Part shown: positions 1-64,000 of the stretch, piece by piece
Layout of the letters: every line of letters starts with the position of its first letter
Numbering within the stretch: the stretch's first letter is position 1
From: Methylomarinovum caldicuralii
GTDB taxonomy: Bacteria; Pseudomonadota; Gammaproteobacteria; Methylococcales; Methylothermaceae
DNA length: 64,000 nt
NCBI RefSeq assembly: GCF_033126985.1
Contig: NZ_AP024714.1
Span: 868,001-932,000, forward strand
Reading direction: 5' to 3'
The notes under the pieces: generated by a model
Told to the model about the DNA's origin: nothing
The model's input: the letters and a program-made list of their open reading frames with translations, nothing else
Database searches by the model: none
Program-made: the position numbers and the translations under genes

Positions 1-157
1 TGGGCGGCTGTACAAACGATACCCACTCCCCCCACCGCGCGTGGTTCACGGAATTGCCCGTTGCGTAGCGACGCCATAGTCCGAGGAGCCGGATGCCTTA
101 ATGGGGCACGTCCGGATCTGTGGGAACCGCGGGTGAGCAATCGCCCGCGGTCACCCG
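1..157 (+). mobile_element. 3' end of a group II intron (partial at window edge)
   Basis: These bases match the last 157 bases of the two full introns at 2880-6852 with one visible substitution in domain V. They contain the end of the intron-encoded protein gene, domain V with its AGC triad and domain VI with an 8-bp stem and a bulged A. The flank after 157 differs from the flanks of the other copies, so this is an independent insertion. It lies antisense inside the DUF2325 gene. The 5' part of the intron is outside the window. Confidence 0.85.
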
Positions 158-890
158 GCCAGCGGGCAGCCAAGCGGTGGCAGTCAGCGAGGGCTTCGTC
201 GAGGCGTTTTTGCAGGCGGGCGTGCGCCTCTCCGGTTTCCACGTTACGCAACCGCTGTTCCGTCGCCTGGAGGCGGTGGCTCAATGCCGCCAAATCCCGG
301 AGTTGATGCCGGAGTTCCATGAGTTCCTTTTCTTTCGCCTGCAGACGACGCTGGGCGTCGCTGCGGGTTTTGTGCAACTCCCGTTGCAGACGGGGCACCA
401 AATGTCGGTAGCGGTTGAAGCGTTCCATATCGATGCGCAGACTGGCACCTTGCAGGTGCGACAGCATGTGCACATCCCCGAACAAGCGGAACATCAACGC
501 CTCATCCGCGCAAGGATGGGTAATGCCGGCCCAGAACGCACCAGGGATCTCCCCGGCGGCAAAAGCCGCCTGCCACATTTCGGCCAGCGCCTGAACGTCC
601 TTGGCTTGGCGAAAACGCTTCAGTTCATTGGCATATTTGCGGTCCAGATGTTTCTGCGTCAGCTTGGCCAAGGGCCCCGGTTGGGAGATGGCGGTCACGA
701 AGGCGCAATGCAGTTGATAGTCGCTGAAATCGGCCGGCACCGTCATGCGCGCTTTGTGACAAAGCTGTATCAATTCATCCAGGGTCATGCAGGTGCCAGC
801 CACGCTGCAATGAAATCGGTGTTCCAGTTGCCAGATTTTGCGCCGGTGAGCACGGTCAGTTTTGATGTGGGTTGCCGTAACCAGAGTCAT
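158..890 (-). pseudogene. DUF2325-type protein, N-terminal part, interrupted by a group II intron
   Basis: Reading the minus strand from ATG at 888-890 gives about 244 uninterrupted residues up to the intron boundary. They begin MTLVTATHIKTDRAHRRKIW and include a conserved-looking HRFHCSVAGTCMTLDELIQL stretch and a C-terminal coiled-coil-like region rich in Arg, Gln and Leu. I recognise this from memory as the N-terminal region of proteobacterial DUF2325-domain proteins, whose function is unknown. A good ribosome binding site (AGGAGGAG) lies just upstream of the ATG, and a perfect Fur-like palindrome lies 26 bases upstream. The intron splits the gene at 157/158 in antisense orientation, so splicing from the sense transcript cannot restore it. 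The C-terminal DUF2325 domain, if retained, is left of the window. The family assignment is from sequence resemblance only. Confidence 0.6.
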
Positions 891-915
891 GATGGGTCTC
901 CTCCTTGCTTTTGAA

Positions 916-942
916 TGTTAATGATAATGGTTATCATTAACA
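916..942. promoter_or_regulatory. Fur box upstream of the DUF2325 gene
   Basis: A perfect 12-bp inverted repeat (TGTTAATGATAA and its complement) separated by TGG contains the core of the Fur consensus, GATAATGATAATCATTATC. It lies immediately upstream of the DUF2325 start on the minus strand, where an iron-responsive operator would overlap the promoter. Iron regulation is inferred from the motif only. Confidence 0.75.
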
Positions 943-1270
943 TGTCAAACCAAATTTCAATAAGCAAGCGATGCTCAACTGTGACAGCCTGACTCAGGAA
1001 CACTGGTTCCCAAGGTTTCGCACGCACTGGCCCAAACTGAGGTTGCAGGTCTGATGCGGCTGCAGTCGCCAGTAGGGGATGCGGAGGCTGGCCGTATCAG
1101 GCGCCTTTTCTGGCTGCGGCATTCGCACTCGCGATACTCAGGCGCCTGTCTTGCTGCTTTTTGGGGTGGTTGTCTCTCTCGATTTGGTTTCGAATACGGT
1201 ATTTTGGATTCCAAGGACAGGCCCTTCTTGACGGGATCCGTCGCCGTACTAATTGGAAGGAACGTCCATC
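943..1270. other. no recognisable gene
   Basis: Open frames exist on both strands (for example a 79-codon minus frame at 975-1214), but none resembles a family I know. The stretch lies between the Fur box and a decayed gene and is probably degraded or intergenic DNA. Confidence 0.4.
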
Positions 1271-1663
1271 TGTGGGTTTGCCGCCTGGTCGGGCCTGGAC
1301 ACCCTGTCCGAGGGTGTACGCCAGAATCTGCTGTGCTTTGAGGACTACGCCCGGGTCTTTCTTACCCTGACAGTGCTGCAGAATTTGGCCATCCCGGCCG
1401 CCTGCAAATGACTTGTGCCATGCTGGCGGTGATGGCCAAGTATTTGCGCGCCTCGCCGTTCTATCCACCCCCAGGCCAGCAGGGGCAGCAGCGCCGGTAA
1501 CCGCGGCCGCACCCTGCTGCAACTGATGCCCCGTCCCTTGCCAGACCCAGCCATCCTCTCGCCGTATCAACATGCACTCCTTGCCAGCGACTTCATCGCC
1601 GGCATGACCGATTCCTACGCGGTGGAACTGTATCAGCGGATTCGGGGGCTTGCGTTGCCGTGA
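1271..1663 (+). pseudogene. decayed dGTPase-like (HD-type dNTP triphosphohydrolase) C-terminal remnant
   Basis: Three pieces on the plus strand look like one broken gene: 1271-1411 in one frame ending in TGA, 1408-1500 in the next frame ending in TAA, and about 1487-1663 back in the first frame. The last piece holds DFIAGMTDSYAVELYQRI, very close to the C-terminal IAGMTD motif of Dgt-type dNTPases. The first piece (LCFEDYARVFLTLTVLQNL) resembles the FEGNAQ region of the same family. The N-terminal HD metal-binding half is not found. Two frame changes plus the missing front half mark this as a pseudogene. The family assignment rests on motif memory. Confidence 0.55.
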
Positions 1664-1687
1664 TCTGTTCCGGGGGGAAAGGGCTCA

Positions 1688-1984
1688 GTGCGACGTGAAG
1701 TCGTGTAAGTGATTGTTTTGCTTGCAAAAGGAAGTGCATGACAAAACCCGATGTGCTCCCATCGGTTCCCTAGGGACACGGGCGGGATCGGCAACGATCC
1801 GGTCCGAAGCTGTCCCGACAATGCACCCCATCCCGAAAGGGTGAAGCGGACCCCGTGAGGGAGAAGCGGAGCTGCGAGCATCACGTGGCAGGGGGCTAGG
1901 GACGGAGAGTATGGCGAACGAAAGTGAAGCATCGCTGGAACGCTCGTGAATCCCGAACAGCCAAAGATGCTGAAAGGCTGTAGC
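1688..1984 (+). mobile_element. 5' relic of a second type of group II intron
   Basis: The segment starts with GTGCGAC, the classic 5' end of bacterial group II introns. It continues with domain-I-like sequence, including GGCGAACGAAAGTGAA, typical of this ribozyme part. It is unlike the 5' end of the introns at 2880 and 4867, so it is a different intron family. There is no intron-encoded protein and no domain V: the relic ends abruptly where the IS481-family element begins at 1985. The insertion point is 25 bases after the dGTPase-like stop codon. Confidence 0.6.
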
Positions 1985-2868
1985 TGTCAAGCCCCGTGAG
2001 CTTGTATACACGTTTTTTGAAGAGCTCCGGTCGCTTCTTCTGCCAGTCTTTGAGGGCCGGTACTGGTGATATGTGTCCCAGGGCCTTCTGGGGGATCTGA
2101 TGGTTGTAGACACTGGCATACTGCATCAAGGTCCGTTCCAGATCCTGGCTGCTGCGGAAGCGGGTGGTTTTGAGGATCTCGGCGATCCGACCGTTGAAAC
2201 GTTCTACCATCCCATTGGTCTGCGGATGTTTGGGTGGGATGAGGCGGTGCTCGATGCCATGGCGTTGGCAGGTCTGGTCGAAAAGGTGACGGCCGGTCGG
2301 TTCGCGTTCCCCGGTGGCGCAGAAGCGGTCGGTGAATTGCTCACCCCATCCCTGGGGTTCGCCCCTTCGGGGGCCGCTGCGCGGTCCAAATCCGCTCCCG
2401 GCGGATTTGTCTTTGCCGTTGTCGGTCAGGACCTTGGTGATTTTGAAGGGGGCCTTGGCGATCAGGCGGTCGAGGAAGGCGGCGGCGACCTGGGCTTCCT
2501 TGGTGGGATGGATTTCCAGGTAGACCCAGCGACTGGCCCGGTCGATGGCGACGAAGAGGTAACGGCCCCGAGTCTCATCGGGCATCTTGGGCAGGTACTT
2601 GATGTCGATGTGGACAAACCCGGGCTCGTAGTCCTTGAAGCCTTTCTTTTTGGCCTTGGCGGGGGCGTTCTCCCCTTCCTTGGCAGCGATCAGTTCCTTG
2701 AGATTGGAGACCCCATGGCGGCGCAGCAGCCGGTCCAGAGCCGAGCGGGACATCTTGGGATGGATGAAGCGGTGAACGACCGCCAGCAGGTCGTCCAGGG
2801 GCAGCAGCAGGGTTTCGCGCAGACAGACGACGATCGCTTCCTGCTGCGGGGTCAGGGTGGCATGGATG
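1896..2868 (-). pseudogene. IS481-family transposase, 5'-truncated
   Basis: The reading frame encodes most of a DDE transposase: HIDIKY (first Asp), LTDNG (second Asp) and GMVERFNG (Glu). The helix-turn-helix N-terminus present in the full copy (start at 46146) is absent because the element is cut at 2868. An in-frame start at 2753 would give 285 residues. The frame has no stop inside the element and runs about 30 codons into the neighbouring intron relic, ending at 1896. A 24-residue Gly/Arg/Pro-rich insert follows the second Asp, as in the full copy. Non-functional without its DNA-binding domain. Confidence 0.8.
1985..2868 (-). mobile_element. IS481-family element, copy 1, truncated
   Basis: Nearly identical to the full copy at 45090-46175, starting at the same terminal sequence (TGTCAAGCCCC). 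The match stops at 2868, so about 200 bp with the start of the transposase gene and the other inverted repeat are missing. Eleven unrelated bases (2869-2879) separate it from the first group II intron. Confidence 0.85.
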
Positions 2869-2879
2869 GTACCCGTTCA

Positions 2880-4865
2880 TTGCGCCAGGCCAAGCCTGGA
2901 GAAGGAGGAAGTTATGTAGAAGGAAAGACATCGCTGAAACCTTCAGAGCGACCTGACAGGTGCAAGTCCTGTCCGGCCAAGGCTGGCCACCAGCCGGAAC
3001 CGAGTGTTGCGTGGTCGAGGAGCGATCCCGACTGCGAAGCGTACACAGGGGGCCTGTAGGCCGCGTGATGGAGCCTCGAAAGTACGGAATGCGGAGCCGA
3101 CGTTGTTGAACGGACGGAAGGCAACAGGGGTGGTGCTGTACTGGCCTGGCATCATCCCTCCGCCGGGGTCGAAGAGCGGGGCATGCAGGGCAAGGGTCGC
3201 CCAGGAACCTGGGAGGGCTCGATCACTCCTTGCGGGAAGAGCGGTGCGGGCGCCGTGTGAGAAAAGGCCCAGGCCCATCGGAGCGGTGTCCGGCCGATGG
3301 GAGCGAACGGGACACGAAGCAGGGTACCGGCGCGCGAAGGCGACGAAGCGCGCTGGGAAGGTGATCGAGCAATCGGAGCCTGCCGATAGTACCTGGGAAG
3401 TCGGGGAACCTGCCCCAAGGGACCCGATGGAGGGAAGCGGCAGGTCGGACGATGGGGCTTTCGGAGGGACAGATGGCCGGGACATCGAGCCAGGAGAACA
3501 TCTCAACACGACAACGGAAGCTAGCGGAACTGGCCCGGATCGAACCGAAGCTGGAACTGACCACGATTGCCCACCACATCGACGTGGTGTGGCTGGAAGA
3601 AGCCTGGCGGCGCACCCGCAAGGACGGGGCCGCCGGGGTGGACGGCGTGACTGCATCCCAATACGCAGCCGACTTAGAGGAGAACCTGACGCGCCTGCTG
3701 GAACGGTTCAAGACCGGCCGGTATCGGGCGCCTGCGGTACGGCGCGTCCACCTGCCCAAGCCGGGAACGGGAAAGACCCGCCCGATCGGCATTCCCACGC
3801 TGGAAGACAAGGTGCTGCAACGGGCGGTGCTGATGGCGCTGGAACCCATCTTCGAGCAGGACTTTCTCGACTGCGCCTACGGGTTCCGGCCCGGACGCAG
3901 TGCCCACCAGGCCCTGGAGAGGCTATGGGGCGGGCTGATGGCCATGGGCGGTGGCTGGGTCATCGACCTGGACATCCAAAACTTCTTCGACGATGTGGAC
4001 CGGGACCGGCTGCGGAACTTTCTGGGGCAGAGGGTGCGCGACGGCGTGATCTGCCGCGTGATCGGTAAATGGCTGAATGCCGGTGTCATGGAAGGCGGAC
4101 AGCTTCACTACCCCGAACAAGGGACACCGCAAGGTGGGGTGATCTCCCCACTGCTGGCCAACCTCTACCTGCATCACGTGCTCGACCTGTGGTTCGAGCA
4201 GACGGTCAAACCGCGACTGCAAGGCAGCGCCTTCGAAGTCCGGTTCGCCGACGATGCGGTCCTGGTGTTCAAACGGGAAGAAGACGCCCGGCGGGTATTG
4301 GCCGTTCTGGGCAAGCGCCTGGCCAAATACGGCCTGCGCCTGCACCCGGACAAAACCCGCCTGCTCGACTTCAGAAAACCCGGACGGAAAGGCCAGAGCT
4401 TCCAATACCTGGGATTCACCCACTACTGGGGACGCTCAAGGAAAGGGCGTTGGGTCGTCAAACGCAAGACCGCCCAAGCCCGGCTCAGCCGCTCCCTGCA
4501 GGCGATCAACCACTGGTGCCGGATGCACCGCCACTGGCCGGTTGCAGACCAACAAGCGGCCCTGAGCCGCAAACTCAAGGGGCATTATGCCTACTATGGG
4601 ATCGTCGGCAACAGCCAATCGCTGGCCCGCTTCCTGTACGAGGTCAGACGGCGCTGGTACAAATGGTTGTCCCGCCGCAACCGGGAACGGATGAACTGGG
4701 ACCATTTTGGGCGGCTGTACAAACGATACCCACTCCCCCCACCGCGCGTGGTTCACGGAATTGCCCGTTGCGTAGCGACGCCATAGTCCGAGGAGCCGGA
4801 TGCCTTAATCGGGCACGTCCGGATCTGTGGGAACCGCGGGTGAGCAATCGCCCGCGGTCACCCGG
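2880..4865 (+). mobile_element. full-length group II intron, tandem copy 1
   Basis: About 1986 bp: a 5' ribozyme part beginning TTGCGCC (close to the usual GUGYG start), the intron-encoded protein at 3452-4786, domain V at about 4793-4826 and domain VI ending near 4865. The boundaries come from comparing copies 1, 2 and the fragment at 1-157 and are good to a few bases. The next intron copy begins one or two bases after the end of this one, so the pair is exactly head to tail. Confidence 0.85.
3452..4786 (+). CDS. ltrA: group II intron reverse transcriptase/maturase, copy 1
   Basis: A 444-residue intron-encoded protein that helps the intron RNA fold and splice and reverse-transcribes it during retrohoming. 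Visible features are the RT fingers ([19 protein letters not shown]), [13 protein letters not shown], the [18 protein letters not shown] block and the active site as [10 protein letters not shown] (FADD rather than the commoner YADD). A maturase/X region follows, with RGHYAY-type [12 protein letters not shown] and a basic C-terminus. No HNH endonuclease domain is seen, as in intron classes that use other priming routes. It differs from copy 2 at one residue in the C-terminal tail (MNW versus MNR). The start could also be the Met eight codons in (MAGTSS). Confidence 0.93.
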   Translation: MGLSEGQMAGTSSQENISTRQRKLAELARIEPKLELTTIAHHIDVVWLEEAWRRTRKDGAAGVDGVTASQYAADLEENLTRLLERFKTGRYRAPAVRRVHLPKPGTGKTRPIGIPTLEDKVLQRAVLMALEPIFEQDFLDCAYGFRPGRSAHQALERLWGGLMAMGGGWVIDLDIQNFFDDVDRDRLRNFLGQRVRDGVICRVIGKWLNAGVMEGGQLHYPEQGTPQGGVISPLLANLYLHHVLDLWFEQTVKPRLQGSAFEVRFADDAVLVFKREEDARRVLAVLGKRLAKYGLRLHPDKTRLLDFRKPGRKGQSFQYLGFTHYWGRSRKGRWVVKRKTAQARLSRSLQAINHWCRMHRHWPVADQQAALSRKLKGHYAYYGIVGNSQSLARFLYEVRRRWYKWLSRRNRERMNWDHFGRLYKRYPLPPPRVVHGIARCVATP

Positions 4866-4866
4866 C

Positions 4867-6852
4867 TTGCGCCAGGCCAAGCCTGGAGAAGGAGGAAGTT
4901 ATGTAGAAGGAAAGACATCGCTGAAACCTTCAGAGCGACCTGACAGGTGCAAGTCCTGTCCGGCCAAGGCTGGCCACCAGCCGGAACCGAGTGTTGCGTG
5001 GTCGAGGAGCGATCCCGACTGCGAAGCGTACACAGGGGGCCTGTAGGCCGCGTGATGGAGCCTCGAAAGTACGGAATGCGGAGCCGACGTTGTTGAACGG
5101 ACGGAAGGCAACAGGGGTGGTGCTGTACTGGCCTGGCATCATCCCTCCGCCGGGGTCGAAGAGCGGGGCATGCAGGGCAAGGGTCGCCCAGGAACCTGGG
5201 AGGGCTCGATCACTCCTTGCGGGAAGAGCGGTGCGGGCGCCGTGTGAGAAAAGGCCCAGGCCCATCGGAGCGGTGTCCGGCCGATGGGAGCGAACGGGAC
5301 ACGAAGCAGGGTACCGGCGCGCGAAGGCGACGAAGCGCGCTGGGAAGGTGATCGAGCAATCGGAGCCTGCCGATAGTACCTGGGAAGTCGGGGAACCTGC
5401 CCCAAGGGACCCGATGGAGGGAAGCGGCAGGTCGGACGATGGGGCTTTCGGAGGGACAGATGGCCGGGACATCGAGCCAGGAGAACATCTCAACACGACA
5501 ACGGAAGCTAGCGGAACTGGCCCGGATCGAACCGAAGCTGGAACTGACCACGATTGCCCACCACATCGACGTGGTGTGGCTGGAAGAAGCCTGGCGGCGC
5601 ACCCGCAAGGACGGGGCCGCCGGGGTGGACGGCGTGACTGCATCCCAATACGCAGCCGACTTAGAGGAGAACCTGACGCGCCTGCTGGAACGGTTCAAGA
5701 CCGGCCGGTATCGGGCGCCTGCGGTACGGCGCGTCCACCTGCCCAAGCCGGGAACGGGAAAGACCCGCCCGATCGGCATTCCCACGCTGGAAGACAAGGT
5801 GCTGCAACGGGCGGTGCTGATGGCGCTGGAACCCATCTTCGAGCAGGACTTTCTCGACTGCGCCTACGGGTTCCGGCCCGGACGCAGTGCCCACCAGGCC
5901 CTGGAGAGGCTATGGGGCGGGCTGATGGCCATGGGCGGTGGCTGGGTCATCGACCTGGACATCCAAAACTTCTTCGACGATGTGGACCGGGACCGGCTGC
6001 GGAACTTTCTGGGGCAGAGGGTGCGCGACGGCGTGATCTGCCGCGTGATCGGTAAATGGCTGAATGCCGGTGTCATGGAAGGCGGACAGCTTCACTACCC
6101 CGAACAAGGGACACCGCAAGGTGGGGTGATCTCCCCACTGCTGGCCAACCTCTACCTGCATCACGTGCTCGACCTGTGGTTCGAGCAGACGGTCAAACCG
6201 CGACTGCAAGGCAGCGCCTTCGAAGTCCGGTTCGCCGACGATGCGGTCCTGGTGTTCAAACGGGAAGAAGACGCCCGGCGGGTATTGGCCGTTCTGGGCA
6301 AGCGCCTGGCCAAATACGGCCTGCGCCTGCACCCGGACAAAACCCGCCTGCTCGACTTCAGAAAACCCGGACGGAAAGGCCAGAGCTTCCAATACCTGGG
6401 ATTCACCCACTACTGGGGACGCTCAAGGAAAGGGCGTTGGGTCGTCAAACGCAAGACCGCCCAAGCCCGGCTCAGCCGCTCCCTGCAGGCGATCAACCAC
6501 TGGTGCCGGATGCACCGCCACTGGCCGGTTGCAGACCAACAAGCGGCCCTGAGCCGCAAACTCAAGGGGCATTATGCCTACTATGGGATCGTCGGCAACA
6601 GCCAATCGCTGGCCCGCTTCCTGTACGAGGTCAGACGGCGCTGGTACAAATGGTTGTCCCGCCGCAACCGGGAACGGATGAACCGGGACCATTTTGGGCG
6701 GCTGTACAAACGATACCCACTCCCCCCACCGCGCGTGGTTCACGGAATTGCCCGTTGCGTAGCGACGCCATAGTCCGAGGAGCCGGATGCCTTAATCGGG
6801 CACGTCCGGATCTGTGGGAACCGCGGGTGAGCAATCGCCCGCGGTCACCCGG
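4867..6852 (+). mobile_element. full-length group II intron, tandem copy 2
   Basis: The same 1986-bp unit shifted by exactly 1987 bp relative to copy 1. The only difference I noticed is one T-to-C change near position 6681-6683, in the MNW/MNR codon. Such identity suggests a recent duplication or gene conversion. Its 3' flank (from 6853) is the interior of a PEP-utilising enzyme gene. Confidence 0.85.
5439..6773 (+). CDS. ltrA: group II intron reverse transcriptase/maturase, copy 2
   Basis: A 444-residue protein identical to the copy at 3452-4786 apart from Arg in place of Trp at the MN(W/R)DHFGR site. It has the same RT blocks, FADD catalytic motif and maturase region and lacks an endonuclease domain. 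It lies within the second tandem intron, 573 bp from that intron's 5' end. Both copies look intact, so either could supply maturase in trans, including for the fragment at 1-157. Confidence 0.93.
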
Positions 6853-8342
6853 CCGGAGCGCTCTACGTCAACCGCCCCGAAAGCCGGCGCCGCGCCGGCA
6901 AGGGGGCGGGGGCGGCGGCCGCCTTCCGCCTCGCCCGGGGGGCGGACTGGATCGAGCGGGATTTCAGGGAGCTCTTCCTGCCCCGGTTCCACAAACAGAT
7001 GCGCCTGCAGGAAGCGCTCGATCTGGGGCGCTTCGGCAAGCAGGAGCTGCTGGAACTGCTGCACGACTGGGTCGAGGAATTCGTGACCCGCACCTACGTG
7101 CAGGCCGAGGTCATCAATGTCGCCGCCGATTTCTACTGGAAGACCGCCGCGGCCAAGCTGGAGAAGGCGGGCTTCGACCCGGCCCGCTATCTGACCGTCA
7201 GCGACGCCACGGTGGTGCACGAGGCCATGAGCCTGCTGGCCCGCAGGGAGCGGGAGCCTGCCGCGCTCGAAGCCTTCCTCCGGTGCTTCGGCCACCGCGC
7301 TCCCAACGACTACGAGCTGGCCCAGCCGCGCTACCGGGAGGACCCGGAGCTGGTGGCGGCGCTGGCCCAGCGTGCCGGCCATTCCCGGCCGCCGCAAACC
7401 GTGGAGCCGCCTCCTGGGAAGGTGCTGGCGCTGGCGGTCGAGCGGGCCCGGCGTTTCCAGACCCTCAAGGAGGAGGCCAAGCACGACTGCCTGCGCCAGC
7501 TGGCCAATCTCCGCCGGCTGCTCTGCGCCATCGGCGCGCGCTTCGGCCTGGGCGACGGGGTGTTCCAGCTCACCCTGGCGGAAGTCGAACGGCTTGCCGA
7601 GCCCGGCTTCGCCGCCGGCGCGAAAGCGCTGGCGGCGGCCCGGGACGAGCGGCAGCGGCGCTGGCAGAGCCGGGAACTGCCGGCCCGCCTGTCGGCAGCG
7701 TTCCTCGAAACCCTGGGGCAGGCGGATGTCGCGGCCGGGGACAGCGCCGCTGAGCTGTGCGGCACCCGGGTCGCCGGGGAAGGCGACGCCATCGGCCCGG
7801 TCCAGGTGGTGCGCGATCCCCGCGACCTGGAAACCTTCCGCGAAGGCCATATCCTGGTGGCGCGCTTCACCGATCCCACCTGGACGCCGCTGTTCGCCCG
7901 CGCCAAGGGTTTGATCACCGAGGTGGGCGGGTGGCTCAGTCATGCCGCCATCGTGGCGCGGGAATACAACCTCACCGCCATCGTCGGCGCCGCCAGCGTG
8001 ACCCGCCAGCTGAGCGACGGGGAGTTGGTGCGCCTCGGCCGCGACGGCCGCATCGTCAAGCTGACCGACCGGCGGGTCGATCCGCGCATTCCGGTGCAGG
8101 CGCCGCTGACGGTGATCCAGGGTGGCCGCCGGGTGGGGGCGGAGCTGCGCGACATGAGCCGCAGCGGCGCCCGCATCCGTACCGACGCCGGACTGGCGCC
8201 GGGCGATGTGGTCACGGTCGCGCTCGATCTGCTCGACCAGCCCCTGCCGGCGGAGGTGGTGCGGATGACCGGGGCGGGGGAGTACGGCCTGCGTTTCCGG
8301 GAGCCCCTGGAAGTCATGCCGCCGCAGCTCGACGCCGCCTGA
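6853..8342 (+). pseudogene. PEP-utilising enzyme mobile domain + PilZ protein, 5' half lost
   Basis: The frame is open directly from the intron boundary (ALYVNRPE...) to the stop at 8342, about 495 residues; an internal Met at 6999 would give 447. It carries the swivelling phosphohistidine domain of PEP synthase/PPDK-like proteins (GGWLSHAAIVAREY, catalytic His). The C-terminus is a PilZ c-di-GMP-binding domain with both signature motifs (RRVDPR and DMSRSGARI). The N-terminal PEP/pyruvate-binding ATP-grasp part expected in this family is missing, replaced by introns and an IS. The 11 bases before intron copy 1 join in frame with this gene (YPFTGALYVN), suggesting they are the last scrap of the 5' exon. 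Intact copies probably linked c-di-GMP level to a phosphotransfer reaction; this is inference. Confidence 0.7.
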
Positions 8343-8373
8343 ATCACGGGTGGCGGAAATTGGGCTAGGCTTA

Positions 8374-8406
8374 ACATACCGGCCGCGGTTTGGCCGGTAT
8401 GTTTTT
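8374..8406 (+). terminator. rho-independent terminator after the PEP/PilZ gene
   Basis: An 11-bp perfect stem (ACATACCGGCC with its complement), a 7-base loop and a run of Ts lie 31 bases downstream of the stop at 8342 and upstream of the PhnD-like gene. Confidence 0.85.
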
Positions 8407-8430
8407 CCGCATGCAACGAGGGGCTGATTG

Positions 8431-9252
8431 ATGATGCGATGGATCCGTTTCGGAGCGGCGCTGGCGCTGCTGTGGGCCTCAATGGCCGGCGCGGAGCCCC
8501 GGGTGTTGATTTTCGGCACCTATGCGGCCGACAAGCCGACCACGACCCTGAAGAAAATCAAGCCGCGATTGAAGGCGCTGGAGGCGGCCCTGAACGGGGC
8601 CGGGAAAGAGCCGGTGGTGCTGCGTTATCGCATTGCGCCCAGCTACGAGAAAGGGCTGGACGAGCTGCTCCGGGGAAAGGTGGACTTCGCCCGCCTGGGA
8701 CCGGCCTCGTATGTGGAAGCCAAATCCCGCAATCCCGCCGTCCGCGTTCTGGCTCTGGAGAGCCGCAAGGGGCGAACACGTTTCAAAGGCGTCATCGCGG
8801 TCCGGCAGGACAGCCCGATCCGGTCGGTCGCGGAACTGGCCGGCAAACGCTTCGCCTTCGGCAACCGCCGCTCCACCATCGGCCGTTACCTGGCCCAGGC
8901 CTACCTGCTCGATCACGGCATCCGTGCCGACGATCTGGCCGGATTCGAATACCTGGGCCGCCATGACAAGGTCGGCTGGGCGGTGGCGATGGGTCAGTTC
9001 GACGCCGGGGCGCTGAAGGAATCGACTTTCAACAAGGTGGTCAAGGCCGGGGCGCCGTTGCGGATCCTGGCGACGTTCCCCAACGTCACCAAACCCTGGG
9101 TCGCCGCCCCCCAGCTCGACGAAGCGGTTTTCCAGCGCCTGCGGGCGGCGATGCTGTCGCTGGGGCCGGAAGCCTTTCTTCCCGGTGATGACGGCGATTT
9201 CGCGGTCATTCGTGACGCCATCGAACGAAGCGCGCGCTTTTTCGGAGATTGA
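8431..9252 (+). CDS. PhnD-like periplasmic substrate-binding protein
   Basis: About 273 residues with a signal peptide ending near ASMAGA, then a type-2 periplasmic binding fold of the phosphate/phosphite/phosphonate (PhnD) family. Family marks include the segment around ARLGPASYVEAK, the RFAFGNRRSTIGRYLA region (typically FxdpxSTSG) and ESTFNKV. The ATG at 8431 is chosen because GAGGGG ends seven bases before it; an in-frame TTG lies three bases upstream and another ATG three bases downstream. No ABC permease or ATPase is nearby. The next gene, a membrane GGDEF-EAL protein, begins three bases after the stop, so this protein is more likely a ligand-sensing partner of that enzyme than part of a transporter. 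The ligand is unknown. Confidence 0.8.
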   Translation: MMRWIRFGAALALLWASMAGAEPRVLIFGTYAADKPTTTLKKIKPRLKALEAALNGAGKEPVVLRYRIAPSYEKGLDELLRGKVDFARLGPASYVEAKSRNPAVRVLALESRKGRTRFKGVIAVRQDSPIRSVAELAGKRFAFGNRRSTIGRYLAQAYLLDHGIRADDLAGFEYLGRHDKVGWAVAMGQFDAGALKESTFNKVVKAGAPLRILATFPNVTKPWVAAPQLDEAVFQRLRAAMLSLGPEAFLPGDDGDFAVIRDAIERSARFFGD

Positions 9253-9255
9253 ACG

Positions 9256-11649
9256 ATGCGGTCGCGGATCCGCTCCGGGTTTTCCCTGCCTTTCGTCCTC
9301 TTCCTGGCGCTGAGCGCTGCCGTGATCGGTGTCGGGTTCGCCGCCGGACAGATCGCCGCCCGGCTGGATCGGGAACAGCTTCAGGCCGAGCTGGCGCGTC
9401 ACAGCGACAGCACGCTGTCGCTGCTGTCGGCCTCGCTTTTGGAACCGTTGCTGAGTGAAGACATTCCGGTCATCCGGACCGTTGTGGAACGGGTCGCCCG
9501 TGCCGACCCGGATCTGTGCGAGATCGTCGTGCGCAATGCTGACGGGGACGTGCTGGTGCGATGGTCCCGTTCCGGCCCCCATGACGAGCAGCTGCATTTC
9601 AGCGGGCCGGTTGCGTTCGACGGGGAACGGCTCGGCGAAATCTCCCTGGCCTGGACTTCGGAACGTATCCGGCAGCAGCTGGAGGCCCGGACGGTGCGGG
9701 TCTGGCTGGCGACGACCGTCCCTCTGGCCGCGCTTCTGTTCCTGGTGCTCGCCATCGTTCATTGGCTGGCGGTGCGGCCGTTGCGGCGTATCTGCCGCCA
9801 TGCCGAGGCTTTCTCCCGGGGGGAGGGCAGCTCCCGCCTGCCTCCGAAAGGCAGCCGGGAACTGCGCCTGCTGACGGAAACGGTCAACAGGACCCTCGAG
9901 CTGATGGCGCAGAGCCGCCGGCAGCAGGCGGCGCTCGAAAAGGCGCTGGATGAGGCCCATGCCGCCAAGGAACTGGCCGAGGTGACGCTCCACTCCATCG
10001 GCGATGCGGTCATCACCACCGACCGTTACGGGCGGGTGACCTATCTCAATCCGGTCGCGGAGAAACTGACCGGCTGGCGCCGGGACGAGGCTGTCGGCCT
10101 GTCCATTCGCGAGGTGTTCTTCATCGTCGACGGTGAGAGCGGCGAGCGGATCGAAAACGATCCCGTCAGCCGGGCGCTGGAGGCGGACGACGTGGTGCTG
10201 CTCGAAGGCTATGTCAAACTCAATGCCCGTGACGGTCAGCAGTATGTCATCGAGGATTCGGCGGCGCCGATCCGCACCCGCGAGGGCGTCGTTCTCGGCG
10301 CGGTGCTGGTGTTCCATGACGTGACCGAGCAGCAGCACATGAGAGAGGAAATGAATTACCAGGCGACCCACGATCCTCTGACCGGCCTGCTCAACCGCCG
10401 GGCCTTCGAGCAGAAACTGCGCGATCTGGTCGAGGACTTCGAATGCAAGGAGCACGCGCTGCTCTATCTCGATCTCGACCAGTTCAAGGTGGTCAACGAC
10501 ACCTGCGGCCATGCCGCCGGCGACGCCCTGCTCAAGCAGCTGACTGCGGTGATGCAGGCGCGCCTGCGCCGCAGCGACATTCTCGCCCGGCTCGGGGGCG
10601 ACGAGTTCGCCATCATCCTGCCCTGCTGTCCGTTCGAACAGGCCCTGGCCTGCGCCGAAAAATTGCGTCAGGCGGTCCAGGATTTCCGTTTTCCCTGGCA
10701 GGGCAACACCTTCGCCGTGGGGGTCAGCATCGGTCTGGTGCCCTTCCGCGGCGCCGAGCAGAATCCCGCTGACGTGCTCAGCGCCGCCGACCAGGCCTGC
10801 TTCGCCGCCAAGGACGCAGGCCGCAACCGGGTCCACGTGTACCAGCCGGACGACCGCGAACTGGTGCAGCGGTGCCAGGAGATGCACTGGGTGGCGCGCA
10901 TCCACCGGGCGCTGGAGCGGGACGATTTCGCGTTGTACGTGCAGCCGATCGTGCCGGTGCGGGGCGAAGGGGAAGGCGACCACTACGAGATCCTGCTGCG
11001 GATGTACACCGAGGACGGCAAGCTGGTGCCGCCCGGAGCCTTCCTGCCGGCGGCTGAACGTTACGACCTGATTGGCCTCGTCGACCGCTGGGTGATCGAG
11101 GCCTACCTGGCCTGGCTGGGGGAAAATCCCGCGCATCAGGAGGATCTGGCACTGGCCTCCATCAACATTTCCGGCACCTCGGTTTCCGATACCCATTTTC
11201 TCGATTTCATCCTGCGTCAGGTGAAAGCCAGCGGTATCGATCCGAGCAAGCTGTGTTTCGAGATTACCGAAACCGTGGCTATCGCCAACATTGAGCACGC
11301 CCGCTGCATGATCGCGGCCCTGAGCGATCTGGGTTGCTGCTTCGCCTTGGACGACTTCGGTACCGGGATGTCGTCGTTCGGTTACCTGAAGCACATGCCG
11401 GTGGATTTCCTCAAGATCGACGGCTCTTTCATCAAGGATCTGGTCCGTGATCCCATCGATTATGCTTTGGTGAAGACTATCAATGAGGTGGGCCACATCA
11501 TGGGCAAACGGACCATTGCCGAGTTCGTCGAGGACGACGAGATCCTGCAGCGTTTGCGTGAGATCGGCGTCGATTTCGCCCAGGGGTACGGCATCGGCAA
11601 GCCCCAGCCTCTGGAAGAATGGGTTGCGGCCCGGCGGACGAGGCCCTAA
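9256..11649 (+). CDS. membrane-bound PAS-GGDEF-EAL c-di-GMP enzyme
   Basis: A 797-residue protein. A transmembrane helix at about residues 12-30, a periplasmic loop of about 120 residues, a second helix near 153-172 and a HAMP-like linker are followed by a PAS domain (TLHSIGDAVITTDRYGRVTY). The diguanylate cyclase domain has an intact GGDEF (residues 447-451) and an RxxD inhibitory site five residues before it. The EAL domain carries the catalytic Glu in YEILLRM (E578) and the DDFGTGMSSFGYL block. Both activities look possible. The gene is translationally close to the PhnD-like binding protein (three-base gap), resembling binding-protein/GGDEF-EAL pairs such as NspS-MbaA of Vibrio. The signal sensed is not known. 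Confidence 0.9.
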   Translation: MRSRIRSGFSLPFVLFLALSAAVIGVGFAAGQIAARLDREQLQAELARHSDSTLSLLSASLLEPLLSEDIPVIRTVVERVARADPDLCEIVVRNADGDVLVRWSRSGPHDEQLHFSGPVAFDGERLGEISLAWTSERIRQQLEARTVRVWLATTVPLAALLFLVLAIVHWLAVRPLRRICRHAEAFSRGEGSSRLPPKGSRELRLLTETVNRTLELMAQSRRQQAALEKALDEAHAAKELAEVTLHSIGDAVITTDRYGRVTYLNPVAEKLTGWRRDEAVGLSIREVFFIVDGESGERIENDPVSRALEADDVVLLEGYVKLNARDGQQYVIEDSAAPIRTREGVVLGAVLVFHDVTEQQHMREEMNYQATHDPLTGLLNRRAFEQKLRDLVEDFECKEHALLYLDLDQFKVVNDTCGHAAGDALLKQLTAVMQARLRRSDILARLGGDEFAIILPCCPFEQALACAEKLRQAVQDFRFPWQGNTFAVGVSIGLVPFRGAEQNPADVLSAADQACFAAKDAGRNRVHVYQPDDRELVQRCQEMHWVARIHRALERDDFALYVQPIVPVRGEGEGDHYEILLRMYTEDGKLVPPGAFLPAAERYDLIGLVDRWVIEAYLAWLGENPAHQEDLALASINISGTSVSDTHFLDFILRQVKASGIDPSKLCFEITETVAIANIEHARCMIAALSDLGCCFALDDFGTGMSSFGYLKHMPVDFLKIDGSFIKDLVRDPIDYALVKTINEVGHIMGKRTIAEFVEDDEILQRLREIGVDFAQGYGIGKPQPLEEWVAARRTRP

Positions 11650-11702
11650 AATTCCTTTCGTTTCGCCGTGTAATTCATCCCCCCGGCATTCGAGGCCCGG
11701 CC

Positions 11703-12068
11703 GTGAACCGACCCCTGTCCCCGCACCTGCAGATCTACCGGCTGCCGCTGACCGCCTGGCTGTCGATCACCCACCGGATCACCGGGGTCGTGCTCAGTTT
11801 CGGCCTGGTGGTGCTGGTGGGCATTTTGCTGGTGATTGCCGGCGCCGGGGAGGGCTATCAGACCCTGCAAGCGTTTCTGCACGGTTTTTGGAGTCAGACA
11901 GTGTTGCTGCTGTGGCTGCTGGCCCTGTTTCTGCATTTCTGCCACGGCATCCGCCATCTGCTCTGGGACGTGATCCTGGGTTTCGAGCGCGAGCGGCTGC
12001 CGCGCCACAGCCTGGTGGAACTGCTGGCGGCGCTGGGATTGACCTGCCTGGCCTGGTTATGGATTTGA
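11703..12068 (+). CDS. sdhC: succinate dehydrogenase cytochrome b556 subunit
   Basis: A 121-residue membrane anchor subunit of complex II. It starts NRPLSPHLQIYRLPLTAWLSITHRITG, with the SxxHRxTG motif that binds haem and quinone, and has three hydrophobic helices including the HFCHGIRHLLWD segment with the haem-ligand His. GTG at 11703 is chosen because it precedes the conserved N-terminus; longer in-frame starts run into the GGDEF gene. It overlaps sdhD by ten bases and begins the sdhCDAB-sdhE-ygfX operon. Confidence 0.9.
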   Translation: MNRPLSPHLQIYRLPLTAWLSITHRITGVVLSFGLVVLVGILLVIAGAGEGYQTLQAFLHGFWSQTVLLLWLLALFLHFCHGIRHLLWDVILGFERERLPRHSLVELLAALGLTCLAWLWI

Positions 12069-12460
12069 GGACTGCATTCCGCGCTCCCCTGGCCCGGGCG
12101 CTCGGCCTCGGCAGCGCCCACAGCGGCAGCGGGCACTGGTGGCTGCAACGGCTGACCGCCATCGCCCTGGTTCCGCTGACCGGCTGGCTGATCTGGTTTC
12201 TGGTGCAGCTGAGCAGGCTACCTCATAGTGAGATGTTGACCTGGCTGGCCCGGCCCTGGCAGGCGGGGTTGCTGCTGGCCTATCTGGTTACCGCCGGTTT
12301 TCACGCCGCCCTGGGGTTGCAGGTGGTCATCGAGGATTACGTGCATCATCCGGCCCTCAAACTGACCGCCCTGATCGGTGTCAGGTTGGGAATGGGGGGG
12401 GTGGTGCTCGTGGGGGTGGCCGCCCTGATTCGCATCATCGCCACCGGAGGTGCCGGATGA
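12059..12460 (+). CDS. sdhD: succinate dehydrogenase membrane anchor subunit
   Basis: A 133-residue protein with three membrane helices. [22 protein letters not shown] is the SdhD start, with the conserved Arg near the quinone site. The [16 protein letters not shown] segment carries the conserved His and the YVH motif. It starts inside sdhC and its stop overlaps the sdhA start (ATGA), so translation is coupled. With SdhC it anchors the catalytic SdhAB dimer to the inner membrane and passes electrons to quinone. Confidence 0.9.
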
Positions 12461-14247
12461 AGCCGGCCTATCCCATCACCACCCATACTTATGATACCGT
12501 CGTGGTCGGCGCCGGCGGCGCCGGCCTGCGGGCGACCCTGGGAATGGCGGCGCGGGGGCTCAAGACCGCCTGCATCACCAAGGTGTTTCCGACCCGCAGC
12601 CATACCGTCGCCGCCCAGGGAGGGATCAGCGCCGCTCTGGGCAACGTGGGGGAGGATGACTGGCGCTGGCATATGTACGACACCGTCAAGGGTTCCGACT
12701 GGCTCGGCGACCAGGACGCCATCGAGTACATGTGCCGTGAGGCCATCCCGGCGGTGATCGAGCTGGAGCACATGGGGGTGCCCTTCTCCCGTACCCCGGA
12801 AGGCAAGATCTACCAGCGCGCCTTCGGCGGCATGACCACCCATTTCGGCAAGGGGGAGGCCCGGCGCACCTGCGCCGCCGCCGACCGCACCGGCCATGCC
12901 ATCCTCCACACCCTGTACCAGCAGTCCCTCAAGCATCAGGCCCAGTTCTTCATCGAATACTTCGCCCTCGATCTGGTCATGGACGAAGACGGGGTCTGCC
13001 GCGGCGTGCTGGCCTGGTGCCTGGAGGACGGTAGCCTGCACCTGTTCCGCGCCCATATGACGGTGATCGCCACCGGCGGTTACGGGCGGGTCTATTTCTC
13101 CTGCACCTCGGCCCATACCTGCACCGGCGACGGCAACGCCATGGTACTGCGCGCCGGCCTGCCGCTGCAGGACATGGAATTCGTCCAGTTCCATCCCACC
13201 GGCATCTACGGCGCCGGCTGCCTCATCACTGAGGGCGTCCGCGGGGAGGGGGGCTATCTGACCAATTCCGAGGGGGAGCGCTTCATGGAGCGCTACGCCC
13301 CCCACGCCAAGGATCTGGCCTCGCGCGACGTGGTCAGCCGCGCCATGACCGTCGAAATCCGGGAGGGCCGTGGTGTCGGTCCCCACAAGGATCATCTGCT
13401 GCTGCACCTGGAACACCTGGACCCGCAGATCATCCACGAACGCCTGCCGGGGATCGCCGAGACCGCCCGCATCTTCGCCGGGGTCGATGTCACCCGGGAG
13501 CCGATTCCGGTCATTCCCACCGCCCACTACAACATGGGCGGCATTCCCACCAACCTCGACGCCGAGGTGGTCACCCTCAGGAACGACGACCCGGAAACCC
13601 CGGTGCCGGGGCTGATGGCCATCGGCGAGACCGCCTGCGTGTCGGTCCACGGCGCCAACCGCCTGGGCTCCAATTCCCTGCTGGACATCGTGGTCTTTGG
13701 CCGCGCCGCCGCCATCCGCTGCGCCGAGCTGGTCAAGCCGCGCCGTCCCCACAAGACGCTGTCCGCTGCCGCGCTCGAGCCGCTGCTGGCCCGCTTCGAC
13801 CGCATCCGCCACGCCGACGGCAGCCTGCGGGTGGCCGAGGTGCGCGCGCGCATGCAGCGCTGCATGCAGAATCACGCCGCCGTGTTCCGCAACGCCGAGG
13901 TGCTGCGGGAAGGTCTGGACCAGCTCAGGGAAATCGCCGCCAGTTTCGACGACATCCGCCTCAGCGACCGCTCCCTGGTGTGGAACACCGATCTGGTGGA
14001 AGCCCTGGAGCTGGCCAACCTGCTGCCCCAGGCCCTGGTCACCGTCGCCGCCGCCCTCAACCGCACCGAAAGCCGCGGCGCCCATGCCCGAGAAGACTAT
14101 CCCGAGCGCGACGACGACCACTGGCTCAAGCACACCCTGATCTGGCTCGACCACGGCAACGCTTCCCGCATCGCCTACCGGCCGGTGCATCTCAAGCCGT
14201 TGACCGCCGACGTCGCGCCCATCCCACCCCAGCCGCGAGTGTACTGA
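12457..14247 (+). CDS. sdhA: succinate dehydrogenase flavoprotein subunit
   Basis: A 596-residue catalytic subunit that oxidises succinate to fumarate with covalently bound FAD. The dinucleotide-binding site is [13 protein letters not shown], the FAD-linking His is in SHTVAAQGG, and the substrate site includes the HPTGIYG and [10 protein letters not shown] blocks and the [10 protein letters not shown] motif. Length and layout match the family. It overlaps sdhD by four bases and is followed one base later by sdhB. An ordinary housekeeping gene of the TCA cycle and respiratory chain. Confidence 0.95.
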
Positions 14248-14248
14248 G

Positions 14249-15031
14249 ATGGTGGAATTCTCCCTGCCGCCCCACGCCAAGGTCAAGCCGGGGAAAACCT
14301 GGCCCGCCCCGGAAGGGGCCAAGGACATCCTCACGGTCAAGCTGTACCGCTACGATCCCGAATCCGGCGACAATCCCCGCCTCGATACCTATCTGCTGGA
14401 CCGCAGCCGCTGCGGCAAGATGGTGCTCGACGTCCTGTTCCACATCAAGAACGAGATCGACTCCAGCCTTGCCTTCCGCCGCTCCTGCCGCGAGGGGGTG
14501 TGCGGTTCCTGCGCCATGAACGTCAACGGCCGCAACACCCTGGCCTGCATCAAGCCGCTGGCCGAGGTGGGCGACACCCTCACCCTCTATCCACTGCCCC
14601 ACCTGGAAGTGCACAAGGACCTGGTGGTGGACATGACCCACTTCTACGCCCAGTACGCCTCAGTCCAGCCCTGGCTCAAGGCCCTCACCCCGGAGCCGGC
14701 CGACCGCGAGCGTCTCCAGAGCCCCGAGGAACGCGCCCGGCTCGACGGCCTCTACGACTGTATCCTGTGCGCCTGCTGCTCCACGTCCTGTCCCAGCTAC
14801 TGGTGGAACGGCGACCGGTATCTGGGGCCGGCGGTGCTGCTGCAGGCGTACCGCTGGATCGCCGACAGCCGCGACGAGGCCACCGGCGAACGCCTCGACC
14901 AGCTCGAAGATCCCTTCAAGCTGTACCGCTGCCACACCATCATGAACTGCACGGACACCTGTCCCAAGGGGCTCAACCCCGCCAAAGCCATCGCCGAGAT
15001 CAAGAAGCTTCTCATCGAACGCAAGCTGTGA
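14249..15031 (+). CDS. sdhB: succinate dehydrogenase iron-sulfur subunit
   Basis: A 260-residue protein with the three Fe-S cluster motifs: the 2Fe-2S ferredoxin-type [10 protein letters not shown] plus a distal Cys, the 4Fe-4[12 protein letters not shown], and the 3Fe-4[18 protein letters not shown]. It carries electrons from SdhA to the SdhCD quinone site. The stop overlaps the GTG start of sdhE. Confidence 0.95.
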
Positions 15032-15264
15032 CCGCACCGCAACCGTTGCGCTGGCGCTGCCGCCGCGGCATGCGGGAGCTGGACGTCCTGCTGGAAAGGT
15101 GGCTGGCGCGCCATTGGGACACGGCGACGGCGGTGGAACGGGCGGCCTTTGCGCGGCTGCTGAGCTATCCCGATCCCCTGCTGTGGGACTGGCTGGTGGC
15201 CGGTCTCCCCGGACCCGACGAAGAGCTGACCGCCCTGTGCCGTCGGATCCGCGCTTCGGTCTAG
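15028..15264 (+). CDS. sdhE: succinate dehydrogenase flavinylation factor SdhE
   Basis: 78 residues starting at GTG 15028. It holds the [12 protein letters not shown] segment, which contains the RGxxE motif needed by SdhE (YgfY/CptB) for covalent attachment of FAD to SdhA. It overlaps sdhB by four bases and ygfX by 28 bases. Its position in the sdh operon agrees with its role in complex II maturation. Confidence 0.88.
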
Positions 15265-15653
15265 ACCTCCGTTTCCGCCCTTCCCGCTGGCAGTCGCTCT
15301 GGCTGCTGGGCAGTCACGGCCTCGTCCTGACGGCCGTGGTGTTGAGTGCGATCCCGCCGCCCTGGCCCATAGTACTGACGCTGCTGGTGCTGGCCCATGC
15401 CGCCGGCTTGTGGTTCGCGCGCCACCGCTTCGCCGGCTGGCGCCTCAGCTACCGTGACGGTCAATGGCGCCTGCAGGATGCCAGGGGGCGTCCGGTCGCC
15501 ACCCGGCTGTGTCCCTCCACCTGGATGAGCCCCTGGCTCACGGTGTTGCACTGGCGTACGGACCGGGGGGATTTTCTCGCCGTGCCGGTCTGGAAAGACG
15601 CCCTGGCGGCCGCCGATTACCGCAGGTTACAGGCGCGTTTGCGGTGGGGATGA
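15237..15653 (+). CDS. YgfX-like (CptA) membrane protein
   Basis: About 138 residues. The early part has two hydrophobic helices (residues about 20-55), followed by a soluble C-terminal half with a WRLSYRDGQWRL-type segment seen in YgfX. In many gammaproteobacteria ygfX lies directly after sdhE and the pair has been described as a toxin-antitoxin-like CptAB system in E. coli, though the physiological role is debated. The GTG start at 15237 lies inside sdhE and is the first in-frame start that avoids a longer overlap. The 3' end overlaps convergent rfbD by 27 bases. Confidence 0.7.
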   Translation: MPSDPRFGLDLRFRPSRWQSLWLLGSHGLVLTAVVLSAIPPPWPIVLTLLVLAHAAGLWFARHRFAGWRLSYRDGQWRLQDARGRPVATRLCPSTWMSPWLTVLHWRTDRGDFLAVPVWKDALAAADYRRLQARLRWG

Positions 15654-16544
15654 CTGTCCGGCCAGCTCCTCCAGGCACAGCGCCAGGGCCGTGTCCCAGG
15701 CGGGCGGGGTGAGACCGAAGGTGGCGGTGAGTTTGCCGGTATCCAGGACCGACCAGGCCGGGCGGCGGGCGGGGGTGGGATAGTCGGCGGTGGTGATGGG
15801 GTCAATCCGGGCGGCGGTCTCCGGCAACAGCCCGGCGTCGATTCCCCGGCGGCGGATGGCGTCGGCGAAACCGTGCCAGGTGGTCGCCCCCGTGCAGGTG
15901 AGGTGATAGGTGCCGCAGGTGTCGGATACGGCCCGGCGGGCCAGCATCTGCGCCGTGGTTTCGGCGATGACCCGGCTCCAGGTGGGGGTGCCCGATTGGT
16001 CGGCCACCACGCCGATCCGCTCCTTTTCCCGCAGCAGCCGCAGCATGGTAAGGAGGAAGTTTTTGCCGCGCGCACCATAGACCCAGGCGGTGCGCAGGAT
16101 CCAGTGGTCGCAGCCGCTGGCGCGGATCGCCTCTTCGCCTGCCAGTTTGGTGCGCCCGTAGACGCTTTGGGGACCGGTGGGATCGTCCTCCCGGTAGGGG
16201 CGGTCGCCGTCGCCGGCAAAGACGTAATCGGTGGAGTAATGAATCAGCCCGGTCCCCAGCCGGCGGGTTTCTTCCGCCAGAATGCCGGGAGCGGTGGCGT
16301 TGATCTTCTCGGCCAGCTGCGGTTCCGCCTCGGCCCGGTCGACGGCGGTGTAGGCGGCGGCGTTGACGATCACGGCGGGCCTGATCTGTCGCAGGGCGGC
16401 GACGATGCTGTCGGGATCAGCCAGATCGACGGCCGGCTCGCTGCGGCGGTCCAGGGCGATCACTTGACCCAAGGGCAGCAGGGCGCGGCGCAGTTCGAAG
16501 GCCACCTGGCCCCGGCGGCCGATGACGAGAATGGGGCGGGTCAT
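15627..16544 (-). CDS. rfbD: dTDP-4-dehydrorhamnose reductase
   Basis: A 305-residue short-chain reductase performing the last step of dTDP-L-rhamnose synthesis. The N-terminal Rossmann motif (GRRGQVAFELRRAL) and the catalytic Tyr/Lys in VYGRTKLAGEEA are visible, with STDYVFAGDGDRPY before them. It is the last gene of the long minus-strand string and overlaps rfbC by four bases. Rhamnose would feed surface polysaccharide or O-antigen. Confidence 0.92.
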   Translation of the reverse strand: MTRPILVIGRRGQVAFELRRALLPLGQVIALDRRSEPAVDLADPDSIVAALRQIRPAVIVNAAAYTAVDRAEAEPQLAEKINATAPGILAEETRRLGTGLIHYSTDYVFAGDGDRPYREDDPTGPQSVYGRTKLAGEEAIRASGCDHWILRTAWVYGARGKNFLLTMLRLLREKERIGVVADQSGTPTWSRVIAETTAQMLARRAVSDTCGTYHLTCTGATTWHGFADAIRRRGIDAGLLPETAARIDPITTADYPTPARRPAWSVLDTGKLTATFGLTPPAWDTALALCLEELAGQSSPPQTRL

Positions 16545-17098
16545 GGGTGATAGCGGGGCAGGTCGGTTGCCGCGATGTCACGCAGACGCAGTCCGTGACG
16601 GTCCTTGTCCGACAGCAGGGGTTCGGTTACCGGCCAGTCGATGCCGATGTCCGGGTCGTTCCACAGCAGGCTGTGCTCGGTTTGCGGATTGTAGAAGTCG
16701 GTGCACTTGTAGGCGAACAGGGCCTCGTCACTCAGGACGCAGAAGCCGTGGGCGAAGCCCTCGGGGACGTAGAGCTGGCGGTGGTTGTCCGCCGAAAGCT
16801 CGTACCCCACCCAGTGGCCGAAGGTGGGCGAGCCTTGGCGGATGTCCACGGCGACGTCGAACACCGCCCCTTTAAGCACCTGCACCAGCTTGCCCTGGGG
16901 CTGGGGCCACTGGTAATGGAGGCCGCGCAGGATCCCCCGGCGCGACAGGGACAGGTTGTCCTGGACGAAGTCCAGGTCCAGGCCGGCCTCGGCATAGCGG
17001 CGCCGGTTCCAGGTTTCCATGAAGAAACCGCGCCGGTCGCCGAAGACGTCCGGTTCGATCAGCAGCACGCCAGGGAGTTTGGTTTGGGCGATTTTCAT
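16541..17098 (-). CDS. rfbC: dTDP-4-dehydrorhamnose 3,5-epimerase
   Basis: A 185-residue cupin-fold epimerase. Visible marks are the VLLIEPDVFGDRRGFFMETW start, RGLHYQWPQPQGKLV with the catalytic His, and the YVPEGFAHGFCVLSD block. It overlaps the DUF2442 gene upstream and rfbD downstream by four bases each, so it is co-translated with both. Confidence 0.93.
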   Translation of the reverse strand: MKIAQTKLPGVLLIEPDVFGDRRGFFMETWNRRRYAEAGLDLDFVQDNLSLSRRGILRGLHYQWPQPQGKLVQVLKGAVFDVAVDIRQGSPTFGHWVGYELSADNHRQLYVPEGFAHGFCVLSDEALFAYKCTDFYNPQTEHSLLWNDPDIGIDWPVTEPLLSDKDRHGLRLRDIAATDLPRYHP

Positions 17099-17376
17099 GC
17101 GGATGCGGGTTGGGTTTTTTCGTATTCTTCTAACGTTTTTTTAAGCCAGGAATAAAGCGTTTCCGGGGCGACATCGGCGCCGTTGGGCCAACAGATCGTA
17201 CCCAAGGTCGGGTCCACCCGAAGTTTTCGGAAGCATTCAGGATCGCGCAGCGGCGCGAAGATGCCACGGAAAGAAAGATAGGCCCCCAAATCCAGCGCGC
17301 CTTCAAGGCCATCCTCGAAGCGTAAATAGACACGGTGGTTGTCGAGCGGACGGGCTTCAATGAGATCGACGAGCAT
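17095..17376 (-). CDS. DUF2442 domain protein
   Basis: 93 residues matching the DUF2442 pattern: an early VYLRFEDGLEGALDL strand pair, then RDPECFRKLRVDPTLGTICWPNGADVAPE. The function is unknown. Genes of this family are often paired with DUF4160 genes, as here (three-base gap). The pair sits between rfbA and rfbC, interrupting an otherwise standard rhamnose operon but keeping the tight spacing. It overlaps rfbC by four bases. Confidence 0.8.
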   Translation of the reverse strand: MLVDLIEARPLDNHRVYLRFEDGLEGALDLGAYLSFRGIFAPLRDPECFRKLRVDPTLGTICWPNGADVAPETLYSWLKKTLEEYEKTQPASA

Positions 17377-17379
17377 GGG

Positions 17380-17532
17380 TCACTCCAATGGTGGTATCGG
17401 TTTCAAGGGGGCATAGCGTTCCGCCCGTTGCCAATTGTCCATCAGCTCCGATTGGTGTCTGGCAGCCCACTCCATCACCAGACTATAGAACATGGCGATA
17501 ACGATACCAAAGAATCGGCTGATTTCAGGCAT
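17380..17532 (-). pseudogene. DUF4160 protein with an internal deletion
   Basis: Only 50 codons. The start MPEISRFFGIVIAMFY matches the DUF4160 N-terminus and the end (LVMEWAARHQSELMDNW...PLKPIPPLE) matches its C-terminus. The central 35 or so residues expected in the family, including the conserved NDHNPPHFH segment, are absent. The join is in frame, so a short protein could still be made, but the presumed functional core is lost. It lies 29 bases after rfbA and three bases before the DUF2442 gene. Confidence 0.7.
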
Positions 17533-17561
17533 CAATGCCTCGCGAATTTTTGCTTGCGGCG

Positions 17562-18443
17562 TTATGGTAGTTCCTGTTCCAGAATGCGGCGCAGGTAGGC
17601 GCCGTATTCGTTCTTGTTGAGCTTCTCGGCTTGGCGGAGTAACTGCTCGGCGTCGATCCAGCCCTGGGCGTAGGCGATCTCCTCCGGGCAGCAGACCTTG
17701 AGCCCCTGGCGTTCCTCGATAGTCTGGATGAACTGGGAGGCCTGCATGAGCGATTCGTGGGTGCCGGTGTCGAGCCAGGCGATGCCGCGGCCGAGGCGTT
17801 CCAGGTGAAGCCGGCCTTGCTGCAGATAGCGGCGGTTGAGGTCGGTGATCTCCAGCTCCCCCCGGGCCGAGGGTTTGAGGGATTTGGCCAGCTCGCACAC
17901 CTGGCCGTCATAGAAGTAGATGCCGGTGACCGCCCAGTGGGAGCGGGGGCGGTCCGGTTTTTCCTCCAGGCCGATCACCCGCCCGGCGTCATCGAATTCC
18001 GCCACCCCGTAGCGTTCGGGATCCTTGACCCAGTATCCGAACACCGTGGCCCCCTCGGTGCGTTCGCTGGTGCGCTGGAGCATGTCGGTGAGGCCGTGGC
18101 CGTAGAAGATGTTGTCCCCCAGCACCAGGCAGCTGGGATCGCCGGCGAGGAAGTCCTCGCCGATGACAAAGGCCTGGGCCAGTCCCTCCGGTTTGGGCTG
18201 GACTGCGTAATGCAGAGCGATCCCCCACTGGCTGCCGTCGCCGAGGAGGCGCTGGAACAGGGGGGCGTCGTGGGGGGTGGTGATGACCAGGATGTCGCGG
18301 ATGCCCGCCAGCATCAGGGTGCCGAGGGGGTAGTAGATCATCGGCTTGTCGTACACCGGCAACAGCTGCTTGCTGACGGCGTAGGTGAGGGGATGGAGGC
18401 GGGTGCCGCTGCCGCCGGCGAGTATGATGCCCCGGCGCGTCAT
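17562..18443 (-). CDS. rfbA: glucose-1-phosphate thymidylyltransferase
   Basis: 293 residues catalysing the first step, dTTP + glucose-1-phosphate to dTDP-glucose. The nucleotide-binding start [20 protein letters not shown], the KPMIYYPL block and the [11 protein letters not shown] metal-site motif are present. The ATG at 18443 is chosen because it precedes the conserved start and overlaps the rfbB stop by four bases; longer frames run into rfbB. Confidence 0.94.
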
Positions 18444-19498
18444 ACCGCCACCCCCAGGCGCTCGCGGCGGTAGCTGCCGTCGCAGACCCGTTGGCACCAG
18501 TCGCGGTTGTCCAGGTACCAGCGCACCGTCTTTTCGATGCCGGAATCGAAGGTTTCCCGCGGGCTCCAGCCCAGCTCCCGTTTGATCTTGGAGGCGTCGA
18601 TGGCATAGCGCAGGTCGTGGCCGGGGCGGTCGGCGACGAAGGTGATGAGGCGCTCGTGGGGGGCGCCCTCGGGATGCAGTTCGTCGAGGATGCGGCAAAT
18701 GGTTCGCACCACCTCGATGTTCTTCTTCTCGTTGTTGCCGCCGATGTTGTACACCTCACCGGGCCTGCCGGCGGCCAGAACCCGCTCGATGGCGCAGCAG
18801 TGGTCCTCCACGTAGAGCCAGTCGCGCACGTTGAGTCCCTGGCCGTACACCGGCAGGGGCTTGCCCTCGAGGGCGTTGAGGATCATCAGCGGGATCAGCT
18901 TTTCCGGAAACTGGTAGGGACCGTAGTTGTTGGAGCAGTTGGTGGTCAGGGTCGGCAGGCCGTAGGTGTGGTGGTAGGCGCGCACCAGATGGTCGGAACC
19001 GGCCTTGGAGGCCGAGTAGGGGGAATTGGGCCGGTACGGGGTTTCTTCGGTGAACTTGCTGGTCTCCCCCAGGGAGCCGTAGACCTCGTCGGTGGAGACG
19101 TGCAGAAAGCGGAAGGCTTCCCGTTCGGCGGCCGGCAGTTCCCGCCAGTAGCCGCGGGCCGCCTCCAGCAGCTCGAAGGTGCCGACCACGTTGGTGTGAA
19201 TGAAATCCCCCGGCGAGTCGATGGAGCGGTCCACGTGGCTTTCGGCGGCGAAGTTGATGATCGCCTGGGGGCGGTGCTCGGCCAGCAGCTGGCGGACCAA
19301 TTCCCGGTCGCCGATGGAACCGTGGACGAAAATGTGGTCGGGGCCGTCCATCACCGGCGCCAGGGTGTCGAGGTTGCCGGCGTAGGTCAGGGCGTCGAGG
19401 TTGACGATGCGGGCGCGGCGCTCGCGGATCTGCTTCAAAACGAAGTTGCCACCGATGAAACCGGCGCCGCCGGTCACCAGCCAGGTGGGTCGGGTCAT
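18440..19498 (-). CDS. rfbB: dTDP-glucose 4,6-dehydratase
   Basis: 352 residues, second step of dTDP-rhamnose synthesis. The extended SDR fold starts [17 protein letters not shown] (NAD binding). The catalytic region has STDEVYG and the [15 protein letters not shown] block with Tyr and Lys. The ATG at 19498 overlaps the stop of the upstream ABC permease by four bases, which couples the rhamnose genes to the ABC genes. Confidence 0.94.
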
Positions 19499-20295
19499 CT
19501 GCCTCTCCGGGTCATGAGTCCTTTGGACGGGTTGTAGCCCCAGATGGCCAGGGCCAGGAAAATGAACATGGTAACCAAAGTATAGAGGAAGGCATAGCGG
19601 TTGAACTGGCCGTAGAGGGCGAAGCGGATCAGCTCCACCCCCTGGGAGAAGGGATTGTAGCGGGCCAGGGTGGCCAGGAGCGGGCTGGATTCCTGCAGCC
19701 GCCACAGGGGATAGAGAGCGGTGGAGAGGAAGAACATGGGGAAGATGACGAAGTTCATCACCCCGGCGAAGTTCTCCAGCTGTTTGATGAACGACGACAG
19801 GAACATCCCCAACGCCCCCAGCATCAGGCCCACCAGCACCAGAGCCGGCAGCACTTCCAGATAACCGAGCAGCGGCGGCTGGATGTCGTAAAGATAGGCG
19901 ATGGCCAGAAACACGTACGCCTGCAGGATGGACACGCAGGTGCTCGCCAGCAGCTTGCTCGACAGCAGATACCAGCGCGGCAGCGGGGCCACCAGCAGGA
20001 TGCGCATGCTGCCCATCTCGCGGTCGTATACCATCGACAGGGAGCTTTGCATGCCGTTGAACAGCAGGATCATCCCCACCAGGCCGGGGGTGATGTACTC
20101 CTCGTAGAGGATGTAGGTCTGATACGGCGGGATGACGGCGATCCCCAAAGTGGAACGGAAGCCGGCGGCGAAGATGAACAGCCACACCAGGGGGCGCACC
20201 AGGGCGGCGACGAAGCGGCCGCGCTGGTGGAGGAAACGCAGCAGCTCGCGGCCGACGATGGCGTTCAGGGCCCGCAGGTAATGGAGCAGACGCAT
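19495..20295 (-). CDS. ABC-2 type permease, PQQ-alcohol dehydrogenase-associated type
   Basis: 266 residues with about six membrane helices and the ABC-2 fold. It holds [23 protein letters not shown], the YDREMGSMR segment and [16 protein letters not shown]. With the neighbouring ATPase, beta-propeller and binding protein it forms the four-gene set known from PQQ-dependent alcohol catabolism clusters (PedC-like permease). The substrate is not established in the literature I know. The start at 20295 shares bases with the ATPase stop, and the gene's end overlaps rfbB. Confidence 0.82.
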
Positions 20296-21029
20296 CAGGC
20301 CGTCTCCTCCGCCGTCAACACCTCGAACACCTCGGCCAAGGTGGTCACCTCCAGCCGCCGGATCACCTCGGTGACGATGCCGGTGGCGCGCACTTTGCCC
20401 CGATGCAGTACGATCAGCGCGTCGGAGGGTTCCACCTCGTCGATCAGGTGGGTGGCCCACAACACCCCCATGCCCTCGCGGGCCAGGCCGTGGACGTGCT
20501 CGACCAGCGCCATGCGGCTGGGAATATCCAGCCCCACCGTGGGCTCGTCCAGCAGCAGCAGGGCGGGGCAGTGGAGCAGGGCGCGGGCGATCTCAACCCG
20601 GCGGCGGTAACCGCCGCTGAGGGCCCGGACCTTGGTTTTGCGGTACTGGATCATCTCCAGCCGCTCCAGTTCGGCGGCGATGCGGCGGTCGGCCTCGCGC
20701 CGGCTCAGACCGTGGAGCGCGGCGTGGTAGCGCAGGTTCTGTGCCACGGTCAGGTCCAGGTCCAGAGTCGGTTGCTGGAACACCACCCCCAGGTGGGCCA
20801 GGGCCTGGCACGGCTGCCTGCGGTTGTCGTAGCCGGCGATGCGGATGGCGCCTGTGGGGCTGTCGAACAGCCGGGTGATGAGATTGAACAGGGTGGTCTT
20901 GCCGGCGCCGTTGGGCCCCAGCAGGATGGCGCAGCGGCCCGCCTCGACGCTGAAGGTGACATCGTCGAGGGCCTTTTGGGGACCGTAGGCGAAGCTGACG
21001 TGTTCGACTTCGAGGGCGGGTGTGGTCAT
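20295..21029 (-). CDS. ABC transporter ATPase, PQQ-alcohol dehydrogenase-associated type
   Basis: 244 residues. Walker A is GPNGAGKTT, the Q-loop is [13 protein letters not shown], the signature is [18 protein letters not shown] (LSGGY rather than LSGGQ), Walker B is [13 protein letters not shown] and the switch His is in WATHLIDE. The layout matches the ATPase of PQQ-linked alcohol oxidation clusters. ATG 21029 is chosen at the conserved [11 protein letters not shown] start. It overlaps the beta-propeller gene by four bases. Confidence 0.85.
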
Positions 21030-21985
21030 GGCCGGACTGCCACCCCCCAGGGCCACTGTCCCACCGGAATCGACTTGATCGGTTTGAGCTTGCCGGTGTC
21101 GATCACGGTGACGTCGTGGCTGGCGCCGTTGGTGGTGAACAGCCGTTTGCCGTCGCTGGAGAAGGCCAGGTGCCAGACCCGCTTGCCGGTGATGAGATAA
21201 TCGACCACTTCCAGCTTCTGGGCGTCGATCACCGCCACCCGGTTGGCCGGCCCCAGGGCGATGTAGCCGTAGCGGCGCCGGTCATCGATGATGACCCCCA
21301 CCGGTTGCACCAGGGCCTGGGTGACGCCGGGGATCTGGAAGCGGATTTTCTTGACGATCGCCTTGCTTTCGGTGTCGATGATGGTCAGGGTGCTGCCGAT
21401 CTCGGAGGTGACCCACAGCTGTTTGGAGTCGGCGGTGAAGGCGGCCGCTCGCGGGCGCGGGTCCACCAGGGTGTTGTGGACGATCTCCAGGCGCCGGGGG
21501 TCGATCCAGTGGGCCATGTTGGTGGTTTCCGAGGTGCTCACCACCCACTTGCCGTCGGGGCTGACGGCGATGCCTTCCGGCTCCACCCCCACAGGGATCG
21601 CCTTGATCACCTGCGCCGTCTCCAGGTCGATCACGGTGACCTGATTGTCGTCCTCGTTGGAGACGTACATGCGTTTGCCGTCCGGGGCGATGGCGAAGGT
21701 TTCCGGATCCTCGCCCGAGGGAAGATGGCCGATGACCCTGTAGGTTTCGGCATCGAGCACCTGGATGGTGTCGTCGTCGCTGGCGGCGACGTAGATTTTC
21801 TTGAAATCTGGGCTGAGCTTAATGTCGCGCGGCCGGCGGCCGATCTTGACGGTCTTTTTCAGCGCCAGGGCATCGCCGTCCACCACCGCCAGGGCGTTGT
21901 CCTTCTCCAGGGTGACTAGAACCGTGTCGGCGTGGACCAGGAAGGCGGCGGAAATGCACAGAATGGCGAGCATGATTTGCAACAT
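21026..21985 (-). CDS. YVTN-type beta-propeller protein, PQQ-catabolism-associated
   Basis: 319 residues: a signal peptide (LAILCISAAFLVHA), then about seven repeats of roughly 42 residues with recurring patterns such as DNALAVVDGD, SPDFKKIYVAAS and DGKRMYVSNEDDNQV. It is likely a periplasmic propeller. Proteins of this kind accompany PQQ-dependent alcohol dehydrogenases and their ABC system; the exact role is unknown. It lies four bases after the binding protein gene and overlaps the ATPase gene. Confidence 0.85.
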   Translation of the reverse strand: MLQIMLAILCISAAFLVHADTVLVTLEKDNALAVVDGDALALKKTVKIGRRPRDIKLSPDFKKIYVAASDDDTIQVLDAETYRVIGHLPSGEDPETFAIAPDGKRMYVSNEDDNQVTVIDLETAQVIKAIPVGVEPEGIAVSPDGKWVVSTSETTNMAHWIDPRRLEIVHNTLVDPRPRAAAFTADSKQLWVTSEIGSTLTIIDTESKAIVKKIRFQIPGVTQALVQPVGVIIDDRRRYGYIALGPANRVAVIDAQKLEVVDYLITGKRVWHLAFSSDGKRLFTTNGASHDVTVIDTGKLKPIKSIPVGQWPWGVAVRP

Positions 21986-21989
21986 GAGG

Positions 21990-23156
21990 TCAGTTCCTCG
22001 CTAAATGGCAACTGGATTCCCGTTCATCATAACCCAGGGTATCCAGCTCATCGACCGGATGCAGGAAACCCTCCAGCGGCGCCACTGCCACCACCGCCCG
22101 GGGGCCGGACAGCAGGATGGGCTGACGCAGCTGACCGTTCCAGCGGCGGAAGGATAACGGCCGGCCTTTGAAGCCGGCAAGGGCCAGCTGGTCGCTCAGG
22201 AGAAATTCCCGGATTTTGGCGAAATCGGCGCTCCGGGTGCGGGTAGCGGCCTCACCGATGGCCCGCACCGCCAGCCAGGCGGCATAGTCGCGGGGTTTCA
22301 TCCGGCGGCCGGCGTGCTCGCGAAAGCGGTTCTGCAGCTGTACCGCGCCCCATTGTTCGTGGGCCGGATGCCAGGCGGTGGCCACCAGCCCCTGGGTGCC
22401 GGCCACCGGCCGCGGCAGCCAGGTGCGGTAGGGAAAGTAATCGCCGAACAGGCCGGCCTCGTCGGCCACCAGCAGGATGTCGTAATCGACTCCCTGGGTG
22501 AAGGTGGCCACCAGGGACTGGGCGGTGCGGCGGGCGTCGAAACCGTAGATCCAGGGCTTTTCGGCGACGATCTCCAGCCCGAAGCGCCTGGCGGTGCGCT
22601 TGAGGGCGGCGGCGAAGCGCTTGTCCTGCTCGCGGGTGCCGGGCACCAGGAACCATGCTTCCCAGCGCTTCTTCTTCAGGTACTGCCCCAGGGCGTCGGC
22701 GCGCATGGCGTGGCTGGGGAGGGTGTGGAGGACGTTGGCGCGGCACTGCTGATTGCGCAGGACGTCGTCGTAGGCGCCGGCATTGTACAATAGAACGTTT
22801 TCCGCCCCCTCCATGTCCGCCAGGGCCAGCAGATCGGCGGCGGGCAGGTTGACCACGATGTGGCGGTAGCCTTCCTTGAGCAGAAAATAGAGCGCCCGTT
22901 GCGGCTCCTCGTCCCGGCCGAGCACGGCGCCCAGCAGGCGGAAGCGCTGGCCGGTGAAACGGCCGGTGGTGTTGTTATCCTCGATGCCCAGTTCCGCTCC
23001 TCTGAGGCCCACATCGGCATAGACTGGCTCCAGGTTGGCGGTGGCGGGGCGGATGTCCTCCGGTTCCTTGCCGAGGAAGGCGATGTGGACGACGGCTTCG
23101 GCCTGAACGCCAAAGGCGAAAAGCAGTCCCAGCAGCAGGGTGGCGATCCGCGACAT
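21990..23156 (-). CDS. ABC substrate-binding protein, PQQ-alcohol dehydrogenase-associated type
   Basis: 388 residues with a signal peptide (MSRIATLLLGLLFAFGVQA) and a branched-chain-amino-acid-type (type 1) periplasmic binding fold. Family-like segments include EDNNTTGRFTGQ, FLVPGTREQDKRFAAALKRTARRFG and RDYAAWLAVRAIGEAA. It is the first gene of the minus-strand operon. ATG 23156 is chosen for the signal peptide; the longer frame to 23228 would add a non-signal stretch. The divergent ELM1-like gene starts only 18 bases away. Confidence 0.82.
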   Translation of the reverse strand: MSRIATLLLGLLFAFGVQAEAVVHIAFLGKEPEDIRPATANLEPVYADVGLRGAELGIEDNNTTGRFTGQRFRLLGAVLGRDEEPQRALYFLLKEGYRHIVVNLPAADLLALADMEGAENVLLYNAGAYDDVLRNQQCRANVLHTLPSHAMRADALGQYLKKKRWEAWFLVPGTREQDKRFAAALKRTARRFGLEIVAEKPWIYGFDARRTAQSLVATFTQGVDYDILLVADEAGLFGDYFPYRTWLPRPVAGTQGLVATAWHPAHEQWGAVQLQNRFREHAGRRMKPRDYAAWLAVRAIGEAATRTRSADFAKIREFLLSDQLALAGFKGRPLSFRRWNGQLRQPILLSGPRAVVAVAPLEGFLHPVDELDTLGYDERESSCHLARN

Positions 23157-23174
23157 GAACCTAATCCCAGTGAA

Positions 23175-24254
23175 ATGGTAGAGAATTATACCCCATCCCC
23201 CCCGCAGGTCTGGCTGCTGTGCGGCCACAAGGCCGGGGACAACGCCCAGCTTCTGGCCCTGGCGCGGGCCTTGGGCTGGCCTTACGAGATCAAACGCCTG
23301 ACCTACCGCCCCTACGAACTGCTGGTGGGGCGCTTCGGCGCCACCCTGGCAGGCATCGACCGCCGCCGCAGCGATGCGCTCACCCCGCCCTGGCCCGACC
23401 TGGTGCTCACCGCCGGCCGCCGCAACGAGGCGGCCGCCCTATGGATCAGAAAACAGGCCGGCCGGCCGGTACGCATCGTTCACGTGGGACGGCCCTGGGC
23501 GCCGTTGGAGCGTTTTGACCTCATCGTCACCACCCCGCAGTATCGGCTCCCGCCCCGGGACAACGTCCTGGTCAACACCTTGCCGCTGCACGATCTGGAT
23601 CAGGCAGCGCTGCAGCAGGAGGCCGAGCGCTGGCGTCCCCGCCTGCGGGTGCCGGGGCCGTTCGTCACCGTGCTGCTGGGGGGCGACAGCGGTCCGTATC
23701 TGTTCGATGCCGCCGCGGCCCGGCAGCTGGCCCGTCAGGTCAGTCAGTTGGCAGCGGCGCAGGGAGCCTCCTTGCTGGTGACCAGCAGCGCCCGCACGTC
23801 GGCGGAGGCTGTTTCCGCCTTCGAGGCAGCCGTGACGGTGCCGATGCAGCTGCACCGCTACGGACAGGGCGACAATCCCTACCGGGCTTTTCTGGGCCTG
23901 GCCGAGGCGGTCGTGGTCACTGGCGACAGCATCTCCATGATCACCGAAGCCTGCGCCAGCGGCAGGCCGGTGTTCCTCTTTCCCTTCGGCCATGGCCGCT
24001 GGGCGATGCGCCCGGATACCCCAATCCTCCCGCAATTGCCGTGGTGGCACCGCCGCCGGCTCAAAGCCTGGCGCAGCGATCTGGCCCTGCGATTGGCGCC
24101 GCAGCGCCTGCGCCGGGACATCCGCCCCATGCACCGGGCCCTGATTGACGGCGGTCACGCCGCCTGGCTCGGCGAGACGCTGCGTCATCCGTCGCCGCCG
24201 CTGCCGGATGAACTGGCACGGACGGCGGCGCGGGTGAAAGCCCTGCTGGCCTAG
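23175..24254 (+). CDS. ELM1/GtrOC1-like family protein
   Basis: 359 residues resembling the bacterial relatives of the mitochondrial fission protein ELM1, which have a glycosyltransferase-B-like fold. Typical marks are the WLLCGHKAGDNAQLLALARALG start, the DLVLTAGRRNEAAALWIR block, LLGGDSGPYLF, TSSARTS and VVTGDSISMITEACASGRPVF. The function in bacteria is not established; a lipopolysaccharide-linked role has been suggested. ATG 23175 is chosen because longer starts overlap the divergent binding-protein gene. Its end overlaps the convergent glycosyltransferase gene by four bases. Confidence 0.82.
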   Translation: MVENYTPSPPQVWLLCGHKAGDNAQLLALARALGWPYEIKRLTYRPYELLVGRFGATLAGIDRRRSDALTPPWPDLVLTAGRRNEAAALWIRKQAGRPVRIVHVGRPWAPLERFDLIVTTPQYRLPPRDNVLVNTLPLHDLDQAALQQEAERWRPRLRVPGPFVTVLLGGDSGPYLFDAAAARQLARQVSQLAAAQGASLLVTSSARTSAEAVSAFEAAVTVPMQLHRYGQGDNPYRAFLGLAEAVVVTGDSISMITEACASGRPVFLFPFGHGRWAMRPDTPILPQLPWWHRRRLKAWRSDLALRLAPQRLRRDIRPMHRALIDGGHAAWLGETLRHPSPPLPDELARTAARVKALLA

Positions 24255-25195
24255 GCAGCCTGTTTCTGGGCCGCGCTGTCCCAGCCCAGCGGATGCCCTG
24301 GCGGCGGCGCCAGCGGCTCGATGCGTTCGAGGACTTCGAAGGCGTCGTGGCGCACGTGGTTGAGGGACATCTCCCGGCGGATGTCATCCTCGGTGACCAG
24401 GCCGTTTTCCAGGCACTCCTTCACCAGGCCGAAGAAATAGCGCTCGATGTTGGGATCGGGGTGGGGTTTGTAGTGGCCGAGGAAAGCGTACTCGCCGAAC
24501 AGATGGCGGCGGGCGCGCAGGATCATCCCCCAGAGGTTCTTCTTCTCCGCCGGGCGGAAGTCCACCGGCAGGCCGGTTTTCCAGGGCTGGGTCTTGCGCT
24601 TGGTGGTGTGGAGCATCTTGGTCCTGGGGGTGAGGTGGTCGAAGTCGTTCCACGCGTCCTCGAACAGCTCGATGAGCGCGCGCGGCTCCAGCTTGAGGCA
24701 GATCCAGTCCATGTAATCGACCTCGAACTCGAACAGCTTGGCGACGGTTGCCTCCGGTTTCCAGTGGGTGAGCTTGGCGTTGTCGAGCAGCATCACGCTG
24801 CTGGCCAGACATCCCTCCTTGCCTTTCTTGCCGGTGCGGGGGCGGCACATGATGCCGGCGTCGCCCATGTCGCGGCTGAGCAGCTCCCACACGTCGCCGA
24901 CGGCGAAGACGTCGGGATCGACCACCACGGCGCGGCCCTGATAGTTCATCAGCTGCGGCGGCATGAACCGCAGCGGCGTGAAGGACTGCAGGTCATCGTT
25001 GAGCCAGACCCGTCTCTGACCGTCACGCAGATATTCCTGGCCTTCGCGCTGGTGGAGCCAGGGATAATCCTTGTGATGGATGATCTCCACCTCGAACTTG
25101 TCGGCGTTGGGGGAGTTGCGCTTCATGCTGTAGGCGGCGACCACAGCACCGAGCCACTGCTTGTGATTGGTGTGGATGAAGACTTTGTGTTCCAT
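24251..25195 (-). CDS. GT8-like glycosyltransferase (putative)
   Basis: 314 residues. The N-terminus (HKVFIHTNHKQWLGAVVAAYSMKRNS) and the DxD-type metal site in RAVVVDPDVFAVGD fit a GT-A fold of the glycogenin/GT8 type. A late HYKPHPDPN segment is also present. ATG 25195 has an AGGAAAC ribosome site and precedes the conserved start; the longer frame to 25231 has no better signal. The substrate is unknown. It is downstream of the radical SAM gene, with a 58-base gap. Confidence 0.6.
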   Translation of the reverse strand: MEHKVFIHTNHKQWLGAVVAAYSMKRNSPNADKFEVEIIHHKDYPWLHQREGQEYLRDGQRRVWLNDDLQSFTPLRFMPPQLMNYQGRAVVVDPDVFAVGDVWELLSRDMGDAGIMCRPRTGKKGKEGCLASSVMLLDNAKLTHWKPEATVAKLFEFEVDYMDWICLKLEPRALIELFEDAWNDFDHLTPRTKMLHTTKRKTQPWKTGLPVDFRPAEKKNLWGMILRARRHLFGEYAFLGHYKPHPDPNIERYFFGLVKECLENGLVTEDDIRREMSLNHVRHDAFEVLERIEPLAPPPGHPLGWDSAAQKQAA

Positions 25196-25253
25196 GATGT
25201 TTCCTCGGCTGGGTGTCGAAGCGGAAATCATAATACCACGTGTTTTGAAAGGT

Positions 25254-26105
25254 TTAGGGGGTCACCCTGACCGGCCAGCCGCAGCGGCGGATGTCGGCGG
25301 CCAGTTCCTCCAGGATTTCCGCTGGCAGCCGCGACAGCCGGGACGCCTGCGGTTGCCGGGAGGGGCGGGCCAGGCCGTACAGAAGGACGCCCTCGAGGGG
25401 CAGGCCGCGGCGTTTGGCCTGCGCCAGCAGTTCCAGATAGGCCTGCCGTTCCTGCGGTGGGGGCGGATGGCCGTCGAGGGCGAACCAGCAGGTCTGGATC
25501 CAGACCGGGCACAGGCCGGCCGCCTGTTCCAGCCGTTCCAGGATCTGCGGCGGAGAAAGATGGATCTGGTTCACCTGGGCGATGCCGGCGCGCGTCGCCA
25601 GGTCGAGTTTGAACCACAGCACGCCTCCGGCCCGGCCCCAGCGCCCGAGTCCGCGCTGCACGGCGGGTTGGTGAATCCGGCTGCCGTTGCTGATGATGAC
25701 CCGGGCCAGACCGGGCAATGGATAGTCCGTCAGGGTGGCCAGCACGGTGTCGATGGCGGCGTCGAAATCCTTGAGCGTGGTCGGCTCGCCGTTTCCGGAG
25801 ATGGCGACGTCGCAGATCCTGCGGTGGGACGCGGGTACCTGGAAACGGCGGTAGAAGTCGCCGTGGACGATGCTGTCGAGCATGGCCTTAAGTTCACGCC
25901 GCAGGCGGGGGTGATCCAGGGGAGGGGCGGCGCCGCGGCTGAGTCCGGGGACCTGACAATAGATGCAGCGCCAGTTGCAGGCGCTGTTGGGATTGAAGTT
26001 GATGCCGATGGAGACCCCCCCGGCCCGGCGTGACACCACCGGATACACATAGGTGAATCCGGCGCTGTCGCGGCGGTGGTCGTCGATGCGCAGCGGAACG
26101 GCCAT
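25254..26105 (-). CDS. radical SAM protein, function unknown
   Basis: About 283 residues. The 4Fe-4S site CNWRCIYC (CxxxCxxC) is near residue 43, followed by the VAISGNGEPT glycine-rich SAM-binding segment and RVIISNGSRIH. The overall form resembles stand-alone radical SAM proteins similar to wybutosine or molybdenum-cofactor type enzymes, but I do not recognise a specific role. It overlaps the LEA lipoprotein stop, so the two are probably co-translated. A GTG one codon upstream is an alternative start. Confidence 0.75.
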   Translation of the reverse strand: MAVPLRIDDHRRDSAGFTYVYPVVSRRAGGVSIGINFNPNSACNWRCIYCQVPGLSRGAAPPLDHPRLRRELKAMLDSIVHGDFYRRFQVPASHRRICDVAISGNGEPTTLKDFDAAIDTVLATLTDYPLPGLARVIISNGSRIHQPAVQRGLGRWGRAGGVLWFKLDLATRAGIAQVNQIHLSPPQILERLEQAAGLCPVWIQTCWFALDGHPPPPQERQAYLELLAQAKRRGLPLEGVLLYGLARPSRQPQASRLSRLPAEILEELAADIRRCGWPVRVTP

Positions 26106-26596
26106 CACTCGGGGCTTAGGGGACGGGGAATCGCCTGTTCGTCGATGAAACGCCAGAAATCCAGATTGCCGTGTGCCTCGAAGGGAACGCGGATGTCGCG
26201 CAGCCAGTCGCGGCCGACGTTGAGGTGGCCGCGGATCTCGTATTCCAGCCCCTGATAGGTGCCGAGCTGGATCAGTTGCTGTAACAGCGCCGGGGTGCTG
26301 ACGGTGGCCGCCAGGGTGATGTCGGCGCTGCCGAAGCCGGGAACGTGCACCGCCCGGTTGCTCAGCCCGCGCGCCAGCGGCTGGCCGTTGATGAGCACGT
26401 CGGCGGCCACGCCGTTGACGTCGAAGCCGTACTTGTTGGGGTTGTCGAGGCGCAGGGTGACCAGAAACTCCTGGGCCAGCAGATGGCCGCCGCGCAGACG
26501 CACGTCGGTGACCGTGACCCGGGGCTGTTCGAAGGTGGAAAGATTGGCGCAGGCGCTCAGCCCCAGCAACAGCAGCAGAATGATGAACGGGCGCAT
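26105..26596 (-). CDS. LEA type 2 (WHy domain) lipoprotein
   Basis: 163 residues with a lipoprotein signal ending LLGLSACANL (lipobox Cys near residue 14). An LEA-2/WHy-type beta sandwich follows: VTVTDVRLRGGHLLAQEFLVTLRLDNPNKYG, where the LxNPN motif is characteristic. Likely an outer- or inner-membrane-anchored periplasmic protein linked to stress tolerance in other organisms; the role here is unknown. ATG 26596 is chosen for the signal peptide. Confidence 0.78.
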   Translation of the reverse strand: MRPFIILLLLLGLSACANLSTFEQPRVTVTDVRLRGGHLLAQEFLVTLRLDNPNKYGFDVNGVAADVLINGQPLARGLSNRAVHVPGFGSADITLAATVSTPALLQQLIQLGTYQGLEYEIRGHLNVGRDWLRDIRVPFEAHGNLDFWRFIDEQAIPRPLSPE

Positions 26597-26646
26597 GGAT
26601 GGAAGAAAAGCTGACGGTTGATCTGGAGGCATTCTAGCATACCCCC

Positions 26647-29028
26647 TCAGCCTTCGGCCTTGGCCTCGTGGTCGTAAAGTTCGGCGATCTCCTTGAGCCG
26701 GGCGACGGCCCTGCCGTTGATGGAATCGGGCGGATAGTTACCTTCCGCGTCCGGGGCGCCGGCCGGGCGGCCGATGAGGATCTCCAGGGCCTGATCCACG
26801 CAGGTGACCGGATAGAGATGGAAGCGGCCGGCAGCCACCGCCTCGATCACCTCGTCCTTGAGCACCAGATCGTCACAGTTGGCCCGGGGGAGTATGACCC
26901 CGTGACTGCCGTCGAGGCCGCGGGCGCGGCAGACCCGGAAAAAACCCTCGATCTTCTCGTTGACGCCGCCCACCGCCTGGACTTCGCCGTACTGGTTGAG
27001 GGAGCCGGTGACCGCCAGGCACTGGCGGATCGGCAGGTGGGTGAGGGCGGAGATCAGGGCGCTGACTTCCGCCAGGGCGGCGCTGTCGCCGTCGATGTAG
27101 CCGTAGGATTGCTCCAGGGCGATGTGGGCGGAGATGGCGAAGGGGAATTGCTGGGCGTATTTGGAGCCGAGATAGCCCGACAGGATCATCACCCCCTTGG
27201 AGTGGATCGACTGGCCCAGATTGACCTCGCGCTCGATATCGACGATGCCCTTGGAGCCGGGATAGACGGTGGCGGTGATCCGCGCCGGGGTGCCGAAGCT
27301 GAAGGTGCCGGTCTCGAACACCGTCAGGCCGTTGATCTGCCCCACCGCGCTGCCGGTGGTGGCGATGAGCAGGGTGCCGTCGAGGATCTCCTCCAGGATC
27401 ACCTGCGCCAGCCTTCCCTCGCGTTCCTCCTCGGCGGCGACGGCCCGTTCCACGTGGACGGCGTCGATGTGGGGGGCCTGGTCCCGGGCGCGCCACCATT
27501 CCGACTCGGCCAGCAGGTCGCAGATTTCCGCCAGCCGAGCTGAGAGCTTGCGCTGGTTTTCCGCCAGCCGCGAGCTGAAATCCAGCAGCCGGGTCACCGC
27601 GGCGGCGGTGAGCGGGGCGGTTTGCAGCGCCTGGGTCTGGTGGGCGAGAAAGCGGGCAAAGGCGCGGACGGTGGCCGGGTCGCGGGGGAAATCGTCGTCG
27701 AAGTCGGCCAGGATCTTGAAAATCTCTCCGAATTCCGGATCCAGGGACTGAAGCAGCTCGTAATGTTCCCGCTCCCCGATCAGCACCACCTTGACCGCCA
27801 GGGGGATCGGTTCGGGGTTGAGGGTGGCCGGCAGCAGGGTGACCGGCTCGTTGAGGGCGCGTTCGATCACCAGCAGGCGGCGCCGCAGGGCCCGTTTCAG
27901 GGCCGGCCACACCAGGGGTTCGGCCAGCAGTTTGTCCGCCTCCACCAGCAGGAAGCCGTCGTTGGCCTGGTGCAGGGCGCCGGCGTAGATCATGCGGTGG
28001 TTGGTTTCGATCACCCCCTGTTCGGCGATGTACTCGATGTGGCCGAAGAGGTTGGCGAAGTTAGGATGGGGCTCGAAGATCACCGGCGCGCCGCCGTCGG
28101 CCGCGTGGGTGACCAGCAGGTTGGGGGCGTAGCTTTCCTGCAGCACGCTGCGCTTGTCTGCCTCGCTCAGCTGTTCGTTGCCGAGCTTTTCCTGGGCGGT
28201 CTGCTCCAGATCCCGGCGCAGGGCTTGGAAATAGCGTGCCAACCCTTCGATGTCGCGGTAGCGTTCCTCCAGCGGGCGCAGCAGCGGGTCGATGGCCTGA
28301 CGGATGACTTCCTGATCGAGACGCCGCTGTTTCTCCGCCGCCTCCCGGCGCCACTGGGGCAGCTCGGCGAGAAGGTCGGCCAGATAGTCCTCCAGCTCGC
28401 TGACGGCCCGGTCGAAGGCTTCGCGCTCGGCCTCGGGCATCTGGGCGAACTGGGCGTCGTCCAGGGGGACGCCGTCCTTCAGAGGGGTGAAGGTGATCGA
28501 GTCGCCGTCGCGGAACACGGCGATGTTCTTCTCCAGCGCCTGCCGTTCCACCTGGCGGAGCGCCTGATCGTACTTTTGGTTGAATTCGCGCTCGATGCGG
28601 TGGCGGCGGCGCTGATAGGAAGGGCTCTCGAAGGCCGCCGGGAAGGTGTCCAGCAGCTTGTCGATCAAGTTGTCGATGGCAGCGGCCAGTTCCCGGCTGC
28701 GGCCGGCGGGCAGGGCGACCGCCAGGGGCTGGCGCGGGTCGTCGAAATTGTTGAGGTAGATCCAGTCATCGGGGGCAGGGCGCCGGCGGGCGGTTTCCTC
28801 CGTCAGGCTCCGGGCCAGGGTCAGGCGGCCGCTGCCGGTCTCTCCGGCGACGAAGGCGTGATAACCGCCCCGGTCCATGGCGATGGCGAAACGCAGCGCG
28901 GTCTCCGCCCGGGTCTGGCCCAGGATGCCTTCCAGGGGCTCCAGCTCGGCGGTGGTGGTGAAATCCAGGTCCGGCCGGGGCGGGCGCAGGGCGTCGGCCG
29001 GCAGGGTGGGGTGTTTGGGTGTGGTCAT
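26647..29028 (-). CDS. Lon-like ATP-dependent protease (AAA + Lon protease domains)
   Basis: 793 residues from ATG 29028. The AAA region has a P-loop written GETGSGRLTLA, where the usual Lys is Arg. A long helical insert lies between it and the Walker-B-like FLLVEADKLLAEP. The C-terminal Lon protease domain has the catalytic dyad Ser649 (GDSAALAEV) and Lys692 (GGVNEKIEGF), with the same 43-residue spacing as in E. coli Lon. This is the YcbZ/LonB-like soluble family rather than classical Lon, since the Lon N-domain is missing. It lies alone, upstream of the LEA lipoprotein and divergent from the TRAP genes. Confidence 0.87.
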   Translation of the reverse strand: MTTPKHPTLPADALRPPRPDLDFTTTAELEPLEGILGQTRAETALRFAIAMDRGGYHAFVAGETGSGRLTLARSLTEETARRRPAPDDWIYLNNFDDPRQPLAVALPAGRSRELAAAIDNLIDKLLDTFPAAFESPSYQRRRHRIEREFNQKYDQALRQVERQALEKNIAVFRDGDSITFTPLKDGVPLDDAQFAQMPEAEREAFDRAVSELEDYLADLLAELPQWRREAAEKQRRLDQEVIRQAIDPLLRPLEERYRDIEGLARYFQALRRDLEQTAQEKLGNEQLSEADKRSVLQESYAPNLLVTHAADGGAPVIFEPHPNFANLFGHIEYIAEQGVIETNHRMIYAGALHQANDGFLLVEADKLLAEPLVWPALKRALRRRLLVIERALNEPVTLLPATLNPEPIPLAVKVVLIGEREHYELLQSLDPEFGEIFKILADFDDDFPRDPATVRAFARFLAHQTQALQTAPLTAAAVTRLLDFSSRLAENQRKLSARLAEICDLLAESEWWRARDQAPHIDAVHVERAVAAEEEREGRLAQVILEEILDGTLLIATTGSAVGQINGLTVFETGTFSFGTPARITATVYPGSKGIVDIEREVNLGQSIHSKGVMILSGYLGSKYAQQFPFAISAHIALEQSYGYIDGDSAALAEVSALISALTHLPIRQCLAVTGSLNQYGEVQAVGGVNEKIEGFFRVCRARGLDGSHGVILPRANCDDLVLKDEVIEAVAAGRFHLYPVTCVDQALEILIGRPAGAPDAEGNYPPDSINGRAVARLKEIAELYDHEAKAEG

Positions 29029-29080
29029 GGAGGCGGATTTCCTTTTCCCGGTATAATGGGCGCCATTTTGCAAATGGCGA

Positions 29081-29617
29081 ATGGGCGCAATGGTGTTCTG
29101 GAAGATTATCGCCGCTTTCGTGCGGGGCGTCGATGGCTTGAGCGACTGGCTGGGGCGGACGGTGGCCTGGCTGTCCCTGGGAATGGTCGCGATCACCTTC
29201 CTGGTGGTGGTGCTGCGCTATGGCTTCGGGCTGGGGTGGATCGCCCTGCAGGAAAGCGTGGTCTATCTGCATGCGACCCTGTTTCTGCTCGCCGCCGCCT
29301 ATACCCTGAAACACGACGCCCACGTGCGCGTCGATATCTTCTATCAGCGACTGGGGCCGGTGGGGCGGGCCTGGATCGACCTGCTCGGCACCTGGCTGCT
29401 GCTGGTGCCGGTGTGCGCTTTCATCGCCTGGATTTCCTGGGATTACGTGGCCGCCGCCTGGGCGGTGAAGGAAGCCTCACGCGAGGCCGGTGGCCTGCCG
29501 GCGGTGTTTCTGCTCAAGAGCCTGATTCCGCTGTTCGCCGTCCTGCTGGCGCTGCAGGGGCTGGCCCAGGGCTTCAAGGCCCTTGCGGTCATCGCCGGGC
29601 GGCCGCTGGAGGCGTGA
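29081..29617 (+). CDS. TRAP transporter small membrane subunit (DctQ-type)
   Basis: 178 residues with four hydrophobic helices and the DctQ pattern: FLVVVLRYGFGLGWIALQESVVYLHATLFLLAAAYTL split across helices, then HDAHVRVDIFYQRL. It starts at ATG 29081 or three codons later at 29090; no strong ribosome site distinguishes them. TATAAT at 29052-29057 could be a -10 element. The large subunit follows after a four-base gap. The binding protein gene is not in the vicinity. Confidence 0.85.
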   Translation: MGAMVFWKIIAAFVRGVDGLSDWLGRTVAWLSLGMVAITFLVVVLRYGFGLGWIALQESVVYLHATLFLLAAAYTLKHDAHVRVDIFYQRLGPVGRAWIDLLGTWLLLVPVCAFIAWISWDYVAAAWAVKEASREAGGLPAVFLLKSLIPLFAVLLALQGLAQGFKALAVIAGRPLEA

Positions 29618-29621
29618 CGGC

Positions 29622-31007
29622 ATGGCGCTGAGCGAGCATCATCTGGCCCTGGGGTTGTTCGCGGCGGTCTTCGTGGTCCTGCTGAGCGGTTATCCGGTGG
29701 CCTTCGCCCTCGGTGGCACGGCGCTGGCTTTCGCCGCTCTGGGCACCTGGCTGGATCTGTTCGACACCGCCTTCCTCGAGGCCCTGCCCAACCGGCTCTA
29801 CGGCATCATGACCAACGAGACCCTGATGGCGGTGCCCCTGTTCGTGTTCATGGGGGTGGTGCTGGAGCGGGCCCGGATCGCCGAGGAGCTGCTCGACACC
29901 TTGGCGGCCCTGTTCGGGCGCCTGCGCGGCGGGTTGGGCATCGCCGTCACCCTGGTGGGAATGCTGATGGCCGCCAGCACCGGCATCGTCGGCGCCACGG
30001 TGGTGACCATGGGGCTGCTGTCGCTGCCGACGATGCTCAGGCGCGGTTACCATCCGGCCCTGGCCTGTGGCACCATCTGCGCTTCCGGGACCCTGGGGCA
30101 GATCATCCCCCCTTCCATCGTGCTGGTGCTGCTGGGGGACGTGATCTCCTCCGCCTACAGCCAAGCCCAGCTGGAGATGGGAGTGTTCGCCCCCAGGACC
30201 GTGTCGGTGGGGGACCTGTTCGCCGGCGCCCTGCTGCCGGGGCTGGTGCTGGTGGGGCTGTATCTGGTGTTCATCGTCGCCGTCGCCTGGCTTAAACCCC
30301 AGTGGATGCCGCCCCAGCCGGACGGTTTGCAGGACGGCCGTCTGCTGGTGCGGGTGTTGCGGGGCATGCTGCCGCCGCTGGTGCTGATCGTGCTGGTGCT
30401 CGGCTCGATTCTCGGTGGGCTGGCGACCCCCACCGAGGCGGCCGCCGTGGGCGCCGTGGGCGCGCTGGGGCTGGCGCTGCTGCGGCGGGAGCTGGATTCG
30501 GCCCGGCTGCGTGAAGTGATGCAGAGCACCGCCCGGGTCAGCAGCATGGTGTTCCTGATTCTAATCGGCGCGGCCCTGTTCTCCCTGGTGTTCCGCGGTT
30601 TCTACGGCGACGAGATAGTGGTGGAATGGCTCGCCGGCCTCCCCGGCGGGGCCTTCGGCGCCATGGTGGTGGTGATGGCGGTGATGTTCGCCCTGGGTTT
30701 CGTCCTCGATTTCATCGAGATCACCTTCGTGGTGGTGCCCATCGTCGGCCCGGTGCTGCTGACCCTGGGGCTGGACCCGGTGTGGCTGGGGGTGATGATC
30801 GCCCTCAACCTGCAGACCTCGTTCCTGACCCCGCCTTTCGGTTTCTCCCTGTTCTATCTGCGCGGGGTGGCACCACCGGCGGTGAAGACCGGTCAAATTT
30901 ATCTGGGGGTGATGCCTTTCATCGCCCTGCAGCTGCTGTTGCTGGCCGGTCTGGCCCTGTGGCCGGCGCTGGCCACCTGGCTGCCGCAACAACTCTACGG
31001 AAACTGA
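29622..31007 (+). CDS. TRAP transporter large membrane subunit (DctM-type)
   Basis: 461 residues with about 12 hydrophobic segments. DctM marks include the MTNETLMAVPLFVFMGVVLER segment (split), the GIVGATVVTMGLLSLPTML block, TICASGTLGQIIPPSIVL and LNLQTSFLTPPFGFSLFYLRG. It forms the sodium-coupled carboxylate-type permease with the DctQ subunit. ATG 29622 is chosen to clear the DctQ stop. With no DctP-type receptor nearby, the substrate cannot be inferred from this locus. Confidence 0.9.
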   Translation: MALSEHHLALGLFAAVFVVLLSGYPVAFALGGTALAFAALGTWLDLFDTAFLEALPNRLYGIMTNETLMAVPLFVFMGVVLERARIAEELLDTLAALFGRLRGGLGIAVTLVGMLMAASTGIVGATVVTMGLLSLPTMLRRGYHPALACGTICASGTLGQIIPPSIVLVLLGDVISSAYSQAQLEMGVFAPRTVSVGDLFAGALLPGLVLVGLYLVFIVAVAWLKPQWMPPQPDGLQDGRLLVRVLRGMLPPLVLIVLVLGSILGGLATPTEAAAVGAVGALGLALLRRELDSARLREVMQSTARVSSMVFLILIGAALFSLVFRGFYGDEIVVEWLAGLPGGAFGAMVVVMAVMFALGFVLDFIEITFVVVPIVGPVLLTLGLDPVWLGVMIALNLQTSFLTPPFGFSLFYLRGVAPPAVKTGQIYLGVMPFIALQLLLLAGLALWPALATWLPQQLYGN

Positions 31008-31009
31008 AC

Positions 31010-31120
31010 ATGCGTATCGCTGCGTTGACGCTCCTCTGCCTCGTCGGTCTGGCCGCCTGCGGCCAGAAAGGCCCGCTGTATCTTCCCGAACCGGAACCCA
31101 AGCAAGAGGAATCCCGCTGA
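31010..31120 (+). CDS. lptM: LptM (YifL)-like small lipoprotein
   Basis: 36 residues: a signal with lipobox LVGLAACGQKGPLYLP (lipidated Cys17) and a short acidic tail. The CGQKGPLYLP motif and the position directly before lysA-dapF-xerC match LptM/YifL, which assists LptD assembly in E. coli. The gene ends one base before the lysA start, so the two are probably translated together. It starts two bases after the dctM stop. Confidence 0.85.
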   Translation: MRIAALTLLCLVGLAACGQKGPLYLPEPEPKQEESR

Positions 31121-32368
31121 ATGGACTTTTTCGATTACCGCGACGGCGAACTGTACGCCGAGGACGTGCCGGTCGCCGCCATCGCCGCCGAATATGGCAC
31201 CCCGGCCTACGTCTATTCCCGCGCCACCCTGGAGCGGCACTGGCGCGCCTTCGATGCCGCCTTCGGCGGCCATCCCCATCTGATCTGCTACGCGGTCAAG
31301 GCCAATTCCAACCTGGCGGTGCTCAATCTGCTCGCCCGCCTCGGTTCCGGTTTCGACATCGTCTCGGTGGGGGAGCTGGAGCGGGTGCTCAGGGCGGGGG
31401 GGGATCCGGCCAAGGTAGTGTTCTCCGGCGTCGGCAAGCGCGAGGACGAGCTGCGCCTGGCCCTGGAGGTGGGCATCCGCTGCTTCAACGTCGAGGTGCC
31501 GCAGGAACTGGACCGTCTGGAACGACTGGCGGAGGAGATGGGGGTCAGGGCACCGGTGTCGCTGCGGGTTAATCCCGACGTGGACGCCCGCACCCACCCC
31601 TACATCGCCACCGGGCTGAAGGAGAACAAGTTCGGCATCGATGTGGCCGAAGCGCCGGACCTCTACCGCCGCATTGCCGACTCTTCCCATCTGGAGGTCG
31701 AAGGTATCGACTGCCACATCGGTTCCCAGCTGACCCATGTCGAACCGTTCCTCGACGCCCTCGACCGGGTCCTGGAGCTGGCCGAGGGGCTGGCGGCCGA
31801 AGGTATCACCCTGCGCCATCTCGATCTGGGCGGCGGTCTGGGCATCCGCTACCACGACGAAAACCCACCGCTGCCGGCGGAATACGTTGCCGCCCTGCTG
31901 GAGCGGCTCGGCGGCCGCGACTGGGAGATCCTGCTGGAGCCGGGGCGGGCCATCGCCGGCAACGCCGGTATCCTGGTGACCCGGGTGGAGTATCTCAAGC
32001 GCACCCCGGCCAAGTGGTTTGCCATCGTCGATGCCGCCATGAACGATCTGCTGCGCCCGGCCCTGTACGACGCCTGGCAGGAGATCGTGCCGGTACGCCC
32101 CCGCGATGACATTCCGGTGCGGGAATACGACATCGTCGGGCCGGTGTGCGAAACCGGCGATTTCCTCGGCCGCGGCCGCCACCTGGCGCTGGGCGAAGGC
32201 GATCTGCTTGCGGTTCGCTCCGCCGGGGCCTATGGTTTTACCATGAGCTCCAATTACAATTCCCGGCCGCGGCCGCCGGAGATCCTGGTCGATGGCGGCC
32301 GGCTCCATCTGGCGCGGCGGCGGGAAACGCTGGAAGACTTGTGGCGCGGGGAACAGGTGCTGCCGTGA
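31121..32368 (+). CDS. lysA: diaminopimelate decarboxylase
   Basis: 415 residues, last step of lysine synthesis (meso-DAP to lysine). The PLP-binding Lys is K60 in CYAVKANSN. HIGSQLTHVEPF, the glycine-rich DLGGGLGIRY and the GPVCETGDFLG block (substrate Cys) are all present. It starts directly after lptM and overlaps dapF by four bases. Confidence 0.94.
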   Translation: MDFFDYRDGELYAEDVPVAAIAAEYGTPAYVYSRATLERHWRAFDAAFGGHPHLICYAVKANSNLAVLNLLARLGSGFDIVSVGELERVLRAGGDPAKVVFSGVGKREDELRLALEVGIRCFNVEVPQELDRLERLAEEMGVRAPVSLRVNPDVDARTHPYIATGLKENKFGIDVAEAPDLYRRIADSSHLEVEGIDCHIGSQLTHVEPFLDALDRVLELAEGLAAEGITLRHLDLGGGLGIRYHDENPPLPAEYVAALLERLGGRDWEILLEPGRAIAGNAGILVTRVEYLKRTPAKWFAIVDAAMNDLLRPALYDAWQEIVPVRPRDDIPVREYDIVGPVCETGDFLGRGRHLALGEGDLLAVRSAGAYGFTMSSNYNSRPRPPEILVDGGRLHLARRRETLEDLWRGEQVLP

Positions 32369-33195
32369 AGCTGAAATTCACCAAGATGCACGGCCTCGGC
32401 AACGATTTCGTGGTCATCGACGCTGTCAGCCAGCCCGTCGCCCTCGATACCGCCACGATACGCCGGCTGGCGGACCGCCATTTCGGCGTTGGCTGCGATC
32501 AGGTGCTGGTGGTGGAACCGCCCCCCGGCCCGGAAGCCGATTTCCGCTACCGGATCTTCAACGCCGACGGCTCCGAAGTGGCCCAGTGCGGCAACGGGGC
32601 CCGCTGTTTTGCCCGTTTCGTGCGCGAAAAGGGGCTGATCGACCGGGACGTGATCCGGGTGGTGACCGCCGCAGGGGCGATGACGCTGACGCTGGTGGGC
32701 GAGGATCGGGTCCGGGTCAACATGGGGGTGCCGAACTTCGACCCGGCGGCGATCCCCCTGGCGGTGCACGAGGAGATGCCGGAATATCAGGTTTCCGTCG
32801 CCGGTCACGACGTGATCTTCGGGGCGGTTTCCCTGGGAAATCCCCATGCGGTGATCGTGGTCCCGTCGGTGGAAAAGGCGCCGGTAGCGGCCGTGGGGGC
32901 GGCGTTGCAGCAGCATCCCCTGTTTCCCGAGCGGGTCAACGTGGGTTTCATGGAAATCGTTTCCCCCGGGAAAGTCAGGCTGCGGGTGTACGAACGCGGC
33001 AGTGGGGAAACTCTGGCCTGTGGCAGCGGCGCCTGCGCGGCCGCCGTGGTCGGCATCGACCAGGGGCGGTTGCGTTCGCCGGTCACGGTGGCCCTGCCGG
33101 GCGGGGAATTGACAGTCGAGTGGCAGGGGCGGGGGGAGCCGGTCTGGATGACGGGGCCGGCGGAATCTGTCTTCGAGGGTGAAATTGAATTATGA
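32365..33195 (+). CDS. dapF: diaminopimelate epimerase
   Basis: 276 residues converting LL-DAP to meso-DAP for lysine and peptidoglycan. The start is KLKFTKMHGLGNDFVVIDA. The two catalytic Cys are in the AQCGNGARCFARF and ETLACGSGACAAAV blocks. GTG 32365 is used because it overlaps the lysA stop and precedes the conserved start. It overlaps the DUF484 gene by four bases. Confidence 0.94.
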   Translation: MKLKFTKMHGLGNDFVVIDAVSQPVALDTATIRRLADRHFGVGCDQVLVVEPPPGPEADFRYRIFNADGSEVAQCGNGARCFARFVREKGLIDRDVIRVVTAAGAMTLTLVGEDRVRVNMGVPNFDPAAIPLAVHEEMPEYQVSVAGHDVIFGAVSLGNPHAVIVVPSVEKAPVAAVGAALQQHPLFPERVNVGFMEIVSPGKVRLRVYERGSGETLACGSGACAAAVVGIDQGRLRSPVTVALPGGELTVEWQGRGEPVWMTGPAESVFEGEIEL

Positions 33196-33893
33196 CCCGG
33201 GAACCGTGTGAGCCGTTGCCCCGCGACCGGTTGGGGGATACCGAGATCGCAGCTTGGCTACTCGACCATCCGGAGTTTTTCGTCGCGCACGAATGGCTGC
33301 TGGAGAACCTGAGCATCCCCCACGATTGCGGCGAGGCGGTGTCCCTGATCGAGCGTCAGGTGGCGCTGCTGCGCCAGACCAATCAGGAGCTGTGCCGTCA
33401 GATCGAACACCTGGTGCACGTGGCGCGTTTCAACGACGCCCTGTTGGGACACATGCACGCCCTGACCCTGGCATTGCTGCAGACGGACGAGGTGGCCGAG
33501 ATCCTGGCCACGGTGGAAACCACCCTGCGGGAACGTTTCGGCGTCGAATGGGTGACGTTACGGGTTTTGACCGCGCGCGAGGCCGCCTGCCAGGACGAGG
33601 TGTTCGCCGACCCCCAGGAGGCGGCGGCCTTTGCGGCATTGCAGCGTCATCGGGAGGTCTACGTCGGTCCCCCGGACGAGCGTGAACTGTCCCTGCTGTT
33701 CCCTAAGCAGACCGCGATCCGTTCCTGGGCCCTGGTGCCGTTCGACCAGCCTCTGTTCCAGGGCGTGCTCGCCCTCGGCAGCCGGGATGTGGACCGTTTC
33801 CACCCGGATTTGGGCCGGCTGTTCCTGACCCGCCTGGGGGAACTGATCGGCACCCGTCTGAATGCGCTGCTGCAGGCGCGGGTGGCGCCATGA
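33192..33893 (+). CDS. DUF484 family protein (YigA-like)
   Basis: 233 residues with an N-terminal helical stretch (IAAWLLDHPEFFVAHEWLLENL), a coiled-coil region and a GAF-like C-terminal part. DUF484 genes lie between dapF and xerC in many gammaproteobacteria, as here, with overlaps on both sides. The function is unknown. Confidence 0.85.
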   Translation: MTREPCEPLPRDRLGDTEIAAWLLDHPEFFVAHEWLLENLSIPHDCGEAVSLIERQVALLRQTNQELCRQIEHLVHVARFNDALLGHMHALTLALLQTDEVAEILATVETTLRERFGVEWVTLRVLTAREAACQDEVFADPQEAAAFAALQRHREVYVGPPDERELSLLFPKQTAIRSWALVPFDQPLFQGVLALGSRDVDRFHPDLGRLFLTRLGELIGTRLNALLQARVAP

Positions 33894-34795
33894 CCCCGAC
33901 GCTGGAGACGGCGCTCGACGCTTATCTACGGCAGTTGCGCGATCAGCGCCGGATTTCCCCCCATACTCTGGATGCCTACCGCCGCGACCTGACCCGGATC
34001 GCCTGCTTTTTCCAGGCGCGCGGGGTGACGGACTGGGGGCAGGTGGACGAGACCGCGATCCGCTTGTATCTGCGTCAGCGCCATGAGGCTGGCGTGGGGC
34101 CTGCCACCTTGCAACGGGAGCTGGCGGCCCTGCGTGGCCTGCTGAACCATCTGCTGCGTCTGCGGCGGCTCGAAGACAATCCGGCGGCGCGGGTCCGGGC
34201 GCCCAAAAAGGCACGCAAGCTGCCCGGGGTGCTGTCGGTGGATGAGGTCGCGGCATTGGTCGAGGCCGAAGCGGTCACCCCGCTGGAGCGCCGCGACCGG
34301 GCGATGTGGGAGCTGTTCTATTCCTCCGGCCTGCGCCTGGGGGAACTGGTGGCGCTCGACTGTAGCGATCTGGATCTGGCCGGGGGCGAGGTGCGGGTGC
34401 GGCATGGCAAGGGCGGCAAGGAGCGGTTGGTGCCGGTCGGACTCTGTGCCCGTCGGGCGCTGCAGCATTGGCTGGGGATCCGGCCGCGGCTGGCGGCGGC
34501 GGACGAGGCAGCGTTGTTCGTCAACCGCTTCGGCCAGCGTCTGGGGCGCCGGGGAGTCCAGCAGCGGCTGGCCCAGTGGGCCCGGCGTCTGGGTTTTCAG
34601 CAGCCGCTTCATCCCCATCTGCTGCGCCACAGCTTCGCCAGCCATCTGCTTGAGAGCAGCGGGGATTTGCGCGCGGTTCAGGAACTGTTGGGTCACGCCG
34701 ACATCGCCACCACCCAGATCTACACCCATCTGGATTTCCAGCAGCTGGCCTCGGTTTACGATCGTGCCCATCCGCGAGCAAAACGGCGCCATTGA
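33890..34795 (+). CDS. xerC: site-specific tyrosine recombinase XerC
   Basis: 301 residues, resolving chromosome dimers at dif together with XerD. The N-terminal SAM-like core-binding domain begins LETALDAYLRQLRDQRRISPHTLDAYRRDL (split). Catalytic residues are Arg in SGLRLGELVAL, the HLLRHSFASHLLE block (His, Arg) and LGHADIATTQIYTH with the nucleophilic Tyr. Its position after lptM-lysA-dapF-DUF484 is the standard gammaproteobacterial arrangement. Confidence 0.93.
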   Translation: MTPTLETALDAYLRQLRDQRRISPHTLDAYRRDLTRIACFFQARGVTDWGQVDETAIRLYLRQRHEAGVGPATLQRELAALRGLLNHLLRLRRLEDNPAARVRAPKKARKLPGVLSVDEVAALVEAEAVTPLERRDRAMWELFYSSGLRLGELVALDCSDLDLAGGEVRVRHGKGGKERLVPVGLCARRALQHWLGIRPRLAAADEAALFVNRFGQRLGRRGVQQRLAQWARRLGFQQPLHPHLLRHSFASHLLESSGDLRAVQELLGHADIATTQIYTHLDFQQLASVYDRAHPRAKRRH

Positions 34796-34845
34796 CGGTC
34801 CAAATTTGCTAATCTATCCATCATTTGATCGATGAGGTTCCTGTG

Positions 34846-35895
34846 ATGGTCTCGCCACACGCATCCACAGAATCCGAAGCGCATCTCGAAGCGGAGGAAG
34901 TCCTCGACGCCGAGGAGGCGCAGCGCAAGCGGCGCATCTGGACCCTGGTCGGCATCGTTGCTTCGACCCTGCTGTTGTTTACGGGTCTGGGTTGGTACTG
35001 GACCCTGCAGTGTTACAGTCCCGAAACCTACGACGTGACCGAGATTGCGCTCAAGGAAACCGGGCTGACCGATCCCAAGAAGCTTCCCGTTGGGGCCCGG
35101 ACCACGGCGGTGCTGATCCACAACATGGATTACCTGCTGCACAAGTCCGGCGGTTACCTCAGCAACGACGTCACCCCGCCGAGCATCTTCCTCGACAACA
35201 TGCCCAATTGGGAGTTCGGCGTCGTGGTCGCCTCCCGCGACCTGGCCACCGCCCTCCGCAACCACTTGTCCCGGGCCCAGTCCCAGTCCCAGGAGGACAA
35301 GGATCTGGCCATCGGTGAGCCCTACTATTACTTCGAAACCGATTCCTGGATTCTGCCGGCGAGCGAAAATCAATATCAAAAAGGCATCGATGCCTTCCGG
35401 CGTTATCTCGCTCGGCTGAGGGAGGGCAAGGCCCCCTTCTATCCCCGCGCCGACAACCTGACCCAGTACGTGATGATTCTGGAAAAGCGCCTCGGGAGCT
35501 ACACCCAGCGCCTGAGCGCGAGCAGCTCGGTCCACCAGGAAACGGCGCTCATCGTGCGCGGCAAGCCCTCCACCGCCTTCAAGCCGATGGAACGCACCCC
35601 GTGGCTGCTGGTGGATGACAATTTCTACGAAGCCCGCGGTTATGCCTGGGCTCTGCTTCACGTCATGGAGGCGATCGAAAACGACTTCCATAACATTCTC
35701 CAGATGAAGGCGGCGGAAACGCCGGTGCATCAGATCATCCGCGAGCTGGAGGCGACCCAGGCGCCGATTCTCAGCCCGGTGGTCCTCAACGGCAGCGGAT
35801 TCGGCATCTTCGCCAACTATTCGCTGACGTTGGCGACCTATATCGCCCATGCCAACGCGGCCCTCATCGATCTGCGCGATCTGTTGAGCATCTGA
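34846..35895 (+). CDS. DUF2333 family protein
   Basis: About 349 residues. After a short acidic cytoplasmic start there is one membrane helix (RIWTLVGIVASTLLLFTGLGW split), then a large periplasmic or membrane-associated domain. It resembles the DUF2333 family, whose role is unknown. ATG 34846 is chosen; an upstream in-frame TTG at 34825 would add seven residues. The next small membrane protein follows two bases after the stop. Confidence 0.75.
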   Translation: MVSPHASTESEAHLEAEEVLDAEEAQRKRRIWTLVGIVASTLLLFTGLGWYWTLQCYSPETYDVTEIALKETGLTDPKKLPVGARTTAVLIHNMDYLLHKSGGYLSNDVTPPSIFLDNMPNWEFGVVVASRDLATALRNHLSRAQSQSQEDKDLAIGEPYYYFETDSWILPASENQYQKGIDAFRRYLARLREGKAPFYPRADNLTQYVMILEKRLGSYTQRLSASSSVHQETALIVRGKPSTAFKPMERTPWLLVDDNFYEARGYAWALLHVMEAIENDFHNILQMKAAETPVHQIIRELEATQAPILSPVVLNGSGFGIFANYSLTLATYIAHANAALIDLRDLLSI

Positions 35896-35897
35896 CC

Positions 35898-36224
35898 ATG
35901 CAAGTGCCTCCCCTCGATCCGGAGATCCAGCGCCATATCAAGGCCCCCAATACTTGGCAGCGGATTTTCTTCATGGCGGTATTCGCCTTCATCCTCGGTT
36001 TTGTCCGCATGTTGCTATGGGCGGTCGTGCTGTTCCAGGTGGCCAGCAAGCTGCTGACGGGCCAGGACAACCCCCACGCACGGCAGCTGGGGGCGACGCT
36101 GGCGGTCTACGTCTATCAAATCCTGCTGTTTCTGACCTTCAACACCGAGCAGATGCCGTTTCCCTTCGCAGAACTGGAGGGGATGGGGCGATTGCCTTCC
36201 GGCAAACAGCGCGCACCCCGGTAG
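35898..36224 (+). CDS. DUF4389-like small membrane protein
   Basis: 108 residues with two hydrophobic helices (FFMAVFAFILGFVRMLLWAVVLFQ split, then VYVYQILLFLTFNTEQMPFPF). It resembles the DUF4389 family of short membrane proteins found next to DUF2333 genes. The function is unknown. It is the last gene before the pmo promoter region. Confidence 0.7.
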   Translation: MQVPPLDPEIQRHIKAPNTWQRIFFMAVFAFILGFVRMLLWAVVLFQVASKLLTGQDNPHARQLGATLAVYVYQILLFLTFNTEQMPFPFAELEGMGRLPSGKQRAPR

Positions 36225-36326
36225 GATTTTTCTTACGCGACGTGAATAAAGGCGTCTCCATGGATGTCTTTGTTTTCTCTATTTGTACAAAGGTTTGGCG
36301 GCGAAAATTTTTACGCCGGTCAAGTC

Positions 36327-36354
36327 TTGACAAGACCCTAGCCGATGCTAGACT
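36327..36354 (+). promoter_or_regulatory. sigma70-type promoter of pmoCAB
   Basis: TTGACA (36327-36332) and TAGACT (36349-36354) with a 16-base spacer give a strong -35/-10 pair about 120 bases upstream of pmoC. Transcription would start near 36361, leaving a leader of about 110 bases. It is the best promoter-like match in the 248-base gap before pmoC; the pmoC promoter of known type I methanotrophs is also sigma70-like. Confidence 0.75.
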
Positions 36355-36472
36355 GGCGGATACCGAAGGAAGGAGGTCACCTGCGGGCTTTAGGGGTTTG
36401 CAGGTGGAGCGTTTAGGGATGGAGCGAAACCCAACGAAAAACTTGATTGAGTGAACTTAAGGAGGTAACTCA

Positions 36473-37294
36473 ATGGCTGCAACGACTCAAGCTGTTGGCG
36501 CAGAGCAGGAAGCCCCCCTTGTGCACAAGGGCTGGCTTGCTTTTGCGATCGGCATTTACACCGTGTTTTATATGTGGGTCCGGTGGTACGAAGGGGTTTA
36601 CGGCTGGAGTGCCGGTCTGGACTCTTTTGCACCGGAATTTGAAACTTACTGGATGAACTTCCTGTACACGGAGATTGTGGCTGAGGTGGTCACTGCCTCG
36701 GTGCTGTGGGGTTATCTGTGGCGGACCCGTGACCGCAATCTTGAAGCGGTGGAAGGGACCCGTGAAGAGCTGCGCCGCAACTTCACCCACCTGATCTGGC
36801 TGGTGGCCTATGCGTGGGCGATTTACTGGGGAGCGAGCTACTTCACCGAACAGGACGGCACCTGGCACCAGACCATCGTTCGTGACACGGACTTCACGCC
36901 GAGCCACATTATCGAGTTCTATCTGAGCTACCCGATCTACATCATCACCGGGTTTGCGGCGATGATTTATGCGCACACCCGTCTTCCGTACTTCAACTAT
37001 CAGAAGAAGGGTCTGTCGCTGCCGTACCTGATCACGGTGGTGGGGCCGTTCATGATTTTGCCGAACGTGGGTCTGAACGAATGGGGTCACACCTTCTGGT
37101 TCATGGAAGAGCTGTTTGTGGCGCCGCTGCACTATGGCTTTGTGGTGTTTGGCTGGTTTGCGCTGTCGATTCTGGGGCTGCTGCTGCAGGTTTTTGCCAG
37201 CTTCCTGAATCTGATTGGCAAGCCGCTGTGCGGTGAGGTCTACGACGAAGCGGTTGCCCGCGTCGGCGAAGACCAGGCTCAGTGGGCCGAATGA
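36473..37294 (+). CDS. pmoC: particulate methane monooxygenase subunit C
   Basis: 273 residues, a membrane subunit of the copper enzyme that oxidises methane to methanol. The CuC ligands are in place: Asp128 and His132 (DGTWH) and His145 (TPSH). The second (CuD) set is Asn202, His206 (NEWGH) and His220 (APLH). Spacing between these residues equals that in known PmoC. There is a strong ribosome site (AGGAGG) and a 145-base gap to pmoA. Ammonia monooxygenase is the alternative, but the sequence and the C-A-B order with lysine/DAP neighbours fit a gammaproteobacterial methanotroph. Confidence 0.96.
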   Translation: MAATTQAVGAEQEAPLVHKGWLAFAIGIYTVFYMWVRWYEGVYGWSAGLDSFAPEFETYWMNFLYTEIVAEVVTASVLWGYLWRTRDRNLEAVEGTREELRRNFTHLIWLVAYAWAIYWGASYFTEQDGTWHQTIVRDTDFTPSHIIEFYLSYPIYIITGFAAMIYAHTRLPYFNYQKKGLSLPYLITVVGPFMILPNVGLNEWGHTFWFMEELFVAPLHYGFVVFGWFALSILGLLLQVFASFLNLIGKPLCGEVYDEAVARVGEDQAQWAE

Positions 37295-37341
37295 GGTCCG
37301 ACTGGGTTGCAAAATCCCTGAAGGACTTGAAATGAGGGAGG

Positions 37342-37359
37342 CCGCCGGGGCGCCGGCGG
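37342..37359 (+). repeat. GC-rich hairpin between pmoC and pmoA
   Basis: A 7-bp perfect stem (CCGCCGG/CCGGCGG) with a four-base loop lies in the 145-base pmoC-pmoA spacer. No T-run follows, so it is not a standard terminator. It may stabilise or process the pmoC mRNA and help set the ratio between subunits; this role is inferred. Confidence 0.6.
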
Positions 37360-37439
37360 TCCCCCTGCCAGGGAGGCGAAGAGAAGCCGACTTTGAGAGT
37401 TGGTGGTAAAGCAACAACAAGCGACTTTGGAGGTAAATA

Positions 37440-38183
37440 ATGAGCACTGCTGAATCTGTTGTTCGGTCACATGCCGAAGCAGTTCAGGCCTCCAGGTGGG
37501 TAGACTACCTGGGCCTGTTCATCCTGTTTATGGTACTGACCGGTTCCTACCACATCCATGGCATGCTGACCATGGGTGACTGGGACTTCTGGGCCGACTG
37601 GAAAGACCGTCGTCTGTGGGTGACGGTGTATCCGATCGTCATGATCACCTTCCCGGCGGCGGTACAGGCCGTACTGTGGGAACGCCTGCGTCTGCCCTGG
37701 GGCGCCACGGTGTGCATTCTGGGGATTCTGTTCGGCGAATGGGTCAACCGCTACTTCAACTTCTGGGGTTGGACCTACTTCCCGATCAACTTCGTGTTCC
37801 CGACCGCCGCGGTCCACATGGCGATCTTCCTTGACGTGGTGCTGATGCTGTCCAGCAGCTACCTGTTAACCGCCGTGATCGGTGGTCTGGGCTGGGGTCT
37901 GTTGATGTACCCGGGCAACTGGCCGATCATTGGCCCGCTGCACGTGCCGGTGGAATACAACGGCATGCTGATGTCGATTGCCGACATTCAGGGCTACCAC
38001 TATGTGCGTACCGGTACCCCGGAATACATCCGCATGGTGGAAAAGGGCACCCTGCGTACCTTCGGTAAGGACGTGGTTCCGGTGTCTGCCTTCTTCTCCG
38101 GCTTCATGTCCATTCTGATCTACTTCATGTGGCACTTTGTGGGCCGCTGGTTCGGCACCGTGAAATTCGTCAAGAAGACCTGA
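37440..38183 (+). CDS. pmoA: particulate methane monooxygenase subunit A
   Basis: 247 residues with about seven membrane helices, the marker subunit used in methanotroph surveys. Conserved regions include the GDWDFWADWKDRRLWVT block, LFGEWVNRYFNFWGWTYFP and MLMSIADIQGYHYVRTGTPEYIR. There is a good ribosome site (GGAGG) before ATG 37440. The sequence looks like pMMO rather than AMO, closest in feel to type I (gamma) forms. pmoB follows after 49 bases. Confidence 0.97.
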   Translation: MSTAESVVRSHAEAVQASRWVDYLGLFILFMVLTGSYHIHGMLTMGDWDFWADWKDRRLWVTVYPIVMITFPAAVQAVLWERLRLPWGATVCILGILFGEWVNRYFNFWGWTYFPINFVFPTAAVHMAIFLDVVLMLSSSYLLTAVIGGLGWGLLMYPGNWPIIGPLHVPVEYNGMLMSIADIQGYHYVRTGTPEYIRMVEKGTLRTFGKDVVPVSAFFSGFMSILIYFMWHFVGRWFGTVKFVKKT

Positions 38184-38232
38184 TGAATTTTGCGCGCATC
38201 GACATCGACAGACACATCTGAGGAGGAAATAG

Positions 38233-39477
38233 ATGAAAACGATAAGAGATAGGCTCACCCGCTGGTCGCTGGTCGGCCTGCTGATGACCCTGGCGGCCGC
38301 GGTGATGTACACCCCGGCGGCTTCGGCCCACGGTGAAAAGTCGCAGGCAGCGTTCCTGCGTATGCGTACCATCCACTGGTTCGACCTGAACTGGTCCACC
38401 GACCAGCTCAAGGTCAACGAAGAGATGGAGATCAGCGGCAAATTCCACGTCTTCGAAGGCTGGCCTGAATCCGTGGATCCGCCCGAAGTGTCGTTCCTGA
38501 ACGTCGGGATTCCTGGACCGGTGTTCATCCGCAAGGAATCCTACATCGGCGACACCTTCGTGCCGCGTTCCGTGCGCCTGGAAATCGGCAACACCTACAC
38601 CTTCCGCGTAGTGCTGAAAGCCCGCCGCGGGGGTGAATGGCACGTTCACCCGATGCTGAACGTCCAGGGCGGTGGTCCGATCATCGGTCCGGGTAAATGG
38701 GTGATCATCGAGGGGAAACTGAGCGAGTTCAAGAACCCGATCACCACCCTGACCGGTCAGACCATCGACCTGGAAAACTACAACACTGCCAACACCGTGT
38801 TCTGGCACGTGCTGTGGTATGCCATCGGTCTGGCCTGGATTATCTACTTCGTGCGCAACCCGGTGTTCCTGCCGCGCATGGTGATGGTCAATGCCGGCCG
38901 TGGTGACGAACTGATCACCCCGACCGAAAAGAAAGTGGGCATGCTGTTTGGCGCCGCCACCATTCTGCTGTTGATCTTCGGCTACAGCAGCACCCAGAGC
39001 AAGTACCCGGTGACCATTCCGCTGCAGGCCGGTACCCTGCGTGGCATCAAGCCGATCGAAATGCCGGCTCCGAGCGTGGACGTCAAAGTGGACGAAGCCA
39101 CCTACCGTGTGCCGGGCCGCGCCATGAAGATGGTGCTGACCGTCACCAACAAGGGTGATCGTCCGGTCCAGCTGTGCGAGTTCATGACCGCCAACGTGCG
39201 TTTCATGAATCCGGAAGTGTGCGAAGACGACACCGGCTATCCGGAAGACCTGCTGGCAGACGAAGGTCTGACCGTGGTACCGAACGATCCGATTGCTCCG
39301 GGTGAGACCAAGACGATCGAAGTGACCGCATCGGACGCAGCCTGGGAAGTGTATCGTCTGGCAGACATCATCTACGACCCGGACAGCCGGATGGGTGGTA
39401 TTCTGTTCTTCTATGACGATGCCGGCAACCGCCAGATGGTGATGATTGACGCTCCGCTGATCCCGACCTTCATGTAA
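38233..39477 (+). CDS. pmoB: particulate methane monooxygenase subunit B
   Basis: 414 residues, exported. A signal peptide precedes His33, which becomes the N-terminal copper ligand after cleavage (SAHGEK). The other ligands of the CuB site are His137 and His139 (EWHVHPM). Numbering is identical to the Methylococcus capsulatus protein. Two cupredoxin-like domains flank two membrane helices (WHVLWYAIGLAWIIYFV and GMLF...ILLLIFGY). There is a strong ribosome site (GAGGAGG). A terminator lies about 50 bases after the stop. Confidence 0.97.
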   Translation: MKTIRDRLTRWSLVGLLMTLAAAVMYTPAASAHGEKSQAAFLRMRTIHWFDLNWSTDQLKVNEEMEISGKFHVFEGWPESVDPPEVSFLNVGIPGPVFIRKESYIGDTFVPRSVRLEIGNTYTFRVVLKARRGGEWHVHPMLNVQGGGPIIGPGKWVIIEGKLSEFKNPITTLTGQTIDLENYNTANTVFWHVLWYAIGLAWIIYFVRNPVFLPRMVMVNAGRGDELITPTEKKVGMLFGAATILLLIFGYSSTQSKYPVTIPLQAGTLRGIKPIEMPAPSVDVKVDEATYRVPGRAMKMVLTVTNKGDRPVQLCEFMTANVRFMNPEVCEDDTGYPEDLLADEGLTVVPNDPIAPGETKTIEVTASDAAWEVYRLADIIYDPDSRMGGILFFYDDAGNRQMVMIDAPLIPTFM

Positions 39478-39529
39478 GGCAGGGACCGCGGCGTGGTCAC
39501 CGCATAACAATAACAACAATCCCCAACTC

Positions 39530-39557
39530 AAAGCCCCCTCAAACGAGGGGGCTTTTT
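39530..39557 (+). terminator. rho-independent terminator of pmoCAB
   Basis: Stem GCCCCCTC/GAGGGGGC with a four-base loop (AAAC) and six Ts directly after it, 53 bases past the pmoB stop. The operon end is clear. Confidence 0.92.
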
Positions 39558-39573
39558 TAATCTTTGGGCCCAG

Positions 39574-39597
39574 AAAAAAAGCCGGCGCAATGCCGGC
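39574..39597 (-). terminator. rho-independent terminator of purL
   Basis: Stem GCCGGC with a five-base loop; on the minus strand it is followed by a run of Ts (39574-39580). It sits 26 bases past the purL stop and back to back with the pmo terminator, so the two convergent operons are insulated. Confidence 0.8.
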
Positions 39598-39623
39598 TTC
39601 TTTGGATTGCACAGAGATCGATA

Positions 39624-42600
39624 TCAGTCAAGCCACTTTCTGGCGTTGCGGAACAGACGCAGCCAGGGGCCGTTTTCTCCCCAGTCTTCGGGATGCCAGG
39701 AATGCTGAATGGTGCGGAAGCAGCGCTCGGGGTGGGGCATCATGATGGTGACACGGCCATCCGTGGTGGTCAGACCGGTGATGCCGCCTGGAGAGCCGTT
39801 GGGGTTGAAGGGATAGGTTTCGGTTGGGTTGCCGTAATGGTCCACATAACGCAGCGATATCAGGGCTTGGGGCTGATCCTGTGGCTCGAATACCGCACGC
39901 CCCTCTCCATGGGCGACGGCCACAGGGAGAATGGAGCCTTCCATCCCCTGCAGCAGGATGGAAGGCGAGGGAAGCACTTCCACAAGGGACAGGCGGGCTT
40001 CGAACTGTTCCGACAGATTGCGCTGGAAACGGGGCCAATGCTGCGCGCCGGGAATGAGCTCCTTGAGCTGGGACAGCATCTGGCAGCCGTTGCAAACACC
40101 GAGGCTGAAGGTTTCCTCGCGCTCGAAGAATTTCCGGAAAGTGTCACGGGCCCGGGAATTGAAAAGAATGGAAGCGGCCCAGCCGGAACCGGCGCCGAGG
40201 ACATCGCCGTAGGAAAAACCGCCGCAGGCTGCAAGCCCTGAAAACTCGTCCAGGCCGCGGCCGCCGAGAATGTCGCTCATGTGGACGTCGACGGCCTCGA
40301 AACCGGCACGCTCGAAAGCCGCCGCCATCTCCACATGGCCGTTGACGCCCTGTTCCCGCAGGATCGCTACCTTGGGACGGCGTGTATGGACGAACGGGGC
40401 GCAGATGTCCTCGGCCGGATCGAAACTGAGCCTGACCTGAAGGCCGGGATCCTGGTCATCGGCGAGGTTCTCGAATTCCTGGCGCGCGCATTGGGGATTG
40501 TCGCGCAACGCCTGCATCCGGTAGCTGGTTTCGGCCCAAGCCTGGTGGAGATCGCAGCGGCTTTCTTCCAGCAGCGTCCGGTCCTGATGGCGGAAACGCA
40601 TCCATCCTTCCAGATTTGGGGAGCCCAGCGGATGGCAGTGATCCGCCAGACCGTGGGCGGCCAGGATTTTACGGACTGCATCGAGGTGGGTGCTGCGGAC
40701 CTGTATCATCGCCCCCAGTTCCTCATTGAAGAGGATCGCCAGGGGATCGTCTCCCAGGGATGTCAAATCGACGTCGAGACCGCAGCGGCCGGCGAAGGCC
40801 ATTTCGCACAGGCAGGCGAGCAGGCCGCCGTCGGAGCGGTCGTGGTAGGCCAGCAGCAGGCCCTGGCGGTTGAGCGCCTGGATGGCGATGAAAAAAGCCC
40901 GCAGGCAGGCCGGATCGTCGAGGTCCGGCACGGAATGATTTTCCAGTGCCAAGGCATCATAAACCTGGGCCAGCACCGAGCCGCCGAGACGGTTTTTGCC
41001 GCCTCCCAGATCGAGCAGCAGCAGGTGGGTGTCGGGATCACGCCGCAATTGGGGGGTAAGGGTACGGCGCACGTCGCTGACCGGCGCGAAAGCGGAGACG
41101 ATCAGGGAAACCGGTGCGGTCATCACCTTCTCCCCCCGGTTATCGTGCCAGACGGTCTTCATCGACAGCGAGTCCTTGCCCACCGGAATGGCGATGCCCA
41201 GTTCCGGGCACAACTCCATGCCGACGGCCTTGACGGTATCGAACAGGGCGGCGTCTTCGCCCGGATGGCCGCAGGCAGCCATCCAGTTGGCGGAGAGCTT
41301 GACGTCACCCAGGCGCTCGATCGGGGCGGCGGCGATGTTGGTCAACGCTTCGCCGATGGCAAGACGACCGGAGGCCGGGGCGTCGAGCACCGCCACCGGG
41401 GTGCGTTCCCCCATGGCCATGGCCTCGCCCCGGTTGGTGCGGAAACCGGCGGCGGTGACCGCCACATCGCTCACCGGCACCTGCCACGGTCCGATCATCT
41501 GGTCGCGGGCCACCAGGCCGGTGATGGAGCGGTCGCCGATGGTGATCAGAAAGCTTTTGCTGGCCACGGTGGGGAAGCGCAGCACTCGGTAGGCCGCCTC
41601 CCGGATGTCAGGCAGGGAGCCGCCGAGCGTTCGGGCGCGGGGCGGCAGGTGGTGGACGTCGCGGTGCATCTGCGGCGGTTTGCCGAACAGCAGGTCCATG
41701 GGGATGTCCACCGGATAATTGTCGAACAGCTTGTCGTGGACCCGCAGGATCTCCTTGCCCGTGGCGCAGCCGATGACCGCGAAGGGACAGCGTTCGCGGG
41801 CGCAGATCTGTTCGAAACGCGGCAGCGACTGGGGATGAATGGCGAAGACGTAGCGTTCCTGGGATTCGTTGCACCAGATCTGCATCGGCGACAGGCCGGA
41901 ATCGGCGCAGGGAATCTGGCGCAGCTCGAATTTGCCGCCCCGGTCCCAGTCGTGGATGATTTCGGGGACCGCGTTGGACAGGCCACCGGCGCCGACATCG
42001 TGGACCGAGAGGATCGGGTTCTCCTTCCCCAGGGCGCGGCAGTGTTCGATGACCTCCTGACAGCGGCGCTGCATCTCCGGGTTGGCCCGCTGCACCGAGG
42101 CGAAATCCAGTTCCTCGGCCGACTCCCCGGAAGCCTGGGAGGAAGCCGCGCCGCCCCCCAGACCGATGAGCATCGCCGGTCCCCCGAGAACGATGATCAG
42201 TGCCCCGGGAGGGATTTCCTGTTTTGCGATGTGCGCCTCGCGGATGTTGCCCATCCCGCCGGCCAGCATGATGGGCTTGTGATAGCCGCGCCACTCCCGG
42301 CCGTCGCTGTCCGGCACCTGCTGTTCGAAGGTGCGGAAGTAACCGGCCAGATTGGGGCGGCCGAACTCGTTGTTGAAGCGGGCCGCGCCGATGGGGCCTT
42401 CGATCATGATGTCGAGGGCGGAGATGATGCGACTGGGTTTGCCGGGATCGTTTTCTTCCCAAGGCTGACGCCAGCCGGGGATGCGCAGATGGGAGACGGA
42501 AAAACCGGTCAGCCCCGCCTTGGGGTAACCGCCGCGGCCGGTGGCTCCTTCGTCGCGGATCTCCCCGCCGGCGCCCGTGGCTGCGCCGGGGTCAGGGGAA

Positions 42601-43490
42601 ATGGCGGTGGGATGGTTGTGGGTTTCCACCTTCATCAGAATGTGGGCCGCTTCCTCGTGGTAGCGGTAACGGCCCTCGGGATCGCGCAGGAAGACCGGCG
42701 TGACCGCCCCCTCGATGACCGCGGCGTTGTCCTTGTAGGCGGAGAGGATGCCGGCCGGGCTCTTTTCCGCCGTGTTGCGGATCATCTGGAACAGGGATTT
42801 GTCCTGCGGCCGGCCGTCGATGGTCCAGGTGGCGTTGAAGATCTTGTGGCGGCAGTGCTCCGAATTGGCCTGGGCGAACATCATCAGTTCGGCGTCGGTG
42901 GGATCGCGGCCCAGTTCGGTGAAGCGTTCCACCAGATAATCGATTTCGTCGCAGGACAGCGCTAGCCCCAGTTCCCGGTTGGCGCGTTCCAGCGCGCCAC
43001 GGCCTTCGCTCAGCAGGGGAACGGTGACCAGCGGCGCCGGCGGGCGATGGGAAAAGATTTCCGCTTCCTCGCCTTCGGCCAGCAGCACTTCGGTCATGCG
43101 GTCGTAGAGGGGCTGGAGCTGGGGTTTGGCCAGCGGCTGGTCGGCGTCGAGGCAGTATTCGACGCCGCGTTCGATGCGCGTCACCACCGTCAGGCCGCAG
43201 GTGTGCAGGATGTCGGTCGCCCTGCTTGACCAAGGGGAAATGGTCCCGGGGCGGGGGAGCACCCAGAAATGCTGTCCGTCGAAACCTGCCTCGGCGGCAG
43301 GTTGTGGATTCAGCAGCCGCTCCAGGCGGCTGCGTTCTTCGGGAAGCAGCTCCCGCTGGCATTCGAGGTAGTGCACGTAGCGGGCGGCAAGGCGGCGGAT
43401 GGACGGTATCTGTGCCTGCAGGGTCTGCAGCAGCTTGTCGCGGCGGAAAGGGGAGAGGGCGGCGGGGCCCGGCAGTTCCAGTACGATCAT
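39624..43490 (-). CDS. purL: phosphoribosylformylglycinamidine synthase
   Basis: 1288 residues, the large fused gammaproteobacterial form of FGAM synthase (purine synthesis step 4). The order is an N-terminal PurS-like region, two AIRS-like ATP-binding domains ([28 protein letters not shown] is the conserved block, cited here in part: HNHPTAISP) and a C-terminal glutamine amidotransferase. The amidotransferase has the nucleophile Cys in LGVCNGCQ and the His/Glu in MMPHPERCF. The gene overlaps the bamC-like stop by four bases. Confidence 0.95.
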
Positions 43491-44059
43491 GACGATCCTG
43501 TGGTGGCTAGCGTTCGTTGCAAACGTTGCAGCAGTTGGCGGGCGCGTTCGTCCTGCAGAGGGCGGCCGTCGGTGTCGAGAAGAAAGAGACGGGTTTGGTC
43601 TCCGGCCGGCTGCAGCACCAGCTGATATTCGCGTTCACGCAGCTGTGCGCCCCTGCCGAAAAAGTACAGCAGATCCCCCCACCAGCCCCGGTCCTGCGCC
43701 AGTTCAGCCTCGGCCGCGCTTTCGATGATGTGCAGCACGCCCCGGTTCGGGTCGCGGCCGGTAATCTCCAGCTCCAGCCGGTCGAGCGCCTGGAGGGTGT
43801 GCACCCAGGCCTCGGCGAAGGGCTGGTCCAGATCGATGTACAAGGTTTCCAGCGTGGCCGTGGCGGGGATCCGGGGTGGCGTTGGGACCACCGGTGGCGG
43901 CTTGACGGCTTCCAAGGTGGGGACGGTGCCGGAGGCCGGTGGCAGCTTGAGCGCGGGCAGGGGACGGATCGCCAGCAATTCCTTTTCCTTGTCCGGGACC
44001 AGCCAACTGCAGCCACTCAGAAGCAGGGCGATGAGCGGCGCGAAGCGCAGGCGCGTCAT
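43487..44059 (-). CDS. bamC: BamC-like lipoprotein
   Basis: 190 residues with lipobox LLLSGCSWL (Cys17). A Pro-rich linker and one BamC-like helix-grip domain ([31 protein letters not shown] split) follow. E. coli BamC is about 344 residues with two such domains, so this is a short version with one. The position four bases after dapA mirrors the E. coli dapA-bamC (nlpB) arrangement. It would be an outer-membrane beta-barrel assembly accessory lipoprotein. Confidence 0.75.
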
Positions 44060-44063
44060 GACT

Positions 44064-44939
44064 TCAAAGCGCGCCTGCCTGGCGCAGGGCCTGGCGCACC
44101 TCGTCGTGATAGCGGTCGGAAAGCCAGGTCAGGGGCAGGCGGATACCGGCAGGGATCTTTTCCATCTCGCAAAGCGCCCATTTGACCGGGATGGGATTGG
44201 ATTCGAGGAACAGGCTGTGATGCAGGGCGGCCAGCGGCGCATCGAGGCGTTCGGCGGTGGCCGCGTCCCCGGCGCAGGCGGCGGTGATCATCTCGTGCAT
44301 CTTGTGGGGGGCGACGTTGGCGGTCACCGAGATCACCCCGCGCCCGCCTTCGAGGCAGACCTGACGGGCGGTGGCGTCGTCCCCGGAATAGATGGGGAAG
44401 TCCGGGCACAGGGCGCGGATTTCCCGGGCCCGGGTCGGCGTGTCGGCGGAAGCCTCCTTGATGCCGACGATGTTGTCGATCTCCGCCAGCCGGGCGACGG
44501 TTTCCGGCAGCAGGTCGCAGGCGGTGCGGCCGGGCACGTTGTAGAGAATCTGGGGAATGGCCACCGCCTCGGCCACCGCCCGGTAGTGGCGGTAAAGCCC
44601 TTCCTGGGTTGGCTTGTTGTAGTAAGGGGTCACCAACAGGCAAGCGTCGGCGCCGGCCTCCCTGGCTTCGCGGGTCAGCTCGATGGCCTCGCGGGTGCAG
44701 TTGGAACCGGTTCCGGCGATGACGGGGATCCGGCCTCTGGCCTGCTCCACGGTCCAGCGGATCACCCGGCAGTGCTCGGCGGCATCGAGGGTGGCCGACT
44801 CGCCGGTGGTGCCGACTGCGACGATGGCGTCGGTGCCTTCGGCAACATGCCATTCCACCAGCTCCCGCAAGCTGACTTCGTCGAGGCTGCCGTCGGGATG
44901 CATGGGCGTGACGAGTGCGACGATGCTGCCTTGGATCAT
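44064..44939 (-). CDS. dapA: 4-hydroxy-tetrahydrodipicolinate synthase
   Basis: 291 residues, first committed step of DAP/lysine synthesis. The Schiff-base Lys is K161 in VGIKEAS, the same number as in E. coli, and the pyruvate/Tyr region YYNKPTQEGLYRHY and GTTGESATL are present. An IS481-family element is inserted 150 bases upstream, so the native promoter or upstream gene may be disturbed. A 696-codon frame overlapping dapA is only read-through of the transposase frame. Confidence 0.95.
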   Translation of the reverse strand: MIQGSIVALVTPMHPDGSLDEVSLRELVEWHVAEGTDAIVAVGTTGESATLDAAEHCRVIRWTVEQARGRIPVIAGTGSNCTREAIELTREAREAGADACLLVTPYYNKPTQEGLYRHYRAVAEAVAIPQILYNVPGRTACDLLPETVARLAEIDNIVGIKEASADTPTRAREIRALCPDFPIYSGDDATARQVCLEGGRGVISVTANVAPHKMHEMITAACAGDAATAERLDAPLAALHHSLFLESNPIPVKWALCEMEKIPAGIRLPLTWLSDRYHDEVRQALRQAGAL

Positions 44940-45008
44940 GGCGATTCGGCCCTTGGATTAAAATCGCAAATGGTACTGAAGCGGGCCGGAAAAGACAAGA
45001 CAGCGGCT

Positions 45009-45089
45009 TTAGGCGGGTTCCGCCTTCCTGACGTACACTCTGACCACCCGGTCGAGCAGGTTGGCGTCGATGTGCTTGATCCGTTCCAG
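45009..45089 (-). pseudogene. C-terminal scrap of a gene cut by the IS481-family element
   Basis: On the minus strand the 26 codons just before the IS end read LERIKHIDANLLDRVVRVYV and a short tail to a stop at 45009. On the other side of the IS an open minus frame reads LFRAWDVLSELMAEAQARK up to the IS. The two would join as one helical protein before insertion. I do not recognise the family. Confidence 0.35.
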
Positions 45090-46146
45090 TGTCAAGCCCC
45101 GTGAGATTGTATACACGTTTTTTGAAGAGCTCCGGCCGCTTCTTCTGCCAGTCTTTGAGGGCCTGTACCGGTGATCTGTGTCCCAGGGCCTTCTGGGGGA
45201 TCTGATGGTTGTAGACACTGGCATACTGCATCAAGGTCCGTTCCAGATCCTGGCTGCTGCGGAAGCGGGTGGTTTTGAGGATCTCGGCGATCCGACCGTT
45301 GAAACGTTCGACCATGCCGTTGGTCTGCGGGTGTTTGGGTGGGATGAGGCGGTGCTCGATGCCATGGCGTTGGCAGGTCTGGTCGAAAAGGTGACGGCCG
45401 GTCGGTTCGCGTTCCCCGGTGGCGCAGAAGCGGTCGGTGAATTGCTCACCCCATCCCTGGGGTTCGCCCCTTCGGGGCCCGCTGCGCGGTCCAAATCCGC
45501 TCCCGGCGGATTTGTCTTTGCCGTTGTCGGTCAGGACCTTGGTGATTTTGAAGGGAGCCTTGGCGATCAGGCGGTCGAGGAAGGCGGCGGCGACCTGGGC
45601 TTCCTTGGTGGGATGGATTTCCAGGTAGACCCAGCGACTGGCCCGGTCGATGGCGACGAAGAGGTAACGGCCCCGAGTCTCATCGGGCATCTTGGGCAGG
45701 TACTTGATGTCGATGTGGACAAACCCGGGCTCGTAGTCCTTGAAGCCTTTCTTTTTGGCCTTGGCGGGGGCGTTCTCCCCTTCCTTGGCAGCGATCAGTT
45801 CCTTGAGATTGGAGACCCCATGGCGGCGCAGCAGCCGGTCCAGAGCCGAGCGGGACATCTTGGGATGGATGAAGCGGTGAACGACCGCCAGCAGGTCGTC
45901 CAGGGGCAGCAGCAGGGTTTCGCGCAGACAGACCACGATCGCTTCCTGCTGCGGGGTCAGGGTGGCATGGATGCGATGGGGCCGGTGCGAGGCGTCCTCG
46001 ACCGAATCGCGCTGGCGCCACTTGCGGATGGTATGACGATGAACGCCGTATTTCCTGGCCAGGACCGTGGCCGGCAGATCGGAGTTCTGGATCTCCCGGC
46101 GGATCTCAGGGGTGGTGCGGGCTTTCTTGTGAAGACGGATGACCAT
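45090..46146 (-). CDS. IS481-family transposase
   Basis: About 352 residues inside the element. The N-terminal helix-turn-helix (LPATVLARKYGVHRHTIRKW) is followed by the DDE integrase core with HIDIKYLP, LTDNG and NGMVERFNG. A 24-residue insert rich in Gly, Arg and Pro follows directly after the second Asp motif (LTDNGK), between it and FTDRFCATG, where relatives I know have none. The frame has no stop inside the element: it leaves the IS after TGLDT and continues to 44056, out of frame over dapA. Ribosome site AGGAGG is before ATG 46146. It may be active, as two copies exist here. Confidence 0.88.
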
Positions 46147-46175
46147 AACTTCCTCCTCGTCCGTCAGGCTTGAGT
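45090..46175 (-). mobile_element. IS481-family insertion sequence, complete copy
   Basis: About 1086 bp, delimited by TGTCAAGCC at 45090 (the same end as copy 1) and an imperfect inverted match GGCTTGA near 46167-46175. It contains one transposase gene on the minus strand. The outer boundary at 46175 is approximate. It inserted between dapA and an unidentified gene fragment. Confidence 0.85.
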
Positions 46176-46327
46176 CGTCTTTCTGGCCTGGGCCTCTGCC
46201 ATCAGCTCACTCAGAACATCCCAGGCACGGAACAAAGGATAGCTCCTTTTGGGAATATGATCACACGGGACCCAACAGCTTAATTTGCAAGTCAAACCAG
46301 AAACCAGCCTTTTTATGAGGTATATTC

Positions 46328-46414
46328 ATGCGATTGCCCTGGATGAATTGGTTGCGTCTTTTTCGATCGATTGTGGTATTTTTATGCCCCTTTTTTTCAC
46401 GGGGTGAGCGATGA
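46328..46414 (+). CDS. possible 28-residue leader peptide before OsmC
   Basis: ATG 46328 with GAGG seven bases upstream opens a 28-codon frame, MRLPWMNWLRLFRSIVVFLC and a short tail, ending in a TGA that overlaps the OsmC start (ATGA). It is hydrophobic and basic. The spacing suggests translational coupling, but there is no homology evidence. Confidence 0.25.
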   Translation: MRLPWMNWLRLFRSIVVFLCPFFSRGER

Positions 46415-46839
46415 AAGCACGGGTCAAGTGGATCGAGAGCGTCGCCTTTCTGGGCGAGTCCGGCAGCGGTCACGGGGTGGTGATCGACGGGCCTCCCGAA
46501 TCCGGCGGCCGCAACCTGGGGCCGCGGCCGATGGAACTGCTGCTGCTGGGGGTGGGGAGCTGCTCGGCCTTCGATGTGGTCCATATTCTCAAAAAAGGCC
46601 GCCATCCGGTAACCGATTGCGAAGTGCGGGTCGAGGCCGAGCGTGCCGATACCGTCCCCAAGGTCTTCACCAAAATCCATCTCCATTTTGTGGTTACCGG
46701 GACGGGGCTGAGCGAAGCGGCGGTGGAACGAGCGGTGTCCCTGTCGGCGGAAAAATACTGTTCGGCATCGATCATGCTGGGAAAGGCCGCCGAGGTCAGC
46801 CACAGCTTCGAAGTGGTCGATCCGGGGGATCGGGACTGA
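46411..46839 (+). CDS. OsmC family protein
   Basis: 142 residues with the OsmC/Ohr-type fold: GGRNLGPRPMELLLLGVGSCSAFDVVHIL, cited by its key parts (PMELLLLGVGSCSAFD with the reactive Cys), and the late SLSAEKYCSASIML with the second Cys. It probably reduces peroxides or binds small ligands; the closest subgroup is the YhfA-like OsmC. It is followed 24 bases later by speD. Confidence 0.87.
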   Translation: MKARVKWIESVAFLGESGSGHGVVIDGPPESGGRNLGPRPMELLLLGVGSCSAFDVVHILKKGRHPVTDCEVRVEAERADTVPKVFTKIHLHFVVTGTGLSEAAVERAVSLSAEKYCSASIMLGKAAEVSHSFEVVDPGDRD

Positions 46840-46863
46840 TTTTTTTCAGAGGGTTTGCCATCG

Positions 46864-47646
46864 ATGGAAAAGCTGAAACTGCACGGTTTCAACAACCTCA
46901 CCAAGAGCCTGAGCTTCAACATCTACGACATCTGCTACACCAGCCCCAGGAACCAGCAGCGCTACATCGAGTACATCGACGAGGCCTACAACGCCGAGCG
47001 CCTGACCCGGATCCTCACCGATGTGGCCGACATCATCGGCGCCCACATCCTCAACATCGCCCACCAGGACTACGACCCCCAGGGGGCCAGCGTCACCATG
47101 CTGATCTCCGAGGATCCGCTCAGTCACGGCGGCTGCAATGCCGAAACCCCGGGGCCTTTGCCGGATACCATCCTGGCCCATCTCGACAAGAGCCACATCA
47201 CTGTCCACACCTATCCGGAAAGCCACCCCCACGAGGGCATCAGCACCTTCCGGGCCGATATCGACGTGGCCACCTGCGGCCAGATCTCCCCCCTCAAGGC
47301 CCTCAACTACCTGATCCACAGCTTCGAATCCGACATCGTCATCATGGACTACCGGGTGCGGGGCTTCACCCGCGACGTCACCGGGCGCAAGCTGTTCATC
47401 GACCACGCCATCACCTCGATCCAGAATTTCCTCGCCGAGGACACCAAGGCCCGCTACCAGATGATCGACGTCAACGTCTATCAGGAGAACATTTTCCACA
47501 CCAAAATGAAGCTCAAGGAGTTCGATCTCGACGATTACCTGTTCGCGCCCGATGACGTCGTGCTTTCCCCCGAGGAGCGGGAGGCGGTGTGGCAGAAGGT
47601 GCAGCAGGAAATGGACGAGATCTTCTACGGCCGCAACTACGACTGA
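46864..47646 (+). CDS. speD: S-adenosylmethionine decarboxylase proenzyme (E. coli type)
   Basis: 260 residues, giving decarboxylated SAM for spermidine synthesis. The self-cleavage site that creates the pyruvoyl group is Lys-Ser in [15 protein letters not shown] (Ser110). The start [20 protein letters not shown] and the length match the large bacterial SpeD class. ATG 46864 is preferred over TTG 46855 because a GAGGG ribosome site lies at the right distance. No spermidine synthase gene is adjacent. Confidence 0.93.
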
Positions 47647-47652
47647 GTGCGG

Positions 47653-48912
47653 CTACATGGCGTGGATGAAGTTGTTCATCAGGGTCTGCAGGCCGTAGCG
47701 TAGTACCGGGTAGCTGTAGTATTCCCGCGCCAGGGCGAAGTTGTGGTCCACCATCTGCTGGCGGTAGTCGGGATCGTCCAGGACCCGGCGCACTTCCTCC
47801 ACCACGTGGCGGTCGACGAAGCCGTCCATGGCCGGTACCCGGAAGCCCTTGGGCTCGATGTCGCGGGCGAACACGGAATAGCGGTTCACCATGATCGGCT
47901 TGCGGTGATAGACCGCCTCCAGGAAGGCGTTGCCGAAGCCTTCGTACAGGCTGGGATAGGTCACCAGATCGGCGTGGGGGTAGAGGTCGTCGAGGGTGTA
48001 GATTTTGTGCCCGTGTTCGTTGAGGCGGCGTTTGTCCTCGACCCGGTCGCCGAAGTAGCGCACGTCCACCCCCTCGTCGCGGGCCAGGTCCATCAGGCGG
48101 TTGAAGTATTCCATGCCTTCGTCGCCGACGCCGTGGGACAGGATCAGCTTGCAGCGGGGATCGTTCAGGCGCCGCAGCAGGGTGATGGCGTGCTCGATGC
48201 CCTTGCGGGGCACCACCCGGGTCGGCTGCAGCAGCAGGATGTCGTCGTCGCTCAGTCCCAGTTCCTGGCGGATGTCGGCGTTGTAGTCGTCGATGCCGGG
48301 CGGCGGGCGGTCGAAGTTGAGGACGTTGGGAATCAGCACCGAGGACAGTCCCTTGCGCCAGGCCAGCTCCTCGCGGGCGGCCTGGTTGATGACCACGTGC
48401 TGCATCTCCGGCAGGCGGGGCGGGAAGGCCATCTCTAGATAGTCGGCGATGGGGGAGATCTGGAACCGCTCCCGCTCCCAGTAGAAGTCGTGGTGGTGGC
48501 AGATGGTGGGAATCTTGGTCTCCATCAGGAATTCGATGATCGCCACCCCCAGGGGAACGTGCATGGGGATGGTGAGGGCGTTCTGGACCACCAGGCGGGT
48601 GATGTCGAAGCGGTCCACGAATTCGTACAGGGTGCCTTTGAGGTATTCGGCCAGATCGCGGATGCGCCGGCTTACCTCGGGGGTGCGGCGGGTGCGGCCC
48701 CACAGCTGCTGATTGATCCATTCGTTGTCCGGGTGGCCGAAGTAGGCCGCCGGGACCTCCAGGCTGATTTCCCGGGCGCGGTCGAGTCGGCCGGCATACC
48801 AGAAACTGATGTGGCGGTCCTCCCAGAACACCTCGGCCCATTTGGCCGATTCCAGGGAGACGCCGTCAGTGCCGGCGAAGCGAGTGGAGACGAAGCCGAT
48901 GTTTTCTGCCAT
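47653..48912 (-). CDS. family 4-type glycosyltransferase
   Basis: 419 residues with GT-B layout. The C-terminal nucleotide-sugar site is visible in LLQPTRVVPRKGIEHAITLL and YPHADLVTYPSLYEGFGNAFLEAV (the E-x7-E motif region). The acceptor and donor are unknown. It converges with speD (6-base gap) and diverges from the next glycosyltransferase. A role in osmolyte glycoside or surface sugar synthesis is possible but not shown. Confidence 0.85.
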   Translation of the reverse strand: MAENIGFVSTRFAGTDGVSLESAKWAEVFWEDRHISFWYAGRLDRAREISLEVPAAYFGHPDNEWINQQLWGRTRRTPEVSRRIRDLAEYLKGTLYEFVDRFDITRLVVQNALTIPMHVPLGVAIIEFLMETKIPTICHHHDFYWERERFQISPIADYLEMAFPPRLPEMQHVVINQAAREELAWRKGLSSVLIPNVLNFDRPPPGIDDYNADIRQELGLSDDDILLLQPTRVVPRKGIEHAITLLRRLNDPRCKLILSHGVGDEGMEYFNRLMDLARDEGVDVRYFGDRVEDKRRLNEHGHKIYTLDDLYPHADLVTYPSLYEGFGNAFLEAVYHRKPIMVNRYSVFARDIEPKGFRVPAMDGFVDRHVVEEVRRVLDDPDYRQQMVDHNFALAREYYSYPVLRYGLQTLMNNFIHAM

Positions 48913-49032
48913 GGAAGGTGCGTGCGTTGGCGTGGTTTACTTCAAGGATAGCGCTTAAACCGAGCGCCATTATAAGGATTTTGCGGCCCTAGGGGGGGCA
49001 GGCATAATGGAATAAAAACTGTCAGGAAAACC

Positions 49033-50457
49033 GTGCGGATCGCGATCGTCCATTACCATCTGCGGCCCGGGGGCGTCACCCGGGTGATCGAACACGCCGC
49101 CCGGCTGCTGCGCGCTTCCGGCCGGCAGGTAGTGGTGCTGGCGGCCGAGGCGCCGGAGGACTTTCCGGTGCCGGTCAAGGCGGTCAAGGCGCTGGCCTAC
49201 GACGAGGGAAAGGAACCTGTCTCCGTCAGCCGGTTGCACGCGGCGCTGGCGGACGCCGCCGCTGCCGCCCTAGGCGGGGCGCCGGACGTGTGGCATTTCC
49301 ACAATCATCACCTGGGCAAAAATCTGGCGCTGCCGCCGGTCGTGGCCCGGCTGGCCGCCGCAGGGGCGCGGCTTTTGCTGCAGGTCCACGATTTTCCCGA
49401 GGACTTCCGTCCCTACAATTACCAGCGCCTGCGCCGCTTCCTGGACGAGGATCTCGCCGCCTGTTATCCGTCCGCTCCCCAGGTGCATTATGCCGTGCTC
49501 AACAGCCGCGACCGCGCCTTTCTGGCCGGTGCCGGCGTGGCGGCCGAACGACTCCATCTTTTGCCCAATCCGGTCTGGCTGCCGCCGCAGGATGGGGAGG
49601 CAGGGCGCTGGCCGGAAGGACGCCTGTGGCTGTATCCCACCCGGGCGATCCGGCGCAAGAACATCGGCGAATTGCTGCTGTGGGCCACGCTGGCAGAGCC
49701 CGGCGATCATTTCGCCACCTCGCTGGCGCCGGAGAACCCGCGCGAGCAGCGTTTCTACCGTCACTGGGTCTCTTTGGCCCAAGAGCTGGCGCTGCCGCTG
49801 AGTTTCGATTTGGCCCGCCGGAGCGGCTGGTCCTTCCCGGCCATGGTGCGGGCGGCCCACTGTCTGGTGACCACCAGCGTGGCGGAAGGTTTCGGCATGG
49901 CGTTTCTGGAACCCTGGCTGCTGGAGCGGCCGGTCAGCGGCCGCGATCTGCCGGATATCACCGCCGATTTCCGCGGGGCCGGACTGGCGCTGGACCATCT
50001 CTACCCCCGCCTGGATATCCCGGTCGAATGGTTGGGGGAAAAACCGCTGCGACAGCGGTTGGTGGAAGGACTTAGGGATCTGTACCGTGCCTACGGACTG
50101 CCCGAACCGACGGCCGAACAGTGCGAACGGGCCTGGGCCGCCTGGGTGCGGGAGGGACGGGTGGATTTCGGCCGTCTCGACGAGCCTTTGCAGACCCAGG
50201 TCATCCGCCGTCTTCACCACAGCGCCGCTGCCCGCCGGATGCTGCCCCGGCGACTGGCGGTCCCGTCGCCGCAGACGGTGGCCCGCAACCGAACCGTGGC
50301 CCTGGGGCACTACGACCTGCACCACTACGGCAAGCGCCTGGAAAGCCTCTACGCCGCTCTGCTGGCCGCCCCCTGCAGGCCGCCCGAAACCCTGGACGCG
50401 GCGGCGCTGCTGCACCGCTTTCTGCAACCCGAACGTCTGTGTCTGTTACGCCTGTGA
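49033..50457 (+). CDS. GT-B fold glycosyltransferase
   Basis: 474 residues from GTG 49033. The start RIAIVHYHLRPGGVTRVIEHAAR is typical of GT4 enzymes (glycine-rich loop). LWLYPTRAIRRKNIGELLLWA and the VTTSVAEGFGMAFLEPWLLERPV block form the donor site. It overlaps the HAD-hydrolase gene by four bases, suggesting a transferase-phosphatase pair as in sugar-phosphate glycoside routes. The substrate is unknown. Confidence 0.83.
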   Translation: MRIAIVHYHLRPGGVTRVIEHAARLLRASGRQVVVLAAEAPEDFPVPVKAVKALAYDEGKEPVSVSRLHAALADAAAAALGGAPDVWHFHNHHLGKNLALPPVVARLAAAGARLLLQVHDFPEDFRPYNYQRLRRFLDEDLAACYPSAPQVHYAVLNSRDRAFLAGAGVAAERLHLLPNPVWLPPQDGEAGRWPEGRLWLYPTRAIRRKNIGELLLWATLAEPGDHFATSLAPENPREQRFYRHWVSLAQELALPLSFDLARRSGWSFPAMVRAAHCLVTTSVAEGFGMAFLEPWLLERPVSGRDLPDITADFRGAGLALDHLYPRLDIPVEWLGEKPLRQRLVEGLRDLYRAYGLPEPTAEQCERAWAAWVREGRVDFGRLDEPLQTQVIRRLHHSAAARRMLPRRLAVPSPQTVARNRTVALGHYDLHHYGKRLESLYAALLAAPCRPPETLDAAALLHRFLQPERLCLLRL

Positions 50458-51314
50458 ACGACGATATCCTGATCGCCCGCATCCGGGCCCTGTCCCGCCC
50501 GCTCGAACCGCTGCCCACCGCCATCGAGCCCCGGCTGCCGCGGCTGCCGCGGGTGCGGGCGGTGCTGTTCGACATCTACGGCACCCTGTTCGTTTCCGCC
50601 GCCGGGGAAATCGGCGTCGGTCTGGCGGTGGACAGCGACCAAGCCTTTGCCGAGGCCCTGGCCGCCGTAGGACTGCCGCCCGGGGGCAGCGCCGCGCTGC
50701 TCGCCGCAGCGATCCGGGCCGAGCACGCCCGCAAGCGGGAGGCCGGGATCGATTATCCGGAAGTGGACATCGTCGCCATCTGGCAGGCGGTGCTGGGGGA
50801 ATTGGGGCTTCAGGCGCCGCCGGAGACGGTTCGGTGCCTGGCACTGGAATACGAGCTGCGGGTCAATCCGGTCTGGCCCATGCCCGATCTGGCCGAGACC
50901 CTGGCTTGGCTGGCCGGGCGCGGCTATTTGCTGGGCATCGTCTCCAATGCCCAGTTCTTCACCCCGTTGCTGTTCCCCGCCCTGCTGGGGAAATCCCTGG
51001 AGGAACTGGGATTTCTCCCGGAATTGTGCCTGTTTTCCTGGCGGTTGGGGGTGGCCAAACCTTCGATCCGGCCGTTCGAGGCCGCCCTGACAGCACTGGC
51101 GCGCCACGGGGTGGGGGCCGGCGAGGTGCTCTACGTGGGAAACGACATCCGCAACGACATCCGCCCGTCCGTCCGGGTGGGGATGGCCGGTGGCCTCTAT
51201 GCCGGCGACGCCCGTTCGCTGCGGCTGCGGGAGGACGATCCCGACTGCCGCAACGTGGAACCGACCTGCATTCTCAAAACCCTGTCCCAGATCCCTGAGG
51301 TGCTGGGGGATTGA
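50454..51314 (+). CDS. HAD-family hydrolase
   Basis: 286 residues from GTG 50454, overlapping the glycosyltransferase stop. HAD motif I is VLFDIYGTLF, with nucleophile Asp40 and Tyr42 where phosphatases usually have a second Asp; this resembles haloacid-dehalogenase-type enzymes. Motif II is IVSNAQF, and motifs III/IV are VAKPSIRPF and LYVGNDIRNDI. With the glycosyltransferase it may act on a sugar phosphate, but the Tyr variant leaves the reaction open. Confidence 0.83.
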   Translation: MNDDILIARIRALSRPLEPLPTAIEPRLPRLPRVRAVLFDIYGTLFVSAAGEIGVGLAVDSDQAFAEALAAVGLPPGGSAALLAAAIRAEHARKREAGIDYPEVDIVAIWQAVLGELGLQAPPETVRCLALEYELRVNPVWPMPDLAETLAWLAGRGYLLGIVSNAQFFTPLLFPALLGKSLEELGFLPELCLFSWRLGVAKPSIRPFEAALTALARHGVGAGEVLYVGNDIRNDIRPSVRVGMAGGLYAGDARSLRLREDDPDCRNVEPTCILKTLSQIPEVLGD

Positions 51315-51376
51315 GGCTTGGGCATTGGTGGCGCCATCGGCTAAACTGATCGGCTCCCAGCCTCAAAACAGCGACC

Positions 51377-52348
51377 ATGCGCATCGGACCTTACGCTCTG
51401 TCTTCACCGGTGATTCTGGCCCCCATGGCCGGGGTGACGGATCTGCCCTTCCGCCGTCTGTGCCGGCGTTACGGGGCCGGACTGGCGGTGTCGGAGATGA
51501 TCTCCAGCCGGCCACAGCTGCGGCACCACCGACGCACCCGCCAGCGGGCCGAGCATCGCGGCGAGCCGGAACCGCGGGCGGTGCAGATCCTGGGGGTCGA
51601 TCCGGAGGAAATGGCGGCCTGCGCCCGCAGCGCCGAGGCCCTGGGAGCCCAGATCATCGACATCAACATGGGCTGTCCGGCCAAGAAGGTCTGCCGGGTG
51701 GCCGCCGGCTCCGCGCTGTTGCGTAACGAGGGGCGGGTGGCGGCGATCCTGGCGGCGGTGGTGAAGGCCGTTTCGGTGCCGGTGACCCTGAAGATCCGCA
51801 CCGGCTGGGATCCGGCCCGCCGTAACGCCGTCATCATCGCCCGCATCGCCGAGGACGCCGGCATCCGGATGCTGACGGTGCACGGCCGCACCCGGGCCTG
51901 CGGTTTCAGCGGCGCGGCCGAGTACGACACCATCGCCGCGGTCAAACAGGCGGTGTCGATCCCGGTGGTGGCCAACGGCGACATCGACAGCCCCCAGAAA
52001 GCCCGCCGGGTGCTGGATCACACCGGCGCTGATGCGGTGATGATCGGCCGCGCCGCTCAGGGACGGCCATGGCTATTCCGCCAGGTCGGCGCCTATCTGG
52101 CTTCGGGGCGGCGGTTGCCGGAGCCGGCCTGGACGGAAAAGGCGGCGGTGATCCTGGAGCACATCCAGGCGCTGCACGATTTCTACGGGCCCCAGGCGGG
52201 GGTGCGGATCGCCCGTAAGCACATCCGCTGGTATCTGGAGCGGCTGGGATGGCCGGCGGCCTGCTGGCGGCCGCTGTTGCAGCTGGAGACGGCAGCGGCC
52301 CAGCGCGACGCCCTGGCCGGTCTGCTTCAGGCCCACCGGGCCGCCTGA
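51377..52348 (+). CDS. dusB: tRNA-dihydrouridine synthase B
   Basis: 323 residues, an FMN enzyme reducing uridines in the tRNA D-loop. The start [26 protein letters not shown] (split), the catalytic Cys in [21 protein letters not shown] and [12 protein letters not shown] are all conserved. It is followed by fis 28 bases later, the usual dusB-fis operon of gammaproteobacteria. Confidence 0.94.
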
Positions 52349-52376
52349 ATCTTCCAATTGCAAGCACAGGAACGTC

Positions 52377-52637
52377 ATGACCCAGGACAATCGACAGCTG
52401 TCGAGACAGGGAATCGTCCTCAAAGAGCAGGTGCGGATCGCGGTGGAGCGCTATTTCGCCCAGCTCGACGGGGAAACCGTGGTCGGGCTCCACGCCATGG
52501 TGATCGCCGAGGTGGAAAAGCCCTTGATCGAGGCGGTGCTGAACCACACCGGCGGCAATCAGAGCAAGGCAGCCCAGGTGCTGGGAATGAGCCGCAGCAC
52601 CCTGCGTAAGAAAATCCAACAATACGAGATTGAATAA
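52377..52637 (+). CDS. fis: DNA-binding protein Fis
   Basis: 86 residues, close to the 98 of E. coli Fis. The C-terminal helix-turn-helix [20 protein letters not shown] is almost identical to the family. A nucleoid-associated regulator of rRNA and many other promoters. It is co-transcribed with dusB and ends two bases before purH. Confidence 0.94.
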
Positions 52638-52639
52638 CC

Positions 52640-54199
52640 ATGCACAAAGTCAAGCGCGCGCTGGTAAGCGTATCGGACAAAACCGGAGTGGTGGAATTCT
52701 GCGAGGGATTGCAGGAGCTGGGGATCGAGATCCTTTCCACCGGCGGAACGGCCAAGTTGCTGGAGGCCAACGGCATCCGGGTGACCGAGGTGTCCGAGTA
52801 CACCGGTTTTCCGGAGATCATGGCCGGCCGGGTCAAGACCCTGCATCCCAAGGTCCACGGCGGCATTCTCGGCCACCGCGGCATCGACGACGCCGTGATG
52901 GCCGAGCACGGCATCGAACCCATCGATCTGGTGGTCGTCAACCTCTATCCCTTCACCCAGGTGATCCGCCGTCCAGACTGCACCTTCGAGGAGGCGGTGG
53001 AGAACATCGACATCGGCGGCCCGGCGATGATCCGGGCGGCATCCAAGAATCACCGCGACGTCGGTGTGGTGGTGGATCCGGAGGACTACAGCCAGGTGCT
53101 CGAAGCCCTCAAACTCAACCTCAACGCCCTGCCGGACGCCCTGCGGCTGCAGCTGGCGGTCAAGGCCTTCCAGCACACCGCCGCCTACGATGCCGCCATC
53201 GCCGCCTATCTGGCCAGGGTGGTCGATCCCGACGCCGGTCTGGCGCCGGCCCTGGAAGTCAGCGCCCGCAAGGTGCGCGATCTGCGCTACGGCGAGAACC
53301 CCCACCAGCGTGCGGCCCTGTATCGGGAGCAGGAACCCCCGCCCGGCACCCTGGGGCACGCCCGCCAGCTGCAGGGCAAACCGCTGTCCTACAACAATCT
53401 GGCCGACGCCGATGCCGCCCTGGCCTGCGTCCAGTCCTTCACCGAGCGCCCCGCCTGTGTGATCGTCAAGCACGCCAATCCCTGCGGCGTCGCCGAGGCT
53501 GGCACCCTGCTGGCCGCCTACGACCGTGCCTATGCCACCGATCCCACCTCCGCCTTCGGCGGCATCATCGCCTTCAATCAGACCCTGGACGGCGACACCG
53601 CCGCCGCCATCGTCTCACGCCAGTTCGTCGAGGTGATCCTCGCCCCCGCCGTCAGCGAGGAAGCCTTGGCGGCGCTTGCGGCCAAGCCCAACGTCCGGGT
53701 GCTCGCCTGCGGGATGTGGGAGCCGCCGGCCCCGGAACTGGAGCTGCGGCGGATTTCCGGCGGCCTGCTGGTTCAGGACAAGGACATCGCCATGGTGGCC
53801 CTTGAGGATCTCAAGGCAGTCACCCGGCGCAAGCCGACAGAAGCGGAGCTGGCGGACCTGCTGTTCGCCTGGAAGGTGGTCAAGTATGTCAAGTCCAACG
53901 CCATCGTCTATGCCAGGGATCGCCAGACCCTGGGAATCGGCGCCGGGCAGATGAGCCGGGTGTGGTCCGCCAGGATCGGCATTCTGAAGGCCGAGGAGGC
54001 GGGCTTGAGCGTCGCCGGTTCGGTGATGGCTTCCGACGCCTTCTTCCCCTTCCGCGACGGGGTCGACGCGGCCGCCGAGGCCGGGGTAACGGCGATCATC
54101 CAGTCCGGCGGTTCGATCCGCGACGAGGAGGTCATCGCCGCCGCGGACGAGGCGGGCATCGCCATGGTGTTCACCGGCATGCGCCACTTCCGCCATTGA
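52640..54199 (+). CDS. purH: bifunctional AICAR formyltransferase/IMP cyclohydrolase
   Basis: 519 residues carrying out the last two steps of IMP synthesis. The N-terminal cyclohydrolase part has [25 protein letters not shown] and [12 protein letters not shown]. The C-terminal transformylase part has the KHANPCGVA catalytic segment and [22 protein letters not shown] (split). Two bases after fis, so part of the dusB-fis-purH unit. Confidence 0.95.
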
Positions 54200-54211
54200 G
54201 TGGCGGGGATA

Positions 54212-54559
54212 CTACTTGCGCACCACCATCGGCCCCAGCGGTCGGCCGCCGATCAGATGCAGGTGCAGGTGGTAGACCTCCTGACCGCCGTGCTGGTTGC
54301 AGTTGATGATCAGGCGGTAACCGTCCTTGGCGATGCCTTCCTTCTCGGCCAGCCGTTTTGCCACGTAGATCATGTGGCCGAGGAGGGGCTCGTCCTCGGG
54401 CTGGACGTCGTTAACGGTCGGGATCGGCTTGTTGGGCACGATGAGGATGTGCGTGGGGGCGGCCGGGCGGATGTCGCGGAAAGCGGTGACCTGGTCGTCC
54501 TGATAGACGATGTCCGCCGGCAGTTCCCCCTTGACGATCTTCTCGAAGATGGTTGCCAT
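54212..54559 (-). CDS. hinT: HIT family purine nucleoside phosphoramidase
   Basis: 115 residues of the Hint branch. The histidine triad is [14 protein letters not shown] near the C-terminus and the start is [20 protein letters not shown]. It hydrolyses AMP-lysine-type phosphoramidates in other bacteria. It overlaps the msrB stop by a base and is convergent with purH (12-base gap). Confidence 0.92.
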
Positions 54560-55017
54560 CAGCGTCTCTCCTGTTCGAACAGTTTCAGATACTCACCGTA
54601 ACCTTCCCGTTCCAGGTCTTCCCTGGGGATGAAGCGCAACGCCGCGGAGTTGATGCAGTAACGCAGGCCGGTCGGCGGCGGGCCGTCGGTGAACACGTGT
54701 CCCAGATGGGAATCACCGTGGCGGCTGCGGACCTCGATGCGGCGCATGCCGTGGCGGGTGTCCTCGCGCTCGGCGAGGTTGTCCGGCTCCAGCGGGCGGC
54801 TGAAGCTGGGCCAGCCGCTGCCGGAGTCGTATTTGTCCAGGGAGCAGAACAGCGGCTCGCCGCTGACCACGTCCACATAGATGCCGTCGCGCTTCTCATT
54901 CCAGTATTCATTCTGGAAAGGAGGCTCGGTGCCGTCGTTCTGGGTGACCTCATACTGCAGCGGCGTCAGGCGCTGGCGCAGGGTTTCCGGGTCGGGTTTG
55001 CGGTAATTGCGCGTCAT
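54559..55017 (-). CDS. msrB: peptide methionine-R-sulfoxide reductase
   Basis: 152 residues repairing oxidised methionine in proteins. The catalytic Cys is in [11 protein letters not shown] near residue 121 and [10 protein letters not shown] is conserved. The two CxxC zinc-binding pairs present in many MsrB proteins are absent; the only other Cys is in PLFCSLD, which could be the resolving one. It lies between hinT and rapZ on the minus strand. Confidence 0.92.
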
Positions 55018-55021
55018 GGTG

Positions 55022-55870
55022 TCAGCTCAGTTCGCGGTGACGGGTCAGAATCGGATAGGGGCCGCCCGAGAACGCCCGTTTCAATCGTTCCACCAGATAG
55101 ACCGAACGGTGCTGGCCGCCGGTGCAGCCGATGGCCACGGTCAGATAGCTGCGGTTCTGGGCCTCGAAGCGGGGCAGCCAGTCGCGGAGGAAGGTTTCGA
55201 TCTGGTCGAGGAACCGTTGCGTCTCGGGATATTTCTCCAGGTAGTCGGCGACGCCGTCGTCCTTGCCGGTCAGGGGGCGCAGCCGCGGCTCCCAGTGGGG
55301 ATTGGGCAGGCAGCGGGCGTCGAAGACGAAGTCGGCGTCCAGGGGCAGGCCGTGCTTGAAGCCGAACGAGGTGAAGCACAGGGACAGCCTGCGGTTGTCC
55401 AGTCCGCCCAGCCGCTGGCGGATTTCCTGGCGCAGCTGGTGGATGTTGGTGCGGCTGGTGTCGATGATCAGATCGGCGCGGGCGGCGATGGATTCGAGCA
55501 GGCGCCGTTCCTGCTCGATGGCGTCGGCCAGGGGTCGGTCACCGATCGGGTGACGGCGCCGGGTTTCGCTGTAACGCTGGATCAGGGTCCGGGTGTCGGC
55601 GGTCAGGAACAGGATGCGGTATGGGATCTGGAACTGGGACAGGATTTCCAGGGCCTGGTCGAACAGATCGTCGTCACCGCCCAGGTTGCGGCAGTCAATG
55701 CTGATGGCGGTGCGGTCGAAGGGATGGTTTTCGCACAGGTCCCGGGCGAACGGTTCCAGCAGCCGCACCGGCAGGTTGTCGATGCAGTAGTAGCCGCAGT
55801 CCTCCAGCGTGGCCAGGGCCACGCTCTTGCCGGAGCCGGACAGGCCGCTGACGATGACGATCTGGTTCAT
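55022..55870 (-). CDS. rapZ: RNase adapter protein / nucleotide-binding protein RapZ
   Basis: 282 residues. Walker [12 protein letters not shown] is at the very start and the C-terminal part has the [17 protein letters not shown] motif. In E. coli RapZ directs RNase E to the GlmZ small RNA and so controls amino-sugar synthesis. It overlaps rpoN by four bases. The hpf and ptsN genes that often lie between rpoN and rapZ are missing here. Confidence 0.94.
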
Positions 55871-57300
55871 AACAGGCGCTTGCGCCGGCTGGAGGCGGGA
55901 ATCCCCAGGGCCTCACGGTACTTGGCCACGGTGCGGCGGGCGACGTGGATGCCCTTTTCCTGCAACAGCTTGGCGATCTTCAGATCGCTCAAGGGTTTGG
56001 CCGGATTCTCGTGTTGGATCAGCTCCTGGATCAGGGCCTTGATTGCGGTGGCCGAGGCCTCCCCGCCGAATTCGGTGCCCACGTGGCTGGAGAAAAAGTA
56101 CTTGAATTCGTAGATGCCACGGGGCGTGTGCATGTATTTGTTGGTGGTCACCCGCGACACCGTCGATTCGTGCAGCCCCAGTTCCCCGGCGACATCGCGC
56201 AGGATCATCGGCTTCATGGCGATCTCGCCGTGTTCGAAAAATCCCTGTTGGCGGTCGACGATGCACTGCGCCACCTTCAGCAGGGTCTCGCTGCGGCTCT
56301 GCAGGCTGCGCAGGAACCAGCGCGCCTCCTGCAGATGGGAGCGCATGCTGACGTTGTCCGGGCTTTTGTCGGCCCGTTTGATCATGCCTGAATAGTAGGG
56401 ATTGATGCGCAGTTTGGGGGCAGTTTCCGGGTTGACGGAAACCACCCAGCGCCCGCCGCGTCTGAAGACGAAGACGTCGGGAATGACGTATTCCGGTTCC
56501 CGGGTGGAGTAGGCGAGGCCGGGGTGGGGGTTGAGGGTGCGGATCAGGGCGATGACCTCGTCCAGCTGCGCCTCATCGAGCCCCAGGATTTTTTTGAGGG
56601 CGCCGATGTTCTGCTTCTCCAGTTCCCGCAGGTGGCGGGTGACGACCGTCAAGGCTTCCCGGCGCCAGGGGGTCTCCTCCGGCAGCTGATGCAGCTGGAG
56701 CGCCAGGCATTCCCCCAGGGAGCGGGCGGCGACGCCGGGAGGATCGAACTGCTGAAGCCGGTGCAGCACTGCCTCGACTTCGTCCGCCTCCAGGGCCGGC
56801 AATTCGTTCTCCAGCGCCTGGAGAATGTCCCTCAGGGAGGCTTCGAGGTAGCCCTCTTCGTTGATGGCGTCGATGAGGGCCATGGCGATGAGCTGGTCCC
56901 GTTCGCTGAAGCGCGACAGCTCCATCTGCCATTCCAGGTGCTCGTGCAGCCCTTCAGGCGCGCTGCGCTGGAGCAGGAAATCGTGGTCCGGGTCGTCCGC
57001 GCCGTTCAGGGTGGTATAGACGTTGTCGTAGACGTCCTCCCATTGGGCGTCCAGGGGGAGTTCCTTGGGGATGTCCGAGGCGGCCGCGGTCACCGGGGTT
57101 TCGGCGCTGCGGTCTTGGTCCGCCGTCTGAACCTGCGCCTGTTCCTCTTCCGCCAGCTCGAGCATGATGTTGCTCTCCAGAACTTCCTGAATCTCCTGCT
57201 TGAGCTCCACGGAGGAGAGTTGCAGCAGACGGATCGCCTGCTGCAGCTGCGGCGTCATCCTCAGCTGCAGGCCTTGGCGCAGTTGCAGGCTTTGCTTCAT
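55867..57300 (-). CDS. rpoN: RNA polymerase sigma-54 factor
   Basis: 477 residues. Region I is the Gln/Leu-rich start (LQLRQGLQLRMTPQLQQAI). A short acidic region II follows, then the core-binding and helix-turn-helix parts, and the RpoN box ARRTVAKYRE near the C-terminus, which recognises the -24 element. Length is normal. The N-terminus is preceded by the tRNA-Lys integration site region. Confidence 0.95.
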   Translation of the reverse strand: MKQSLQLRQGLQLRMTPQLQQAIRLLQLSSVELKQEIQEVLESNIMLELAEEEQAQVQTADQDRSAETPVTAAASDIPKELPLDAQWEDVYDNVYTTLNGADDPDHDFLLQRSAPEGLHEHLEWQMELSRFSERDQLIAMALIDAINEEGYLEASLRDILQALENELPALEADEVEAVLHRLQQFDPPGVAARSLGECLALQLHQLPEETPWRREALTVVTRHLRELEKQNIGALKKILGLDEAQLDEVIALIRTLNPHPGLAYSTREPEYVIPDVFVFRRGGRWVVSVNPETAPKLRINPYYSGMIKRADKSPDNVSMRSHLQEARWFLRSLQSRSETLLKVAQCIVDRQQGFFEHGEIAMKPMILRDVAGELGLHESTVSRVTTNKYMHTPRGIYEFKYFFSSHVGTEFGGEASATAIKALIQELIQHENPAKPLSDLKIAKLLQEKGIHVARRTVAKYREALGIPASSRRKRLL

Positions 57301-57378
57301 CGAAATCCCGTGCTTATCGGTCCTGGAAGCTATTCTAGCTGATAATGGCGACAGATTGCGGGCGGGAGAGGGAAGGGA

Positions 57379-57423
57379 GTGGGCCGTGTTGGATCCGAAC
57401 CAACGACCATCGCATTAAAAGTG
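57379..57423. repeat. left attachment repeat of the tRNA-Lys element
   Basis: A 45-base copy of the 3' part of the tRNA-Lys gene (from the anticodon loop to the discriminator base), with one mismatch against 58798-58842 in the T-loop. It marks the outer end of the small integrated element. Confidence 0.85.
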
Positions 57424-57460
57424 CTAATTTTTTCATAACTTGTTGATAATTAAATAAATC

Positions 57461-57787
57461 TTGTTCCGGGCTTCCCTTTGCTATGCGCTACTTACGTCAT
57501 TTGACCTGAACCTCCCCACGCCTTTAGGCGTGGGGAGGTTCAGTGAAATCCCCATCGGCTCCCAAGGCGTCGCCTTCGACCGCCTTGACCTGGACGCCTG
57601 GGCCGACGACTATAAACAGCGCAAAGGGCGGCCCGGTAGGACAAAAGGAGGTGAAACATGGCGAAAAGAATTCCGGGCCTCAGAAAGAAAGGTCAGATCT
57701 GGCACATCGACAAGCAAATCCGAGGGTATGGCCGACTTTGCGAAAGCACTCGAACGGGCGACAGGGAAGCGGCCGAACGCTACCTGA
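57461..57787 (+). CDS. AlpA/excisionase-like frame overlapping int (probably 5'-altered)
   Basis: The frame runs through the hairpin and ends 130 bases inside the integrase gene. From about 57545 it reads IPIGSQGVAFDRLDLDAWAD, which resembles the C-terminal half of AlpA/MerR-type small DNA-binding regulators found just before phage-like integrases. An Arg/Lys/Ser-rich tail ending ATGKRPNAT follows. The helix-turn-helix N-terminus normally expected is missing, replaced by the hairpin region. Start uncertain. Overlapping xis-int frames are known in such elements. Confidence 0.45.
   Translation: MFRASLCYALLTSFDLNLPTPLGVGRFSEIPIGSQGVAFDRLDLDAWADDYKQRKGRPGRTKGGETWRKEFRASERKVRSGTSTSKSEGMADFAKALERATGKRPNAT
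57506..57543. repeat. long perfect hairpin in the element's left part
   Basis: A 17-bp perfect stem (CTGAACCTCCCCACGCC and its complement) with a TTTA loop. There is no T-run, so it is not a typical terminator. Similar CCTCCCCACGCC...GGCGTGGGGAGG hairpins are known at the ends of IS200/IS605-type elements, so it may be a relic of one; alternatively it is a recombination or regulatory site of the element. Confidence 0.75.
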
Positions 57788-58791
57788 TACGGCGGCTGGC
57801 GGAGATCGAGACGGAGGCCAGAAACAGACGGGAACGGCACACGTTCCGGGAGGCGACAACGCGCTACCTGAACGAGCACATGCACAAACGCAGCATCGCC
57901 AGGGACGCTGACTGCCTCAAGAACGTCGATCCGCACATCGGCGACCTGCCCCTGGACGAAATCCACATGGGAACGCTGCAACCTTACATCGACGCCAGGC
58001 GACAGGCGGGCATCAAGAGCGCCACGGTCAAGCGGGAACTGGCCGTGGTGCGCCGGGTGCTGACGCTCAGCGCCAGACTGTGGCGGGACAGGTACAACCG
58101 CCCCTGGCTGGACACCGTGCCCATGTTCCAGATGCCGAACTGGGAAGACAGCGCCGAACCGTATCCGCTCAACGCCGAAGAACAGCGGCGGCTACTGCAA
58201 GCGCTGCCGGATCACCTGGCGGCCATGGCCCTGCTTGCCGTCAACACCGGGCTGCGCGAACAAGTCGTCTGCTGGTTGCGGTGGGGCTGGAAAACCCGGA
58301 TCCCGGAACTGGACGCCACCGTGTTCGTGGTCCCAGGGCGGCGGATACGCTATGGAGACGGCATGTGGCCGGGGACGAAGAACAAAAGCGACCAGGTGGT
58401 GGTGCTCAACCGGGTGGCCCGGTCCGTCATCGAGGGCCAGCGCTTCCTGCATCCCGAAGACGTGTTCTGCTATCGCGGCAAGAGGATAGGTCACATGCAC
58501 TCAACGGCCTGGAAACGGGCCTGGGCGGAAGCCGGGCTGCCGACGGACGGCAGGTACAACAAAGGCCCGCACAACCTGCGTCACACGTTCGGCAGAAGGC
58601 TGAGGGCGGCGGGCGTGCCCCTGGAGACCAGAAAGGCGCTGTTGCACCATACCGACGGCGACGTGACCCTGCACTACTCGCCGGCGGAACTTGGCGAGCT
58701 GATCGCCGCGGTGGAAAGACTGGCGGACATCGAGTCCGGAAAAACTCCGCCAGTCACGCTGCTGCGAAAAAATTTCGCTGTAAGTTCTTGA
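57658..58791 (+). CDS. int: tyrosine integrase of the tRNA-Lys element
   Basis: 377 residues. The N-terminal part is an arm-type and core-binding region (WHIDKQIRGYGRLCEST, then ERHTFREATTRYLNEH). The catalytic domain has Arg in NTGLREQVVCWLRW, the HNLRHTFGRRLRAAG block (His, Arg) and LLHHTDGDVTLHYSPAE with the Tyr nucleophile. GGAGG seven bases before ATG 57658 supports the start. It is oriented toward the tRNA 3' end. It is the only complete gene of the element. Confidence 0.9.
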   Translation: MAKRIPGLRKKGQIWHIDKQIRGYGRLCESTRTGDREAAERYLIRRLAEIETEARNRRERHTFREATTRYLNEHMHKRSIARDADCLKNVDPHIGDLPLDEIHMGTLQPYIDARRQAGIKSATVKRELAVVRRVLTLSARLWRDRYNRPWLDTVPMFQMPNWEDSAEPYPLNAEEQRRLLQALPDHLAAMALLAVNTGLREQVVCWLRWGWKTRIPELDATVFVVPGRRIRYGDGMWPGTKNKSDQVVVLNRVARSVIEGQRFLHPEDVFCYRGKRIGHMHSTAWKRAWAEAGLPTDGRYNKGPHNLRHTFGRRLRAAGVPLETRKALLHHTDGDVTLHYSPAELGELIAAVERLADIESGKTPPVTLLRKNFAVSS

Positions 58792-58797
58792 ATTTGA

Positions 58798-58842
58798 TGG
58801 GCCGTGTTGGATTCGAACCAACGACCATCGCATTAAAAGTGC
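58798..58842. repeat. right attachment repeat (within tRNA-Lys)
   Basis: The 45 bases of the intact tRNA-Lys 3' part repeated at 57379-57423 (44 of 45 identical). Integration into the tRNA 3' half leaves the gene intact on this side. Confidence 0.85.
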
Positions 58843-58870
58843 GGTGCTCTACCGACTGAGCTAACGGCCC
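58798..58870 (-). tRNA. tRNA-Lys (TTT anticodon)
   Basis: The minus strand folds as a standard cloverleaf: acceptor GGGCCGT/ACGGCCC, D arm GCTC..GAGC, anticodon loop CTTTTAA giving anticodon TTT, and T arm GTTGG TTCGAAT CCAAC. The discriminator is A at 58798; CCA is not encoded. It is the integration target of the small element to its left. Confidence 0.95.
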
Positions 58871-58930
58871 GTGGCGGGAAGGCGCATATGATAGCGGCCG
58901 ATTGCGGAAAACGCAACCGGCCGTCGTTCA

Positions 58931-59872
58931 TCAGTCCTCCACCTGCTGGATGCCGTCCAGCCGCCAGCCGGCATTGAACTGGCGCCGGGGGCGGACGAAG
59001 TGCCAGATTTCCTCGATCTGCTCGGGGGGGTGTCGTCCTTCCCTCAGCAGGGCGGTGAACAGGACCGCGGCCTCTTCGCCGTCCTCGTCGCGGCGGTAGT
59101 CGAGCAGTTGGGCGTCCAGCTCCAGCACTTCGGTCGGCTCGCCGCTGTCTTCCTGCTGCCACTGGTCCTTGATCTCCATGAACACCTCATCGGTGGTCAG
59201 CGCGCGGATGTCGGCCATCTCCCCCCGGTTCCAGGCTTCCTGGAGCCGCAAAAACAGGGACTTGGCCTCTTCCAGGAAGGCGTCCACGTCGAAGTCGGCC
59301 GGAAGTTCCGGCGGCGGAGCCTCCACGGTGCGGGCGCCCTTGCGGCCGAACAGCAGGTCGGTGTCGAACGGCCGCCGGGGGGCCGATTCCGTGGCCCGGA
59401 AGCCGCCGGTTGGGGATGCATCCGGGCCGGGATCGTAACCGCTTCCGCCATAAGGGCTTTCCGCCGCCGGTTGGGGGCGGCGCGCCAGCAGTTTGAAGGC
59501 CAGAAACGCCAGGCCCCCCAGCACCAGGATGTCGGCCAGGTTGATGTGCTCGAAGGCGCCGCCGAAGAACAGCGCCCCCAGCAGTCCTCCGATCAGGAAT
59601 GGGGCCAGCATGCCCAGAAGACCGCCGCGATTGCGCCAGGACTGGCGGGCGGCCTGATTGCGCTGGGCGGTCGCCTGCCGCTGTGCCGCCTGTTGGCGGT
59701 TGTACAGGGGCTTTTTGGGGATCGCCGAGCGTTTGTACGGCATGCTGTACAGCGGTCGGCCGCCGAAGGAGCGACCGCCGCCAAAGCGCTTGGCCTCGGC
59801 GTCCTGGAAGGGGGCCATGACGAAAACGGCCGTCAACAGCAGGCTGAGAAGGCTCAGGGGAAGTTTTATCAT
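58931..59872 (-). CDS. Tim44-like domain protein
   Basis: 313 residues: a signal or membrane start (LPLSLLSLLLTAVFVMAPFQDAEA), a Gly/Arg-rich linker, two hydrophobic segments (GMLAPFLIGGLLGALFFGG and LADILVLGGLAFLAF) and a C-terminal Tim44-like domain (VDAFLEEAKSLFLRLQEAWNRGE). It is likely an inner-membrane protein; the role is unknown. It lies between the tRNA and moaC. Confidence 0.83.
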   Translation of the reverse strand: MIKLPLSLLSLLLTAVFVMAPFQDAEAKRFGGGRSFGGRPLYSMPYKRSAIPKKPLYNRQQAAQRQATAQRNQAARQSWRNRGGLLGMLAPFLIGGLLGALFFGGAFEHINLADILVLGGLAFLAFKLLARRPQPAAESPYGGSGYDPGPDASPTGGFRATESAPRRPFDTDLLFGRKGARTVEAPPPELPADFDVDAFLEEAKSLFLRLQEAWNRGEMADIRALTTDEVFMEIKDQWQQEDSGEPTEVLELDAQLLDYRRDEDGEEAAVLFTALLREGRHPPEQIEEIWHFVRPRRQFNAGWRLDGIQQVED

Positions 59873-59918
59873 GGATGATTCCTTAGGTTTCTACTTCGTG
59901 GAGGCAGTCATTGGACCG

Positions 59919-60410
59919 CTAAGGAGATTCCGGGTTCGCGCATTCACGGCGCCAATGGCCGCTGCGGCCGCCGGATTTTTCCAGCAGCCGGACGTCGGTG
60001 ATCGTCATGCCGCGGTCGACCGCCTTGCACATATCGTAAATGGTGAGCAGGCCGATCTGCACCGCGGTCAACGCTTCCATCTCCACCCCGGTGGGGGCGG
60101 TGGTTTCCACCGTGGCCCGGCAGCGGATGCGGTTCTCCGCGGGCTCGAAGGTCACCTCGACCCGGGTCAGCGGCAACGGATGGCACAGGGGGATCAGGTC
60201 GGCGGTCTTCTTGCTCGCCATGATGGCGGCGATGCGGGCGATGCCGAGGACGTCCCCCTTTTTGTGGCTGCCGCTGCGGATCAGCTCCAGGGTGGCCGGC
60301 TGCATGGCGATTGCGCCTTCGGCCACCGCCCGGCGCTTTGTCGCCGGTTTGTCGCCCACGTCCACCATGTGGGCCCGGCCGCGGGCATCGAAGTGGGTCA
60401 GTTCTGCCAT
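59919..60410 (-). CDS. moaC: cyclic pyranopterin monophosphate synthase
   Basis: 163 residues, second step of molybdenum cofactor synthesis. The [20 protein letters not shown] start, the [18 protein letters not shown] block and [10 protein letters not shown] are conserved. The ATG at 60410 is chosen because it precedes the conserved start. It diverges from moaD/moaE; the 61-base gap must hold both promoters. Confidence 0.94.
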
Positions 60411-60471
60411 CGTCGTTCCTGTGCTTAAATAGATGCAAAGCTTAGCGTAATTGTCGGAAAAAGGGGAGGTC

Positions 60472-60702
60472 ATGGCCATTCGGGTGCGCGTGTTCGCCAG
60501 TTTGAAGGAGCGATTGGGTATCGAACAGACGGAAATGACGCCGGAGGGGATCGGCTGTGTCGCCGATGTCTGGCGCCGGCTGACCGGCGACGACCTGCCG
60601 GCCCAGGTGCTGGCGGCGGTCAACATGAACCACGCCGGCCCCGATGCGCCGGTGCGCGACGGCGACGAGGTGGCCTTTTTTCCACCGGTGACGGGAGGCT
60701 GA
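60472..60702 (+). CDS. moaD: molybdopterin synthase sulfur carrier subunit
   Basis: 76 residues of the ubiquitin-like MoaD fold, ending in the required Gly-Gly (FFPPVTGG), which is thiocarboxylated to donate sulfur. ATG 60472 follows a GGGGAGG ribosome site; the longer frame from 60451 is less likely. moaE starts two bases after the stop. Confidence 0.93.
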
Positions 60703-60704
60703 GC

Positions 60705-61136
60705 ATGACAGTACGGCTGGTCGAGGGTGAGTTCGACCCCTGGGCGCTCCTGCAGGCCGAGCAGCGGCGTCTGCCGCCCGGCAGTTTCGGGGCGACGGCC
60801 TGTTTCGTCGGCACCATGCGGGACTTCAATCAGGGGGATGAAGTCGAGTCCCTGTTTCTGGAGCATTATCCCGGCATGACGGAGCGGGAGCTGGAGCGGC
60901 TGACGGCGGAAGCCCGGCAGTGCTGGCCGTTGGTGGCGGTGCTCGTGGTCCACCGGGTGGGGCACATCCGGCCGGGGGAGCCCATTGCCCTGGTGGGCGT
61001 GTGGTCGGCACACCGCCGCGAGGCTTTCAAGGCCTGCCGCTGGCTGATGGAGGCGCTCAAGCAGCGGGCCCCCTTCTGGAAGAAGGAGGTGACCCCGCAC
61101 GGGACGCGCTGGGTGGAGAAGAACACGCCGGGCTGA
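60705..61136 (+). CDS. moaE: molybdopterin synthase catalytic subunit
   Basis: 143 residues forming the heterotetramer with Moa[20 protein letters not shown] and [15 protein letters not shown] are family blocks, and [15 protein letters not shown] and [16 protein letters not shown] (catalytic Lys) complete the match. Convergent with ppa. Confidence 0.94.
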
Positions 61137-61152
61137 GGGGCCCGGCGCTGGG

Positions 61153-61701
61153 TTAGAAGTTGGGCTTTTCCTTGGCCTGGTTGTAGCGTTCGACGCTGGC
61201 GAGGATTTCCTGCTTGGCCTCCTCGACCCCGAGCCATCCTTCCACCTTGACCCACTTGCCCGGTTCCAGATCTTTGTAGTGCTTGAAGAAATGGGCGATC
61301 TGGGCCAGTTGGGATTCGGGGATGTCGCGGAAGGAATCCACCTTGGCGTACAGTGGGGTCAGTTTGTCCACCGGTACCGCCAGCACCTTGGCGTCGACGC
61401 CGGATTCGTCCGTCATCTGCAGCATGCCGATAGGGCGGCAGCGCACCACCGAGCCGGAGATCAGGCGCCAGGGGGAGATTACCAGCACGTCCACCGGGTC
61501 GCCGTCCTCTGAGAGGGTGTGGGGTACGTAGCCGTAGTTGCAGGGATACTGCATCGCCGTGCCCATGAAGCGGTCCACGAACAGGGCGCCGGTATCCTTG
61601 TCAATCTCGTATTTGACCGGGTCGCTGTAGGCTGGAATTTCGATGATGACGTTGATATCGTGGGGTACATTGACCCCGGAGGAGACGCGCATCAATGCCA
61701 C
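61153..61701 (-). CDS. ppa: inorganic pyrophosphatase (family I)
   Basis: 182 residues. The metal-binding core is [19 protein letters not shown] (the DxDxxD pattern) and [16 protein letters not shown] is conserved. It removes pyrophosphate from biosynthesis. The start may be Met at 61701 or 61692. It diverges from the DUF2797 gene with 24 bases between starts. Confidence 0.94.
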
Positions 61702-61725
61702 TGGATTCTCCTTCGCTTAAAGTCC

Positions 61726-62556
61726 ATGAACAAACCACTCATTATGAACGAGTGTGGCGACCTGCGCAAAATGAAGACCCGGTTGCGGGAAGACGGCACG
61801 GCCGAATACCGGCTGCCCCTGGGGGAGGGGCGCGATGTTCCCCTGGCGCCGCTCATCGGCCGGCCTCTGAAACTGGAATGGACCGGGGACATCCACTGCA
61901 TCCACTGCGGCCGCAAGACCCGCAAAAGCTTCAACCAGGGCTATTGCTTCCCCTGCGTGCGCAGGCTGGCGCGCTGCGACACCTGCATCGTCAAGCCGGA
62001 GCTGTGTCATTATCATCAGGGGACCTGCCGTGAGCCGGCCTGGGCCAGGGATAACTGCCTGCGTCCCCATGTGGTCTATCTGGCCAATTCCTCCGGCCTG
62101 AAGGTGGGTATCACCCGCGCCGCCCAGATTCCCACCCGCTGGATCGACCAGGGTGCCACCCAGGCGCTGCCGATCCTGCAGGTGGGCGAGCGTCTGCTGG
62201 CCGGGCGGGCGGAGGTGGCGTTGAAGCAGCATGTCAGCGACCGGACCCAGTGGCAGAAGATGCTCCGGGGCGCGGCGCCGGTCGTCGATCTGGCGGCCGA
62301 GCGCGACCGCCTGCTGCAACTGGCAGCCGCCGAGCTGGCTGCGATCGGGGAGGGATTGGAGCGGCTGGCGGCGGCCGAGATCCACATCCGCTACCCGGTC
62401 CTGCGCTATCCGGACAAGGTCAGATCCTTCAACTTCGACAAGCAGCCGCAGGTCACAGGTACCCTCACCGGCATCAAGGGCCAGTACCTGATCTTCGACA
62501 CCGGCGTTATCAACATCCGCAAGTTCGCCGGTTACCGGATCGCGCTGGCGGCCTGA
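61726..62556 (+). CDS. DUF2797 family protein
   Basis: 276 residues. Cys-rich zinc-like motifs are in the front half (IHCIHCGRKTRKSF, FPCVRRLARCDTC), then CHYHQGTCREP. The central VVYLANSSGLKVGITRAAQIPTRWIDQGA is reminiscent of a GIY-YIG-type fold. The family function is unknown. The start at 61726 is chosen, with 61744 as an alternative. The 3' end overlaps convergent comM by 25 bases. Confidence 0.8.
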   Translation: MNKPLIMNECGDLRKMKTRLREDGTAEYRLPLGEGRDVPLAPLIGRPLKLEWTGDIHCIHCGRKTRKSFNQGYCFPCVRRLARCDTCIVKPELCHYHQGTCREPAWARDNCLRPHVVYLANSSGLKVGITRAAQIPTRWIDQGATQALPILQVGERLLAGRAEVALKQHVSDRTQWQKMLRGAAPVVDLAAERDRLLQLAAAELAAIGEGLERLAAAEIHIRYPVLRYPDKVRSFNFDKQPQVTGTLTGIKGQYLIFDTGVINIRKFAGYRIALAA

Positions 62557-64000
62557 GGCAGGGGACGGCGGTCGAGGCGGCGGTAGCCGATGGCCTCGCT
62601 CACGTGTCTGACCCGCACTGTCTCGCTGCCGTCGAGATCGGCGATGGTGCGGGCGACCTTGAGGACGCGGTGCAGGGCCCGGTGGGACAGGCCCAAGCGT
62701 TCGATGGCCTGCTGCAGCAGAGTCTGACCCTGGGGCTCCGGGAAGCAGAAGCGCTCGATGTCCGCCACCGGCAGGTGGGCGTTGAGACAGCCGCTGCGTG
62801 CCAGGGCAATTTCCCGCGCGCGGATCACTTCCTCGCGCAGCTCGGCGCTGCTGCGTTCCCGTCCGGCGGAGAGCAGCAGGTCGCCGGATTGGCTGCCCAC
62901 CTCCAGGTGCAGGTCGATGCGGTCGAGCAGCGGGCCGGAAAGGCGGTCCCGGTAACGCTGGATCTGCGTCGGGGTGCAGCGGCAGCGGTTGCCGGGGTCG
63001 CCGTGAAAGCCGCAGGGACAGGGGTTCATCGCTGCGATCAACTGGAAGCGGGCCGGAAATTCCACCTTGCGGGCGGCGCGGGAGAGGGTGATGCGCCCGC
63101 TTTCCAGCGGCTCGCGCAGGGTTTCCAGCACCTTGCGGCTGAATTCCGGAAGCTCGTCCAGGAACAGGACGCCGTGATGGGCCAGGGAAATCTCCCCGGG
63201 ACGCAGGGACGACCCCCCGCCGCCGCCCACCATCGCCGCCGCCGAGGCGCTGTGGTGGGGATGGCGGAACGGCGGCAGCCGCCAGCGGGCGGGATCGAAG
63301 GGCTGGCCGCTCACCGAAGCGATGGCGGCGCTTTCCAGGGCCTGATCCTCTTCCAGCAGCGGCAGCAGCGTCGGCAGGCGCTGGGCCAGCATCGACTTGC
63401 CGGAACCGGGCGGCCCCACCATCAGCAGGTTGTGTCCCCCGGCGGCGGCCACCTGCAGGGCGCGCTTGGCCTGGTAGTGACCGCGGACCTCGGCCAGATC
63501 GACAGGCCAGGCCGCCGCGATTGCCGGAGGCGCTGTCGCGGGCGGGAGGGACTCGCGCCCCTGCAGGTGGGCGCAGACGCCCAGCAGATGGTCGGCGCCG
63601 AACACGGCCAGGTCGTTCACCAGAGCGGCCTCGGCGGTGTTCGCCGCAGGCAGGATGAGATCGCGGCCGGCCCGGCGGCACCGCAGCGCCGCCGGCAGGG
63701 CGCCGCGGACCGGGCGCAGCTCGCCGCCGAGAGACAGTTCCCCCAGAAATTCGTAATCCGCCAGGCGGTCGCCGGGGAGCTGGCCGGAGGCGGCCAGAAT
63801 TCCCAGGGCGATGGCCAGATCGAAGCGGCCGCCCTCCTTGGGCAGATCGGCCGGGGCCAGGTTGACGGTGATGCGGCGGGCGGGGAATTCGAAGCCGCAG
63901 TTGACCAGGGCGGCGCGGACCCGGTCCTTGCTTTCCTTGACCGCGGTTTCCGGCAGGCCGACCAGGGACAGCCCCGGCAGGCCGTTGGCCAGATGCACCT
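62532..64000 (-). CDS. comM: Mg-chelatase-like ATPase ComM/YifB (N-terminus outside the window)
   Basis: About 489 residues visible; the N-terminal 20 or so of the usual 500 are beyond 64000. It has a Lon-like front domain (HLANGLPGLSLVGLPETAVKESKDRVRAAL, split), then an AAA domain with Walker A GPPGSGKSML and Walker B VLFLDELPEF, and the Cys pattern PCPCGFHGDPGNRCRC. ComM is a branch-migration helicase in natural transformation and YifB is its homologue. Confidence 0.92.
   Translation of the reverse strand, partial: VHLANGLPGLSLVGLPETAVKESKDRVRAALVNCGFEFPARRITVNLAPADLPKEGGRFDLAIALGILAASGQLPGDRLADYEFLGELSLGGELRPVRGALPAALRCRRAGRDLILPAANTAEAALVNDLAVFGADHLLGVCAHLQGRESLPPATAPPAIAAAWPVDLAEVRGHYQAKRALQVAAAGGHNLLMVGPPGSGKSMLAQRLPTLLPLLEEDQALESAAIASVSGQPFDPARWRLPPFRHPHHSASAAAMVGGGGGSSLRPGEISLAHHGVLFLDELPEFSRKVLETLREPLESGRITLSRAARKVEFPARFQLIAAMNPCPCGFHGDPGNRCRCTPTQIQRYRDRLSGPLLDRIDLHLEVGSQSGDLLLSAGRERSSAELREEVIRAREIALARSGCLNAHLPVADIERFCFPEPQGQTLLQQAIERLGLSHRALHRVLKVARTIADLDGSETVRVRHVSEAIGYRRLDRRPLPQAASAIR

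Follow-up and report, generated by a model that had tools for sequence, protein, structure and literature searches.

A 1.4-kb integrase segment at tRNA-Lys(UUU), read as the probable remnant of a larger integrated element

Islands integrated at tRNA genes have been surveyed with Islander, which, in the part of its description available, rejects island candidates under 2 kb (PMC4383910). In Escherichia coli S39EC, a pheV island remnant is described, in the accessible part of the report, as retaining only intP4 and shiA, and the authors suggested a deletion mediated by flanking ISs (PMC11537424). The archaeal NitUzo-E2, a cryptic integrated element of 2.6 kb with four predicted proteins including a wHTH protein, is given as the smallest of its survey in the portion consulted (PMC6563490). 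Literature on integrase-only elements and remnants, as far as its text was accessible, contained precedents for remnants and no description of the locus studied here.

This locus lies in a 64,000-nucleotide window, the whole stretch of DNA that was analysed, within a single-contig genome of 2.69 Mb (G000, C1:868001-932000). Two 45-bp direct repeats, at 57380-57424 and 58798-58842, have starts spaced 1,418 bp apart and are identical at 44 of 45 positions, with a C/T mismatch at the 16th base. The second copy forms the 3' portion of an intact tRNA-Lys(UUU) gene (58798-58870, minus strand), called by ARAGORN (ttt) and matched by Rfam RF00005 at 75.1 bits, and the first, the distal attachment repeat, is a displaced tRNA-Lys 3' end in the same orientation. 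Between them lies a complete tyrosine integrase gene of 377 aa (57658-58791, plus strand), which runs toward the tRNA, with 6 bp between its stop codon and the 3' end of the tRNA gene. An intact tRNA at one end, a same-orientation 3' fragment at the other and a complete integrase gene inside give the segment the layout of a tRNA-integrated island, but it holds no cargo genes and its 1,418 bp do not reach the Islander length of at least 2 kb. The chromosomal flanks carry rpoN (sigma-54; 55867-57300, minus strand) on one side and a gene for a Tim44-like domain protein (58931-59872, minus strand) on the other.

An earlier note on this DNA had reported two 45-bp direct repeats around a complete tyrosine integrase at tRNA-Lys, with the integrase next to the tRNA 3' end as in genomic islands and with no cargo. 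Repeats, reading frame and tRNA were all found, and these statements were borne out, the integrase being the single complete gene between the repeats; open reading frames and family matches gave no further complete, nameable gene there. The note's phrase "almost nothing else" holds for complete genes, but it passed over a truncated companion gene, a 38-bp palindrome and an 81-bp stretch of 33% GC. The integrase is intact as described, with a complete reading frame and the expected residues. Among RNA families, Rfam returned only the tRNA within the element, with the Plastid-ycf2 and Chlorobi-1 rows below their gathering scores. Genes for replication, regulation or packaging interference, as expected of a phage satellite, were not seen, since family matches or a reading were obtained only for the integrase frame and the gene fragment. 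Elsewhere in the window, a 91-nt tRNA-Ala(AGC) called by ARAGORN at 43098-43188 had no Rfam match up to E = 0.1 and is probably spurious.

The integrase matched PF00589 above cut-off (E = 5.8e-13) and phrog_1 (E = 2e-39). In an alignment of nine sequences, R200, K241, H305, H331 and Y340 were invariant, and position 308 was R in eight and K in one; we take these to be the tyrosine-integrase catalytic positions. A search of G000 at E <= 0.001 found the integrase once, with neither a duplicate nor a close relative elsewhere, and five further PF00589 matches in that genome lie outside the result of this homology search. Compared with an integrase fragment in the congener G004, the differences at codon positions 1, 2 and 3 numbered 23, 16 and 57, over about 110 positions each. 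This bias to the third position shows a lineage long under purifying selection, so the integrases of the window and of G004 worked for most of their separate history, and the breakage is younger. A recent deletion would explain an intact integrase of such a lineage, and so would continued use.

The segment is a real and precisely bounded insertion, because the congener G009 has the same site empty, with the flanks contiguous around a single repeat copy. When the window flanks were joined across one repeat, they matched G009 at 230 of 241 aligned positions, and the flanks themselves were 94.8% identical over 1,803 and 93.7% identical over 1,546 aligned positions, with rpoN and the Tim44-like gene also adjoining the empty site. 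A chance repeat is thereby ruled out. Gain in G000 and loss in G009 both fit this comparison.

The size of such elements was compared across 160 integrase loci, comprising the best 80 matches from genomes and the best 80 from viral contigs. A tRNA adjoins the integrase in 73 of these 160 best-matching loci (59 genome, 14 viral); eight amino acids are represented among these tRNAs, Met, Arg, Lys and Pro accounting for most of them, and in 72 of the 73 they stand on the strand opposite the integrase, as in the window. Among the 40 loci of the best-80 lists with a tRNA next to the integrase and 9 kb or more of upstream sequence, a same-orientation copy of the tRNA end was within reach in one (L152, 6.5 kb), in a search by exact 16-mer that misses worn repeats and with many viral contigs ending at the integrase. 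Another of the 40 (L150) has a copy in the other orientation, and outside this group copies lie at 6.8 kb in L109 and at 2.3 kb in L151. The interval in L151, a Gallionellaceae MAG, is at tRNA-Val (784-3147) and contains an integrase match without the first nine residues and, by reading, an HTH-like stretch; it is another small remnant.

Two genomes from other genera of the order carry same-way copies of the tRNA-Lys repeat at much greater distances, 14.3 and 40 kb in G041 and 38.5 and 55 kb in G016, where the adjoining integrases are 59% and 55% identical, respectively. Neighbouring copies in these genomes are spaced 14-39 kb apart and are candidate island ends. The 1.4-kb segment is therefore far below the usual element size, given one near repeat among 40 relatives and repeat copies 14-55 kb away at tRNA-Lys.

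In the relatives, a companion gene was recognised by its overlap with the integrase start, and a profile of 111 positions was built from the sequences of six of them. The profile matched the gene from the N-terminus on in 67 of 75 genome loci (five of the 80 were dropped for having less than 500 bp upstream) and in all 79 viral loci (one of 80 dropped). The gene is not always kept, as three of the 75 genome loci had it in part and five had no recognisable one. The window companion (57545-57787, plus strand) also overlaps the integrase start with its 3' end, but it matches profile positions 35-109 only, and two N-terminal helices are missing.

A structure model of the companion, based on 35 sequences, had a mean pLDDT of 74.7, with 95-96 in each block of residues 11-60, and the predicted order strand, helix, helix, strand, strand, helix, which we read as a winged helix-turn-helix. 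The part lost in the window holds both helices of the helix-turn-helix. Pukovnik Xis, the RdfS excisionase, BldC and RacA were among the nearest solved folds, all at E > 0.05, and the viral model matches included one helix-turn-helix protein at E 4.4e-4 and several lower ones named Excise. Pfam searches with three companion proteins gave no family above cut-off and one sub-threshold AlpA match (E 0.075), and PHROG 13517, of unknown function, matched one companion protein tested. From its position, size and modelled fold, we infer that the companion is an excisionase. The truncated gene is the sole candidate in the segment for the excisionase or directionality factor that a self-mobile element would have intact.

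Directly upstream of the truncated companion is a perfect 38-bp palindrome (57506-57543), and between it and the distal repeat lie 81 AT-rich bp (57425-57505; 33% GC against 65% in the window) that end in TTGAC (57501-57505). The palindrome matches, up to one or a few bases and over about 30 bp, the hairpin at the right end of a tnpB-type IS200/IS605-like element, as found beside three tnpB genes, two of full length in G009 and one with an internal deletion in G000; one of these three right ends differs by one base in the outer arm. TTGAC precedes all three close IS copies, as it does the palindrome, and both edges of the palindrome coincide with the IS terminus. The tnpB product (L082) has a Cas12f1-like TNB domain. 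Other tnpB matches in G000 and G009 were weaker, and the two inspected were without such ends. The only close copy in G000 of the element whose hairpin matches the palindrome (L078; C1:2315000-2326000, 5245-6020) is the internally deleted one, which keeps its left and right terminal hairpins and adjoins argB, a gene identified by reading.

No palindrome match was found at any of the 160 integrase relatives (L085-L244) at E <= 0.01. In one of them (L097), a continuous stretch of the companion gene matches both sides of the palindrome, and TTGAC is coding sequence there; the motif occurs at that position in 5 of 138 companion genes. Because TTGAC directly precedes the palindrome, both sides match this continuous stretch and the relatives have no palindrome, a tnpB-type IS most likely inserted in the companion gene. 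The window thus has the terminal hairpin and the preceding TTGAC of an IS200/IS605-like right-end relic, but no IS left end or tnpB at this place, the left flank being the 33% GC stretch, which is unlike the IS left ends compared. The palindrome itself may have arisen when two IS ends in inverted orientation were joined at its middle, or from a quasi-palindrome that became perfect.

The tRNA-Lys(UUU) locus was located in eight of the ten genus genomes; G006 and G008 were left out, as their best matches were tRNA-Lys(CTT). Integrase or its remains stand there in five of the eight (G000, G003, G004, G005 and G007). G007 has a broken integrase and a 3' remnant of the companion, and at the same place (L066, C30, 10945-12145) hicB and hicA lie beside them. 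G004 has a repeat-bounded segment of 1.79 kb (L065, C169, 1582-3448) with a truncated integrase and genes for a Phd/YefM antitoxin, a PIN-domain protein and DUF433. In G003 there are short integrase fragments, the longer 71% identical over 132 positions, and in G005 a 5.9-kb element (L067, C1:812000-828000, 5298-11298) with a different integrase and a DUF3987 gene. The displaced copy of this last element has 47 bp identical to the tRNA end of the window, and ARAGORN calls a tRNA in it. The site is empty in G009 and has no integrase in G001 and G002, and these three genomes gave no match to the window integrase at E <= 0.001. Far-end sequence common to the window and the small G004 segment was also considered and rejected, as 57425-57505 showed no significant similarity to the matching G004 stretch, with 128 of 300 shuffles reaching the score.

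Two further observations concern tRNA-Lys surroundings. In G002 (L071, C32, 7344-13886), repeat-like copies stand 6.4 kb apart, counted from tRNA-Lys(CTT), and an integrase lies close to the more distant one. Six congeners (G001-G005 and G007) carry a phosphomannose-isomerase-like gene 5' of tRNA-Lys(UUU), a call made by reading with Pfam support for G001, and G000 and G009 carry the Tim44-like gene in that place; since this neighbour differs, the tRNA or its surroundings moved between the two groups.

Considering these results, we conclude that the 1,418-bp segment is, with a probability of about 0.86, what a deletion has left of a larger integrative element, of the genomic-island or prophage type, at tRNA-Lys(UUU). 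The earlier note had offered both a minimal, helper-dependent unit and the end point of island decay. Decay is favoured over the minimal unit, because the conserved companion is cut with an IS-type scar, a second repeat within 9 kb is rare among the integrase relatives (1 of 40), the two order genomes have same-way tRNA-Lys repeat copies 14 to 55 kb away, and congeners carry broken integrase copies at the same tRNA. As grounds for refuting the minimal unit, the note had named related strains with a large island and the same repeats at this tRNA; such spaced copies appeared in other genera of the order, but not within the species, which is represented by one genome. An island with this very integrase and full cargo was not found, the close genus matches being themselves fragments.

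Tyrosine integrases carry out a crossover at the tRNA site. The ancestral element would have entered by means of its own integrase, through a crossover between its tRNA-like site and the tRNA-Lys 3' end, bringing a replacement 3' part for the tRNA while the displaced copy came to lie at the far end, a step supported by the anatomy and the empty site. A tnpB-type IS200/IS605-like element would then have inserted into the companion after TTGAC and shrunk to its terminal hairpin, and a deletion would have taken the N-terminal part of the companion and the cargo, ending some 80 bp short of the far repeat. Such a deletion is suggested because 57425-57505 contains no trace of the companion (no N-terminal match in six frames at E below 0.5 with filters off) and could not accommodate the missing part together with a start; most of these 81 bp probably belonged to the far end of the former island. 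We infer this order of events and the exact break point from the observed anatomy. In the present state, attL x attR removal could occur, given expression of the integrase and a directionality factor supplied from outside the segment. With the integrase and both repeats preserved, the remnant might be excised or might act in trans on other tRNA-Lys islands, and regulated excision seems unlikely without help, as the excisionase-like partner is lost.

Other readings were weighed against collapse. The palindrome might have no IS origin and serve the integrase operon as a terminator of transcription or as a regulatory hairpin, and its 18-bp perfect stem, in a region (57425-57660) that folds far more stably than shuffles, would suit such a role. 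However, a hairpin of this kind would have to match IS right ends over about 30 bp, end at an exact IS terminus on both sides, follow TTGAC, sit inside the reading frame of the companion and yet be unmatched at the 160 related loci, which makes this very improbable. For the segment as a whole, a minimal and still mobile element consisting of integrase and attachment sites, alone or with trans helpers for replication, transfer and Xis, is quite unlikely. The complete integrase with the expected residues, AAAGGAGG shortly upstream of its start codon, the nearly identical repeats and the empty site in G009 agree with it, and the 1.79-kb repeat-bounded segment of G004 at the same tRNA indicates that small sizes recur. 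That same G004 segment nevertheless speaks against it, since it holds a broken integrase with Phd/PIN toxin-antitoxin genes and no copy of the window unit, and so do the cut in the companion at an IS-type scar, the single integrase match in the genome and the repeat copies already one base apart.

A bolder form of mobility, in which attL, attR and one integrase suffice for a 1.4-kb self-excising cassette that re-enters tRNA-Lys and supplies integrase in trans, with gutted islands persisting as "integrase outposts" at hotspots, can be imagined from the sequence and is decidedly unlikely. It also seems scarcely probable that the host or other islands maintain the integrase, whether for trans action on a tRNA-Lys hotspot or as a landing site under selection. 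The third-position-biased divergence from G004 and the recurrence of integrase or remains at tRNA-Lys(UUU) in five of eight genus genomes would accord with such upkeep. Yet the gene has one match only in G000 and is not kept across the genus, because it is broken in three congeners (G003, G004 and G007) and unmatched at E <= 0.001 in three (G009, G001 and G002). We therefore retain the deletion remnant as the best explanation.

Relics of this kind are known, and the segment is an unusually small and clean one, probably produced by ordinary island decay. It provides a snapshot of how a tRNA island may collapse, through integration, an IS hit in the companion and cargo loss, with the repeats and the integrase left. 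If excision were demonstrated, the segment would provide a lower bound for the requirements of a tyrosine-integrase element. Phage counterparts that would likewise fall in phrog_1 include the integrases of Achromobacter phage CF418P1 and Pseudomonas phage phiPSA1, which are 46.5% and 42.4% identical, respectively, over 99% of the window integrase and, unlike it, sit on phage records of 58 and 51 kb. As far as the available text of Islander goes, the segment shares with its islands the regenerated tRNA, the same-orientation displaced 3' fragment and the tyrosine integrase between them next to the tRNA 3' end, but differs in its 1.4 kb, its lack of cargo and its cut companion; an Islander survey would miss such relics, because their size is below the 2-kb filter (PMC4383910). 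PICMI phage satellites are, in the portion of their description consulted, similarly chromosomal and reduced in gene content, whereas the segment has only an integrase and a fragment, a distinction drawn from description and not from sequence (PMC10803314). NitUzo-E2, judged from the accessible part of its account, is likewise a tiny integrase-bearing element, but its wHTH protein is encoded, whereas the wHTH companion in the window is broken (PMC6563490). In the S39EC pheV remnant, according to the part of the report available, the survivor is also an integrase beside a tRNA; the present segment differs in keeping both attachment repeats, with only the integrase and a gene fragment remaining between them (PMC11537424).
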